A model generated the notes under the pieces. The model was given only the letters and a program-made list of their open reading frames with translations. It had not been told where the DNA came from and ran no database searches. This document shows positions 1 through 44,669 of a stretch of DNA of 44,669 nucleotides, piece by piece. Each line of letters starts with the position of its first letter. Positions within the stretch are counted from its first letter, which is position 1. Made by a program: the position numbers and the translations under genes. The DNA lies in the IMG/VR virus record IMGVR_UViG_3300031565_004833, positions 1 through 44,669 of that record; one strand, given 5' to 3'. Source of the DNA: a virus.

Positions 1-2250
1 GGCACTGGTCTTTCTCAGCAAGATATGGAAAGTCTCTACACCACTTATGGTGCTTCAAATAAGAATACCTCAAATGATTTTGTTGGTTGTCTTGGTCTTG
101 GCAGTAAGAGTCCCTTTGCTTATACAAAGAGTTTCTCTACCAATTCTTATTTTAACGGCAAAAAGTATATGTATGTTGCCGCTATGGATGAAGTAGGGGT
201 TCCTACATTGAATCATCTCGGCACTTTTGATACTGATGAACCTAATGGTCTTGAGATCAGTTTTGCCGTTAGCCGATATGATGTTCGTGAATTCTCTTCT
301 AAGGCACAAAGAGTATTTCATTACTTTAAGAACAAGCCGATTCTTGAAGGTTCAATGACCGACCATAATTATAGTCGTAATAATATTAGTGTTGAATCTG
401 AAGGCTGGCGAATTTGCAAACTTGCAGAAGCAGGATTCCCTAGTCATTACCACAATATGGGTACTGGTATTGTTGCCGTCATGGGTAATATTGCTTATCC
501 AGTAGATACTGCTAAGATTATTGGAGAAAAGAAGGAAGAAGATGTAAACATCTCTCGATGGAACAGAACCTTTAAGAAAGCAGATATTGATAACTGGCGA
601 ACTTTTCTTAATGAGATTCTTAATCGTGGAATGTTTCTAGAGCTTGATTTTGGTATTGGCGAACTAGAGATGGACCCAGCACGAGAAGGTCTACAATATA
701 CCAAAGAAGTAATTAAGCTCCTCAAAGAAAGAACCCAGGGCATCTATTCAGAACTCAAGAGAAAACTTTCTGAAAAGATCGCTAATGCAGAAACAAAGAT
801 TGAGGCACATAAAGCATACCATATGCTCGCCCATGTATCTGATGGTTGGGGATCAGGAGCAACATGGACAGACAAGAACGGCAAAGTTCACAATATTAAT
901 GGTAGCGAAGATATTGTATACAAGTTGAAGTCCGCTTCAAAAATGTATGCCGTTAACTTTCGGACTGCAACATATCGTAGCAGAAGATATGTTTATCAGA
1001 CAAATACTATTCATCATCAAACTCTTTCTCCACAAGCCTCTTGGTCTAGTTATGGAGATAAAAACTTTGGAGAAGTAAAGTTTTTCCAGTGTGATGTAAA
1101 GAGTGAAGAATCCGCAAAGAAGATCGTAACCAAATATTGTAATCAAAATAATTGCTACGCATATCTTTTGGTAAGTCCATTGGGTAACTTTGAAGATAAT
1201 TTTGATGAAGTAATTACTGATGTAGGTGCTGAGAATATTCTCAAAGTCAGTGACTATAAAGACCTTATGAAAAAGTCTAGAAGTAGGGGCAGTTCTTCTG
1301 GTTTTACAATTAGCAATGACGATATTTTTCTTATCGGTAATTCCTCTGATGGTCTTGAAGGTCTTGAAGGAAATCTGAACGATTCTGAATATCTGAGAAA
1401 AGTTGATGTAGAAAATCTAGATGAGGACGAAGATATTATCTATGTACCTATTACAAGATATGCTTCTAATGACGGATTTATGTCAATACATGAAATTTAT
1501 CTGAATCTTGGAATCCATAAGGATATTTTTGCGGATAAAAAAGTATATGCTATCAAAACAAGTTCTGTAAAGAAGTTTTCTGACTATAATCTAATTGCTC
1601 ATAATGAATATGTCAAGGATAAAATTGCAGAAAAAATGCAAGACTGCTTTGATAAGTATGCTGAGATTCAGAATTTGCTTGACTTTTGTCGTGAGGTTCC
1701 TTATGGATCTACTTATTCAGCTAATGATTGGCAACATCTTTTGTGGGGCATAGTAAACTTGTTTGGTAAGAACTATCATAAGTATTTAAACAAAACATTG
1801 ACAAGCACTATTGATATGATGATTACTTATGAGTCACTTAAAATGTCTAATCATACTTATGTTGATATTGTTAATAGGACTCTAAAAAAGATTGGTTGTC
1901 CACAGACCCATAAACAGATTCAAAAAACTGTTGAGAATAATAGTTTGTATGTTTCTTTTGCTGATAAGAATGGGATTGATATCAAGTACAATAATCCTTT
2001 AAAGTATTCAATTCCCTCTATTCAAAAGCTGGAAAAGATCGCAAAAGCGGAGCTTGACAAGTCACCTCTAGTCAAGTATAATGTGAGTGTGGCATGGAAG
2101 GAAGTAAGTACCTCAAACCATGTTCAAGAAAATCCAGCCAATGCTTCTTATGGGTATTGGAACAGAAACGGCAGAAACGAGTGGGCCACCACTTTTAGCG
2201 ACAGTGATTTGGAAGTTTTGCGTGTAACTTTGGGTAATAGTCTTAACTAG
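1..2250 (+). CDS. rIIA: rIIA-like protein (GHKL ATPase fold), 5' partial
   Basis: The frame is open from base 1 and enters mid-gene with GTGLSQQDM, which fits the glycine-rich ATP-lid box of GHKL ATPases. The first visible ATG is at 25. The stretch NDFVGCLGLGSKSPFAYT is nearly the same as the second glycine box of T4 rIIA (NDFIGGFGLGSKSPFSYT). In T4, rIIA is a membrane-associated protein involved in lysis inhibition and exclusion by lambda Rex; its biochemical role remains unclear. An rIIB-like gene follows 10 bases later, as in T4. The C-terminal two thirds (roughly residues 280-741) is longer than in T4 and I recognise no domain there. Codon choice (AAG, CGT, GGT) looks less A-rich than in most of the window, perhaps because of high expression. 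The missing N-terminus lies upstream of the window. Confidence 0.85.
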   Translation, partial: GTGLSQQDMESLYTTYGASNKNTSNDFVGCLGLGSKSPFAYTKSFSTNSYFNGKKYMYVAAMDEVGVPTLNHLGTFDTDEPNGLEISFAVSRYDVREFSSKAQRVFHYFKNKPILEGSMTDHNYSRNNISVESEGWRICKLAEAGFPSHYHNMGTGIVAVMGNIAYPVDTAKIIGEKKEEDVNISRWNRTFKKADIDNWRTFLNEILNRGMFLELDFGIGELEMDPAREGLQYTKEVIKLLKERTQGIYSELKRKLSEKIANAETKIEAHKAYHMLAHVSDGWGSGATWTDKNGKVHNINGSEDIVYKLKSASKMYAVNFRTATYRSRRYVYQTNTIHHQTLSPQASWSSYGDKNFGEVKFFQCDVKSEESAKKIVTKYCNQNNCYAYLLVSPLGNFEDNFDEVITDVGAENILKVSDYKDLMKKSRSRGSSSGFTISNDDIFLIGNSSDGLEGLEGNLNDSEYLRKVDVENLDEDEDIIYVPITRYASNDGFMSIHEIYLNLGIHKDIFADKKVYAIKTSSVKKFSDYNLIAHNEYVKDKIAEKMQDCFDKYAEIQNLLDFCREVPYGSTYSANDWQHLLWGIVNLFGKNYHKYLNKTLTSTIDMMITYESLKMSNHTYVDIVNRTLKKIGCPQTHKQIQKTVENNSLYVSFADKNGIDIKYNNPLKYSIPSIQKLEKIAKAELDKSPLVKYNVSVAWKEVSTSNHVQENPANASYGYWNRNGRNEWATTFSDSDLEVLRVTLGNSLN

Positions 2251-2260
2251 GAGATAAAAA

Positions 2261-3115
2261 ATGAGCGTTCCTTTTATGTTTGTCGATGGTAATCTGACTG
2301 TTGTTCTCAAGAATAAGAGTCATCAGGTTCTTCCAGATCATCTAAACTACAAGATGATTATGGAAGCACTCCCAACTGCATCTGAAGATGAACTTTTGGG
2401 AATGGTTGATGTTGAAACTGCTGTTGCTTCTTTTAGTGACGGAAGAGTAACAGTCGAGAATGGTGTGGTAAAGTTTGATGGTGACGAAGTTCATGGAAGT
2501 ATTAGCAAGAGAATCTTGGAGTTTATGAAGAACGGTTTGCCGTTTGAGCCTCTTGTGCAGTTTCTTCATAATGTTATGGAAAACCCTTCCATGCAAAGTC
2601 AGCGTGAACTTTATGATTTCCTTGAACATGAGAATCTACCTATTACTGAGGACGGTTATTTCCTGGCGTATAAGGCTGTTCGTAGTGATTTCAAGGATAA
2701 GTATCGTGGAGTTTTTGACAACAGCGTTGGTCAGGTTTGTGAAATGGTTCGGGCAAAGGTTGACGATAATCGTGAGGCAGGATGTTCCCAGGGTCTTCAT
2801 GCTGGGGCACTGAGTTATGTTGCCTCTTATGGTTCGGTAGATTCTGGAGACAAGATTGTTATCGTTAAGATTAATCCAAAGGATGTTGTAAGTGTTCCAA
2901 AGGATTGTGATTGTCAGAAATTGCGAACCTGCCGATATGAAGTTGTTGGACTTTATGAAGGAGAACTTGATCGTCCTATGTACAGTGCAGACTACAGCAA
3001 CAGTCCGATTTATAATGACGATTATGATCCTGACTATGACGATGAAGATGAGGACGAAGAGTATTATGACGAGGAGTATTGGGATCAGTTTGACGAAGAC
3101 GATGAGGACAATTAA
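2261..3115 (+). CDS. rIIB: rIIB-like protein with acidic C-terminal tail
   Basis: This 284-residue protein resembles T4 rIIB in its central and C-terminal parts. Matching stretches are the region around ENPSMQSQRELYDFL, ITEDGYFLAYKAVRS, the CSQGLHAG box and the PKDVVSVP box with the following LRTCRYEVV. T4 rIIB works with rIIA and carries an N-terminal helix-turn-helix that I do not see here. The last 40 residues or so are almost all Asp, Glu and Tyr, an extension not present in T4 rIIB that could make a protein-binding or nucleic-acid-mimicking tail. A strong ribosome site (GGAG) sits just before the ATG. The spacing to the rIIA-like gene suggests one transcript. The assignment to the family is firm; the function is inferred. 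Confidence 0.88.
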   Translation: MSVPFMFVDGNLTVVLKNKSHQVLPDHLNYKMIMEALPTASEDELLGMVDVETAVASFSDGRVTVENGVVKFDGDEVHGSISKRILEFMKNGLPFEPLVQFLHNVMENPSMQSQRELYDFLEHENLPITEDGYFLAYKAVRSDFKDKYRGVFDNSVGQVCEMVRAKVDDNREAGCSQGLHAGALSYVASYGSVDSGDKIVIVKINPKDVVSVPKDCDCQKLRTCRYEVVGLYEGELDRPMYSADYSNSPIYNDDYDPDYDDEDEDEEYYDEEYWDQFDEDDEDN

Positions 3116-3137
3116 AAAGTAGTGTAGTGTGTGGTTA

Positions 3138-3160
3138 TGGGGTTCCATTTAAAAACCCCA
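3138..3160 (+). other. 7-bp hairpin between rIIB and the tRNA cluster
   Basis: TGGGGTT at 3138-3144 is the exact complement of AACCCCA at 3154-3160 with a 9-base loop. No T-run follows, so it is not a standard intrinsic terminator. It could be an RNA processing site separating the rIIB message from the tRNAs. This is inference from the base pairing only. Confidence 0.45.
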
Positions 3161-3165
3161 GAATA

Positions 3166-3249
3166 CCCAGATGATCCCTACGGTTGACTGTAAATCAACT
3201 GACATATTATGTAGGGTGGCGTCAAGTGGTTCAATTCCTCCATCTGGGA
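3166..3249 (+). tRNA. tRNA-Tyr(GTA)-like gene with aberrant D region
   Basis: An acceptor stem CCCAGAT/ATCTGGG (3166-3172 with 3242-3248) and an anticodon stem-loop GTTGA-CTGTAAA-TCAAC (3183-3199, anticodon GTA at 3190-3192) are clear. A canonical GGTTCAATTCC T-loop segment follows (3228-3238), although its stem has mismatches. Only 10 bases lie between the acceptor and anticodon stems, too few for a normal D arm. The variable region is unusually long (3200-3224, closed by TGAC/GTCA). CCCTAC at 3176-3181 is complementary to GTAGGG at 3211-3216 inside the variable loop and might replace the D stem. It may be a degenerate tRNA or an unusual functional one. No CCA is encoded. Confidence 0.55.
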
Positions 3250-3250
3250 C

Positions 3251-3333
<83 letters not shown>

Positions 3334-3337
3334 TTTT

Positions 3338-3411
3338 TGCCCCATAGCACAATTGGTAGATGCGTCTGATTGTTAATCAGAATGTTCCAGGTTCGATCCC
3401 TGGTGGGGCAG
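3338..3411 (+). tRNA. tRNA-Asn(GTT)
   Basis: The acceptor TGCCCCA pairs perfectly with TGGGGCA, and the discriminator is G, as usual for Asn. The anticodon stem is TCTGA/TCAGA with loop TTGTTAA (anticodon GTT). The T arm is CCAGG/CCTGG around TTCGATC, and the D loop contains the conserved GG. No CCA is encoded. Only four bases separate it from tRNA-Gly, so the two are probably processed from one precursor. Confidence 0.9.
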
Positions 3412-3428
3412 TTCGGAGGCCGACGCAA

Positions 3429-3500
3429 GCCACGGTGGCAGAATGTTTATGCACCGCTTTTGTAAAGCGGATTATGTGGGTTAGATTCCCACCCGTGGCT
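3429..3500 (+). tRNA. tRNA-Thr(TGT)
   Basis: The acceptor GCCACGG pairs perfectly with CCGTGGC. The anticodon stem is CCGCT/AGCGG with loop TTTGTAA (anticodon TGT). The T arm is GTGGG/CCCAC around TTAGATT, with A where the loop usually has C. The discriminator is T and no CCA is encoded. AAC/ACA-type codons are frequent in these AT-rich genes, which fits a phage supplementing a GC-richer host, but codon counts were not computed. Confidence 0.88.
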
Positions 3501-3517
3501 CTTTTATGGAGAATAAT

Positions 3518-3901
3518 ATGGACGATAAGAAAAAAGATGAAGACGATAAACTAGAAGATATTCTAAAGAAGAACTACTTTTCTTTTGATATCAATAGTAT
3601 GTCTAATATGGATCAATCCTTAAAGGATATGCTTTTTGGTCCAGATATGGATGAGACACTATTTAAACAACTTAACAACTTTGCTGATAGTGTCTTTGCT
3701 AGTTGGGGAGAAAATCCACTTCCATCAACAGATGCGATTATTTTTATCGGCAAAAATTCTTATAACGAACCTGTGTTTAAACCAAAGCATTTTGTTGTAG
3801 ATGAACTGTATGTTGAATATTTAAATCATATCAGATCACACGCAGCCCACACTTTGCAACAACCAGAGTACTACAAGAACTTTTACGAAATTCTTAACTA
3901 A
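3518..3901 (+). CDS. Hypothetical acidic protein
   Basis: About 127 residues with no recognised family. The first 20 residues are nearly all Asp, Glu and Lys; the rest looks like a folded mixed domain with a hydrophobic stretch near DAIIFIGKNSY. I chose the ATG at 3518 over the in-frame ATG at 3506 because a GGAGA ribosome site at 3508-3512 fits the later start and would lie inside the gene otherwise. It follows tRNA-Thr by 17 bases and precedes another unknown gene by 10, probably on the same transcript. Confidence 0.75.
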   Translation: MDDKKKDEDDKLEDILKKNYFSFDINSMSNMDQSLKDMLFGPDMDETLFKQLNNFADSVFASWGENPLPSTDAIIFIGKNSYNEPVFKPKHFVVDELYVEYLNHIRSHAAHTLQQPEYYKNFYEILN

Positions 3902-3911
3902 GGACGCTTTT

Positions 3912-4337
3912 ATGTACGAAGAAGAAAATGATGAAGATATGGTCTACGTTGTATCTGATATCGACAAGTTTGTAGATCAAACTAGAAAAATAGTTTTTGG
4001 TTGTTTTGGAGAACAGGATGAAATCACCGATGAAAATATGGATGAGTTAATTTCTCAGTTAAGCGAAACAGATATTGAAGAACTTGATAAAACATTGTCG
4101 CATGAAGAATGTATGGTGATATTGCACACTCATGTAGAACCCAAAATGACTAGAAGGAAAAAGAAGAAATACATCATTACTCAAGAAAACTTTAACAATA
4201 TCATTGAAGATTTTAATTCTAGACTAGTAAGCAATCTACTGCAACAGTTGGTAGCAAAGGGTTTAATAGAAACAAGTTTTGATTCAGAAGAGAATGACTT
4301 TGTATTTTGGGTGAAAGACAATGAAAACTTGGACTAA
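3912..4337 (+). CDS. Hypothetical protein with winged-helix-like C-terminus
   Basis: A 141-residue protein. The N-terminal third is acidic. A basic stretch (TRRKKKKY, about residues 79-86) precedes a segment reading NSRLVSNLLQQLVAKGLIE followed by FDSEENDFVFWV. That pattern, a recognition-like helix then two short strands, suggests a winged helix, so DNA binding is plausible but unproven. Similar small acidic proteins ending in NDFVFWV-type motifs occur in large phages as far as I recall. The last 17 bases overlap the next gene, implying coupled translation with the zinc-ribbon/RuvA-like protein and RuvB. Confidence 0.7.
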   Translation: MYEEENDEDMVYVVSDIDKFVDQTRKIVFGCFGEQDEITDENMDELISQLSETDIEELDKTLSHEECMVILHTHVEPKMTRRKKKKYIITQENFNNIIEDFNSRLVSNLLQQLVAKGLIETSFDSEENDFVFWVKDNENLD

Positions 4338-4737
4338 TTTAGAACCAGTAGAAGCAGATATTCATTTGAAATACAAATGCCCATCTTGTGGTAGTGAGAA
4401 TTGGCTATCATACAAGGAAACAAAAATACAAGATTTTAAAGTGTTTTGTGAAATATGTGAGAATATACTTACGCCAAAACCCGTTAAAAGTATCACTGTA
4501 AATTTTATAGAACAGCAACAGAAACAACAAGAACAAAAACAACAACAAAAAAAGGAAGAAGCAAAACAAACAGAAAATGATTTAGATTTTATTTCAGAAG
4601 CAGAGAATGTTCTAATCGGTTTTGGCTTCACAAAACGAGAAGCTAAAGAAATGATCGCATTAGAGTACAAAAAGACTGGAGAGAAAAATCCAGCAAAATT
4701 GGTTAAGTTTTCATTAGATTTACTTGGAGCATTATAA
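4321..4737 (+). CDS. Zinc-ribbon protein with RuvA domain III-like tail
   Basis: Three parts are visible in 138 residues. A zinc ribbon has C20-x2-C23 and C43-x2-C46. A Gln/Lys/Glu-rich linker spans roughly residues 62-82. A C-terminal three-helix segment (about 86-138) contains EAENVLIGFGFTKREAKEMI and ends in LLGAL. It closely follows the pattern of RuvA domain III (E. coli [20 protein letters not shown] ... AAL), the mobile domain that contacts RuvB. The RuvA tetramer-forming and helix-hairpin-helix domains are absent. The stop codon shares its last base with the ruvB start, so the two are almost certainly translated together. I infer a virus-specific adaptor that recruits RuvB to DNA or to another zinc-ribbon target. 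Confidence 0.8.
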   Translation: MKTWTNLEPVEADIHLKYKCPSCGSENWLSYKETKIQDFKVFCEICENILTPKPVKSITVNFIEQQQKQQEQKQQQKKEEAKQTENDLDFISEAENVLIGFGFTKREAKEMIALEYKKTGEKNPAKLVKFSLDLLGAL

Positions 4738-5633
4738 TGGCTAATTACGGAAGACCCTCTACATTTGATGATATTGTTGGACAATCAGAAGTCATCAGAC
4801 GCTTAAAAATAAATTCTAAGGGATGCAAAATCTCTGGCACTGTGATGCCTCATGTTTTAATAGACGGGCCTCCTGGGCTTGGTAAGACCACTCTTGCTGG
4901 TGCTATTGCCAACGAACTAGATGTTGATTTGGTAACATGCAACGCAGCCAGTTTAAGAAGTATCAAAAGTATAATTCCTTATCTCATGGGAATAAATCCA
5001 AGAGCAGTATTGTTTATTGATGAAATTCACAGGCTTCCAAAACTTGTTGAAGAATTTCTTTATCCTGTGATGGAAGATTTTAAAATGAGTATTGTTGTAG
5101 AAGAAAATACAGAGGAAATAGAGATTCCACAATTTACTTTAGTAGGAGCAACAACAAGTGGAGGTTCATTATCTCAACCTTTTTATGATCGGTTTACAAT
5201 CAAAGAGCATTTATCTTTCTATACCGAAATTGAATTAGCTAAACTAGCAGGGTTTGCGATAAAAGCTGGGGCTCTGGAGATTGATGACTCTGATCTTTTA
5301 GAAATTGCAAAGAGAAGCAAAGGAACTCCTAGAATTCTAAAAGCAAGAGTAAAATGGTATGAAAACTATGTACTTACTATGGGTAAAGATAATGTGGACA
5401 CTATTTTTGAAACTCAGGGTATTGACAAATACGGAATGGATGTGTATGATAGAAAGTACCTAGAAGTTCTAGAGAAAAATTTGGGCAATCCTTTAGGGCT
5501 TAAAAGTATTAGTTCTCTTACAGGAATTGCAATAGAGACTATTGAGAATGCTATTGAGCCCTATCTTTTGAGAGAAGGTTATGTAGTTAGAACACAAAAA
5601 GGAAGAATACTTGGTAAAGTAAGAAGAAAATAG
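4737..5633 (+). CDS. ruvB: RuvB-like Holliday junction branch migration ATPase
   Basis: A 298-residue AAA+ protein with RuvB features in order. RPSTFDDIVGQ is near the N-terminus. Walker A is GPPGLGKTT (about 44-52), and Walker B is FIDEIH (about 92-97). The RuvA-contacting beta-hairpin region ends in IPQFTLVGATT (sensor 1). The arginine finger is in YDRF (about 153) and sensor 2 in GTPRI. A C-terminal winged helix contains NPLGLKSISSLTG and ends with YVVRTQKGRI. RuvB hexamers pump DNA through a RuvA-bound Holliday junction. It is somewhat shorter than E. coli RuvB (336 residues). No full RuvA or RuvC is seen here; the neighbouring zinc-ribbon protein may take the RuvA role. Its stop codon overlaps the first base of the tmRNA. 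Confidence 0.93.
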   Translation: MANYGRPSTFDDIVGQSEVIRRLKINSKGCKISGTVMPHVLIDGPPGLGKTTLAGAIANELDVDLVTCNAASLRSIKSIIPYLMGINPRAVLFIDEIHRLPKLVEEFLYPVMEDFKMSIVVEENTEEIEIPQFTLVGATTSGGSLSQPFYDRFTIKEHLSFYTEIELAKLAGFAIKAGALEIDDSDLLEIAKRSKGTPRILKARVKWYENYVLTMGKDNVDTIFETQGIDKYGMDVYDRKYLEVLEKNLGNPLGLKSISSLTGIAIETIENAIEPYLLREGYVVRTQKGRILGKVRRK

Positions 5634-5986
5634 GGGGCGTAACGGTATCGACAGATAAAAAGAAATATTTGATGCAAGTAGTAGTTGGTCTGGAGGCTAC
5701 TTAAAAACCAGACCAAAAGTGTTAAATGGCACAACTCCATTTGCTCTCGCTGCTTAATTAAAAAGCAGTGACAATCTTAGGAACCGTTGGAGGTAGGGTC
5801 CAAAAGATTGTTGTAAAATCCTCTTGCTCCTATCATAATCAACGGGTGGTAGGCTAAGACTTAGTTGATCGGATTGGTGATTGTTGTTTGTTCTTTATCC
5901 AATCTTAAATAATATGAACAGACTAAACTTGTAGATTCTAATATGGGCATTTATACTGGACAGGGGTTCGACTCCCCTCGCCTCCA
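5633..5986 (+). ncRNA. ssrA: Transfer-messenger RNA (tmRNA)
   Basis: The tRNA-like ends pair as GGGGGCG (5633-5639) with CGCCTCC (5979-5985). The T arm is AGGGG/CCCCT around TTCGACT, and a GGTATCGAC segment follows the 5' acceptor strand as in other tmRNAs. The tag reading frame (5725-5757) encodes NGTTPFALAA followed by TAA, ending in the hydrophobic ALAA degron typical of SsrA tags. tmRNA with SmpB rescues stalled ribosomes and marks the nascent chain for proteolysis. This is a conventional one-piece form; no CCA is encoded. The first base is also the last base of the ruvB stop codon. The exact resume codon (AAT or GGC) is uncertain. Confidence 0.93.
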
Positions 5987-5987
5987 A

Positions 5988-6000
5988 TTATGGTGTATTA
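5988..6000 (+). promoter_or_regulatory. Recurring GGTGTA element (copy 1)
   Basis: TTATGGTGTATTA lies 32 bases before the thioredoxin-like start codon. Related TAYGGTGTAT-type elements sit in the gaps before 15855, 22380, 23577 and upstream of 42773. It may be a promoter box read by a phage-specific sigma factor. Statistical support was not computed. Confidence 0.35.
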
Positions 6001-6031
6001 AATAATAAGTCATTCCTATAAGGAGCTTATT

Positions 6032-6412
6032 ATGAAGACACTAAAGCAGTTAATTTTTCTTATATTTATATCTCTTATTCCAGTAAATACTTTTTGTAAA
6101 GAACCTGTAGTTATAGATAATATAGGAATAGCAACAAAACAAGCCAAAGAAACAAATACAGAGATACTATTAGTCTTTACTGCCGACTGGTGTAGATATT
6201 GCGTGTATTTAAAAAATGATCTAATGAAAAGCATGGAACAAATCAACTCAAAATACACTGTTTGTTTTGTAGATTATGATTCAAACAGAGATTTAGCAAG
6301 AAGATATAACGTATCTTCGCTACCATCTTCAGTTATTCTAAAAGAAAAAACATACAAAAAAATGACAGGATACAGTAATTTTACAAGCTATAAGGACTTT
6401 TTGAATCTCTAA
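6032..6412 (+). CDS. Exported thioredoxin-like protein
   Basis: A 126-residue protein. It starts with a lysine and a long hydrophobic segment (about residues 5-20, LIFLIFISLIPV) ending near a Cys, which looks like a signal peptide or lipoprotein-type leader. The mature part has a thioredoxin fold: FTADWCRYC with a C54-x2-C57 redox pair, a central strand, and SSLPSS carrying the expected cis-proline. It could form or reduce disulfides in the periplasm, perhaps for Cys-rich virion or lysis proteins. A GGAG site precedes the ATG, with a GGTGTA-type element further upstream. The exact redox direction cannot be told. Confidence 0.85.
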   Translation: MKTLKQLIFLIFISLIPVNTFCKEPVVIDNIGIATKQAKETNTEILLVFTADWCRYCVYLKNDLMKSMEQINSKYTVCFVDYDSNRDLARRYNVSSLPSSVILKEKTYKKMTGYSNFTSYKDFLNL

Positions 6413-6416
6413 TACA

Positions 6417-6731
6417 ATGTTTGATTTCCTCAAAAGAAAAATACGATATGCTTATAGATCTCCAAAATGGAGAACCGTCAGAGAAGAGCATCTATCTCAT
6501 CAACCAAATTGTCAAGTATGTAACAGAGACAAAGATTTAGAAGTTCATCATATAGTTCCTGTACACATTGCAGAAGAATTGGAACTAGACAGAGAAAATC
6601 TGATAACCCTCTGCTCTAAATGTCATCTTATTTTTGGTCATCTATATGACTACAAAAGCTGGAACGAAAACGTAACCAAAGATGCTCAAAAATTTAATAA
6701 GTCTATAAAAAACAGACCATATAAAAATTGA
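6417..6731 (+). CDS. HNH endonuclease
   Basis: A 104-residue protein with a compact HNH domain: CQVC (first zinc pair), LEVHHIVPV (catalytic His region), ENLITLCSKCH (Asn and second zinc pair). The N-terminus is basic. Stand-alone HNH enzymes of this size in phages are either free-standing homing nucleases or DNA-packaging/nicking enzymes; no intron or terminase gene is adjacent to decide. It starts four bases after the thioredoxin-like gene, so the two are probably co-transcribed. Confidence 0.85.
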   Translation: MFDFLKRKIRYAYRSPKWRTVREEHLSHQPNCQVCNRDKDLEVHHIVPVHIAEELELDRENLITLCSKCHLIFGHLYDYKSWNENVTKDAQKFNKSIKNRPYKN

Positions 6732-6785
6732 ATTAGCTAATCTATCTGGTTATGTTTTAATCGCCGAGACTCTGGAAAATTAGAC

Positions 6786-6813
6786 TTGACAGGTCATGTT
6801 TTTTTTCTATAAT
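6786..6813 (+). promoter_or_regulatory. Strong sigma70-type promoter
   Basis: TTGACA (6786-6791) and TATAAT (6808-6813), both perfect, are 16 bases apart with a T-rich spacer. It lies in a 107-base gap and would start transcription about 20 bases before the ribosome site (AGGAGA) of the gene at 6839. It matches the host housekeeping sigma consensus, so an early or middle promoter is likely. Confidence 0.75.
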
Positions 6814-6838
6814 AACCTAAAGTACACAGGAGAACGAA

Positions 6839-7036
6839 ATGGAATACGAAGAAGAAGAAGAAGAAGAAAACAGAAAAGAAATAAGGAAAAGGCATTTACA
6901 GAACAAAAAGAATCATCAAAAATTTATTGATGACGAAATGAGATACATTAATAAATCTAATAAGCACAGGAAAAACAGAATTCAGGAACTAGAACAAGTA
7001 GAACTTGAAGAAGAATGGGAAGAATACCTAAATTAA
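6839..7036 (+). CDS. Small highly charged protein
   Basis: 65 residues, opening with a run of eight Glu broken by little else, then mixed Lys/Arg/Asn/Glu helical sequence. It has a good AGGAGA ribosome site and is the first gene after a strong promoter, typical of small early phage proteins that bind host factors. No family recognised. The stop codon's last base is shared with the next gene's likely start. Confidence 0.65.
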   Translation: MEYEEEEEEENRKEIRKRHLQNKKNHQKFIDDEMRYINKSNKHRKNRIQELEQVELEEEWEEYLN

Positions 7037-7272
7037 TGAAATACTTAGAAGAACTAATTCCTGGTGAATGTTTTACTTTTGAAAAAAATCACTATATAAA
7101 ATTAGGTGATTACAAAAAATCAGGAGAAAGATGTTGCGTATCTTTGAACACCGGAACTACTAGATGGTTGCAAGAAAATATTATGGTGGATTTAGAGCCT
7201 ATCTATTCACTAGACAGAGAAAATAATGTCATTGCAATAAGAAACACAGAAAAAAACAATGTATCTACTTAA
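7036..7272 (+). CDS. Hypothetical small protein
   Basis: About 78 residues from the ATG at 7036, which overlaps the preceding stop by one base; an in-frame ATG at 7015 would add seven residues and neither has a strong ribosome site. The sequence has short beta-type segments (CFTFEKNHYIKLGDY, CCVSLNTGTTRWL), suggesting a small barrel. No function can be assigned. Its end overlaps the next gene by 14 bases. Confidence 0.6.
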   Translation: MKYLEELIPGECFTFEKNHYIKLGDYKKSGERCCVSLNTGTTRWLQENIMVDLEPIYSLDRENNVIAIRNTEKNNVST

Positions 7273-7495
7273 AATAAAAACCTTTTTGAACAGCTTAATA
7301 TGGCATATACACAGGGGAATGCCAAAGAGCACCCAAGAAGAAATTGATAGAAGATTTGATATTTGTGTCAATTGCTATTTCTACAATAGCACAGAAAAAG
7401 AATGTGGTGTTTGCGGATGCAACGTAAACAATCGTAAAATCTTTATGAATAAATTAGCCTGGGCTGATCAAAAATGCCCTGAAGGAAAATGGTAA
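7259..7495 (+). CDS. Small Cys-rich zinc-binding protein
   Basis: 78 residues. A basic hydrophobic N-terminus is followed by MPKSTQEEIDRRF, then a four-cysteine or longer zinc knuckle (CVNC, CGVCGC) and a C-terminal LAWADQKCPEGKW. Small proteins with this CxxC...CGCN...KCPxGKW layout are common in phages of aquatic bacteria, to my knowledge without an assigned role. The upstream ATG is kept because the N-terminal MPKSTQEEIDRR motif is internal in such proteins and the alternative ATG at 7319 has its purine-rich site too close. Confidence 0.75.
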   Translation: MYLLKIKTFLNSLIWHIHRGMPKSTQEEIDRRFDICVNCYFYNSTEKECGVCGCNVNNRKIFMNKLAWADQKCPEGKW

Positions 7496-7496
7496 A

Positions 7497-8027
7497 ATGA
7501 AAACAAAATTTAAAAAATCATCAAACATCACTTCCTGTAAAACAAACATTATAGAAGCTGCAAAACTTGCTATTAATGCTAAAGAATCTGGAAATAGTGT
7601 TATCATACCAAATTTATGTAATAATGTTGATATATACGATCTTGTATCTTCTGTTTCGTCTTTAAAAGATTATCCAGAAATAAAGACTAATTACCACCTT
7701 TTAGGAAAAAACTTTTTAGCTAAAAATCCTGGTTATGTTCAATTTATTGACATAGAGAGAGAAAAAGAATACAATAGAACCATCGTTGTAGCCAATATGA
7801 TTTGCAACAATGGTATAAATTCAAAAATAAATCAGAGACCTATAAATTATGCATATCTCATAAAAAGTATGGTAGATATCAAGAAATTTATTATTCGTAC
7901 ATTTAATACCGACAACAAGGTCAAAATTTATATGCCTAAATTTCATTCTAAGTCTGGAGCAAATTGGGGATTTGTGTCTCTATTAATAGAAGACATATGG
8001 TCAGACATAAATGTAGTTATATTTTAA
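7497..8027 (+). CDS. Divergent macro-domain-like protein
   Basis: 176 residues. The second half follows the order expected in phage macro domains: YPEIKTNYHLLG, then a conserved-looking strand (RTIVVANMICNNGI), an RPINYAYLIKSM helix, and a last strand-turn-helix (VKIYMPKFHSKSGANWGFV) where active macro domains have the glycine-rich ADP-ribose loop. The loop here lacks the usual GxG run and the N-terminal VNPAN-type motif is not obvious, so ADP-ribose binding or hydrolysis is uncertain. Relatives remove ADP-ribose or its phosphate; anti-defence functions are conceivable. It sits one base after the Cys-rich gene. Confidence 0.6.
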   Translation: MKTKFKKSSNITSCKTNIIEAAKLAINAKESGNSVIIPNLCNNVDIYDLVSSVSSLKDYPEIKTNYHLLGKNFLAKNPGYVQFIDIEREKEYNRTIVVANMICNNGINSKINQRPINYAYLIKSMVDIKKFIIRTFNTDNKVKIYMPKFHSKSGANWGFVSLLIEDIWSDINVVIF

Positions 8028-8037
8028 TGGAGACAAA

Positions 8038-8907
8038 ATGAATATTTTAATAACTGGACATAAAGGTTTTGTTGGAAGAAATTTTCTTAAAAAGTATTCC
8101 ACAGAAGAAAATAATGTATATGGAATTGACATAAAAGACGGTAATGATGCTAGAGATTTTTTTAGAACAAATAATGACACACTAGATTTAGTTATACATC
8201 TTGCTGCTGTAGTTGGTGGTAGGCAAACAATAGAAAATTCTCCATTATCTGTTGCTGTTGATCTTTCCATTGATTCAGAATTTTTCTCATGGTGTGTAAG
8301 AAATAAACCAAAACATGTTGTGTATTTTTCTTCTTCCGCCGCTTATCCCATCGAATATCAAACAAAAAATTCGCAGATAAAACTGAAGGAAGAAATGATA
8401 GACTTAGAGAATATTCAATCTCCAGATTTGACCTATGGTTGGTCAAAATTAACTGGGGAATATTTAGCAAAGTTTGCTTCTCAAGAAGGAGTGCCAATAT
8501 CTGTCTTTAGACCTTTTTCTGGCTATGGCACAGATCAGGACTTAGCCTATCCATTTCCTTCGTATATTGAAAGAGCAAAAAATAAAAGAGACCCATTTGA
8601 AATTTGGGGAGATGGAACACAAGTGAGAGACTTTATACATATTGACGATATAGTTGAAGCCGTTGACGTTTGTGTAACAAACAAAATTTTCGGAACATAC
8701 AACCTGGGTTCTGGACAACCTACATCATTTAATGATCTTTGTAGAATAGTGTGTGAAAAAGTTAAGTATAATCCACAAATACAACATTATACAGAAGCAC
8801 CTGTCGGTGTTATGTACAGAGTTGCAGACACGAGCAAAATGAAAACCTTTTATATACCTAAGATCTCTCTAGAAGAAGGAATAGACAGGGCTATAAATGA
8901 CAAGTAA
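8038..8907 (+). CDS. NAD-dependent sugar epimerase/dehydratase (SDR)
   Basis: An extended short-chain dehydrogenase of 289 residues. The Rossmann motif GHKGFVG is at about residues 7-13. HLAAVVGG follows, then the catalytic set SSSAAY and YGWSK (Tyr and Lys), and GDGTQVRDFIHIDD near the C-terminus. The family converts nucleotide-sugars such as UDP-glucose, GDP-mannose or dTDP-glucose derivatives; which substrate is used cannot be read from these motifs. It heads a cluster of glycosyltransferases, so it probably makes their donor sugar. GGAG-type ribosome site; its last 11 bases overlap the next gene. Confidence 0.88.
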   Translation: MNILITGHKGFVGRNFLKKYSTEENNVYGIDIKDGNDARDFFRTNNDTLDLVIHLAAVVGGRQTIENSPLSVAVDLSIDSEFFSWCVRNKPKHVVYFSSSAAYPIEYQTKNSQIKLKEEMIDLENIQSPDLTYGWSKLTGEYLAKFASQEGVPISVFRPFSGYGTDQDLAYPFPSYIERAKNKRDPFEIWGDGTQVRDFIHIDDIVEAVDVCVTNKIFGTYNLGSGQPTSFNDLCRIVCEKVKYNPQIQHYTEAPVGVMYRVADTSKMKTFYIPKISLEEGIDRAINDK

Positions 8908-10714
8908 ATCAGCTTTATTCGTTAATCCTAAAACAAAATCAAGAATGAACAAAGATAAAAAATTTGTTTATATTAACAAATCTAATATTGACATAGTTTA
9001 TGACGACAAATACAACCCTAAGAACCATAGTGTTTTAATATTGTCTATTACGAACAATATTTTGGATTATTACAAAAATTATGTATTTTTTATCGAAGAT
9101 ATGGAAAAAAAATTCGGGAAAATATCTGCATTTACCGGAGGAAACAATTTCAGACATAGCGATAATCAAGTTAGTATATCCACACATAAAAAACTTTTGG
9201 ATCATATTAAATCCTATAAGAACAATTTTGATTACCATATTTTTCCAGACCAGGATCTTGATATAAAAAATAGAATCCACGGCCTTGCTGAATACAGAGA
9301 AACAGTTTTTGAGAAAGCAATTGATAAATATGGTACAGATTTTGATTATGTCATAATGTTTGACACAGACACTTGTGGTCTCAATGTAGATCATATAGTT
9401 AAAAGCTTGTCTATAAAAAATGATTGGTCGTGTATATCAGGTAATTTGAGATATTGGAAACAAGCGTTTTATTATGATGAATTAGCATTAAGAGAATTTG
9501 GTGAAGATTACAATATCAAAAATAGTCATACAGACTTTGATCGTTACTATGGAGTAAATTCAGACTGGATAGATACATTTAAAGCATTTAATACTTGGTT
9601 TAAAGTAAAAGCTGCTTTTGGCGGCCTCAGTATATACAAAACAAAAGAATTGCTAGATATCAAAAAGAAACATAAAAAACTGTACGACGTAAAGAAATTT
9701 CCAAAGTATACAGCAGAACACATATCGCTTTGCTCAAAACTTAAAGACAATATTTTGATTAGCCCACTAATCAGTTTTGAAACATATTCTATAATGGAGA
9801 AACAAATGAGACAAACGGCTTTCGTACCAAGGGACGCAGGATTTTTTTCTGTTTTTAATTTTTTAATTGGGACAATTTCAGCTGGAGAAAAAACATATCC
9901 ATATTGGAACAAAGAAGAACTACTGAAATTACACAAAAAGAATGAGCATTTTGCGTATTGGACAGATAAACCGAATTGTTGGTTCGACTACTTCGAGCCT
10001 ATTTCATATTTTAATGGAGATCAGTCCCACATCCTGGGTCATTATATTGCATATCCTAAATATAGTGGAGAAAATTGTGATAAAAAATTCAGAATACCAA
10101 AAGATACAGCAGAATTAATGAGAACTAATCCAAAAGAATTCGATAAATGGAGAAAAAATACTCATGAATTTTACAAAAACACAATTAAGTTTAAACCAGA
10201 AATAACCGATGTTGTAGAAGATTTTTGGTCCAGCAGCTTTAAATCAGATGAGAATGTAATAGGCGTACATTACAGACACCCAAGTCATTTTGTAGAGAGT
10301 GGAAAAATATACTTGACACAGTATTTTGATATTATTGACAGTATTATTGAAGAATTTCCAGATACAAAAATATTTTTAGCATCAGACAGTCAATTTGGAA
10401 TTTATTCTTTTATAGAAAAATATCCAGACAAAGTAAAATACTTTAAAGACATAGACAGACTTACTATGGCAGAATTTTTAGAATGGTCTTTTAGCCTAGC
10501 CGAAGGAAAAGCTGATCATGTTGGTTTTGTAAATGGTAAAGGATTTGAATTGCATCATAAACGAGTAAATGTTAAGAATAATAAACAAATGACTATAGAT
10601 TTACTAAAAGAAGTTTTATGTTTATCAAAATGTAATCAATTAGTAAATACAGTTTCAAATATACCATTAGCTATTAGCTACATTAACCCAGAAATAAAGA
10701 TTTTTACACTATGA
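8897..10714 (+). CDS. Glycosyltransferase fused to fucosyltransferase-like domain
   Basis: 605 residues in two enzyme-like parts. The first (about 45-310) is a GT-A type transferase: AEYRETV, the metal/nucleotide motif FDTDT, AFGGLSIY, and AEH. The second (about 430-605) resembles the GT23 alpha-1,6-fucosyltransferases (NodZ/FUT8): IGVHYRHPSH, where those have HVRRTDK, then TKIFLASDS, and a C-terminal LCLSKCNQLVNTVSNI matching their last motif. The key Arg pair is present only in part (HYRHP), so activity is a guess. The N-terminal part is paralogous to the next gene. Likely role: decorating a surface or virion glycan. Confidence 0.75.
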   Translation: MTSKSALFVNPKTKSRMNKDKKFVYINKSNIDIVYDDKYNPKNHSVLILSITNNILDYYKNYVFFIEDMEKKFGKISAFTGGNNFRHSDNQVSISTHKKLLDHIKSYKNNFDYHIFPDQDLDIKNRIHGLAEYRETVFEKAIDKYGTDFDYVIMFDTDTCGLNVDHIVKSLSIKNDWSCISGNLRYWKQAFYYDELALREFGEDYNIKNSHTDFDRYYGVNSDWIDTFKAFNTWFKVKAAFGGLSIYKTKELLDIKKKHKKLYDVKKFPKYTAEHISLCSKLKDNILISPLISFETYSIMEKQMRQTAFVPRDAGFFSVFNFLIGTISAGEKTYPYWNKEELLKLHKKNEHFAYWTDKPNCWFDYFEPISYFNGDQSHILGHYIAYPKYSGENCDKKFRIPKDTAELMRTNPKEFDKWRKNTHEFYKNTIKFKPEITDVVEDFWSSSFKSDENVIGVHYRHPSHFVESGKIYLTQYFDIIDSIIEEFPDTKIFLASDSQFGIYSFIEKYPDKVKYFKDIDRLTMAEFLEWSFSLAEGKADHVGFVNGKGFELHHKRVNVKNNKQMTIDLLKEVLCLSKCNQLVNTVSNIPLAISYINPEIKIFTL

Positions 10715-11559
10715 AAATTGAAGAATTACTACCCGTTGATCCTATTTTAGAAATTCCGTATAATAATACTATAAAAGCAGGAAAAGAAATACTAAAAGGC
10801 AAGAAAGTTGTATTTAGTATGTTAACAAGAAACACTGGTAAAATCTTAGAAAAAAACATAAACAAAATCATACAAATGATAGACGGGTATGTTGAAGAAT
10901 GGAAATTTGTTATATACGAAAATGATTCTACAGACAATACAAAAGAAGTTATAGCAAAGCTTGCCCAAAAACAACCTTTTAGTTTTATATACAAAACAGA
11001 AACTCACGACAGAAAACAATACAGCCAAACTAAAGAACCAGAGAGAATAAAGGCTTTGGCTGAATATAGAAACATCAACTTGGAATTCATAAAAAACAAT
11101 TTACCAGAATATGATTATGTTGTAGTTTGTGATTCTGATTTTGTAGACTTTAGTGAAGATGGATTTTTTCATTCAATAGGTATCTTAGAAAACTCAAATA
11201 TATCAGCAATATGCGGCAATAGTTTTCAATTAAAGATAATGAACAAAGGAATGAAATTATGGAATTATGATTCATGGGCATATCGAAATACTTGGTGGCA
11301 AGATTTAAACAGTACAAAAAATCCATATATTGACGATAAGATGTTATGGTTTGGTTTTTGGATATTACCAGTAGGTAGCGCTCCTTCTGTTGTAAATAGT
11401 GCTTTCGGAGGAATGGCTATCTATTATAAAGATGTATATATCCAAGGTAAATATGATTCGTTAGATTGTGAACATGTTATGTTTCATTGGGATTTAACTC
11501 GTAAAATTGAAAATTTTTCATTAGCTTTAAATCCTTCTCAAATAATGTTAATGAATTAA
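10711..11559 (+). CDS. GT-A type glycosyltransferase
   Basis: 282 residues. Features are VIYENDSTDNT (sugar-donor strand), RIKALAEYRN, the DxD-like motif VVCDSDF, and NSAFGGMAIY followed by DCEHVMF. The same order of motifs occurs in the N-terminal half of the preceding protein, so they are probably duplicates that diverged. The layout also resembles CAP59-type mannosyltransferases. The ATG overlaps the previous stop (ATGA), indicating coupled translation. Donor and acceptor are unknown. Confidence 0.78.
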   Translation: MKIEELLPVDPILEIPYNNTIKAGKEILKGKKVVFSMLTRNTGKILEKNINKIIQMIDGYVEEWKFVIYENDSTDNTKEVIAKLAQKQPFSFIYKTETHDRKQYSQTKEPERIKALAEYRNINLEFIKNNLPEYDYVVVCDSDFVDFSEDGFFHSIGILENSNISAICGNSFQLKIMNKGMKLWNYDSWAYRNTWWQDLNSTKNPYIDDKMLWFGFWILPVGSAPSVVNSAFGGMAIYYKDVYIQGKYDSLDCEHVMFHWDLTRKIENFSLALNPSQIMLMN

Positions 11560-11560
11560 T

Positions 11561-12091
11561 ATGCTTAATAGACTTAAAAATCAAAGAGTATATCTTGTTG
11601 GTGCTATGGATCGTGTTTTAGACAGAGGTATGGGTTGGAGAGAATCCATCACTCCTTTTTTAGAACATTTAGGAGTTACTGTTTACAACCCACTAAAGAA
11701 ACCATCAGATATTGGCAAGGAAGATCACGATAGCTTTCTTAAAAAACTAGAATACAAGTCCTCTAAAGATTATGACAAGTTGTCGGACATGATGAAAATG
11801 ATCAGAAATGTTGATTTACGCCTTGTTGATATAAGCGATTTTATAATTGCAAACTTAGATTTAGACACTCATCCTTGTGGTACTTATGAAGAAATTTTTC
11901 TTGCCAACCGTCAGAAGAAACCTATAATAGTACATGTGCAGCAGGGAAAACAAAACTGTCCAGATTGGCTTTTTGGTTGCATCCCTCACCAATTATTTTT
12001 TAGTGATTGGAACGAAATAAAAGTATATTTGAACTATGTAAATAGTTGTGACACTATAGAGAATTTTAATAGGTGGTACTTCTTTAACTGA
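11561..12091 (+). CDS. Nucleoside 2-deoxyribosyltransferase-like protein
   Basis: 176 residues. YLVGAMDR at the N-terminus, a central ISDFIIANLDLDTHPCGTYEEIFLA (read here as two adjoining motifs) and KKPIIVHV match the nucleoside 2-deoxyribosyltransferase/DUF4406 superfamily. The Glu in GTYEE is at the place of the catalytic nucleophile. Members swap bases on deoxynucleosides or hydrolyse nucleotide N-glycosidic bonds. Its position between glycosyltransferases and a GMP reductase suggests purine nucleotide remodelling, but a signalling or NAD-related role is also possible for this fold. Confidence 0.75.
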   Translation: MLNRLKNQRVYLVGAMDRVLDRGMGWRESITPFLEHLGVTVYNPLKKPSDIGKEDHDSFLKKLEYKSSKDYDKLSDMMKMIRNVDLRLVDISDFIIANLDLDTHPCGTYEEIFLANRQKKPIIVHVQQGKQNCPDWLFGCIPHQLFFSDWNEIKVYLNYVNSCDTIENFNRWYFFN

Positions 12092-12092
12092 T

Positions 12093-13250
12093 ATGAAAAT
12101 TATTAACGAACTAAAACTTGATTTTGACGATGTTCTCATTAAGCCTAAAAGATCTTTCGTTAGCAGTAGATCAGAAGTACAATTAGAAAGAGAATTTTAT
12201 TTTCCTTATTCTAAGAAATCATTAGAGTGTATTCCTGTAATGGCAGCGAATATGGACACTACTGGTAGTCTATATATGGCTCAAACATTAGGATTTTACA
12301 ATTCCATAACCTGTCTGCATAAACACTATGAGATCGAAGATTATCTTAATCTTTATCGTAATTACAAGTTTAATAAGGATCTTGTTTTTCTTTCAACTGG
12401 AACTAGTAATAATGATTTTGAGAAGTTGTCGGCAACGATTGAAAGTATTCAAGCATTAGTTGCTCCGGTTGGGAAGTTTCACAAATTTACTCCAAATATT
12501 TGTGTAGATGTAGCAAATGGATATACAGAACAATTTGTGAGAAACCTAGAAAAGATTCGCAAAAATTTTAAAGACTCTATTATTATGGCCGGAAATGTAG
12601 TTAGCCCAGAAATGACAGAAGAGTTAATCATTCATGGAGGCGTTGATATAGTTAAGGTTGGTATAGGGTCGGGCAGTGTTTGCACTACTCGTTTAAAAAC
12701 GGGCGTAGGATACCCACAATTGAGCGCAGTGATGGAGTGTTCGGATGCTGCTCACGGTCTTGGTGCTCATATTTGTAGTGATGGTGGCTGTAGAACTCCC
12801 GCCGACGTTGCAAAAGCACTTGGTGCTGGGGCGGATTTTGTTATGCTTGGAAGTATGCTTGCAGGAACAAACGAATGTGATGGAGAATGGGAATACGAAT
12901 ATAAATGCGAAACCAAACCAGACAAATTAATTGATCAAGCAATAACTTGGTGGCAACCTATTGATCCAAAAAATGGTGGAGAGAAAAGAAAAAGGTCACT
13001 AAAATTTTATGGCATGAGTAGTAAAGAAGCCCAGAACAAACATCATGCAGGAATTAAGGACTATAGAACTAGCGAAGGACGATGTGTTAGTATACCCTAT
13101 AAAGGAACAGCAGATGAAGTGATTAAGGATTTATTCGGCGGATTAAGAAGCGCATGTACATATGTTGGTGCTTTTCAGATAAAAGACTTCAGCAAAAAAA
13201 CTACTTTCATTCGTGTTAACAATACTCATAATAGGATTTACGAAAAATGA
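12093..13250 (+). CDS. guaC: GMP reductase
   Basis: 385 residues with the IMPDH/GMPR barrel. The active-site loop GSGSVCTTR has the catalytic Cys at residue 197 and is followed by [11 protein letters not shown], as in E. coli GuaC. Next come [31 protein letters not shown], and a C-terminal [12 protein letters not shown]. These GuaC-specific segments and the lack of a CBS domain favour GMP reductase over IMP dehydrogenase. The enzyme turns GMP into IMP and ammonia with NADPH. Relative to E. coli GuaC there is an insertion of about 30 residues after LAGTNE. In an AT-rich phage this could shift purines from G to A. Confidence 0.92.
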
Positions 13251-14326
13251 ACAAGCTAAATGTTTACTGCCCAATTAATGGAACTGGTTACGGCATTACT
13301 TCCACAAATATATCTTTATCTTTAATGAAGAAAGAAATGGATGTAAGTATATTTCCTATTGGTCAAGGAGTAATGCTAGACGATCCAGCACAAAGGGAAG
13401 TAATGTTAAAAATGCTAAATAACGCTTTGGTCTATGACGACAAAGCTCCTTGTCTTAAAATTTGGCATCAACATGATTTAGCGTCTCGTATAGGTAAAGG
13501 CGAATATTATGTAATGCCATTTTTTGAGATAGATAAACTCTATGACAGAGAAGTTCACAGTATTAATCAGGCTGATGCTATTTTTACTCCAACAAAATGG
13601 AGCCAAAAGGTTTTAGAAAACAATGGCGTAAATATACCTATTTATCTTGCTCCTCTTGGTGTGGATTTAAAAATATTTGCTAACTCTATGATAAAAGAAG
13701 AAAATGACGATTATGTCTTTTTACATGTTGGTAAATGGGAAAAAAGAAAATCTCAAGACTTTTTGCTAGAAGCATTTGAAAATGCGTTTACCCATAAAGA
13801 CAACGTAAAACTATACTTATGTCCCTATAATCCATTTTTGTCAGATAAAGACGTAAACTATTGGTTAAATCTTGTTTCTCAAAATAAACTATCTGAAAAA
13901 ATCAAGATTTTTAATAGACTTCCTACACAATATGATTTAGCTAAAGTTATGAACAAGGCGGATTGTGGTGTGTTTCTAAGTAGAGCAGAAGGCTGGAATA
14001 ATGAAATTCCTGAGATGATGGCAATGAATAGACCAATTATAGCAACAAACTATTCTGCACATACTGAATATTGTAATAAAGACAATGCTTATCTTGTAGA
14101 TGTAGATGAAACAGAACCAGCAGAAGACGGAAAGTGGTTTCATGGATTTGGTAATTGGGCAAAATTAAGTGAAAAACAAATGGAACAAACTGTAAAACAT
14201 ATGAGATTTGTGTATAATAATAAAGTAAATACCAATGCGGCTGGTTTTGAAACAGCAGCGAAATATTCTTGGGATAATACGGCTAATCATATTTATAATG
14301 TCTTAACTGAAAGAGAAAGTATTTAA
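13247..14326 (+). CDS. GT-B glycosyltransferase (GT4-like)
   Basis: 359 residues. The N-terminal domain opens with a glycine-rich NGTGYG. The C-terminal nucleotide-sugar domain has FLHVGKWEKRKSQDFLLEAF and the E-x7-E type element EGWNNEIPE followed by AMNRPIIAT, both typical of GT4. It overlaps the guaC stop by four bases. It would transfer a sugar to a glycan or other acceptor, with retention of anomeric configuration expected for the family. Substrate unknown. Confidence 0.85.
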   Translation: MNKLNVYCPINGTGYGITSTNISLSLMKKEMDVSIFPIGQGVMLDDPAQREVMLKMLNNALVYDDKAPCLKIWHQHDLASRIGKGEYYVMPFFEIDKLYDREVHSINQADAIFTPTKWSQKVLENNGVNIPIYLAPLGVDLKIFANSMIKEENDDYVFLHVGKWEKRKSQDFLLEAFENAFTHKDNVKLYLCPYNPFLSDKDVNYWLNLVSQNKLSEKIKIFNRLPTQYDLAKVMNKADCGVFLSRAEGWNNEIPEMMAMNRPIIATNYSAHTEYCNKDNAYLVDVDETEPAEDGKWFHGFGNWAKLSEKQMEQTVKHMRFVYNNKVNTNAAGFETAAKYSWDNTANHIYNVLTERESI

Positions 14327-14327
14327 A

Positions 14328-14957
14328 ATGCCATTACCGAATAGAAACAAGCAGGAAAATAAAAAAGATTTCATATCAAGATGTATGGGCGATTCTAAAA
14401 TGACAGAAGAATATCCAGACTCTTCACAAAGACATGCGATTTGTCAAGGTCGATCCAAAGCAACTATTTTGGAACAAGTTTGTGATATATTAGAAGAAAA
14501 CAGTCTTGGCAATACAGAAGAAATAAGTCCTTACAATTTCGTAGTACCCAATGAAGAAGATTATGTTGATTTTGGAGAAGAGGCAGAAGAAATAGATTTT
14601 AACTCAATCGCTGCTTATATTTACAAGAATCCCCATACTGATGAACTCTTTTATTTTTCATCAAAAGCTAATCATGTTATAGAAAACGTTGTTTTAGAAT
14701 TCGTCAGTGAAGCAGCAGAATATCAAGGTAGGAAAGTTAAACTTGGAAAACCTTTTAGAACTCCAGACGGACCTAAAAAAATGAGCGTCTATGTAAAAAA
14801 TGACAAAGGAAATGTTGTTAAGGTAAACTTTGGCGATCCAAATATGGAGATCAAAAAGGATAATCCAGCAAGAAGAAAAAGTTTCAGAGCAAGACATAAT
14901 TGCGACAATCCTGGGCCTCGCTGGAAAGCAAGATACTGGTCATGCAAGGCTTGGTAA
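14328..14957 (+). CDS. Phage structural-module protein with conserved basic C-terminus
   Basis: 209 residues. The start (PLPNRNKQENKKDFISRCM ... QRHAIC) resembles a short motif found beside head or prohead proteins of large phages. The C-terminal 75 residues (KPFRTPDGPKKMSVYV, VNFGDPNMEIKKD, RRKSFRARHNCD, ARYWSCKAW) match a basic, Cys/His-containing domain that I recall from phage head-assembly regions, without known function. The two Cys and His could bind zinc. The acidic middle part is variable. Function is inferred from similarity of motifs only. Confidence 0.7.
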   Translation: MPLPNRNKQENKKDFISRCMGDSKMTEEYPDSSQRHAICQGRSKATILEQVCDILEENSLGNTEEISPYNFVVPNEEDYVDFGEEAEEIDFNSIAAYIYKNPHTDELFYFSSKANHVIENVVLEFVSEAAEYQGRKVKLGKPFRTPDGPKKMSVYVKNDKGNVVKVNFGDPNMEIKKDNPARRKSFRARHNCDNPGPRWKARYWSCKAW

Positions 14958-14989
14958 AAAAAGCAAGAAATCATCTTACAAAGAATAAT

Positions 14990-15178
14990 ATGTCTTATTA
15001 TAGGCATTTTATTTTTGCTTTTGGATATGGATTAGTTTCTATTAAAGCAGGGATTTTATTATGTTTACATAGTATTTTACCTTGTTTTTTTGAACACGCT
15101 GGAAGCAGACTGGTTCACAAAATAGAAAAAGTTTTCACAGAAAGAGAATATGAACTTAAATCTATTGCTAAAAAATAA
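14990..15178 (+). CDS. DUF6356-like small membrane protein
   Basis: 62 residues. FAFGYGLVSIKAGILLCLHSILPCFFEHAGS fits the DUF6356 pattern, a small protein with one hydrophobic segment ending at a Pro-Phe-Phe and a Thr/Ala-Gly-Ser stretch (the motif is given here in two halves: FAFGYGLVSIKAG, then LHSILPCFFEHAGS). I chose ATG 14990 over the frame's earlier ATG at 14900, which would overlap the previous gene by 58 bases. Function unknown; it overlaps the next gene by 29 bases. Confidence 0.7.
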   Translation: MSYYRHFIFAFGYGLVSIKAGILLCLHSILPCFFEHAGSRLVHKIEKVFTEREYELKSIAKK

Positions 15179-15806
15179 AAAGATCAAAGAATTAACTTAT
15201 GATACTGTTTTTACAGAAGTACCCATGAGTAATTTGGTAGACTTTGATTACAAGAAAATTTTAAATCCTCCACCAGAAAATATTAGTTCTATAACTCAAA
15301 AAGAACTAGAAATAGTTTCTCGGGCTACACTAAATAAAACTACAGACGACTATGATCTAATATTCAGAATGGATGAAGACATAGACTCTTTTTATGTGAG
15401 ATTCCTAAAGTCTCAAGGTCAAAATTACGAATACCCGAAAAGGTATATTGATCTTTTTTATGATATAGTTGAGCCAGTTTTAATGAATACAAAAAGCTAT
15501 TGGAACAGACCAAGACCATCGCAATTAGCTAAATTATATGGAATTCAAATAGAAAGAATAGTTACTGACACAATCCATACAGCGTCGTATCCTAGTGGAC
15601 ATACGGTGTATAGTAAATTGGTAGCGAACATACTTTCAGATATGTATCCACAATTTGCAAATTCATTCAATAATATTGCTAAAACAACAGGAATTGCTAG
15701 AGTAAAACAAGGAGTTCATTATCCTAGTGACAACGAAGCAAGTTTTATTTTTGCTGATTATCTATACAAAAAACTTCAACCAAAATTACAAAAATACATG
15801 AATTGA
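15150..15806 (+). CDS. PAP2/haloperoxidase-fold phosphatase
   Basis: 218 residues with the three PAP2 phosphatase motifs in order: KSYWNRPRPSQL (K-x6-RP), SYPSGHT (PSGH) and ARVKQGVHYPSD (SR-x5-H-x3-D, with A in place of S). Conserved Lys, Arg, His and Asp are therefore all present. Such enzymes remove phosphate from lipids such as undecaprenyl or phosphatidic pyrophosphate, or from small phosphoesters. No transmembrane helices are evident, so a soluble acid-phosphatase type is more likely than a lipid one. A copy of the GGTGTA motif falls inside the gene at 15605-15610. Confidence 0.85.
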   Translation: MNLNLLLKNKKIKELTYDTVFTEVPMSNLVDFDYKKILNPPPENISSITQKELEIVSRATLNKTTDDYDLIFRMDEDIDSFYVRFLKSQGQNYEYPKRYIDLFYDIVEPVLMNTKSYWNRPRPSQLAKLYGIQIERIVTDTIHTASYPSGHTVYSKLVANILSDMYPQFANSFNNIAKTTGIARVKQGVHYPSDNEASFIFADYLYKKLQPKLQKYMN

Positions 15807-15818
15807 TATGGTGTATAG
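15806..15818 (+). promoter_or_regulatory. Recurring GGTGTA element (copy 2)
   Basis: ATATGGTGTATAG starts at the end of the PAP2 gene and lies about 37 bases before the first fibronectin-like gene, in a 48-base gap. It shares GGTGTATAG with the copy at 22328. Candidate phage late promoter box; unproven. Confidence 0.35.
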
Positions 15819-15854
15819 AAATTATATTCAAGATTACTCTTTAAGGAACCACAA

Positions 15855-16739
15855 ATGCCAACGTACAGACTGCACGACGAAAATGGTAATTTTTTCATAA
15901 GAAAAGAAGGAGATTCTTTTTATCTAAATACTTTTGGAATTGGAGGAGGGAGCGGAACTCCTGGTCCTGTTGCTAGTTTTAGTTATTCAACCACTACGAA
16001 CAGCGCATGTGTTGATAATGATCTAAATTTTAGTTGGGCTGCACCACTTGACGATGGAGGTAGTGCTGTTACTGGTTATGTAATTAGGAGAATAGGATCA
16101 GAGTGGATCGACGATACTGTGTATTCCTCAGGAGATCCTACACAGACGGGGTATGCAATTAATGAATTTTTAGAATTATGTCTCAGTGCTCCTGAGCAAG
16201 AAGTTACTCCAATAAATCCTCTTGTGTTGGGAAATATTACTTCTGTTGATTTTAGCGGCGTTGCTTGTGGTTATTATTCTTATCAGATTGCTGCTATTAA
16301 TGTTAACGGAACTGGAACTTACTACCCATTTACAGCAATGGATTTGTATACTGGTGGTCTTGGATGGGCTCAAGTTGGACCAAGAGGATTTACTGTAACA
16401 AATCATGGAGAAGGATCTATTACTATTAATTATCCGTCTAATATTTATAATGCATATAATGATGCTGAAGTTTGTGCTCCTGGCTCTACTTTCGGAGGCG
16501 TTACATCAAACTTATACGAATTTGGAGAGTTTTATGATTGGGATGGAACAGGACCAGATCCTAACATAGTAGATTCATATAGTTCATCTGATCCAACTAA
16601 TGCAGGACAAGTGTTTTACGATGGTCAATCACCCGGTATATACTATGCCACAATTGAAGAAACATGGTATGATGAAGAATATCAAGCTTGTACAGTACAA
16701 AAACATGCGTGTACAGTACCTTTTGAAATTACCTCCTAA
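15855..16739 (+). CDS. Fibronectin III-like virion or fibre protein
   Basis: 294 residues. The N-terminal 30 residues (YRLHDENGNFFIRKEGDSFY) form a leader also found, diverged, in the next protein. A fibronectin III-like domain follows (PVASFSYSTTT ... FSWAAPLDDGGSAVTGYVIRR ... GYYSYQIAAINVNG). The C-terminal part has a Cys-bearing beta-rich sequence (GITYYATIEETWYDEEYQAC-type). Such Ig-like modules decorate capsids and tail fibres and bind carbohydrates. No enzymatic motif is seen. An AAGGAA ribosome site and a GGTGTA-type element precede it. Confidence 0.72.
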   Translation: MPTYRLHDENGNFFIRKEGDSFYLNTFGIGGGSGTPGPVASFSYSTTTNSACVDNDLNFSWAAPLDDGGSAVTGYVIRRIGSEWIDDTVYSSGDPTQTGYAINEFLELCLSAPEQEVTPINPLVLGNITSVDFSGVACGYYSYQIAAINVNGTGTYYPFTAMDLYTGGLGWAQVGPRGFTVTNHGEGSITINYPSNIYNAYNDAEVCAPGSTFGGVTSNLYEFGEFYDWDGTGPDPNIVDSYSSSDPTNAGQVFYDGQSPGIYYATIEETWYDEEYQACTVQKHACTVPFEITS

Positions 16740-16751
16740 AAAAGCGATAGT

Positions 16752-18554
16752 ATGAATATACACAGAATCAAAATAAGAAACGGCAGGGTTTATCTAGAAG
16801 AAAACAACGATTCTTTCTTTATTAATAGTAATCCTCCAAATATCGGACCTTATGATTCTGGGTATTATTGTATAGGTAGTCCTACTGATGTAGAGGCTAC
16901 TTGCCATGACCCTAGTTGTTTCTATCATTCTGGTGGGCCTATATACACTTGGTGTAATACTATAAATGGGCCTTATAGCACTTTAGAAGAATGCGAAGCC
17001 GCCTGTTCTGTTGTATTAGATCCACCTGCGCCTATAGTTGGATTTTCATACACCATGGAAAATTACGATAGTTCTCAAAGATGTGAGAGTGCTCCACTTT
17101 TAATAGCACTATGCTGTGATAATCTGGAGGACGGTTCTATTACATGGAGATGGAACGCACCAGAAAATGAAGATGAAGTAGCTTTTTATGTTATCAGAAG
17201 AATCTTATCGAGCCCCACAAGAGTTCTTAATGGAACGCAACCGGAAGGATTTTTGCCAGAATATAACGGACCATATTCTATTGCTGACAGCGGCGGAGCA
17301 ACGGATAATAATACTACAACTTTAACACATTTTGAACCTTTTGTTGTTACATCAACTAGTGGTACAGGAGATACTTTTTCTGCTGCTGGTGAATACCTAA
17401 GTGGATCGAGTTTCTATTACGATGAATACTCAGGAGACTCTGATCATTTTCCAACTATAGGAATAAGTAAAATTGAGTTTAGTAAACAATTTGGTCCAAA
17501 ACTCACATTTAGAAGCAGTGCCGCTAAAACAGAATTTGTTGATACTAATCATGAGATGATTTTAGGAGCTAGTGGTTCAGGATATACTGGCAGAGAATAT
17601 AATGGAATTCACTATTTACAAAACAATAGAATATCAAATCAAACTGACACTACAATATCATATTCTGGAACTCCAAGTTTAACAATTGCTCTGTCTGGTA
17701 TCGACCATTTATTAGAAGATTTAGAAAATAATCCAGATACATTTTTATATATTCAAATGGATTATGATTATGCGGAGTTGCTGATTGATAATTGCGATAG
17801 TGAAATCGAAACCAAAAAATCTCCTTTTATTATATCTAAAACAACAGCTGATGCCATATTTAGAACTGGCGATGTATATGAAATTAATTTAGGTCAAAAT
17901 CCATCATGTGGATATCATTCGTATCAAATTATTGCCGTAAATGAAAATGGTCAAAGTGTACAAAAACCAAATGACATCGAAACTATGTCCACTTACGGAT
18001 CAGGATGGATATTTAAGGGCAACCAAGAGTGGACCGTATCTGATGACGGCGGATCAAATCTTATATTTGAATGGGGAGTAGGAGAAAATGTTGGGTTTAG
18101 TGGTTTATGTCCAGCAGAAACTGGGTATTATTTTAATAGTAGCAACCCTTCTTGCCCAGGAGTTAATGGTCCTTTTATCTCAGCAGCAGAGTGTTCACAA
18201 GCACAAACTGATTGTGGGCTTATAATACCAGCTCCATGTTATAATCAGCAACTTTCAGTTACTCTTGAGTATGTTAGCGGAATTTTATACAGTAGAAACG
18301 GAGACGATCTAACATACGAAGCATCAAGCGAGACACCCGGATATTTATCAATGCCCGCTCCTCCTAATGGCTGGTACGAGTTTAAAGGCATCGAAGGTCG
18401 TTACATCGAAGATTCCGAGGGCGGCACTACTCTTTGTGAGCAAGAAACAAAAAAATGCAGCGGGGGTGGCATAAACTTATTACCATATGATGGTTATTTT
18501 TACGTTTATGATGGTCAATTAGTTCAAGCACCTGCTTATCCTATAGTAAATTAA
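16752..18554 (+). CDS. Large Cys-rich fibronectin III-like adhesin
   Basis: 600 residues, paralogous to the previous protein: a similar N-terminal leader (HRIKIRNGRVYLEENNDSFF), a fibronectin-like WRWNAPENEDEVAFYVIRR segment and a GYHSYQIIAVNENG segment. It adds two copies of a small Cys motif, NGPYSTLEECEAAC near residue 75 and NGPFISAAECSQAQTDC near residue 480, each after a Cys-rich loop. The even Cys content suggests disulfides, which fits the nearby exported thioredoxin-like protein. It is probably a host-contact protein of the virion. It lies 12 bases after the first and is co-transcribed. Confidence 0.7.
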   Translation: MNIHRIKIRNGRVYLEENNDSFFINSNPPNIGPYDSGYYCIGSPTDVEATCHDPSCFYHSGGPIYTWCNTINGPYSTLEECEAACSVVLDPPAPIVGFSYTMENYDSSQRCESAPLLIALCCDNLEDGSITWRWNAPENEDEVAFYVIRRILSSPTRVLNGTQPEGFLPEYNGPYSIADSGGATDNNTTTLTHFEPFVVTSTSGTGDTFSAAGEYLSGSSFYYDEYSGDSDHFPTIGISKIEFSKQFGPKLTFRSSAAKTEFVDTNHEMILGASGSGYTGREYNGIHYLQNNRISNQTDTTISYSGTPSLTIALSGIDHLLEDLENNPDTFLYIQMDYDYAELLIDNCDSEIETKKSPFIISKTTADAIFRTGDVYEINLGQNPSCGYHSYQIIAVNENGQSVQKPNDIETMSTYGSGWIFKGNQEWTVSDDGGSNLIFEWGVGENVGFSGLCPAETGYYFNSSNPSCPGVNGPFISAAECSQAQTDCGLIIPAPCYNQQLSVTLEYVSGILYSRNGDDLTYEASSETPGYLSMPAPPNGWYEFKGIEGRYIEDSEGGTTLCEQETKKCSGGGINLLPYDGYFYVYDGQLVQAPAYPIVN

Positions 18555-18565
18555 GAAAGTACAAA

Positions 18566-19096
18566 ATGAGATATCATGATATATTAAAAGGCATTGAATC
18601 TTCTCTAGAAAAAACCTCTTCGTATGATGATAGATTAAAATACGAAAGAAAAAACATGTACTATCCTGCTCCGATAGCAGAGGATGAAATGAAGATATCT
18701 CCAGAAAACATGGAGAACGAAAGTCCAAAAGACGAAATGGAAGAATATAAAGAAGACTTTTTCAATATGAGTGTTGGTTCTTTAACAGCTATTATGATGC
18801 ATTCTAAAGCTATACTAGAAAATTTAGACAATCCGCAAGTAAAAGAAAACTTGACAGAGAGCTGGCTTCAGGGTAAAATTGCAATAACAGAGGATTACAT
18901 GAGAACGATTCATGATTTTATCATGTATGTCTCTGAGGCTGCCGATAATGTAGAAGCAGCAGATAAGCCAGGGTTATGGGAAAATATCAGGAAGAAAAGA
19001 GAGCGAGAAGGTAAAAAATACCGACCCGCAAAACCAGGAGACAAAGATAGACCAGACCCAGAACAATGGAAAAAATTAACTAAAGAGAAAAAGTAG
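18566..19096 (+). CDS. Helical phage protein, possible head-assembly factor
   Basis: 176 residues. The middle is helical with a conserved-looking VGSLTAIMMHSKAILENL and WLQGKIAITEDYMRTIHDFI, and the C-terminus is very basic (GLWENIRKKREREGKKYRP, then KPGDKDRPDPEQWKK). The basic tail with PGD is shared by small proteins near head genes of T4-like and aquatic phages, as far as I recall. A structural or scaffold role is plausible, not proven. A 53-base gap without a clear terminator follows. Confidence 0.68.
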   Translation: MRYHDILKGIESSLEKTSSYDDRLKYERKNMYYPAPIAEDEMKISPENMENESPKDEMEEYKEDFFNMSVGSLTAIMMHSKAILENLDNPQVKENLTESWLQGKIAITEDYMRTIHDFIMYVSEAADNVEAADKPGLWENIRKKREREGKKYRPAKPGDKDRPDPEQWKKLTKEKK

Positions 19097-19149
19097 TCTC
19101 TTATTTGAAATTGATATTAGGAATTTTTACTTAGGACTTAGGAGAAAAT

Positions 19150-19806
19150 ATGTCTGTACAGATTGAAGGAATTGGTAAGCAAAAGATTGAATATAGGGAC
19201 CACAATGAAATTAATTTTTATTGTTTGTCAGAATATCTAACACTAGCGAAAAAATCTATCTCTAAATTCGCTAATCGTTTTTATAGGGGTCTGTCTATAA
19301 AAATGTTAAAAGACGAAGATGCTATTTCCAATATTGCTAATGCTATAATGATGGCAGATTGGCGATTTGACGAAAATTATGTGGGTAAAAATAAAGAGAA
19401 AAAGACAAGATACTCATATAGAAACCAATGTGCTCTTTGGGCTATTCAAGGATATGTTACTAAAAATTACAGGAACAAAAACAAGAAACAAAAAACCTAT
19501 TCTCTCGATCATACAATTTATGACAATGAAGAATTTTCATCTTATTGTTTTGTGGTAAATAATAAATCTAAGAGTCCCGAAGAAATAATGTTGCACGAAG
19601 AACAAAATCAACAGATAAAGAACAAAATTGATGAAATACTGTGCCTTGACTTTATTACTGACAATCAGAAAGAATATATAAGATTGTACTACATAGAAGG
19701 TAATACTTTTGAGCAAATTGGTAAAAAGTTTCGTCTTACCAGAGAAGCAATTCGTCAATCAATAAAAAAAGCTATTACTAAAATACAGGAATACTATAAT
19801 GTCTAA
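19150..19806 (+). CDS. Sigma-70 family sigma factor
   Basis: 218 residues, with a sigma region 2-like part (about 55-105: DEDAISNIANAIMMADWRF ... YRNQCALWAIQGYV) and a region 4 helix-turn-helix (about 165-215: TDNQKEYIRLYYIEGNTFEQIG then RLTREAIRQSIKKAITKI). Region 3 and region 1.1 are absent. Its size and division are like T4 gp55 and other phage sigma factors, which direct host RNA polymerase to late promoters. The GGTGTA elements in this window could be its targets; that is a guess. An AGGAGA site precedes the ATG and the gene overlaps the next by eight bases. Confidence 0.82.
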   Translation: MSVQIEGIGKQKIEYRDHNEINFYCLSEYLTLAKKSISKFANRFYRGLSIKMLKDEDAISNIANAIMMADWRFDENYVGKNKEKKTRYSYRNQCALWAIQGYVTKNYRNKNKKQKTYSLDHTIYDNEEFSSYCFVVNNKSKSPEEIMLHEEQNQQIKNKIDEILCLDFITDNQKEYIRLYYIEGNTFEQIGKKFRLTREAIRQSIKKAITKIQEYYNV

Positions 19807-20194
19807 ATTTTATCATAATGCCAATTTAGTTATATTTACAACTGACATAAAAAATAATAAGCAATATGTTTTATCAACTGATAAAAATGAAATTCGTTTT
19901 CCTTTTCTGGAAATAAAGGGGGAATCAAAAAAAGACATTGATTCATCTATTGGTAACTATATCAGAGAAAATATTCTTTTTTTAAAGAACGAAGAACTTT
20001 TTATACAACTGATAAGTCTAAATGAAGAATGCATATCTGACAATCCAGAAATAATTTCATCTGTTTATGGCTTTATTGTTCCACAAGAAACCCAGGTTAA
20101 TTACGAAAAATATAATTGGATTGAGTTTGATTTACTGAACGAAAGTAATAAATACAATATTCTATTCATAGATATAATTAGGAGTTTAGTCTAA
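19799..20194 (+). CDS. Hypothetical protein, Nudix-fold-like
   Basis: 131 residues. The order of strands (NLVIFTTD, KQYVLSTD, IRFPFLEIKG, then a helix, then VYGFIVPQ) recalls a Nudix fold, but the Glu-rich Nudix box is missing, so no hydrolase activity can be claimed. Unknown function, between the sigma factor and an acidic protein; its last base is shared with the start of the next gene, implying coupled translation. Confidence 0.6.
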   Translation: MSKFYHNANLVIFTTDIKNNKQYVLSTDKNEIRFPFLEIKGESKKDIDSSIGNYIRENILFLKNEELFIQLISLNEECISDNPEIISSVYGFIVPQETQVNYEKYNWIEFDLLNESNKYNILFIDIIRSLV

Positions 20195-20589
20195 TGTTTA
20201 ATTTATTCAAAGGAAAATCTTCTAAAGAACCAAAAGAAAAGAATGAAGACCCACTAAGAATAAGCTTAGAAGAAAACGCTATCATGTTTTGCGTAGATAA
20301 GAACCACGAACTAATCATCAAAATTAGTGCGCAAAATCTAGACAACGAAAGCGCCAAAAAAGTCGCTGAGGTTTTATTTTTCATGGGCAAAGGATATTAC
20401 CGACCTCAAATATTACAGATGTTGCAGGACATGGCTGTTGATGATCCTTCAAGGCAGGGTTTTGTTAGCGATTTAATCCTGTACTGGTCTGCATATATTG
20501 ACACATACAAAGATTTGACCTATAATAAAGGTGGTCCCGTTGTTTGTCCAACTAAATTTTCTCAACTTGTTCATAACTCGGAAAAATAA
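20194..20589 (+). CDS. Hypothetical phage protein
   Basis: 131 residues. A short basic leader (FKGKSSKEPKEKNED) is followed by a mixed domain containing AKKVAEVLFFMGKGYYRPQIL and a segment with SDLILYWSAYIDTYKDL. No known motif. It is in a run of small genes that overlap or nearly touch, between the sigma factor and the ClpP-like protease, so a virion or assembly role is possible. Confidence 0.65.
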   Translation: MFNLFKGKSSKEPKEKNEDPLRISLEENAIMFCVDKNHELIIKISAQNLDNESAKKVAEVLFFMGKGYYRPQILQMLQDMAVDDPSRQGFVSDLILYWSAYIDTYKDLTYNKGGPVVCPTKFSQLVHNSEK

Positions 20590-20592
20590 CAA

Positions 20593-20997
20593 ATGAAACC
20601 AGAAGCATTAATAGTGTGGGAAAAATGGGTAGATCCTTTTGGGCAAGCATTGGAGGAAGCAAAATGGACAGACTATGAAAATGAAATAGATACTTTAAAC
20701 GATATTGAGTATATAGATGACGAAGATATGGAAATGAGACCTATTAAGGCTATTGCCACACCAATGGGTATTATTCCGTATAATGAATTAACTGCCCCTA
20801 GTAGCCTGTTTAATTTTTGGGTTGGTCATACTAATTTCGATATTACAAAAAAAATAGTAGACATTATTGAAAAATCTGATGGTGTAGAAATTCTAGATAT
20901 TTTTACAAGATATCGTTTTAGAATAGGTATAGGAAAATGTTTTAACGATAGCGAAACAATGAAATCAATTAATGACGAAATTTATAAAGAGATTTAG
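20593..20997 (+). CDS. Hypothetical phage protein
   Basis: 134 residues with an acidic N-terminal half (NEIDTLNDIEYIDDEDMEM) and a C-terminal part (FWVGHTNFDITKKIVDIIEKS, then ILDIFTRYRFRIGIGKCF) that looks like an alpha/beta domain. No family recognised. The stop abuts the start of the ClpP-like gene directly, so the two probably work on the same process or at least are co-expressed. Confidence 0.65.
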   Translation: MKPEALIVWEKWVDPFGQALEEAKWTDYENEIDTLNDIEYIDDEDMEMRPIKAIATPMGIIPYNELTAPSSLFNFWVGHTNFDITKKIVDIIEKSDGVEILDIFTRYRFRIGIGKCFNDSETMKSINDEIYKEI

Positions 20998-21651
20998 ATG
21001 AACGCTAAAAATAACGATCCTTTATCTGATTTCCATGACTATGGAGCTAACGTAAAAACAAGAGAGATATTCTTGCAAAATTATCCAGAACATGACGGTA
21101 ATCCTGGTGTTGATTATAAAACAGCTAATTGTTTCATTAAAAACCTAAGAGCGCTCGAATTATCCTCCAACAAAGACATATTTATTCATCTTTATAGCAC
21201 TGGTGGGGAATGGAATGACTGCATGGCTATATATGATTCAGTTAAATATGCCAACTCTAAAATTACAATGCTTTCTTATGGTCAAACAGAATCAGCTAGC
21301 ACAATCATTCTTCAAGCTGCTAAAATTAGGATATTAATGCCTAATTCTTATTTTATGGTTCACTATGGAACTAGTGGATATATTGGGCAGTATCTTAGTG
21401 TGCAGAATTGGAGTAATTACGAAAAATATATTTGTGACATTATGATCGACATTTATGCGAACAGATGTGCAAATGGATTGTATTTCAAAGAAAAAAAATA
21501 TACACTCGATAAAGTGAAAAAACATCTCTATAAAAAACTAAAAGATGGAGATTGGTACTTAAAACCCGAAGAAGCCGTGTATTATGGTTTTGCTGATGGT
21601 GTATTAGGTAATAGAAAGTATCCTAATGTAGACGCTCTATTAACACCATAA
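20998..21651 (+). CDS. ClpP-like serine protease
   Basis: 217 residues. ClpP-fold features are the strand-turn IFIHLYSTGGEWNDC, the catalytic Ser in TESAST (S101), PNSYFMVHYG with the His (H122), and a C-terminal EEAVYYGFADGVLG with an Asp (D200) where ClpP has its third residue. The Ser-to-His gap is shorter than in E. coli ClpP but like that of phage ClpP-type head proteases. Phage relatives often mature capsids. No AAA+ partner other than RuvB is in the window. Alternative: a modifier of host proteolysis. Confidence 0.78.
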   Translation: MNAKNNDPLSDFHDYGANVKTREIFLQNYPEHDGNPGVDYKTANCFIKNLRALELSSNKDIFIHLYSTGGEWNDCMAIYDSVKYANSKITMLSYGQTESASTIILQAAKIRILMPNSYFMVHYGTSGYIGQYLSVQNWSNYEKYICDIMIDIYANRCANGLYFKEKKYTLDKVKKHLYKKLKDGDWYLKPEEAVYYGFADGVLGNRKYPNVDALLTP

Positions 21652-21663
21652 GGCAAGCACAAC

Positions 21664-22323
21664 ATGTTTATAGATTTCGCGATTATTAGTACTGATATCA
21701 CTACTAAAGAAGCAAAAGATCTATTAGTAGAATCTACAAAAAACAAGATTAATAGCGTAACCGTTTCATATGATTTGCTAAAATTAGCCAAAAAAATAAT
21801 TAAAAGCTCAAATATAGACATCTCTTGTTTTATTGATTTTCCTTTGGGTATATCTGACCCCGATACCAGGCAGTTAGCAGTAAAACAAGCTATTGGTGCT
21901 GGTGCTACTTCTGTAGATATTAGTATGCCTCAAAATTTAGCAGCTAATAGAAGATACGATAAGATAAGAGAGGATGTGTCTACTGTCAAAAACATATGTT
22001 TAGAAAACAATATAAAAACAAGATATATACTAGAATACAGGTCGTTTGATCATAAATGTCTTAAAAAAATTTGCGAAATATTTGATGACAATAATATAGA
22101 ATTTTGTTTTCCTTCAACTAGTTTTTTTTTAGATAATTTAAGCGACAATATTATAGCTTCATCATTTTTGCACGAAAACTCTAAAGAAATAAATATAATC
22201 TGTAGCGGTAATTTTTGGACTGAAAACCATTTCAATATAATAAACAAATCTGGAATATATGGTTTTAGAACATCGTCTATTTCTGTCTTAAAAAATTACA
22301 ATAAGTATTTGTTAAACAACTAA
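21664..22323 (+). CDS. DeoC-like protein lacking the catalytic lysine
   Basis: 219 residues with the general plan of a deoxyribose-phosphate aldolase barrel: FIDFPLGISDPDTRQLAVKQAI, GAGATSVDISMPQNLA, and a late segment ending in IYGFRTSSI, where aldolases bind phosphate. The Schiff-base Lys of DeoC (in KTST) is replaced here: FCFPSTS has Phe, at about residue 149. The second, proton-shuttling Lys is also absent. It is therefore probably not an aldolase. The same barrel may bind a sugar phosphate or serve as a structural protein. It sits beside structural genes. Confidence 0.65.
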   Translation: MFIDFAIISTDITTKEAKDLLVESTKNKINSVTVSYDLLKLAKKIIKSSNIDISCFIDFPLGISDPDTRQLAVKQAIGAGATSVDISMPQNLAANRRYDKIREDVSTVKNICLENNIKTRYILEYRSFDHKCLKKICEIFDDNNIEFCFPSTSFFLDNLSDNIIASSFLHENSKEINIICSGNFWTENHFNIINKSGIYGFRTSSISVLKNYNKYLLNN

Positions 22324-22327
22324 ATAT

Positions 22328-22340
22328 ATACGGTGTATAG
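22328..22340 (+). promoter_or_regulatory. Recurring GGTGTA element (copy 3)
   Basis: ATACGGTGTATAG is about 40 bases before the next start codon, inside the 56-base gap before a structural-type gene. It shares GGTGTATAG with copies at 15806 and inside the PAP2 gene. Candidate phage promoter element. Confidence 0.35.
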
Positions 22341-22379
22341 CATACTAACAGTATCTTACTAATTATTACAGGAGTTATC

Positions 22380-22946
22380 ATGGCTACAATGCAAGTAAAT
22401 GGCAGTGCCGTAACAAAAATTTCTACCGATAACAATGGCGGTTCTATTAAAAGCAACGGTTCTGTTTCTGTAGGACTAAGACAAGTATCCTTAGTCGAGC
22501 AGAACGTTGGCGTTTTTGGCTCAACAGTAGTAAACGGAGTCAATGTAGAGCCGTCAATTTCTGGAGGAGAAATACCTCATAATCATCAAAACCCAATATC
22601 TTTTTTTACTTCTCAAAAATTAGCTGGGGTTTCTAACAATGCTTTGAATAGCCCTAACGCATGTTATGTGTATATGAGAAATCCAGCGCCTTGGGAAGTA
22701 ATGAGAACGAGAAGACTTGCAACAGCTATTAGAGATGGTTATTTCAATGTATTTACTGGAGTAGCAGAAAGCGGATATCCCGTTACGGAAGTTGATCTTT
22801 GGTGGGATGTTGCTGCTAATACTGGTGTAGCAGACACTCCAGATATTGTTGCTTCTCCAAGTAGAGCAAATCCTGGGTATCTTTATTTCTTAGACGGTAG
22901 TCCAAATCCATCAACAATCAATTATTCTAGCAAAACAGGTAACTAA
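22380..22946 (+). CDS. Putative structural protein
   Basis: 188 residues. Repeats of short Gly/Ser/Asn/Val strands dominate the first half (NGSAVTKISTDNNGG, NGSVSVGLRQV, STVVNGVNVEP). The second half contains TEVDLWWDVAAN and a long acidic-aromatic stretch. It has no catalytic motif and looks like a beta-rich virion or tail-associated protein. A good GGAG ribosome site and a GGTGTA-type element precede it. Confidence 0.62.
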   Translation: MATMQVNGSAVTKISTDNNGGSIKSNGSVSVGLRQVSLVEQNVGVFGSTVVNGVNVEPSISGGEIPHNHQNPISFFTSQKLAGVSNNALNSPNACYVYMRNPAPWEVMRTRRLATAIRDGYFNVFTGVAESGYPVTEVDLWWDVAANTGVADTPDIVASPSRANPGYLYFLDGSPNPSTINYSSKTGN

Positions 22947-22967
22947 TAATATTTGTTAGGAGAAAAC

Positions 22968-23306
22968 ATGACACTACTAGCAGAAATAAGTCATACAATA
23001 TTTGACTTCTGGCAAAATATAGCTACTACTGCGGTTGGCATTATCATTACTTTAGTAGCTTTTTGGGCCGGCATTGTTAGACATATGGCAACAAGAGAAG
23101 AAGTCTGCGAAATGATTGTCACTAGAAGTCCATATGTTGAAGATAGGCAATATATAATGGAAAGACTTGCTGTTAACAAAGAAATTCAAGGTCAGCTATC
23201 ATTAGCTTTACAAAAAAATTCAGAAGTAATGAATGAATTAAGAATACAAATAGCAACATTGTCTAAAACTTTAGAAACACTAGAAACAAGAATGGATAGG
23301 GAGTAA
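22968..23306 (+). CDS. Membrane-anchored coiled-coil protein
   Basis: About 112 residues from the ATG at 22968, chosen because an AGGAGA site at 22958-22963 sits at the right distance; the in-frame ATG upstream has none. A hydrophobic segment (about 17-38, TTAVGIIITLVAFWAGIV) is followed by a long coiled coil with regular Leu/Ile (about 65-110). This layout fits inner-membrane spanins or a tether for a complex. It opens a block of small membrane proteins. Confidence 0.7.
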   Translation: MTLLAEISHTIFDFWQNIATTAVGIIITLVAFWAGIVRHMATREEVCEMIVTRSPYVEDRQYIMERLAVNKEIQGQLSLALQKNSEVMNELRIQIATLSKTLETLETRMDRE

Positions 23307-23312
23307 ACGCTT

Positions 23313-23546
23313 ATGGCTGTAATACATTTGTCTAAACCCAGTAAAATTATCAATAATTGCCTAACAGTAGTTGGTCTACCACCTACTGGACCTTCAGTAT
23401 CTCCTGATTATACTTTAGGTTTTCCTTTTTGTTTAGCAAATGAGGAAGAGACAGCTAGAATAACAGGTGTTTTAGACGACAGATACGACAATACATTTGA
23501 CAATAATTATTTTTGTTGCAGTCCAATTGATGGTGGTGATGCTTAA
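23313..23546 (+). CDS. Small hypothetical protein
   Basis: 77 residues, with no family recognised. The middle contains LPPTGPSVSPDYTLGFPFCL and the end NNYFCCSPIDGGDA. Three Cys suggest metal or disulfide. It follows the coiled-coil gene by six bases. Confidence 0.5.
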   Translation: MAVIHLSKPSKIINNCLTVVGLPPTGPSVSPDYTLGFPFCLANEEETARITGVLDDRYDNTFDNNYFCCSPIDGGDA

Positions 23547-23557
23547 CCGGTGTAATT
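23547..23557 (+). promoter_or_regulatory. Recurring GGTGTA element (copy 4)
   Basis: CCGGTGTAATT is directly after the preceding stop codon and about 20 bases before the start of the next gene, in a 30-base gap. Related copies have GGTGTAAT at 42608 and at 27835. Weaker in position than the others. Confidence 0.25.
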
Positions 23558-23576
23558 AATACTAGAGGTAATCCAA

Positions 23577-23912
23577 ATGAAACCAAACTATAGGACAAGT
23601 GAATTTTGGTTTACTGTGGTTAGTTTTATATTTAGTGGACTATTTCTTTTAGGGGTAATACAGGATTTTGACCAAAAAGAAGAACTTATTTCTGATGTTA
23701 CCCACGGAGTAGAAAGTATTATCTTGCTTTCCGGGCAAGCTGCAATATTATATAGATACATAAGAAGTCGTAACGAGCAGAAAAAAAGTCAAGCAGATAT
23801 TGATCTAGCCAAAGAAGTAGCAAGACAAGTAGAGATCGAACTAGAAAAAAGGAAGTTACAAAAAAATGACGAGCCAAGAATTGATAACTCAGGAAGTTCA
23901 GAAACTAATTGA
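23577..23912 (+). CDS. Holin-like protein with two membrane segments
   Basis: 111 residues. Two hydrophobic segments (about 9-30, FWFTVVSFIFSGLFLLGVI, and about 42-62, VESIILLSGQAAILYRYI) are followed by a charged coiled-coil C-terminus. Two-helix small membrane proteins of this size are typical class II holin candidates. The gene overlaps the next by 47 bases. Whether it permeabilises membranes is untested. Confidence 0.62.
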   Translation: MKPNYRTSEFWFTVVSFIFSGLFLLGVIQDFDQKEELISDVTHGVESIILLSGQAAILYRYIRSRNEQKKSQADIDLAKEVARQVEIELEKRKLQKNDEPRIDNSGSSETN

Positions 23913-24261
23913 AACAGTTAAAAAAAGTTTTAAGGACATAAAGAGAATCGCTTTATCAGAAGCGTGGAAAGTTTTGCAATTAGCAATAGCTACTGTTGTA
24001 CAAATTGTTGAGGCTATAGGAACAGATCTAAGCAGTCCCGACAAAAAACAACTAGCCATGAATCTTTTAAGTGAATTTTACGATAAAGTTTTCTTGATCG
24101 TAGATGTTCCAGTGGTTCCTAATTTATTGGAACCTGTAATACATAAATATGTTAAAGCTTTTCTTATGTTGTTGGTAAGTTCAACAATTGATAGTATGGT
24201 AACAGTATTTAGAAACACAGGAGTATTTAAGCCTAAAACACCATCAGTAGAGGTAGTATAA
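23866..24261 (+). CDS. Small membrane-associated protein
   Basis: 131 residues with several amphipathic helices: WKVLQLAIATVVQIVEAI, LAMNLLSEFYDKVFLIVDV and VKAFLMLLVSSTIDSMV. It begins within the preceding gene and its last base is shared with the next start codon, so translation is coupled on both sides. A membrane or lysis role is inferred from context. Confidence 0.6.
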   Translation: MTSQELITQEVQKLIETVKKSFKDIKRIALSEAWKVLQLAIATVVQIVEAIGTDLSSPDKKQLAMNLLSEFYDKVFLIVDVPVVPNLLEPVIHKYVKAFLMLLVSSTIDSMVTVFRNTGVFKPKTPSVEVV

Positions 24262-24680
24262 TGAATTATTCACAAAGTTTTGAAGAATTTTCTAGTTCTG
24301 TAGGCCCAACGGATTTAGCTTTATATGCAGGAGTAGGGATTGCATTATTTGTATTATTTAAGGACAGACTAAGCCCTGTTCAAAAAGTGTTAATAGATTT
24401 TCTAGAAACAGCAAAAAAATGGTTTCAAGATACAACAAAACCAAAACCCCCTGTTGTTGGTCCATTACCAGACTTTCCTGTACCAACAGCACCACCATTA
24501 GTTAGGCCGCAAGTAGAAACCAAAAATGTTGGATTTCTTGATTTAGTAGCATCATGGAAACAGACGAGAGATTTATCAAAAGAGTATGGTTGCGAACAGG
24601 CTACAGAAATGTTAGACCAAGTATTTCAGTATTTATCACCCGTAGTTTGCCTTGATGAGGAGAAAAATAATGAACAGTAA
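24261..24680 (+). CDS. Membrane protein with proline-rich linker
   Basis: 139 residues. One membrane segment (about 16-34, DLALYAGVGIALFVLF) leads to a proline-rich stretch (PKPPVVGPLPDFPVPTAPP) and a soluble helical tail with YGCEQATEMLDQVFQYL. This layout suggests an envelope-spanning protein. It overlaps the following gene by 11 bases. Confidence 0.62.
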   Translation: MNYSQSFEEFSSSVGPTDLALYAGVGIALFVLFKDRLSPVQKVLIDFLETAKKWFQDTTKPKPPVVGPLPDFPVPTAPPLVRPQVETKNVGFLDLVASWKQTRDLSKEYGCEQATEMLDQVFQYLSPVVCLDEEKNNEQ

Positions 24681-25167
24681 AGTAATACTAGTAGGAGCAG
24701 CCATATTAATTGCAATAGGAATTTTTAAACCAGATTTCTCTAACCTATTACCAAAACCAGGAGTAGTCGTGAATACGCCAACTGTAGAAGTAAAAGAACC
24801 CGCTGATCCTGCACTTAAAACTGCTGCTCTACAAATTGTAGAAATATTAAAAAATGGAGGTTCAGACAGAACTGTTGATGGACTAGAATTAAGTAAACTA
24901 TATTTAGATATGGCTAATTTAATCTCTCTAGATGAAGAAAATCTAGTTGTAAAAACAACCAGTGAGATCAAAGAAATTAATAGCGTAGCCGGGTCGATGA
25001 TGAACCTAAAACTAAAAGGCAAATATCCAGATTTTGCATTAACCGCAAAAGAATTGGTTGTTTCTGTTATGGGAGATGAAGTTTCTGTATTAAACGAAGA
25101 GTCTAGAACAAAAGCTGTTTCGGCATTTGAGGCATTGGCTTGGGCTTGTTATGAAGGAGCAAAATAA
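24670..25167 (+). CDS. Envelope protein with N-terminal membrane anchor
   Basis: About 165 residues from ATG 24670, which has a GAGGAG ribosome site at 24657; an earlier in-frame ATG (24652) does not. A short signal or anchor (VILVGAAILIAIGIF) is followed by a soluble helical domain with LKTAALQIVEILKNGG and ELSKLYLDMANLI. No family recognised. It overlaps the papain-like gene by one base (TAATG). Confidence 0.62.
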   Translation: MNSKVILVGAAILIAIGIFKPDFSNLLPKPGVVVNTPTVEVKEPADPALKTAALQIVEILKNGGSDRTVDGLELSKLYLDMANLISLDEENLVVKTTSEIKEINSVAGSMMNLKLKGKYPDFALTAKELVVSVMGDEVSVLNEESRTKAVSAFEALAWACYEGAK

Positions 25168-26099
25168 TGGCAAGATTAAAACCTGAAGAACTATACGAAC
25201 TATACAGAAAAGAAAATATTATTGGTTGTATTGACGAGCCACATGTTTTTGAAGAACTAATGCAGTCTTCAAAGTATGCTTATTTTGCCGATGGTGCTAA
25301 ATCTATTAAAGATAGTGGTAAAGGTAAACTAGCACTACCTTTTAAAAGTGTTCTGAAATTTGATAGTAAAGCATATTCAGAGCGACAAACTACAGGGGAT
25401 TGCGTTTCGCACGGAACAAGATCGGCTGTAGATTTAAGTAGAGCGGTAGAAATTGATATAAAAGGAGAAAAAGAAGGATGGCATTATAGAGGGGCCACAG
25501 AGGCTATCTATGGAGCAAGAGGGCACGGTGGTCAGGGTATGAGTTGTTCTAGAGCGGCTACATTTATAAGTCAAAGTGGAGGAATATTATTAAGAAAAAA
25601 TTATCCTGGCATTGCTGACTTTAGTAAATATAATGGTAATCTTGGTGCTGGTTGGGGAAGCAGGGGTTTGCCCGATAAAGTTATTGATGAAGCAGAAAAG
25701 CATCAAGTTAAAACTGTTTCTTTGATAAAAAGCACAGAAGAAGCCAGAGATGCTTTAGCGAATGGATATGGCATATGTGTATGTTCTGGGTATGGATTTT
25801 CTAATAAAAGAGATTCAAAGGGTATAGCAAGAAAATCTGGCTCCTGGGCTCATGCGATGGCTTGGGTAGCAGTGGATGATACTCATGACAGATATAATGA
25901 AACATTATTCTTAGTTCAAAATAGTTGGGGTCTCTGGAATTCTGGGCCAAAAGTTCATGATCAGCCAGATGGTAGTTTTTGGATAAGAGAAAGCGATGCC
26001 GCTGGTATGATAGCACAAAGAGGATCTTATGCTTTTAGTAACGTAAATGGATTTCCTCCACAAAAACTTGATGATCTTGGTTTTGTAGATTATCTTTAA
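25167..26099 (+). CDS. Papain-like cysteine protease (C1 fold)
   Basis: 310 residues with the papain catalytic elements in order. RQTTGDCVSHG has the nucleophile Cys at 79 (papain has QGxCGSCW-like), WAHAMAWVAVDD has His at 229, and LVQNSWGLWN has Asn at 252 in the NSWG motif. The 'GSGG' type Trp-rich features and a long N-terminal part are virus-specific; no signal peptide is seen. In phages such domains occur in virion proteins or endolysins, so a role in envelope or peptide cleavage or virion maturation is possible. It is flanked by small membrane proteins. Confidence 0.8.
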   Translation: MARLKPEELYELYRKENIIGCIDEPHVFEELMQSSKYAYFADGAKSIKDSGKGKLALPFKSVLKFDSKAYSERQTTGDCVSHGTRSAVDLSRAVEIDIKGEKEGWHYRGATEAIYGARGHGGQGMSCSRAATFISQSGGILLRKNYPGIADFSKYNGNLGAGWGSRGLPDKVIDEAEKHQVKTVSLIKSTEEARDALANGYGICVCSGYGFSNKRDSKGIARKSGSWAHAMAWVAVDDTHDRYNETLFLVQNSWGLWNSGPKVHDQPDGSFWIRESDAAGMIAQRGSYAFSNVNGFPPQKLDDLGFVDYL

Positions 26100-26109
26100 G
26101 GAGAATAAT

Positions 26110-26295
26110 ATGAGCTTATTAGACAAAATGGCTTTTAACCGATTAGTTGCTATAATTGCAAATTTTGTTTTGAACGTAATAAAAATATTTGCTCCTAAAG
26201 CAGTGGAAGACATTGAAGTACCAGAAGTAACCCCAGGAAGAAGAAAGATATTTCCTATTTTCAGAAAGAAGAAACAAGATGAAAGTACTAAGTAG
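26110..26295 (+). CDS. Small basic membrane-associated protein
   Basis: 61 residues. A hydrophobic helix (about 10-30, RLVAIIANFVLNVIKIFA) precedes a basic tail (GRRKIFPIFRKKK). Good GGAG ribosome site. It overlaps the next gene by 17 bases. No function assigned. Confidence 0.6.
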   Translation: MSLLDKMAFNRLVAIIANFVLNVIKIFAPKAVEDIEVPEVTPGRRKIFPIFRKKKQDESTK

Positions 26296-26617
26296 CATTT
26301 TAATACTAGCAGCAATGGGTACTATAGTGGCAAAAGATTTTCAACCTTCTTCTATAAGTGCTGTAAGTTTAATAGGAGGAGTCATTAGAGCTAGACATAT
26401 CGCTGAAGAACAAGATACTAAATACCCAAGAGATGAATGTCCAGTGTGCGAGGGTAAAGGTTGGTATCGAAGTGGAGACGGCATTGAAGAAGTACCTTGT
26501 GGATATTGCGAGCCAACTAAAAAAGAACCAACATTAGATCCTGTGTATGAGCAAGATCATAATACTGACCCTCCACTCGTTCCAGTTAAACCAGATACTT
26601 TTTATTTAAGGAAATAA
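26279..26617 (+). CDS. Secreted/anchored protein with DnaJ-like zinc repeats
   Basis: 112 residues. A short hydrophobic leader (MKVLSSILILAAMGTIVA) is followed, at about residues 57-80, by two CxxC pairs, CPVCEGKGW and CGYC. The first is typical of DnaJ-type zinc repeats (CxxCxGxG). The tail is Pro- and Asp-rich. Only one of the four usual repeats is complete, so chaperone activity is doubtful. Confidence 0.65.
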   Translation: MKVLSSILILAAMGTIVAKDFQPSSISAVSLIGGVIRARHIAEEQDTKYPRDECPVCEGKGWYRSGDGIEEVPCGYCEPTKKEPTLDPVYEQDHNTDPPLVPVKPDTFYLRK

Positions 26618-26620
26618 TAA

Positions 26621-27022
26621 ATGTCAGCAGAAATTATAGAGAACCTAGCAAAAAAAATCCTTGATAAAACCAATGATCAAGTAAAAGAAGAAAACAAATA
26701 TGGTATTGACCCAATAACCATAATAATGTTAATAGGCTTAGCCTTAACTTTGATTAGAATAATACAAGAATGTAGAAAAGATAAAATGAAAGGATTTGGA
26801 AGTCAATCAGAGAAAGCAGACTATATCACAACAGAAGCCAAGTTCTTATGTTTTAATCATAGCTGGCTCACAAGAAGAAGAATAAAGAAAGCCATTCAAA
26901 ATAATTTAACAAAACAACAATATAAGGTATACGGAGAGCCTCTTCTAAAATCGGTTTTAGAAGTAGGAAAAACATTAACGGAAGAAGAAACCAAGGCATT
27001 ACTGGAGTACAAAAATGTTTAG
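26621..27022 (+). CDS. Hypothetical membrane protein
   Basis: 133 residues with one hydrophobic helix (about 30-47, PITIIMLIGLALTLIRII) flanked by charged segments, and a soluble basic C-terminal part (RRRIKKAIQNNLTKQQYKVY). Unknown family. It overlaps the GlsB-like gene by eight bases. Confidence 0.62.
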   Translation: MSAEIIENLAKKILDKTNDQVKEENKYGIDPITIIMLIGLALTLIRIIQECRKDKMKGFGSQSEKADYITTEAKFLCFNHSWLTRRRIKKAIQNNLTKQQYKVYGEPLLKSVLEVGKTLTEEETKALLEYKNV

Positions 27023-27263
27023 TATATTAGTATGGTGTGTTTACGGTATTTTTGTAGGCAGCATTGCTAAAAGCATAATACCAGGAGAAGAGAATTTTGG
27101 CTTCATTAAAACTATAGTACTAGGAGTAGCAGGATCTTATATGGGTGGCGCTATAATGTATTTATTAGGCCAGTACGACGCAATATCACCAGCCGGCTTG
27201 TTTATGGGCGTTGCTGGATCATGCTTATCCCTTGTTCTATATAATAAATTGATCAAAAATTAA
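27015..27263 (+). CDS. GlsB/YeaQ/YmgE-family small membrane protein
   Basis: 82 residues with the pattern of the transglycosylase-associated family (Pfam Transgly_assoc): WCVYGIFVGSIAKSIIPGEEN, then GFIKTIVLGVAGSYMGG, then a third helix with SPAGLFMGVAG. Three transmembrane helices with Gly motifs. The family has no settled biochemical role despite its name. It ends the block of membrane genes just before a terminator. Confidence 0.8.
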   Translation: MFSILVWCVYGIFVGSIAKSIIPGEENFGFIKTIVLGVAGSYMGGAIMYLLGQYDAISPAGLFMGVAGSCLSLVLYNKLIKN

Positions 27264-27285
27264 TTAGTTTTCAAAATCATCGAAC

Positions 27286-27323
27286 AAAAACGAACCCTAA
27301 TTTTTTCAGGTGTTCGTTTTTTT
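27286..27323 (+). terminator. Rho-independent terminator
   Basis: AAAAACGAAC plus CCT (27286-27298) pairs with AGG then GTTCGTTTTT (27308-27321), leaving one bulged T and an A/T-rich loop. A run of seven T follows the stem. It lies 22 bases after the GlsB-like stop and ends the membrane-gene transcript; a strong promoter starts two bases after the T-run. Confidence 0.82.
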
Positions 27324-27324
27324 A

Positions 27325-27353
27325 TTGACACACCACGGCGCGTCCTCTATAAT
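27325..27353 (+). promoter_or_regulatory. Strong sigma70-type promoter
   Basis: TTGACA (27325-27330) and TATAAT (27348-27353), both perfect, are separated by 17 bases. The predicted start lies a few bases before the AAGGAGA site at 27362 for the dCMP deaminase. It likely drives the nucleotide metabolism and replication block to the right, which has no obvious terminator up to 42569. Confidence 0.82.
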
Positions 27354-27373
27354 AGAAGACTCAAGGAGAACAA

Positions 27374-27841
27374 ATGAAAACAAGGCCCGATTGGACAGAT
27401 TATTTCTTAGGAATTGCTAAAGTTGTATCACAACGAAGCCACGATATACATACACAACACGGTTGTGTTATTACAGATCAACAAGACAGAATTCTGGGAG
27501 TGGGTTACAATGGATTTCCAAAAGGAATGAACGACAGTGTTCTTCCTACTTCTAGGCCAGAAAAATACCCCTGGATGATACACGCTGAACGAAATGCTCT
27601 TTCTAATTGTGTTATTCGTCCAGATAATGGTATAGCATATGTTACCGGACAGTGCTGTAATGATTGTATCATGGCACTGTGGCAAGAAGGAGTAACTAAA
27701 GTTTTTATGTTGGACCAACATGGTACACAATTATTTGATCAAGAACAACAAAAAATTTTTGGTCTTTTTGTTCAGCATACAGGTATAGAAGTAAATAAAG
27801 TTGCAAGCAATCTATCTTGGTTAAGTAATTGTAAGGTGTAA
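27374..27841 (+). CDS. dCMP/cytidine deaminase-family enzyme
   Basis: 155 residues. Zinc-binding HAE in MIHAERNAL and CCNDC with the flanking Gly-Gln (GQCCNDCIM) identify the deaminase fold; the substrate-side GYNGFPKGM segment is typical of dCMP deaminases. These turn dCMP into dUMP for thymidylate synthesis. No thymidylate synthase is in the window. It starts the nucleotide block and is first on its transcript. Confidence 0.88.
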   Translation: MKTRPDWTDYFLGIAKVVSQRSHDIHTQHGCVITDQQDRILGVGYNGFPKGMNDSVLPTSRPEKYPWMIHAERNALSNCVIRPDNGIAYVTGQCCNDCIMALWQEGVTKVFMLDQHGTQLFDQEQQKIFGLFVQHTGIEVNKVASNLSWLSNCKV

Positions 27842-27842
27842 T

Positions 27843-27995
27843 ATGATATTGCTATGTTATTATTTGTCGCTATGTGTAGACCTTTATGGATTATTCATGA
27901 GTCAAGAAATGATTACTCCTCCATTCACAACATCTACCGCTATAGGTCTACTTTATTTAATTTCAACACAAGAGAAAAAAGTTAATAGGAGATAA
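27843..27995 (+). CDS. Small membrane protein, 50 residues
   Basis: A short frame fills the gap between the deaminase and the ribonucleotide reductase exactly: it starts one base after the first stop, and its stop lies one base before the next ATG. The N-terminus is hydrophobic (ILLCYYLSLCVDLYGLF), then MSQEMITPPF and a second hydrophobic run. The ribosome site AGGAGA for the next gene overlaps its last codons. No family recognised. Confidence 0.55.
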   Translation: MILLCYYLSLCVDLYGLFMSQEMITPPFTTSTAIGLLYLISTQEKKVNRR

Positions 27996-27996
27996 T

Positions 27997-30189
27997 ATGT
28001 CGGCACTGCAAGAACTACAGAATTATACATTTGTCAGCAAATATGCTAGATGGATAGAAGAAAAACAACGTCGTGAAACATGGAAAGAAGCAGTCGATAG
28101 AGTTAGGAATATGATGCATACAAAATATGTAGATAACAATATTTCTGAAGAAATTGATTGGGCATATGATATAATGTATAAGAAAAAGGTTCTTGGTAGC
28201 CAAAGAGCATTGCAGTTCGGAGGTAAGCCAATTCTTGATCGCCACGCAAAAATCTATAACTGTACAAGTTCATATTGCGACCGATTAAGATTCTTCCAAG
28301 AATGTTTTTGGCTTCTACTATGTGGTAGCGGAACTGGTTTTAGCGTTCAAAAACATCATATTGAAAAGTTACCAAATCTACAACACAATCCACCTAAAGG
28401 CAAAGGCGTAAAATATGTTATCGAAGACAGTATCGAGGGTTGGGCAAACGCTCTTGGTGTGCTTCTCAGTTCTTATTTTGATAGACCTGTTGATGAGTTT
28501 GCTGAGTTTGGTAACACTTACATAGTCTTTGACTATTCAGAAATTAGAGAAAAGGGTACTCCTTTAAGTTCTGGAGTAGGAAAAGCCCCCGGCTTTGAAC
28601 CTCTCGCAAAAGGATTGGAAAAAATTAGATCACTACTTGATCGATGCATAGCCAATGGCCAAAAGAAATTAAGACCTATTGATGCTTATGATATTGTTAT
28701 GCACAGTAGTGACGCTGTATTATCCGGCGGAGTTCGTAGATCAGCATCGCTGGCATTATTTAGTCCAGATGATGAAGAAATGGCTAAGGCCAAAACAGGA
28801 AATTGGTTTATAGATAATCCACAAAGAGCAAGAAGTAATAATTCAGCTCTTTTACTTAAAGACTCAACAACTTTTGAAGAATTTCAAACGCTCATGGAAA
28901 GCGTAAAAGAGTTTGGAGAGCCAGGGTTTATATGGAGCGAGTCTAGGGACATGATTTTTAATCCTTGCGTTGAAATAGGCATGTGGCCTGTTGACGAAGA
29001 ATCTGGCAAGTCTGGTTGGCAAGGATGCAACCTATCAACAATCAATTGCTCTTCTGTAACAGACGAAAATGATTTTTATGAAAGATGTCGTGCCGCTGCT
29101 ATTATCGGTACATTACAAGCAGGATTTACAGATCTAGAATATTTAGGAGAAACCAGTGAAAAAATCTTTGAAAGAGAAGCCCTATTGGGTGTTAGTCTTA
29201 CAGGAACTATGGAAAAGCCTGATCTTGTTCTTTCAGAAAAAATATTAAGAGAAGGAGCAAAGATTGCTGTAAAAACTAATGAAGAAATTGCTAAGAAGAT
29301 AGGTATAAAACAGGCTGCTAGAGTAACCTGTTTAAAGCCAGAGGGAACATCTAGTTCTATGCTAGGCACAAGTTCTGGTATACACCCTCATCATGCCAAA
29401 AGATATATTCGTCATGTGCAAGCAAACATGCTTGAAGCACCATACGAATATTTCAAAAGCTATAACCCACAAGCATGTGAAAAAAGCAGTTGGTCAGCAA
29501 ATGATACAGATGAGGTTATTAAATTTCCTATTGAAGTGCCGGATGGTTCAAAGCTAAGAAATCAACTTCCGGCAGTAGAAATGCTTAGTGTTGTAAAACA
29601 AACACAGCAAAACTGGGTAAATAGCGGCAAAAATAAAAAACTTTGTACGCAAACTTATCTGTCTCATAATGTAAGTAATACTGTAACTGTTAAACCAGAT
29701 GAATGGGATGATGTTACAAAGTATATTTATGAGAATAGAAAATATTACGCAGGAATAAGTCTGATTCCTCAGAGTGGAGATAAAGACTATCCACAAGCTC
29801 CTTTTACAACTGTTTATACCAGCAGAGAAATAGTAAAAGAATATGGAGATGCCGCTCTATGGTGTTCTGGATTAATTGAATTAGCACTGCAATCGTTTAA
29901 TGGAAACCTATGGGCTGCGTGTGATTATGTTGCGATGAACCAGTTCAAGGATGGAGACGAAGAAAAGAAGCTTGTTTTCGTAACAAAGGTGAAAAATTTT
30001 GCTGGTAAATATTTTGATGGAGACATCAAGAAATTAACCTATTGCATGAAAGACGTATATAATTGGAAAATTTATTGTGATCTAAAAGAAAGTTTCAAAA
30101 AGGTTGATTATACCCAATTATCAGAAACGGAGGATAATACCACAGGCATAGAAGAAATTAGTTGTGCTGGCGGCGCTTGTTTAATCTAA
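27997..30189 (+). CDS. nrdJ: Class II (B12-dependent) ribonucleoside-triphosphate reductase
   Basis: 730 residues, close to the monomeric class II enzyme of Lactobacillus leichmannii in length and layout. Early thiols include YNCTSSYC (C89). The active loop NPCVEIG contains the radical Cys (C324) with Asn and Glu two residues on either side. The C-terminus ends CAGGACLI, matching the mobile Cys pair that hands over electrons. It makes dNTPs directly from NTPs with adenosylcobalamin, so no separate small subunit is needed. It would give the virus dNTPs independently of oxygen. It overlaps no neighbour; an AGGAGA site precedes it. Confidence 0.9.
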   Translation: MSALQELQNYTFVSKYARWIEEKQRRETWKEAVDRVRNMMHTKYVDNNISEEIDWAYDIMYKKKVLGSQRALQFGGKPILDRHAKIYNCTSSYCDRLRFFQECFWLLLCGSGTGFSVQKHHIEKLPNLQHNPPKGKGVKYVIEDSIEGWANALGVLLSSYFDRPVDEFAEFGNTYIVFDYSEIREKGTPLSSGVGKAPGFEPLAKGLEKIRSLLDRCIANGQKKLRPIDAYDIVMHSSDAVLSGGVRRSASLALFSPDDEEMAKAKTGNWFIDNPQRARSNNSALLLKDSTTFEEFQTLMESVKEFGEPGFIWSESRDMIFNPCVEIGMWPVDEESGKSGWQGCNLSTINCSSVTDENDFYERCRAAAIIGTLQAGFTDLEYLGETSEKIFEREALLGVSLTGTMEKPDLVLSEKILREGAKIAVKTNEEIAKKIGIKQAARVTCLKPEGTSSSMLGTSSGIHPHHAKRYIRHVQANMLEAPYEYFKSYNPQACEKSSWSANDTDEVIKFPIEVPDGSKLRNQLPAVEMLSVVKQTQQNWVNSGKNKKLCTQTYLSHNVSNTVTVKPDEWDDVTKYIYENRKYYAGISLIPQSGDKDYPQAPFTTVYTSREIVKEYGDAALWCSGLIELALQSFNGNLWAACDYVAMNQFKDGDEEKKLVFVTKVKNFAGKYFDGDIKKLTYCMKDVYNWKIYCDLKESFKKVDYTQLSETEDNTTGIEEISCAGGACLI

Positions 30190-30213
30190 TATCAAAAAGA
30201 AAGGTATAACACC

Positions 30214-30948
30214 TTGAGAAAAAAGAAAATTACAACAGATAGAAAACCTAAGTTTATTGATATTACTAAAAGTATAATTCCAGAAACAGTAGAAATACAA
30301 CATAAAAATAGGTTAATAGCAAGAAGTGATAATCAAAAAGAATTTATCAGATCTATGGTGGAAAACGATATTGTTTTTTGTCAGGGATTAGCTGGCTCTG
30401 GTAAAACGCATATTGCAATTGGAATGGCTTTAGAATGGCTTTTAAAAGATAAGGTTGGGAAAATAGTTATTACTAGACCAGTTGTTGAAGCAGGCGAGAA
30501 GATTGGTTTCCTTCCCGGTTCAGCAGAAGAAAAGATTCATCCATATCTAATACCTATTTTAGATGAAATCAATCACTTTATTAGTATGGCCGATTATGCT
30601 AGATTAAAAAATGAAAATAGAATAGAAATAGTTCCACTAGGATTAATGAGAGGAAGAAATTTTCATGATGCTTTTATTGTGGCTGACGAATGCCAGAATG
30701 CTACATACGATCAGTTAAAAATGCTTATCACAAGAATTGGAACTGATAGTAAAATGGTTTTAACTGGAGACGCAGCTCAAAGCGATTTAAATAGGCATGT
30801 CAAAGGTGGTTTTGTGAGAATCATGGAAAGACTAAGTGGTGTAGATGGTGTTGGTCTTGCATTTTTGGAAGCGTGTGATATAGTAAGAAATCCAATAATT
30901 GGAAGAATACTAGACAGGCTAGAAGAATATGAAAACAAACCATACTAA
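30214..30948 (+). CDS. phoH: PhoH-like ATPase
   Basis: 244 residues, starting at TTG with an A/G-rich site upstream. Walker A is GLAGSGKTH and Walker B is ADECQNAT. The intermediate GLMRGRNF and VLTGDAAQSDL motifs are the PhoH signature. PhoH-like proteins are P-loop ATPases very common in phages of aquatic bacteria, with an unsettled role in RNA or phosphate metabolism. Its end overlaps the HNH gene by 20 bases. Confidence 0.87.
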   Translation: MRKKKITTDRKPKFIDITKSIIPETVEIQHKNRLIARSDNQKEFIRSMVENDIVFCQGLAGSGKTHIAIGMALEWLLKDKVGKIVITRPVVEAGEKIGFLPGSAEEKIHPYLIPILDEINHFISMADYARLKNENRIEIVPLGLMRGRNFHDAFIVADECQNATYDQLKMLITRIGTDSKMVLTGDAAQSDLNRHVKGGFVRIMERLSGVDGVGLAFLEACDIVRNPIIGRILDRLEEYENKPY

Positions 30949-31501
30949 ATGTTTATTGTTAAATGCTGACTATAGCCCTATTTCTGTTATTAGCTGGAAA
31001 AGGGCTATGGTATGGCATTTTAAATATACAAAAAACAATGACTACGGAATAGATATTATTGATTTTTACAAAGATGATGCGATCATAGGAACCAGTAATA
31101 AAAAATTTCCTATACCAGCTGTAACTAAAACAAAAAGATTTTTCAAAGTTTGCAAAAATGATCAAATAGTTTTTAGTCGCAAGAATATTTTTTCTAGAGA
31201 CGAATATAAATGCCAATATTGTGGGATAAAATTTGAACACAAGGAATTGACATACGATCACGTTATACCGAAATCAAAATGGAATTATGGTCATTCTCCA
31301 ACTAATTGGACTAATATTGTTACCGCTTGTGTGTCGTGTAATAATAGAAAGGGAGACAGAACACCGACGCAAGCAAATATGCCCCTGCTTAGTGTGCCAG
31401 TAAAACCAGAAAAAAGACTAAGGTACTTGCCAATTTTTGAGTATTTGGCTACTATAAAGCAAGTTCCAGAGGAATGGAAATTCTACATACCAGAGTTTTA
31501 G
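30929..31501 (+). CDS. HNH endonuclease
   Basis: 190 residues. The HNH domain lies at about 92-145: CQYCGIKF (zinc pair), TYDHVIPKSKWNYG (catalytic His), NIVTACVSCNNRKGD (Asn and second zinc pair). The N-terminal 90 residues are a separate basic domain (LLNADYSPISVISWKRAMVW) commonly found attached to phage HNH nucleases. The two HNH genes in this window differ in architecture. Role may be free-standing homing or DNA processing. Confidence 0.85.
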   Translation: MKTNHTKCLLLNADYSPISVISWKRAMVWHFKYTKNNDYGIDIIDFYKDDAIIGTSNKKFPIPAVTKTKRFFKVCKNDQIVFSRKNIFSRDEYKCQYCGIKFEHKELTYDHVIPKSKWNYGHSPTNWTNIVTACVSCNNRKGDRTPTQANMPLLSVPVKPEKRLRYLPIFEYLATIKQVPEEWKFYIPEF

Positions 31502-31508
31502 GAATTTT

Positions 31509-31853
31509 ATGCCGACATATACATATAAATGCCCATCATGTAATAAAGTTTTTGAGATTTTAAGCTCCATCAAAGACTATAAGGACACAGTTAGTTGTTG
31601 CGATTGCGATTGCAAAAAAGCGTCAAGATGTTTAACGCAAGATGTCCAAACCTTAAACGGAAGCGTTAAACTAGGAGACAACGAACTTAAAACCCTGGGA
31701 CATCTTGCACAAAGAAATACAGAAAGAATGAGCGAAGATCAAAAACAAGCTATTTGGCAAAAGAACAATAAATACAAAGAAACTCCGTCTGAAAAACCTT
31801 TACCGAAAGGTATGAGTAGACTAAAAAAACCACCAAAAATGAAATGGAGATAA
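31509..31853 (+). CDS. FmdB-type zinc-ribbon protein
   Basis: 114 residues. The start, PTYTYKCPSCNKVFE, is the FmdB zinc-ribbon motif, followed by CCDCDCKKASRC, giving four or more Cys as ligands. The rest is basic and low in complexity, ending KKPPKMKWR. Often called a putative regulator; no DNA target is known. It sits between the HNH gene and unknown genes. Confidence 0.75.
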   Translation: MPTYTYKCPSCNKVFEILSSIKDYKDTVSCCDCDCKKASRCLTQDVQTLNGSVKLGDNELKTLGHLAQRNTERMSEDQKQAIWQKNNKYKETPSEKPLPKGMSRLKKPPKMKWR

Positions 31854-31854
31854 A

Positions 31855-32274
31855 ATGAGAGAGAAGCTAAAAGATGCTAAGGATTATATTTTTCAGCCCA
31901 ATAACGCTAAAACAATTGGTTTGAATGAAGAAGAAAAGGATGAAACAAATCATTTTTTTACAATATTTGGAGAACATGATTTTATAGATGAGGATGGGTA
32001 TCCGAAAACAAATGAAGAATCCAATCATATTTATGCTAAAAAAATAAAACAAAATGGCAAGACAAATTTTTTTGTTAAAGCTTCTAGGCAGGGAAAACTA
32101 TATAATCCAATAGGTATGTTTTCTGAAGGCAAGCATAAAAGAATAAGCAAACTTACTGGATCTAATGAGTACAACTTTAAAAGAGTAAATCTTAGAATTT
32201 TTGAATTATACACTAGTTTCTTGAAAAGTAGAAACGTAGCATGGCTTAATAACGCAGAAAGAGAGATGATATAG
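31855..32274 (+). CDS. Hypothetical phage protein
   Basis: 139 residues, with no known motif. Acidic N-terminal half, then a beta-rich stretch (FFVKASRQGKLYNPIGMF) and a helical C-terminus (NLRIFELYTSFLKSRNVAWL). Its stop codon shares its last base with the following GTG start, a tight coupling. Confidence 0.62.
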   Translation: MREKLKDAKDYIFQPNNAKTIGLNEEEKDETNHFFTIFGEHDFIDEDGYPKTNEESNHIYAKKIKQNGKTNFFVKASRQGKLYNPIGMFSEGKHKRISKLTGSNEYNFKRVNLRIFELYTSFLKSRNVAWLNNAEREMI

Positions 32275-32570
32275 TGGCTTTTAAACCAAGTAAAACTAAA
32301 GAATATGCTGTTCTATATTTACATAGGTTTGTTCGTATGAATATAGATCAAATAGCAGAGGAATTAAATATCGCAGAATCAACGGTTTCGTCTATATTGG
32401 AAAATAACCCAGAACAAAACGCAAAAAACAAAAGTTCGTTTATCACAGAAACAAGCCAAAAGAGAAATGGTCATGTTGCCATAATGACACAAGAAGCATC
32501 ACTCGGTGGTCAAGGTTTCTCAAATACTGGCAAAGTAAGTACCACGAATATTTTTAAGCCAAAGGGATAA
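32274..32570 (+). CDS. Small helix-turn-helix protein, GTG start
   Basis: 98 residues from a GTG that overlaps the previous stop by one base (TAGTG). Residues 10-42 (LYLHRFVRMNIDQIAEELNIAESTVSSILE, read as two overlapping motifs: FVRMNIDQIAEELNI and AESTVSSILE) form a sigma4/HTH-like motif. The C-terminal half is Asn/Ser/Gly-rich. Likely a DNA-binding regulator; the target is unknown. Confidence 0.68.
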   Translation: MAFKPSKTKEYAVLYLHRFVRMNIDQIAEELNIAESTVSSILENNPEQNAKNKSSFITETSQKRNGHVAIMTQEASLGGQGFSNTGKVSTTNIFKPKG

Positions 32571-32996
32571 ATGGCAAAAAAATATATTTCTAAATATTCA
32601 AATGGAAAAGAGATAACTGCTGCTCAGTATATCACTGAAATAATATGTGAACATTGGGCCAAACAGAATCAAAAGGATTTGCATTATAGGTTCTGGTCAA
32701 CTTCAGAACAATGGCAAAAACACTATAAAAATCAAATCACATCTGCAAATAAATTGCTAAAGAAATATAGCGATAAAGCAATAATAAAGGCTCTAAATGA
32801 TTCTAAAGCATATAAGATTTACTCATTGCGGGCTCCCTTCTTGTTGCCTATCATAGAGTACTACGAGAAGCAACTACAAGAAAACACAGAAAGTCTTACA
32901 AAGGAATTTGTAAGGAAAGAGCAAGTTAAATTTTCAAATAAGAAGTCTGGTAAAAAAAACATTATATCAAGATTGAAGGATTTAGACAATGAGTAG
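32571..32996 (+). CDS. Hypothetical phage replication-region protein
   Basis: 141 residues, basic throughout (ISKYSNGKEITAAQYITEII, SANKLLKKYSDKAIIKAL) with a long helical C-terminus. The layout resembles small basic proteins next to recombinases in large phages, possibly DNA-associated. It overlaps the RecA gene by eight bases. Confidence 0.62.
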   Translation: MAKKYISKYSNGKEITAAQYITEIICEHWAKQNQKDLHYRFWSTSEQWQKHYKNQITSANKLLKKYSDKAIIKALNDSKAYKIYSLRAPFLLPIIEYYEKQLQENTESLTKEFVRKEQVKFSNKKSGKKNIISRLKDLDNE

Positions 32997-34017
32997 CGTA
33001 ACTAAAGATATAGCAAAGACATTTGGCGATAACATTATATTGAATGCTAATTCAATTATGGATACAAATAATGTAATAATTCCAGTTAGTCCTGTTATTG
33101 ATATTTTATTAGGGGGAGGAGTGCCAGAAGGAAGTTTTGTAGTTTTTACTGGTCAGCCAAAATGCGGAAAGACAACAACTTCTCTTTATCTAGCAGCAAC
33201 AGCCCAAGACCCCAAATATGCGTATGGGTCTTTTAAAGAAGGAAGGGAAGTGTATTACCTCAACATTGAGGGTAGACTGAAAAAGAGAGATTTACAAGGG
33301 ATACCTCATTTAAACCTTGATAAATTCCATGTAATTGGTTCTCAACAAGGTAAAATTCTACATGCAGAAGAGTATTTGCAAATTGCGGAAAAATTAATTA
33401 ATGAAATACCCGGTTCTATAATTATAATCGACTCGTATTCTGCATTATGTACAGAAGCCGAAATAACTAGCGAAATGAGTAAAATGCAAAGAGCAGACGG
33501 AGCAAAATTACTGGCAAAATTCTGTAGAAAAATTGGGAATGTTATCCCTGTTAACAAAAATATTGTAATTGGAATAACACATTTAATGGGAAATCCAACA
33601 GGGTATGGTGCCGCTTTTACAGAAAAATCAGGACAAGCCGTAGCTTATCAAACGGACATAAAATTAAGAGCAAAAACATTTAAACCATGGACAGTTGGCA
33701 ATGATTCTTCTCCTATAGGACAAGAAGTAGAATGGCAGGTAGTCTGTTCTGCTATTGGTGCTCCCGGCGCTACTATGACTAGCTATATTCGTTATGGCCA
33801 AGGAATAGATAAATACACAGAGATAGTGCAACTAGCTTGTGATATAGGAGTAATAAATAAAGGAGGAGCTTGGTATACTTTAACGCATTTAGAAAATGCT
33901 CCAAAGTTCCAAGGAGTAGAAAAAGTAAGAAATTATTTAGTAGAAAATCCAAACGTCTACGAGGATTTGGTTAATAAAGTAAAAGAAATGATGGGTATTC
34001 CAACATGCAAATCATAG
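32989..34017 (+). CDS. RecA/UvsX-type recombinase
   Basis: 342 residues. Walker A is GQPKCGKTT at about residues 55-63, in a core reading VVFTGQPKCGKTTTSLY; Walker B is in IIIIDSYSAL. The Gln-Gly-rich and Tyr-rich loop-1/loop-2 positions follow the RecA order, and a conserved YGAAFTEKSGQAVAYQ segment lies where RecA has its DNA loop. It pairs single strands with homologous duplex during recombination and repair. It is close in size to E. coli RecA. The first 20 residues differ from RecA. It overlaps the Vsr-like nuclease gene. Confidence 0.88.
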   Translation: MSSVTKDIAKTFGDNIILNANSIMDTNNVIIPVSPVIDILLGGGVPEGSFVVFTGQPKCGKTTTSLYLAATAQDPKYAYGSFKEGREVYYLNIEGRLKKRDLQGIPHLNLDKFHVIGSQQGKILHAEEYLQIAEKLINEIPGSIIIIDSYSALCTEAEITSEMSKMQRADGAKLLAKFCRKIGNVIPVNKNIVIGITHLMGNPTGYGAAFTEKSGQAVAYQTDIKLRAKTFKPWTVGNDSSPIGQEVEWQVVCSAIGAPGATMTSYIRYGQGIDKYTEIVQLACDIGVINKGGAWYTLTHLENAPKFQGVEKVRNYLVENPNVYEDLVNKVKEMMGIPTCKS

Positions 34018-34412
34018 ATTTAGATGGAAATTCTCACAATTGGCTTTTAACTGGAAACATGGCTTATGCAACCAATACAAATAAGTCTGATTTACATATA
34101 AAAGCTAGGGATTTATTAACACAGGAATTTCCAACACTACAAATTTTAGAGGAAGTTGCTATGCCTCTAAAAAAGGGTGTTACGTTGTATATGGATTTTT
34201 ATCTGCCACTTAAAAAAATATGCTGTGAAGTTCATGGAGAACAACACTATAGATTTATTAAATTCTATCACAGCAGCCTTCTTTCTTTTTATCGTTCTCA
34301 AAAAAGAGACAGAGAAAAACAAGAATGGTGTGAACAAAATAATATACGTTATGTTGTATTCCCATTCGATAACAGCTCAGAAGAATGGAGAAAAATACTG
34401 AATGAATACTAA
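34005..34412 (+). CDS. PD-(D/E)XK-like (Vsr/DUF559-type) nuclease
   Basis: 135 residues. The core MDFYLPLKKICCEVHGEQHY provides Asp then Glu-x-His as in DUF559/Vsr nucleases, followed by KRDREKQEWC and a final strand IRYVVFPF. This is the same fold as very-short-patch repair and some Holliday-junction nucleases. Its place right after RecA and with RuvB in the window makes a resolvase or repair nuclease likely. The exact target is not known. It overlaps both neighbours. Confidence 0.72.
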   Translation: MQIIDLDGNSHNWLLTGNMAYATNTNKSDLHIKARDLLTQEFPTLQILEEVAMPLKKGVTLYMDFYLPLKKICCEVHGEQHYRFIKFYHSSLLSFYRSQKRDREKQEWCEQNNIRYVVFPFDNSSEEWRKILNEY

Positions 34413-34884
34413 AGAAGAAGTTTCGTATTGGGATAAAATACTAGATACTTATGAAGATAGTATAGGCATACCAAAATATGAATCAGAAGCATTTTCTGAA
34501 TCAGAATTACAAAACTATCTCACTATGAATAGAAATGTAATAGAAAAACTTTCTCCAGAAGATTGCGCCCAAATAGCAATGAGACTAGGACAATTTGGCT
34601 TTCATATACAAAGAACTTTAAATAGAGAAATAGCTAGACACAATTGGGCAGAAGAAACAATTAAGGAAACAATTGCTTTTGACATAAATAGCTATAAAGG
34701 ATATGGATACCTGGAAAAAAGTATACAGGCTATAAAAGACAACGAAAAAGCTAATGCTCTAAACAAAATCAAAAAATACGCAAAACAAAGAATGGATAGA
34801 TTAGGGTTTCTGGCTAATAACATTAAAAATCTCTCTGATATTTTACTCTCTATACAAAGAACAAAGGTGAAACATGGGACTTGA
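34402..34884 (+). CDS. Helical protein of the recombination block
   Basis: 160 residues, helical with charged residues. A central segment LSPEDCAQIAMRLGQFGFHIQRTLNRE (read as LSPEDCAQIAMRL, then FHIQRTLNRE) looks conserved, and the C-terminus is basic (KKYAKQRMDRLGFLA). The position next to RecA and DnaB recalls mediator proteins such as UvsY, but I see no sequence match to claim one. Overlaps both neighbours by about 10 bases. Confidence 0.6.
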   Translation: MNTKEEVSYWDKILDTYEDSIGIPKYESEAFSESELQNYLTMNRNVIEKLSPEDCAQIAMRLGQFGFHIQRTLNREIARHNWAEETIKETIAFDINSYKGYGYLEKSIQAIKDNEKANALNKIKKYAKQRMDRLGFLANNIKNLSDILLSIQRTKVKHGT

Positions 34885-35242
34885 AAAAGAAGATATTATG
34901 GCTCTAATAGCTATTCTACAAAAAGGACTAGAAGACGAAAAAGATCCTCAAATCAAAAAAGTTGGCAGTAAAAAAAGAACTACACAAACAACAAAATCAA
35001 AAAGTGTCGCTGTTGTTTCAAATAATAAATTCGATTCTATGTCGGAAAAGGATCTGCATAAACAAGATACAGAAATAGACAAGAAATTATGGGGTAACAA
35101 CAGACCAACAGAAAGGTCTAGACAAAGCAGTGTCGTTAGTGTAAGATGTAGGGTATGCGGTAAAACAGAACAAGTAAGCGCAATGATAATAGATAGTGCT
35201 GAGAGATATAAGTGCAATAAATGCGCAACAACGTCGGGATAA
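34874..35242 (+). CDS. Small zinc-ribbon protein
   Basis: 122 residues. An N-terminal helix (EKEDIMALIAILQKGLEDE) leads to a basic Ser/Lys-rich linker and a C-terminal ribbon with CRVCGKTE and CNKCATTSG (two CxxC pairs). Could bind nucleic acid. It ends three bases before the helicase start. Confidence 0.68.
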   Translation: MGLEKEDIMALIAILQKGLEDEKDPQIKKVGSKKRTTQTTKSKSVAVVSNNKFDSMSEKDLHKQDTEIDKKLWGNNRPTERSRQSSVVSVRCRVCGKTEQVSAMIIDSAERYKCNKCATTSG

Positions 35243-35245
35243 ATT

Positions 35246-36691
35246 ATGTTAAATGATCCATCAGCAGAAAGAGCGGTATTAGCAGGTATTTTTTCTTATG
35301 GGGAAAATGCGTACCTAGAAGTTTCAGACATTATCTCTGAGTCAACATTTACCATTGATAGCAATGTAATTATTTACAAGTGCTTAAAACATTTATGTGA
35401 TAAAAACTCGGAAGTAGATATAGCGTCAGTATATTCTGTTGCTGAGGAACTTGGTGTTTCCTCTATCCTAAATAAAAAACAAGAGGCCCAACATTTACGA
35501 GCAGTTGTTGATTTCCCTGTCAACTTTTCTAACATCAGAAAATTTGCTGGCAAAATTCGCAAACTTGAAATTACTAGGCTTTTAAGAAAACAACTAGAAC
35601 TAGCACAAGATAAATTATTAGAAATCAATGGTTCCGAATCTATAGGCTCCATACTAGCTGTAGCAGAAGATACGGTTTTTAACTTCACGAATTTATTAAA
35701 CGACAGCGACGAAGCCCCTCACCATATTGCATCTGATCTAGAAGAATACATCAAGGAACTAGAAGAAAACCCAATAGATCAAGTCGGTATACCTACTGGA
35801 TTTCCTATTTATGACCAATCAATAGGTGGAGGTTTGAGAAAAGGAACAGTAAATGTTATCGGCGCTAGGCCCAAAACAGGCAAAACACTATTGTCTGATA
35901 ATATGGGCTATCATATAGCCTCCAAGGGGATTCCTGTATTGAATATGGATACAGAAATGGCTAAACAAGATCATATCCATAGAGTATTAGCCATGATGAC
36001 AGAAACAGAAATTAACGATATTGAGACAGGAAAGTTTGCAGAAAACCCAGACAAACAAAGAAAAATACAGAGCGCTGTGCAACAACTAAAAAACACTAAC
36101 ATCTTTTATAAAAGCATTGCCGGAAAACCATTTGAAGACCAATTATCTATTATGAAGAGATGGCTAGTAAAAGAGGTAGGACTTAACGACGACGGAACAG
36201 CAAAAGACTGCGTAATATTCTATGATTACCTAAAACTTATGGACAGTAGCGGCATGAGCCAAGACCTTAAAGAATATCAGGTTCTTGGATTCATGATGAC
36301 ACAGTTGCACAATTTTGCGGTCAAGTTTAAAGTTCCAATCGTTGCGTTCATACAATTAAATAGAGACGGTATAACGAAAGAATCAACGGATTCAGCCAGT
36401 GGTTCCGACCGTATTATATGGTTGTGTAGCAACTTTACAATTTTCAAAAGAAAGAGCGATGAAGAAATCGCTGAAGACGGCGTATCTAACGGAAACAGAA
36501 AACTGGTTCCTCTAATAGCAAGACACGGAGGAGGCTTGGATGACAACGACTATATCAACTGCAACATGAAGGGTTGGTGTGCCAAAATTACTGAAGGTAA
36601 AACAAGATTGGAATTGGTTAACAATACTCAAAATAAAGATGAGGGTTTTATAATTGATGAAAACGATGAAAAAGCCATCCCGTTCAATTGA
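35246..36691 (+). CDS. dnaB: DnaB-like replicative helicase
   Basis: 481 residues. The N-terminal domain starts NDPSAERAVLAGIF, typical of DnaB. The RecA-type core has Walker A ARPKTGKTLLSDN, Walker B CVIFYDYLKLM, and the IQLNRDG and SGSDRIIWLCSN segments. It unwinds DNA 5' to 3' as a hexamer and binds primase. The primase gene overlaps its end, and the polymerase genes follow, so a phage replisome is organised here. Length and features agree with the family. Confidence 0.9.
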   Translation: MLNDPSAERAVLAGIFSYGENAYLEVSDIISESTFTIDSNVIIYKCLKHLCDKNSEVDIASVYSVAEELGVSSILNKKQEAQHLRAVVDFPVNFSNIRKFAGKIRKLEITRLLRKQLELAQDKLLEINGSESIGSILAVAEDTVFNFTNLLNDSDEAPHHIASDLEEYIKELEENPIDQVGIPTGFPIYDQSIGGGLRKGTVNVIGARPKTGKTLLSDNMGYHIASKGIPVLNMDTEMAKQDHIHRVLAMMTETEINDIETGKFAENPDKQRKIQSAVQQLKNTNIFYKSIAGKPFEDQLSIMKRWLVKEVGLNDDGTAKDCVIFYDYLKLMDSSGMSQDLKEYQVLGFMMTQLHNFAVKFKVPIVAFIQLNRDGITKESTDSASGSDRIIWLCSNFTIFKRKSDEEIAEDGVSNGNRKLVPLIARHGGGLDDNDYINCNMKGWCAKITEGKTRLELVNNTQNKDEGFIIDENDEKAIPFN

Positions 36692-37811
36692 TCAAAATAA
36701 GCTAAAAATTTTGTGTGATATTGCTTGTGATGATATAGATCAAATACTAGAATTTTTCAATATTGAATATAAGCATAACGGGAAAATGATAACTATGTGT
36801 TGTCCAATACACGGTGGAGATAATCCGTCTGCTGTTAATCTATATCCAGAAGGCGAAACATATAGAGGTAATTGGAAATGCAGAACTCATGGTTGTGAAA
36901 AACATTTTAAGTCATCTATTATAGGATTTGTTCGTGGCGTTTTAAGTCACCAAAAACACGATTGGGAAAAACCTGGAGATCAATTTGTAAATTTCCAAGA
37001 AGCTCTAGATTTTCTAACGTCCTTTACGAACAAAGACTTGAGCAATATACATATCTCTAATTCAGATAGAAATAAACAAACATTTACAAGCATTATCAAT
37101 TATGTAAATCAAAAACAACAAGAAGTAAAATCCAAAGTTACAAGGAACCAAATTACCAAATCTTTAGACATACCATCCGAATATTTTATTAAAAGAGGGT
37201 TTAGCAAAGAAATTTTAGAGAAATATGATGTTGGTTTATGCGACAGAGAAGGCAAGGAAATGTACCAAAGGTCTGTTGTCCCTATCTATGACAATGATCA
37301 TCAGTATATGATAGGCTGTACAGGTAGAAGTATTTTTGAAAAATGTAATAGTTGCGGTTCTTATCACAACCCAGATAAATCATGCCCATCCGCAGAATAT
37401 TCCTGGAAATTTAGTAAATGGAAACACAGTAGTGATTTTAAAAGCCAAAATACTTTGTATAACTTTTGGTTTGCCAAAGATTTTATATTAGAGTCCTCTA
37501 CAGTTATTATTGTTGAAAGCCCAGGAAATGTATGGAGACTGGAAGAAAACGGTATTCATAATAGTGTTGCTATATTTGGCTGTTCTTTAAGCGATAGACA
37601 AAAAGTCTTACTGGATAGTAGCGGAGCGATGAACCTAATTATTTTAACAGATAGTGACGAAGCAGGAAGAAAAGCTGCGGAGCAGATTAAAAATAAATGT
37701 AAGAATACATACAATGTTTATACTCCGGTAATTTCAAAATCAGATATAGGAGAAATGAATAGTGAAGAAATTGAGACAGAGATCAAAGAATTTATGGAGA
37801 AAATCGTATGA
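36657..37811 (+). CDS. dnaG: DnaG-type primase
   Basis: About 384 residues. The ATG at 36657 is taken in preference to the TTG three bases before it; a third ATG at 36666 is also possible. The N-terminal zinc region has CCPIHGGDNPSAV and CRTHGCEKHF. A second Cys set (CNSCGSYHNPDKSC) is at about 230-245. The TOPRIM domain has IIVESPGN (catalytic Glu) and ILTDSDEAG (metal-binding DxD). Primase makes RNA primers for the lagging strand and works with DnaB. It is shorter than DnaG (about 580 residues), with no clear C-terminal helicase-binding domain. Confidence 0.85.
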   Translation: MKTMKKPSRSIDQNKLKILCDIACDDIDQILEFFNIEYKHNGKMITMCCPIHGGDNPSAVNLYPEGETYRGNWKCRTHGCEKHFKSSIIGFVRGVLSHQKHDWEKPGDQFVNFQEALDFLTSFTNKDLSNIHISNSDRNKQTFTSIINYVNQKQQEVKSKVTRNQITKSLDIPSEYFIKRGFSKEILEKYDVGLCDREGKEMYQRSVVPIYDNDHQYMIGCTGRSIFEKCNSCGSYHNPDKSCPSAEYSWKFSKWKHSSDFKSQNTLYNFWFAKDFILESSTVIIVESPGNVWRLEENGIHNSVAIFGCSLSDRQKVLLDSSGAMNLIILTDSDEAGRKAAEQIKNKCKNTYNVYTPVISKSDIGEMNSEEIETEIKEFMEKIV

Positions 37812-38383
37812 CTAGAATTATTTGTTTCGCTGGCAGAAAACAGTCTGGTAAAAGCTCTTCGTGCGAGTATGTTTATCGAAAATTACAAGATAAGCGATCT
37901 GTTCAAATTTATAACTTTGCCGATCCGTTAAAACAAATATGTATTGATGTTCTTGGTTTAGCTCCAAGACAATGTTATGGTGAGGACAAATATAAAAACG
38001 AACTTGTTGATTGTCAATGGAACGGAAAGCCATTAACCGCCAGAGAAGTAATGCAAATTCTAGGCACAGATATTCTTAGAACAATGCAGAATAATGTATG
38101 GGCAGGTGCAACTATTAGAAAAATACAAAAAGACAATCCAGACGTTGCTTTAATTGGAGACTGTAGGTTTCCTAATGAAGTAGAAGCTGTTCAAAATGCT
38201 GGTGGTATTGTTATTAAGCTAGAACGATCATTGTTTTATTCAGATCATGCAAGCGAAACAGCATTGAATAAAGAACATTATAACCAAGACATTTTTGATT
38301 ATACTATCAATAATCAACATATAGAATTAGACACTAAAAACGAGATAATACTAAAATTTCTTAAAAAAGAGCACATTCTATGA
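37808..38383 (+). CDS. Deoxynucleoside monophosphate kinase
   Basis: 191 residues. The P-loop is GRKQSGKSS at about residues 8-16; FADPLKQICIDVLGL and GEDKYKNE follow, and QILGTDILRT and DCRFPNEVEAV match T4 gene 1 dNMP kinase. It phosphorylates dNMPs for the synthesis of dNTPs, together with the class II reductase and dCMP deaminase. Its stop overlaps the next start by four bases. Confidence 0.85.
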   Translation: MTRIICFAGRKQSGKSSSCEYVYRKLQDKRSVQIYNFADPLKQICIDVLGLAPRQCYGEDKYKNELVDCQWNGKPLTAREVMQILGTDILRTMQNNVWAGATIRKIQKDNPDVALIGDCRFPNEVEAVQNAGGIVIKLERSLFYSDHASETALNKEHYNQDIFDYTINNQHIELDTKNEIILKFLKKEHIL

Positions 38384-39402
38384 TAATAACATATTTAAGA
38401 AGCTCAAGTTATGGAACGCATTCTATGTGCGAGCAGCAATATTTTCTTGAATATAACCTCGGCTATAGATCACCTTCTGGCAAAAAAGCAGACAAAGGAA
38501 CTATAGTACATAAAGTTATGGAAATTCTTGCTCATATAAAAGTTTGTCAACAAAAGAAATTAGCAGTTTATGACGATGATATTATTGGTCCAATGAACCC
38601 CTATGACTATGATCTATTAGATATCGTTGAAAGAATTTATAGCTATTATACAACTAGTTTTAGTCATCACGATTGGAAGCCAGTTGATTATAGAGACTGT
38701 AAAAAATGGGTTGACAAAGCCCTAGAAATACAAAACGGTAATTTTGATCCGAGAAATCAAGAAATAGTTTGCCCCGAACAAAGATTCGACATAGAGATTA
38801 AAAAACCATGGGCATATTATGACTATGGAAATGATTTAAAAGGATATTTAGCAATAAAAGGAACCATAGATCTTATTACAAAAGCCAATGAAAACACACT
38901 AGAAATAATTGATTACAAAACCGGCAGAAGATTAGATTGGGCTACTGGAGAAGAAAAAACTTTCGGCAAACTACAAAAAGATCCGCAGTTAAGAATGTAT
39001 CATTATGCTGCTAGTATGTTATATCCAGACATAGACCATATCATTGTCAGCATATACTTTATTAACGACGGAGGTATATTTAGTATGAACTATGATAAAA
39101 AAGATTTGCAAGAAACAGAAAATATGATCAGAAAAAAGTTTGAACAAATTAAACAATGTAAAAGACCTAGATTAAGTAAGTCTTGGAAATGCACCAAACT
39201 TTGTTATTTTGGTAAAAACTTTTTCCCACAACCAGTAATAGAATATAGGGATGGTCAGGTATGTGCCAAAGGTACGCCTATGACAATGTGCGAACAAATA
39301 AGACATGCTATTGATGTGGCAGGAATTGATGTGGTTGTTGACAAATACACAGTGCCCGGCTACAATGTTGGTAAATACAAAGCCCCTGGAAGCGTAGAAT
39401 GA
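38380..39402 (+). CDS. Cas4/RecB-like PD-(D/E)XK exonuclease
   Basis: 340 residues. GTIDLI and LEIIDYKTGR carry the Asp and the Asp/Lys of PD-(D/E)XK, and QLRMYHYAA is the QxxxY motif of the RecB/Cas4 group. One Cys near the N-terminus (SMCEQQY, about residue 17) and three or four near the C-terminus (WKCTKLC at about 271-275, then C294 and C304) are placed as in the Fe-S cluster of Cas4 and AddB. Probably a 5'-3' or single-strand exonuclease feeding recombination. It overlaps DnaE by four bases. Confidence 0.8.
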   Translation: MIITYLRSSSYGTHSMCEQQYFLEYNLGYRSPSGKKADKGTIVHKVMEILAHIKVCQQKKLAVYDDDIIGPMNPYDYDLLDIVERIYSYYTTSFSHHDWKPVDYRDCKKWVDKALEIQNGNFDPRNQEIVCPEQRFDIEIKKPWAYYDYGNDLKGYLAIKGTIDLITKANENTLEIIDYKTGRRLDWATGEEKTFGKLQKDPQLRMYHYAASMLYPDIDHIIVSIYFINDGGIFSMNYDKKDLQETENMIRKKFEQIKQCKRPRLSKSWKCTKLCYFGKNFFPQPVIEYRDGQVCAKGTPMTMCEQIRHAIDVAGIDVVVDKYTVPGYNVGKYKAPGSVE

Positions 39403-41276
39403 AAAAATACATACCACTACATTGCCATACACACTACAGTTTATTGGATGGTCTTTCACAGCCAAAACACATAGCCAAGAGATGTTTAGAAATAGAGACC
39501 ACAGCTTGTGCCATTACAGATCATGGTAATATAGCTGGTCATGTCGCATTCCATAAAACAATGAAGGAAAATGGGATCAAACCAATATTAGGATGTGAAC
39601 TATACATTTGCGAACAAGATCCCTCTATTAAGACAAAAGAAAATGGTGGTTTAAGCCATATGCTTGTTTTAGCTAAAAACTACAATGGATGGATGAATTT
39701 AATAAAACTTGTTAGCGAATCCAACAAACCAGAATTTTTCTATCATAAACCAAGATTAGATCTTAAAACAATACAAAACTTTTCTAAAGACCTAATTTGT
39801 ATTACTGGTCATCTTGGTTCTAATCTAGCCACAAAAATTTGTTCAGAAAACGAGATTATTGCGGATTGGTCTAACAGTGGTATTAGGTGCGTAGAACAAC
39901 TTAAAGATATTTTTGGCAAAGACAATCTATTTCTTGAATGTCAACTTATGGACCAAGAAAATAATCCTATACAAAAAGATGTTTCTGAAGCTGTCGAATA
40001 TATAGCAAAAGAATGTAACGTAAAAGTTATCTGTACACCAGATGCTCATTATGCTAAAAAAGAAGATGCTGATGACCAAAGGATACTATTGTGCAATAAT
40101 CTAAAAACTACTCTTCCAGAAATAAGCAGAAAATTAACCGTAGGAGAAAAAGTGCCAGTCGAGTGTTTTTTTTCTTCAAACAATTTCCATATACTTTCAC
40201 AAGAAGAAGTCAATTCTCTACACAAAGAAGAACACATTGAAAATACTAATATTGTCAACGAAATGATTGAAGAATATAGTATTTTAAGCAAACCAAGACT
40301 TCCTCCCTTTCAATGTCCTGATAATCAAAATCCAGATGAATATTTGCGACAGCTATGCAGAAACGGATGGAAAGAAAAAATAGCAAATCAAGTTGATAAA
40401 AGCTTACATTCAATTTATACAGATCGAATCAAATATGAACTTGGTGTTTTGCAAGGAGCCGGGTTGTCTAGTTATTTTCTTATAGTACAGGATATAGTGA
40501 ATTATGTTAAACAAAACCAATGGCTTCCTGGTCCAGGTAGAGGAAGCGCGGCTGGTTGCCTTGTTTCTTATCTTATTAGTATCACCAGTATCGACCCTAT
40601 TAAGTATAATCTTCTCTTCGACAGGTTTTACAACGCTGGTCGCAATACTGCTGATCACATTTCAATGCCAGATATTGATGTGGATGTACCAATTGACAAG
40701 AGAGAAGATATTATTCAATATATCAAGGAAAAATACGGCAAAGATAAAGTATCACAAATGCTTACTTTTAACACAATCAAGGGTCGCGGTGCCCTAAAGG
40801 ACGTTTTAAGAGCATATGGGAATGTTAGCTTTGAAGAAATGAATAGAATCACAAAGAATATTCCAGATGAAGCTAAAATCTCTGATGAACTCCAACAAAT
40901 GAAAGAAGATACCGGGGAAGCGTCTATCATTAGATGGGCTCTTGAGAATAATCCAGATAAATTAAAAGAGTGGTGTTTTCTTGATGAACATAATCAACTA
41001 CAAGGGCCACTTGCCAAAAGATTTGAACAAGCTATTAGATTAGAAGGAACAAAATCAAATCAGAGTAAACACGCTGCTGGTATTGCCATTAGTGCTGATG
41101 CTCTTAATGAAATATGTCCTATGGTTTATGATAGTAAGAATAAACAAATGATTGCGGGTATGGAAATGCAAGACTTAGAAGCTATTGGAGTGATAAAGTT
41201 CGATATACTTGGTATTGCTATGTTAGATAAAATTATGAACATTACTAATTTACTAAAAGAAGGAGTAGAAATATGA
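39399..41276 (+). CDS. dnaE: DNA polymerase III alpha (DnaE), N-terminal part only
   Basis: 625 residues. The PHP domain starts with LHCHTHYSLLDG (metal ligands) and the palm/thumb follows with GPGRGSAAG. The first two catalytic Asp are in PDIDVD (424-429) and the third is in KFDILGI (D602), as in E. coli DnaE around residues 401-403 and 555. The protein stops 23 residues after the third Asp, before the fingers, beta-binding and OB domains, with TGA and a good ribosome site for the next gene at the end. No intein motif is visible. The rest of the enzyme must lie elsewhere or be lost; alone it should not polymerise. Confidence 0.85.
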   Translation: MKKYIPLHCHTHYSLLDGLSQPKHIAKRCLEIETTACAITDHGNIAGHVAFHKTMKENGIKPILGCELYICEQDPSIKTKENGGLSHMLVLAKNYNGWMNLIKLVSESNKPEFFYHKPRLDLKTIQNFSKDLICITGHLGSNLATKICSENEIIADWSNSGIRCVEQLKDIFGKDNLFLECQLMDQENNPIQKDVSEAVEYIAKECNVKVICTPDAHYAKKEDADDQRILLCNNLKTTLPEISRKLTVGEKVPVECFFSSNNFHILSQEEVNSLHKEEHIENTNIVNEMIEEYSILSKPRLPPFQCPDNQNPDEYLRQLCRNGWKEKIANQVDKSLHSIYTDRIKYELGVLQGAGLSSYFLIVQDIVNYVKQNQWLPGPGRGSAAGCLVSYLISITSIDPIKYNLLFDRFYNAGRNTADHISMPDIDVDVPIDKREDIIQYIKEKYGKDKVSQMLTFNTIKGRGALKDVLRAYGNVSFEEMNRITKNIPDEAKISDELQQMKEDTGEASIIRWALENNPDKLKEWCFLDEHNQLQGPLAKRFEQAIRLEGTKSNQSKHAAGIAISADALNEICPMVYDSKNKQMIAGMEMQDLEAIGVIKFDILGIAMLDKIMNITNLLKEGVEI

Positions 41277-41458
41277 AAAAAAGCGTTACTTTCGGAAGCG
41301 TTACAGTTGGACAAACTTTTGAATATAATGGAGAAGAATATACAAAAACAGATAAGGTCAAAGTAAGTTGTTGCAAGTTTATAAACGCAACATCGCTAAA
41401 TGACCCAAATAAAAAATTAGGAGTAAAAGATGGTGAAGTTGTAGAGGTATCTGAATGA
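41273..41458 (+). CDS. Small conserved-looking phage protein
   Basis: 61 residues. TFGSVTVGQTFEYNGEEYTKT, read in two halves (TFGSVTVGQTF and EYNGEEYTKT), followed by KVSCCKFINAT and VKDGEVVEV, looks like a small beta barrel. Short proteins of this type are frequent in phages; function unknown. The gene fills the space between the polymerase fragment and the exonuclease, overlapping both by four bases. Confidence 0.68.
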   Translation: MKKSVTFGSVTVGQTFEYNGEEYTKTDKVKVSCCKFINATSLNDPNKKLGVKDGEVVEVSE

Positions 41459-42138
41459 ACTATAACAAAATTTGCGTTTTTGATTTTGAAACAGATGGGG
41501 TCGATCCATTGCAATGTAGCCCTGTGCAAATCGCCGCTGTAATGGTAGACCCAATAAATTTGGAAATCATTCCTAATTCTGAATTTAACTGTAACTTCAA
41601 ACCAGAAGTTATGGAAAAAGATTCCGAATACGAATATAAAACAGATATCCTGGACTTTCATGCTAAAGTTAAGGGATGCTCTAAGGACGATGTATACAAA
41701 GAATGGAGCAATTATCCTAAACAAGGAATATCTTGGAAAATGTTTTTGGATTACTTAGACAAATATCATCTAAAAAGAAAAACGAAAAGCCAATTTTCTG
41801 CACCAATTGCTGCTGGATATAATATTTATCGCTTTGATCTTCCTATAATTAATCGGCTTAGTGTTAAGTACAAAAACACAAACAAGGAAGAGACATCCAA
41901 TATATTTTATCCTAGAGATGTTGTAGATATGATTAATTTGGTATATTATTGGTTTGGACACACTGATGAATTAAAAAGTTTCACTTTAGATTCTCTTAGA
42001 GATTATTTGGGAATAAACAAAGATGGCGCACATGATGCGATTAAGGATGTAAAAGACACCGCCGATATTTTAATTAGATTCTTAAAGCTTCATAGAAATT
42101 TATCAGAAAAAATTCAATTCAAAGGTTCTTTTAAATGA
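41455..42138 (+). CDS. DnaQ-like 3'-5' exonuclease
   Basis: 227 residues of DEDDh type: VFDFETDG (first Asp and Glu), AAGYNIYRFDLPIIN (second Asp in the expected place), and a C-terminal HDAIKDVKDTADI with the His and final Asp. Family members proofread for DnaE-type polymerases or degrade DNA. Because the DnaE here is only the N-terminal part, the exonuclease probably joins a polymerase completed from elsewhere. It overlaps the next gene by four bases. Confidence 0.85.
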   Translation: MNYNKICVFDFETDGVDPLQCSPVQIAAVMVDPINLEIIPNSEFNCNFKPEVMEKDSEYEYKTDILDFHAKVKGCSKDDVYKEWSNYPKQGISWKMFLDYLDKYHLKRKTKSQFSAPIAAGYNIYRFDLPIINRLSVKYKNTNKEETSNIFYPRDVVDMINLVYYWFGHTDELKSFTLDSLRDYLGINKDGAHDAIKDVKDTADILIRFLKLHRNLSEKIQFKGSFK

Positions 42139-42569
42139 GCAAAAAACTCGTAGCTAAAACAGTAGCCAGAACACTTGTGTATCAATTATTAATTATTTGG
42201 ACAAGTTTTACTATTGGCTTTCTTATGAATCCTGAATATTGGGGAAACAGAGCGCCGATTATACAAAGATCGGTGGATCATATTTTTGACCCAATAGTTT
42301 ATGATGATAAGGTTGAAAAGTTTCTACTAAAAATAGGTAGAACTAGACTATTTTTTGAAGTTACAGAGAATTTTGGAGGAACGAAGCCAGAATTATTTGA
42401 AATCATAAAAGACAGCGAACAGATAGAAGGAGAAGAATGGTATCATTGCGACTATCACTATGTTGATAAAGAAGGAAATCTAGATATTTACCATTATACA
42501 ACAAGAATTAAATGGAAACCTTGGGAGTTTTATTTTCCAAATCCAGAAACAAATGATTCCATAAAATAA
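42135..42569 (+). CDS. Hypothetical membrane-anchored protein
   Basis: 144 residues. The N-terminus is basic, then hydrophobic (VYQLLIIWTSFTIGFLM), then a soluble part with EEWYHCDYHYVDKEG and KWKPWEFYFPNP. The single predicted helix near the N-terminus points to a membrane anchor with an outside or inside domain. Nothing more can be said. Confidence 0.62.
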   Translation: MSKKLVAKTVARTLVYQLLIIWTSFTIGFLMNPEYWGNRAPIIQRSVDHIFDPIVYDDKVEKFLLKIGRTRLFFEVTENFGGTKPELFEIIKDSEQIEGEEWYHCDYHYVDKEGNLDIYHYTTRIKWKPWEFYFPNPETNDSIK

Positions 42570-42772
42570 GACGAGTAACCATCATCGGAAAACAAAAAAC
42601 ATAATACGGTGTAATACTTGTTGTATTTTAGCTATCGTTGCCAAAATTACCTAAGGAAACCTATTATACCTATTCATAAAGTTATTACTCCTGTTGATAA
42701 TGCCCAATTATCTAGAGTCTATATACCACATATATCAAAAAACGGAAACCTCTAAAATTAAGAAAAGTCAAA
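42570..42772 (+). other. Intergenic stretch with a GGTGTA element and a frame fragment
   Basis: This gap holds ATAATACGGTGTAATAC around 42601-42617, another GGTGTA element. From about 42617 to 42755 a frame without an ATG stays open and would encode residues such as IPIHKVITPVDNAQ and RVYIPHIS before TAA. It looks protein-like but has no start codon with a ribosome site, so it could be a decayed gene or chance. No other structure noted. Confidence 0.35.
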
Positions 42773-43537
42773 ATGAATAAAAATACATTTATATCTATGA
42801 GCACAAATTTAGGCGTTGATACTTCTATCAGCAGACAAATGTTAGTTGATAAATTTGATATAGTTCACAATAATGTAGAATGTGCGCATGATCCCGCTGA
42901 AATACTTTATTTGGCTAATTATGCTTTATACAACCAAAATATACCAGGCCCTATATTTGAATTTGGATCTTATAAAGGAGGTATGACTTGTAAACTATCT
43001 CATGTAGCAAAGCTTTTGAATAAAGAATTGATAATTTTTGATACATTTATGGGATTATTAGAAGATGCTACTTATACTAAGCAAGATAATATTAAAGACA
43101 ATTCATATATTATCAATAATTTTACAACAGGAATGTTTGCTGGTAGTATGCGAGAAGTAGACACTAACCTGAATAATTATGGGGAAATTAGTTCTTGTGG
43201 ATATTATCCTGGAGACGCTAAAGAGTCTATTCTTCAATATAATATTGATCCATTTTTAGCATTTATTGATGTTGATATTATACCAACAATGAAATATTTA
43301 ATTAAAAATCTTTGGAACAGAATCCAAAGTGGTCTAATATTTTTTCATGAATCTTGCTTAGTAGAAACAGGGCAAGAATTATATTCCGATAGTTTTAAAC
43401 AAGAACTAGGAGAAAATAATGTTTTACTAGGCCATATTTTCTATGGAACACAATACAGCTTGCCTAATACAAACTGTTTAAATTTTATAGCTAAAGAAAA
43501 TGTTCAATTGGGTCAAATTTTTCTTAATCATTTCTAA
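42773..43537 (+). CDS. SAM-dependent methyltransferase (TylF-like)
   Basis: 254 residues. The SAM-binding strand-loop is FEFGSYKGGMT, followed by LIIFDTFMGLLED with an acidic end, and the metal-site-like FLAFIDVDI. The pattern resembles macrocin O-methyltransferase (TylF) type enzymes that methylate sugars. It could modify the glycan made by the glycosyltransferase cluster in this window. Acceptor unknown. No good ribosome site is seen apart from a weak AAGAAAAG. Confidence 0.72.
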   Translation: MNKNTFISMSTNLGVDTSISRQMLVDKFDIVHNNVECAHDPAEILYLANYALYNQNIPGPIFEFGSYKGGMTCKLSHVAKLLNKELIIFDTFMGLLEDATYTKQDNIKDNSYIINNFTTGMFAGSMREVDTNLNNYGEISSCGYYPGDAKESILQYNIDPFLAFIDVDIIPTMKYLIKNLWNRIQSGLIFFHESCLVETGQELYSDSFKQELGENNVLLGHIFYGTQYSLPNTNCLNFIAKENVQLGQIFLNHF

Positions 43538-43559
43538 CACAATTCTAACATTTCTCAAC

Positions 43560-43588
43560 TTGTTTTTTCCTTGCCGACAGGGTATTAT
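43560..43588 (+). promoter_or_regulatory. Possible sigma70-type promoter for the DUF1559 gene
   Basis: TTGTTT (43560-43565) and TATTAT (43583-43588) are 17 bases apart, close to consensus (TTGACA/TATAAT) and about 45 bases before the ATG. The gap from 43538 to 43633 has no other gene. A housekeeping-type promoter would suit a gene captured from the host. Confidence 0.45.
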
Positions 43589-43633
43589 AGCATTAACAGG
43601 CTATTTTTTACTCACCTAAAACAAAGGATTATT

Positions 43634-44614
43634 ATGAATAGAAAAGGTTTTACTCTCGTTGAACTACTAGTTGTTATTGCTATCATTGGAGTTTTAGTTG
43701 GTCTTCTCCTTCCCGCTGTACAATCAGCACGAGAAGCAGCACGACGAGCAAATTGTCAGAGTAATATGCGACAATTTGGATTAGCCGCACACAATATTGA
43801 AAATGGTACGCAAAAGTTTCCAGCAGCATGTTGGACTATTGACACTGTTGATCCAAGTGTAACGCCAATTCCACCATCAGACAATAATGCTAGAACGGAA
43901 AGATCGTGGCGGGTTGACCTTCTACCATATATGGAAGAATCAGCACTAGCAGATAATTATGATAAGAATTATCATTGGTGGGCTGGACCAAACCTAGCAG
44001 TTGCACAAGCGGAAATAAAAGTGTTTCGTTGTCCATCAAACGCATATGAAAGCGATTATACACAATATCCAGACGGTCCAACAAGAGACAGTGATTCAAC
44101 AGCACCGGCACTAACTGTTTCAAAAAGATTTGGACTAACTGATTATGAAGTATTCACTGGGGTCAAAGATAAAATTTTTAATCCAGACCCATATTCAAAT
44201 AAGGGACCAGAAGCAGATGGTGCTCTCATTAAAGATCGTGTTACGCAAATGGGTCAGTTTAGAGACGGCACAAGTAAGACACTACTAATCGTAGAGTGTG
44301 CATCAAGACCTTATCTGGTTCAAGGAAGTCCAGCACTAGTGGTTGATGGCGTTGTTAATCAATGTCTAGGATGGGCTGATAGTCTTGGGCCATTCAAACT
44401 TCATCCAATTGATAAGTTTGGCAATAAGGGTGCTGCTAGGAATATGGGCGTACCATTCAATGCTACAAATAATGGGGAGGCTTTCAGTTGGCATCCAGGC
44501 GGAATGAATACTGTTCGTGCAGATGGATCAACTCATTATGTCAATGCAGAAATTGACCTAAGAGTATTTGCCGGTATGATTACTCGCTCTGGTGGAGAAG
44601 TAGTGAATGAATAA
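43634..44614 (+). CDS. DUF1559 pseudopilin-like protein
   Basis: 326 residues. It begins [19 protein letters not shown], a type IV pilin/pseudopilin N-terminal signal with the cleavage site after Gly and a conserved Glu five residues into the mature protein. The DUF1559 domain follows with [20 protein letters not shown], and the family's C-terminal signature [17 protein letters not shown]. Planctomycetes encode tens to hundreds of these proteins. The start at 43634 is chosen because of the pilin signal and an AAAGGA site; an upstream TTG is not used. Codons are less A-rich than in neighbouring genes, which suggests acquisition from a host. Confidence 0.9.
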
Positions 44615-44669
44615 AGAGCTGATCTACTTTCTACTGTTCTATGTTTTCCCACTATTTATTCTAGCTATA
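44607..44669 (+). CDS. Membrane protein, 3' partial
   Basis: A frame opens with ATG at 44607, overlapping the DUF1559 stop by eight bases, and runs to the window end. The 21 visible residues are mostly hydrophobic ([17 protein letters not shown]), a signal or membrane helix. A GGAG site at 44593 fits the start. Coupling to the DUF1559 gene suggests a related function, but the protein continues outside the window. Confidence 0.5.

Follow-up and report, generated by a model that had tools for sequence, protein, structure and literature searches.

Nucleotide selection is driven by the movement of the fingers on the palm, and in cellular replicases both domains belong to one chain. The viral locus described here raises the question of what a DnaE polymerase could do when its reading frame closes at the boundary between the two. 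The DNA analysed (“the window”) is the whole of IMG/VR record IMGVR_UViG_3300031565_004833, a contig of 44,669 nt that is linear and therefore may be a fragment. In this report, we find that the product of the gene at 39399..41276 (+) is very probably the N-terminal subunit of a two-gene family C replicase, the C-terminal subunit being encoded downstream and associating with it non-covalently. A first-pass annotation of the window had raised the idea of a split polymerase; the comparative data presented below support the split, from which we infer assembly in trans.

The N-terminal half and its stop

The 625-amino-acid product of 39399..41276 comprises PHP, palm, and thumb domains, as judged from the open reading frame, Pfam matches, the alignment of relatives, and a structural model. 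The Pfam PHP domain is complete (residues 7-182, E = 1.1e-37), and the DNA_pol3_alpha match (residues 314-605, E = 1.2e-73) covers all 260 profile positions. The catalytic DxD of the palm (D425 and D427 in PDIDVD; 40671..40679, +) and the third catalytic aspartate (D602 in FDILG; 41202..41204, +) were located by alignment and confirmed in the codons of the window; in the alignment of relatives, they correspond to D401, D403, and D555 of E. coli DnaE. Neither this triad nor the GPGRGSA motif varies among 27 members of the family. Also invariant in these 27 are nine positions of the PHP domain (H8, H10, D17, H42, E67, H87, H138, D215, and H217 in the window) that we take, from knowledge of the family, to be metal ligands of the Taq type; the conservation suggests that the PHP domain may be active. 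The N-terminal portion of a family C polymerase, i.e. the PHP and palm (NTase) domains with three catalytic aspartates, is thus in place. No fingers, HhH, or OB domain was matched in this product by the Pfam search.

The stop codon falls 23 residues past D602 and shares an ATGA with the start of the next gene. The first-pass annotation was therefore accurate in its description of the protein: the PHP domain, the three aspartates, the nearby stop, the missing fingers and OB parts, and the tight downstream overlap are all as it stated. Its view that the stop is no simple frameshift is also borne out. A first scan of viral contigs with the N half retrieved 65 relatives, and a second scan with the C half enlarged the set. 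Of the 65, 62 have a complete N-half gene whose stop varies in position by only a few residues, at identities of 50-83%; in two of the remaining three the copy runs off the contig, and in the third (contig L061) a split intein interrupts the gene. In the enlarged set, the closed N-half frames (n = 143) end 0-6 residues past the last aligned residue.

AlphaFold models of the two halves have mean pLDDT values of 78.5 and 84.4, and the best match of each in the Protein Data Bank is Pol III alpha, with best TM-scores (on the query) of 0.62 and 0.53. These moderate scores may reflect free domain orientations in the isolated halves. Where dS could be estimated, pairwise dN/dS is about 0.01-0.07, with dS near saturation, and both halves are under purifying selection. 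In the N tree and in the C tree alike, the family is a single clade with full support and a long stem. Its closest match among 50,697 phage records has 35% identity, and thus no close cultured relative exists in that collection.

The C-terminal half and the genes between

The first-pass annotation had proposed a search for a C-terminal DnaE piece beginning near residue 580 of the E. coli protein. In the relatives, this search was positive. Both halves are present in 134 loci, of which 15 had been fetched twice; the resulting 119 distinct contigs comprise 118 viral contigs and one contig from a metagenome-assembled genome (MAG). A separate C half on the same strand is found in every distinct contig that extends far enough past the N half (119/119). 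Many of these contigs are close relatives, so they represent one old, stable arrangement and not 119 independent events. No fused DnaE gene occurs in the 145 loci examined, and the single polypeptide that forms part of the usual family C definition is thus absent from this family.

In the relatives, the C half is a protein of about 535 amino acids, consisting of a variable leader followed by the fingers, HhH, and OB domains; the parts missing from the N half are supplied there by a separate gene, which in the case of the window would lie beyond its end. Of 30 records, 28 gave a match to the fingers (PF17657) and 27 a match to HhH (PF14579) above its cut-off. Fingers are missing only from the window and the contig of L002, both of which end too early. 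The OB matches lie near the Pfam cut-off of 27 (27.7, 25.5, and 25.1). According to the alignment of relatives, E. coli DnaE residues 576-578 are the last to be covered by the N half and residues 577-579 the first covered by the C half, which places the break in the inter-domain loop that connects the final helix of the palm to the fingers.

The order of genes around the break is equally consistent. Every one of the 134 loci with both halves has a gene for a DnaQ-like exonuclease in the interval, and in 124 of them the C half is followed by a gene for SSB. The distance from the N-half stop to the open frame of the C half is 800-900 bp in 126 of the 134. The pairwise distances of the N and C halves are strongly correlated (r = 0.97, 83 distinct pairs), which demonstrates co-inheritance, although linked genes are expected to correlate even without contact; those of the polymerase halves and the exonuclease give r = 0.95-0.97.

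In the window, the N half is followed by a small conserved frame of 61 amino acids and no known family (41273..41458, +), the start of which forms the ATGA overlap, and then by the DnaQ-like (RNase_T) 3'-5' exonuclease (41455..42138, +). The DEDDh residues of the latter (D10, E12, D128, H193, and D198) are invariant in eight members, and its PHROG annotation reads “DNA polymerase exonuclease subunit”. Next come genes inserted in the window's clade (42135..44614, +), namely a 144-amino-acid frame, a TylF-like methyltransferase, and a DUF1559/N_methyl protein. Only the contig end (44615..44669) lies beyond. The contig closes 3.4 kb past the N-half stop, whereas in L004, L006, and L008, the members of this clade, the N-half stop and the C half are 3.4-4.5 kb apart because extra genes, including DUF1559 and ThyX, have been inserted. 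The gene order of the window matches theirs up to the DUF1559 gene, where the contig stops. By analogy, the window's own C half probably lies just past the contig end, about 1 kb beyond it and outside the sequenced DNA. An exact-match search of the viral contigs with the end sequence returned no overlapping contig. The DUF1559/N_methyl gene in this cluster (window 43571-44614; L004:13978-14961; L006:14097-15080; L008:13175-14248) is pseudopilin-like. Such genes are abundant in Planctomycetes and would hint at the host.

Upstream of the N half is a replication block (35246..39402, +) made up of a DnaB-like helicase recognized by family match (35246-36691), a Toprim primase-like protein (ending at 37811), a dNMP kinase (37808-38383), and a PD-(D/E)XK nuclease (38380-39402), all on the plus strand. 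The full order of the cluster is therefore helicase, primase-like protein, dNMP kinase, nuclease, N half, small frame, exonuclease, and then C half and SSB. No family A or B polymerase was found in 13 relatives of 113-231 kb (incomplete contigs), and PF00136 had no match in 14 records. Most simply, the N and C halves together would constitute the phage replicase, with the exonuclease as its proofreader. A search for a DnaN-type clamp found none, and at the position where E. coli DnaE binds its clamp the alignment of relatives shows no clear binding motif; the source of processivity may thus be the host clamp, a clamp of some other type, or neither of the two.

These observations suggest how such an enzyme could be built. 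The N subunit (PHP, palm, and thumb) would hold the whole catalytic triad, with the fingers, HhH, and OB domains carried on a second chain. Both chains and the DnaQ-like exonuclease would be made from one gene cluster, and the chains would most likely associate non-covalently, the fingers docking on the palm as they do in intact DnaE. The exonuclease would presumably work together with the N + C complex. The succession palm, exonuclease, fingers within one cluster implies that the enzyme may assemble during translation.

One chain, one half, or a broken gene?

An important question is whether the two halves are joined after all. An undetected intron that includes the exonuclease region, protein trans-splicing, or a ribosomal jump could each restore a single DnaE chain, and split inteins do occur at other sites in this family, in the N half of L061 and the C halves of L006 and L044. 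We nevertheless regard such joining as quite improbable. The few residues that follow the palm in the N half leave no room for an N-intein. An intein at the palm-fingers junction was sought in the relatives, at the N end and in the C-half leader, and was not found; given the 0-6 residues after the aligned N end and a leader that is short, variable (usually with a CGC motif), and sometimes absent, it can be ruled out there. A search against Rfam matched no intron in L004, L023, L046, or the window. The gap varies in both length and gene content, and the conserved exonuclease within it has kept its active site. Further, the C half has an ATG of its own, which frequently overlaps the stop codon of the exonuclease gene; the Shine-Dalgarno signals at these starts are weak. 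The proposal of a split family C polymerase without an intein, made in the first-pass annotation, thus agrees with the intein-free junction and the separate C half found in the relatives.

The inteins at the other sites deserve a brief description. In L061 (9980-12322), the N-half gene is cut at PGPGRG|S by apparent split-intein pieces, one of about 90 amino acids beginning with C and one of about 36 amino acids ending in HN before the S, with no endonuclease gene between them. In L006 (15928-18850) and L044 (12724-15677), it is the C-half gene that is interrupted, at FNK|SHS, again by pieces resembling a split intein. The gene between the L006 pieces is endonuclease-like and that in L044 is LAGLIDADG-like by eye, an arrangement that resembles “fractured genes”.

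The N half might instead work alone, outside any polymerase, for example as a PHP nuclease or as the PHP phosphoesterase that the first-pass annotation had offered as an alternative. The conservation of all nine PHP ligand positions is compatible with such a role. We consider it highly improbable, because the palm triad is invariant, as is GPGRGSA, and a matching C half always accompanies the N half; in addition, no other polymerase was found in the large relatives. The same results speak against one outcome that the annotation had named as fatal to the split, in which no C half would exist and another polymerase would be present: the relatives have the C half, and no family A or B polymerase was found in the 13 large ones.

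There is practically no chance that a sequencing error (the other outcome so named), a frameshift, a pseudogene, or a misassembly produced the short frame, for although metagenomic contigs do carry errors and some phage dnaE frames are so broken (possibly that of MT838320), the same stop recurs across dozens of independently assembled contigs, some as little as 50% identical, both halves are under purifying selection, and the overlap with the next gene is tight.

Relation to other divided polymerases

The proposed two-subunit family C replicase, with its separate C chain, is best understood beside the systems that it resembles. Bacterial DnaE (Pol III alpha; E. coli 2HNH, T. aquaticus 2HPI) has the same domains in the same order and provides the best matches in sequence and fold. 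The phage family differs in having two genes with an exonuclease gene in the gap, and it lacks the tau-binding C-terminal domain of the E. coli protein, the alignment ending near residue 1055 of 1160. In cyanobacteria, dnaE also occupies two genes, but the halves are joined by an intein (PMC3919608), and none is present at the phage family's break. Intein-split and fragmented sequences are mentioned in the same report (PMC3919608), and a split family B polymerase with an intein is described in PMC6892783.

In the openly licensed literature, the only split phage Pol III alpha that we found is that of Iyer et al. 2021 (PMC7824862); PMC12926913, PMC6892783, and PMC8026635 contained nothing relevant. 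Those authors described a minimal Pol III alpha in group 2.2 jumbo phages that is encoded by two genes, is free of inteins, and is thought to reassemble. That enzyme has no PHP or other domains, is cut between its NTP-binding and Mg-binding parts, is encoded by genes that lie far apart, and occurs alongside a family B polymerase (PMC7824862). The present family, by contrast, has the PHP domain, is cut after the third aspartate, and yielded no PF00136 match in the 14 records noted above; it does not belong to that type.

Closer parallels exist among phage isolates. In Rossellomorea phage phiT1 (gp20/gp18) and Corynebacterium phage P1201 (gp59/gp58), the break is at the same palm-fingers loop, but their N halves are only about 27-34% identical to those described here, and no exonuclease gene is annotated in the gap, which holds a 49-amino-acid frame in phiT1 and vanishes in P1201, where the genes overlap. 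The AAGGAGG that precedes the GTG start of P1201 gp58 argues for a real gene start and against a sequencing error. A tree test on the C half was compatible with a common origin with the phiT1 split (p-AU = 0.515). The actinophages MacGully, Terapin, Cybele, and Onyinye also have a two-gene DnaE, but it is cut between PHP and palm and not between palm and fingers. Many DnaE proteins of the sampled phage isolates are encoded by single genes.

Split phage Pol III alpha of other kinds is therefore already known, and in phiT1 and P1201 even this loop is the site of the break. What appears to be new, on sequence grounds, is a conserved palm-fingers split that retains the PHP and accessory domains, that is the apparent sole replicase of a widespread phage group, and that has a proofreader gene in the gap. 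We favor, by a little over even chances, the broader view that these contigs represent an uncultured lineage of large phages with an obligate two-chain replicase (three-chain with the exonuclease), maybe assembled co-translationally, and that the loop, opened independently elsewhere, is a natural breakpoint of the enzyme. If this is true, non-covalent docking suffices for a bacterial-type replicase. The family would then offer a natural two-piece system for the study of fingers-palm coupling and proofreading, as well as a model for a switchable split polymerase. It would also explain “truncated DnaE” calls in viral metagenomes.

Several smaller observations accompany these results. The DnaE reading frame is divided just before the catalytic DxD, at a point equivalent to window residues ~415-425, in three unrelated isolates, Bacillus phage Jayan (L280), Lactobacillus phage Maenad (L281), and Cellulophaga phage phiST (L283). 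KLEB27-3 was considered as a further case and rejected; its break is inside the fingers, beside an HNH gene, and is more like an intron or intein insertion. Elsewhere in the window are a tmRNA (5633-5986; tag GTTPFALAA), three tRNAs (3263-3501), and genes that, by eye from their translations, encode an IMP dehydrogenase-like protein (12093-13250), a ribonucleotide reductase (27997-30189), and a deoxyribose-phosphate aldolase-like protein (21664-22323). Finally, the same split DnaE with an exonuclease between the halves is present in a 15-kb contig (L121, JABXKB010000087.1) of a MAG named Lokiarchaeota; this may be a mis-binned phage contig.
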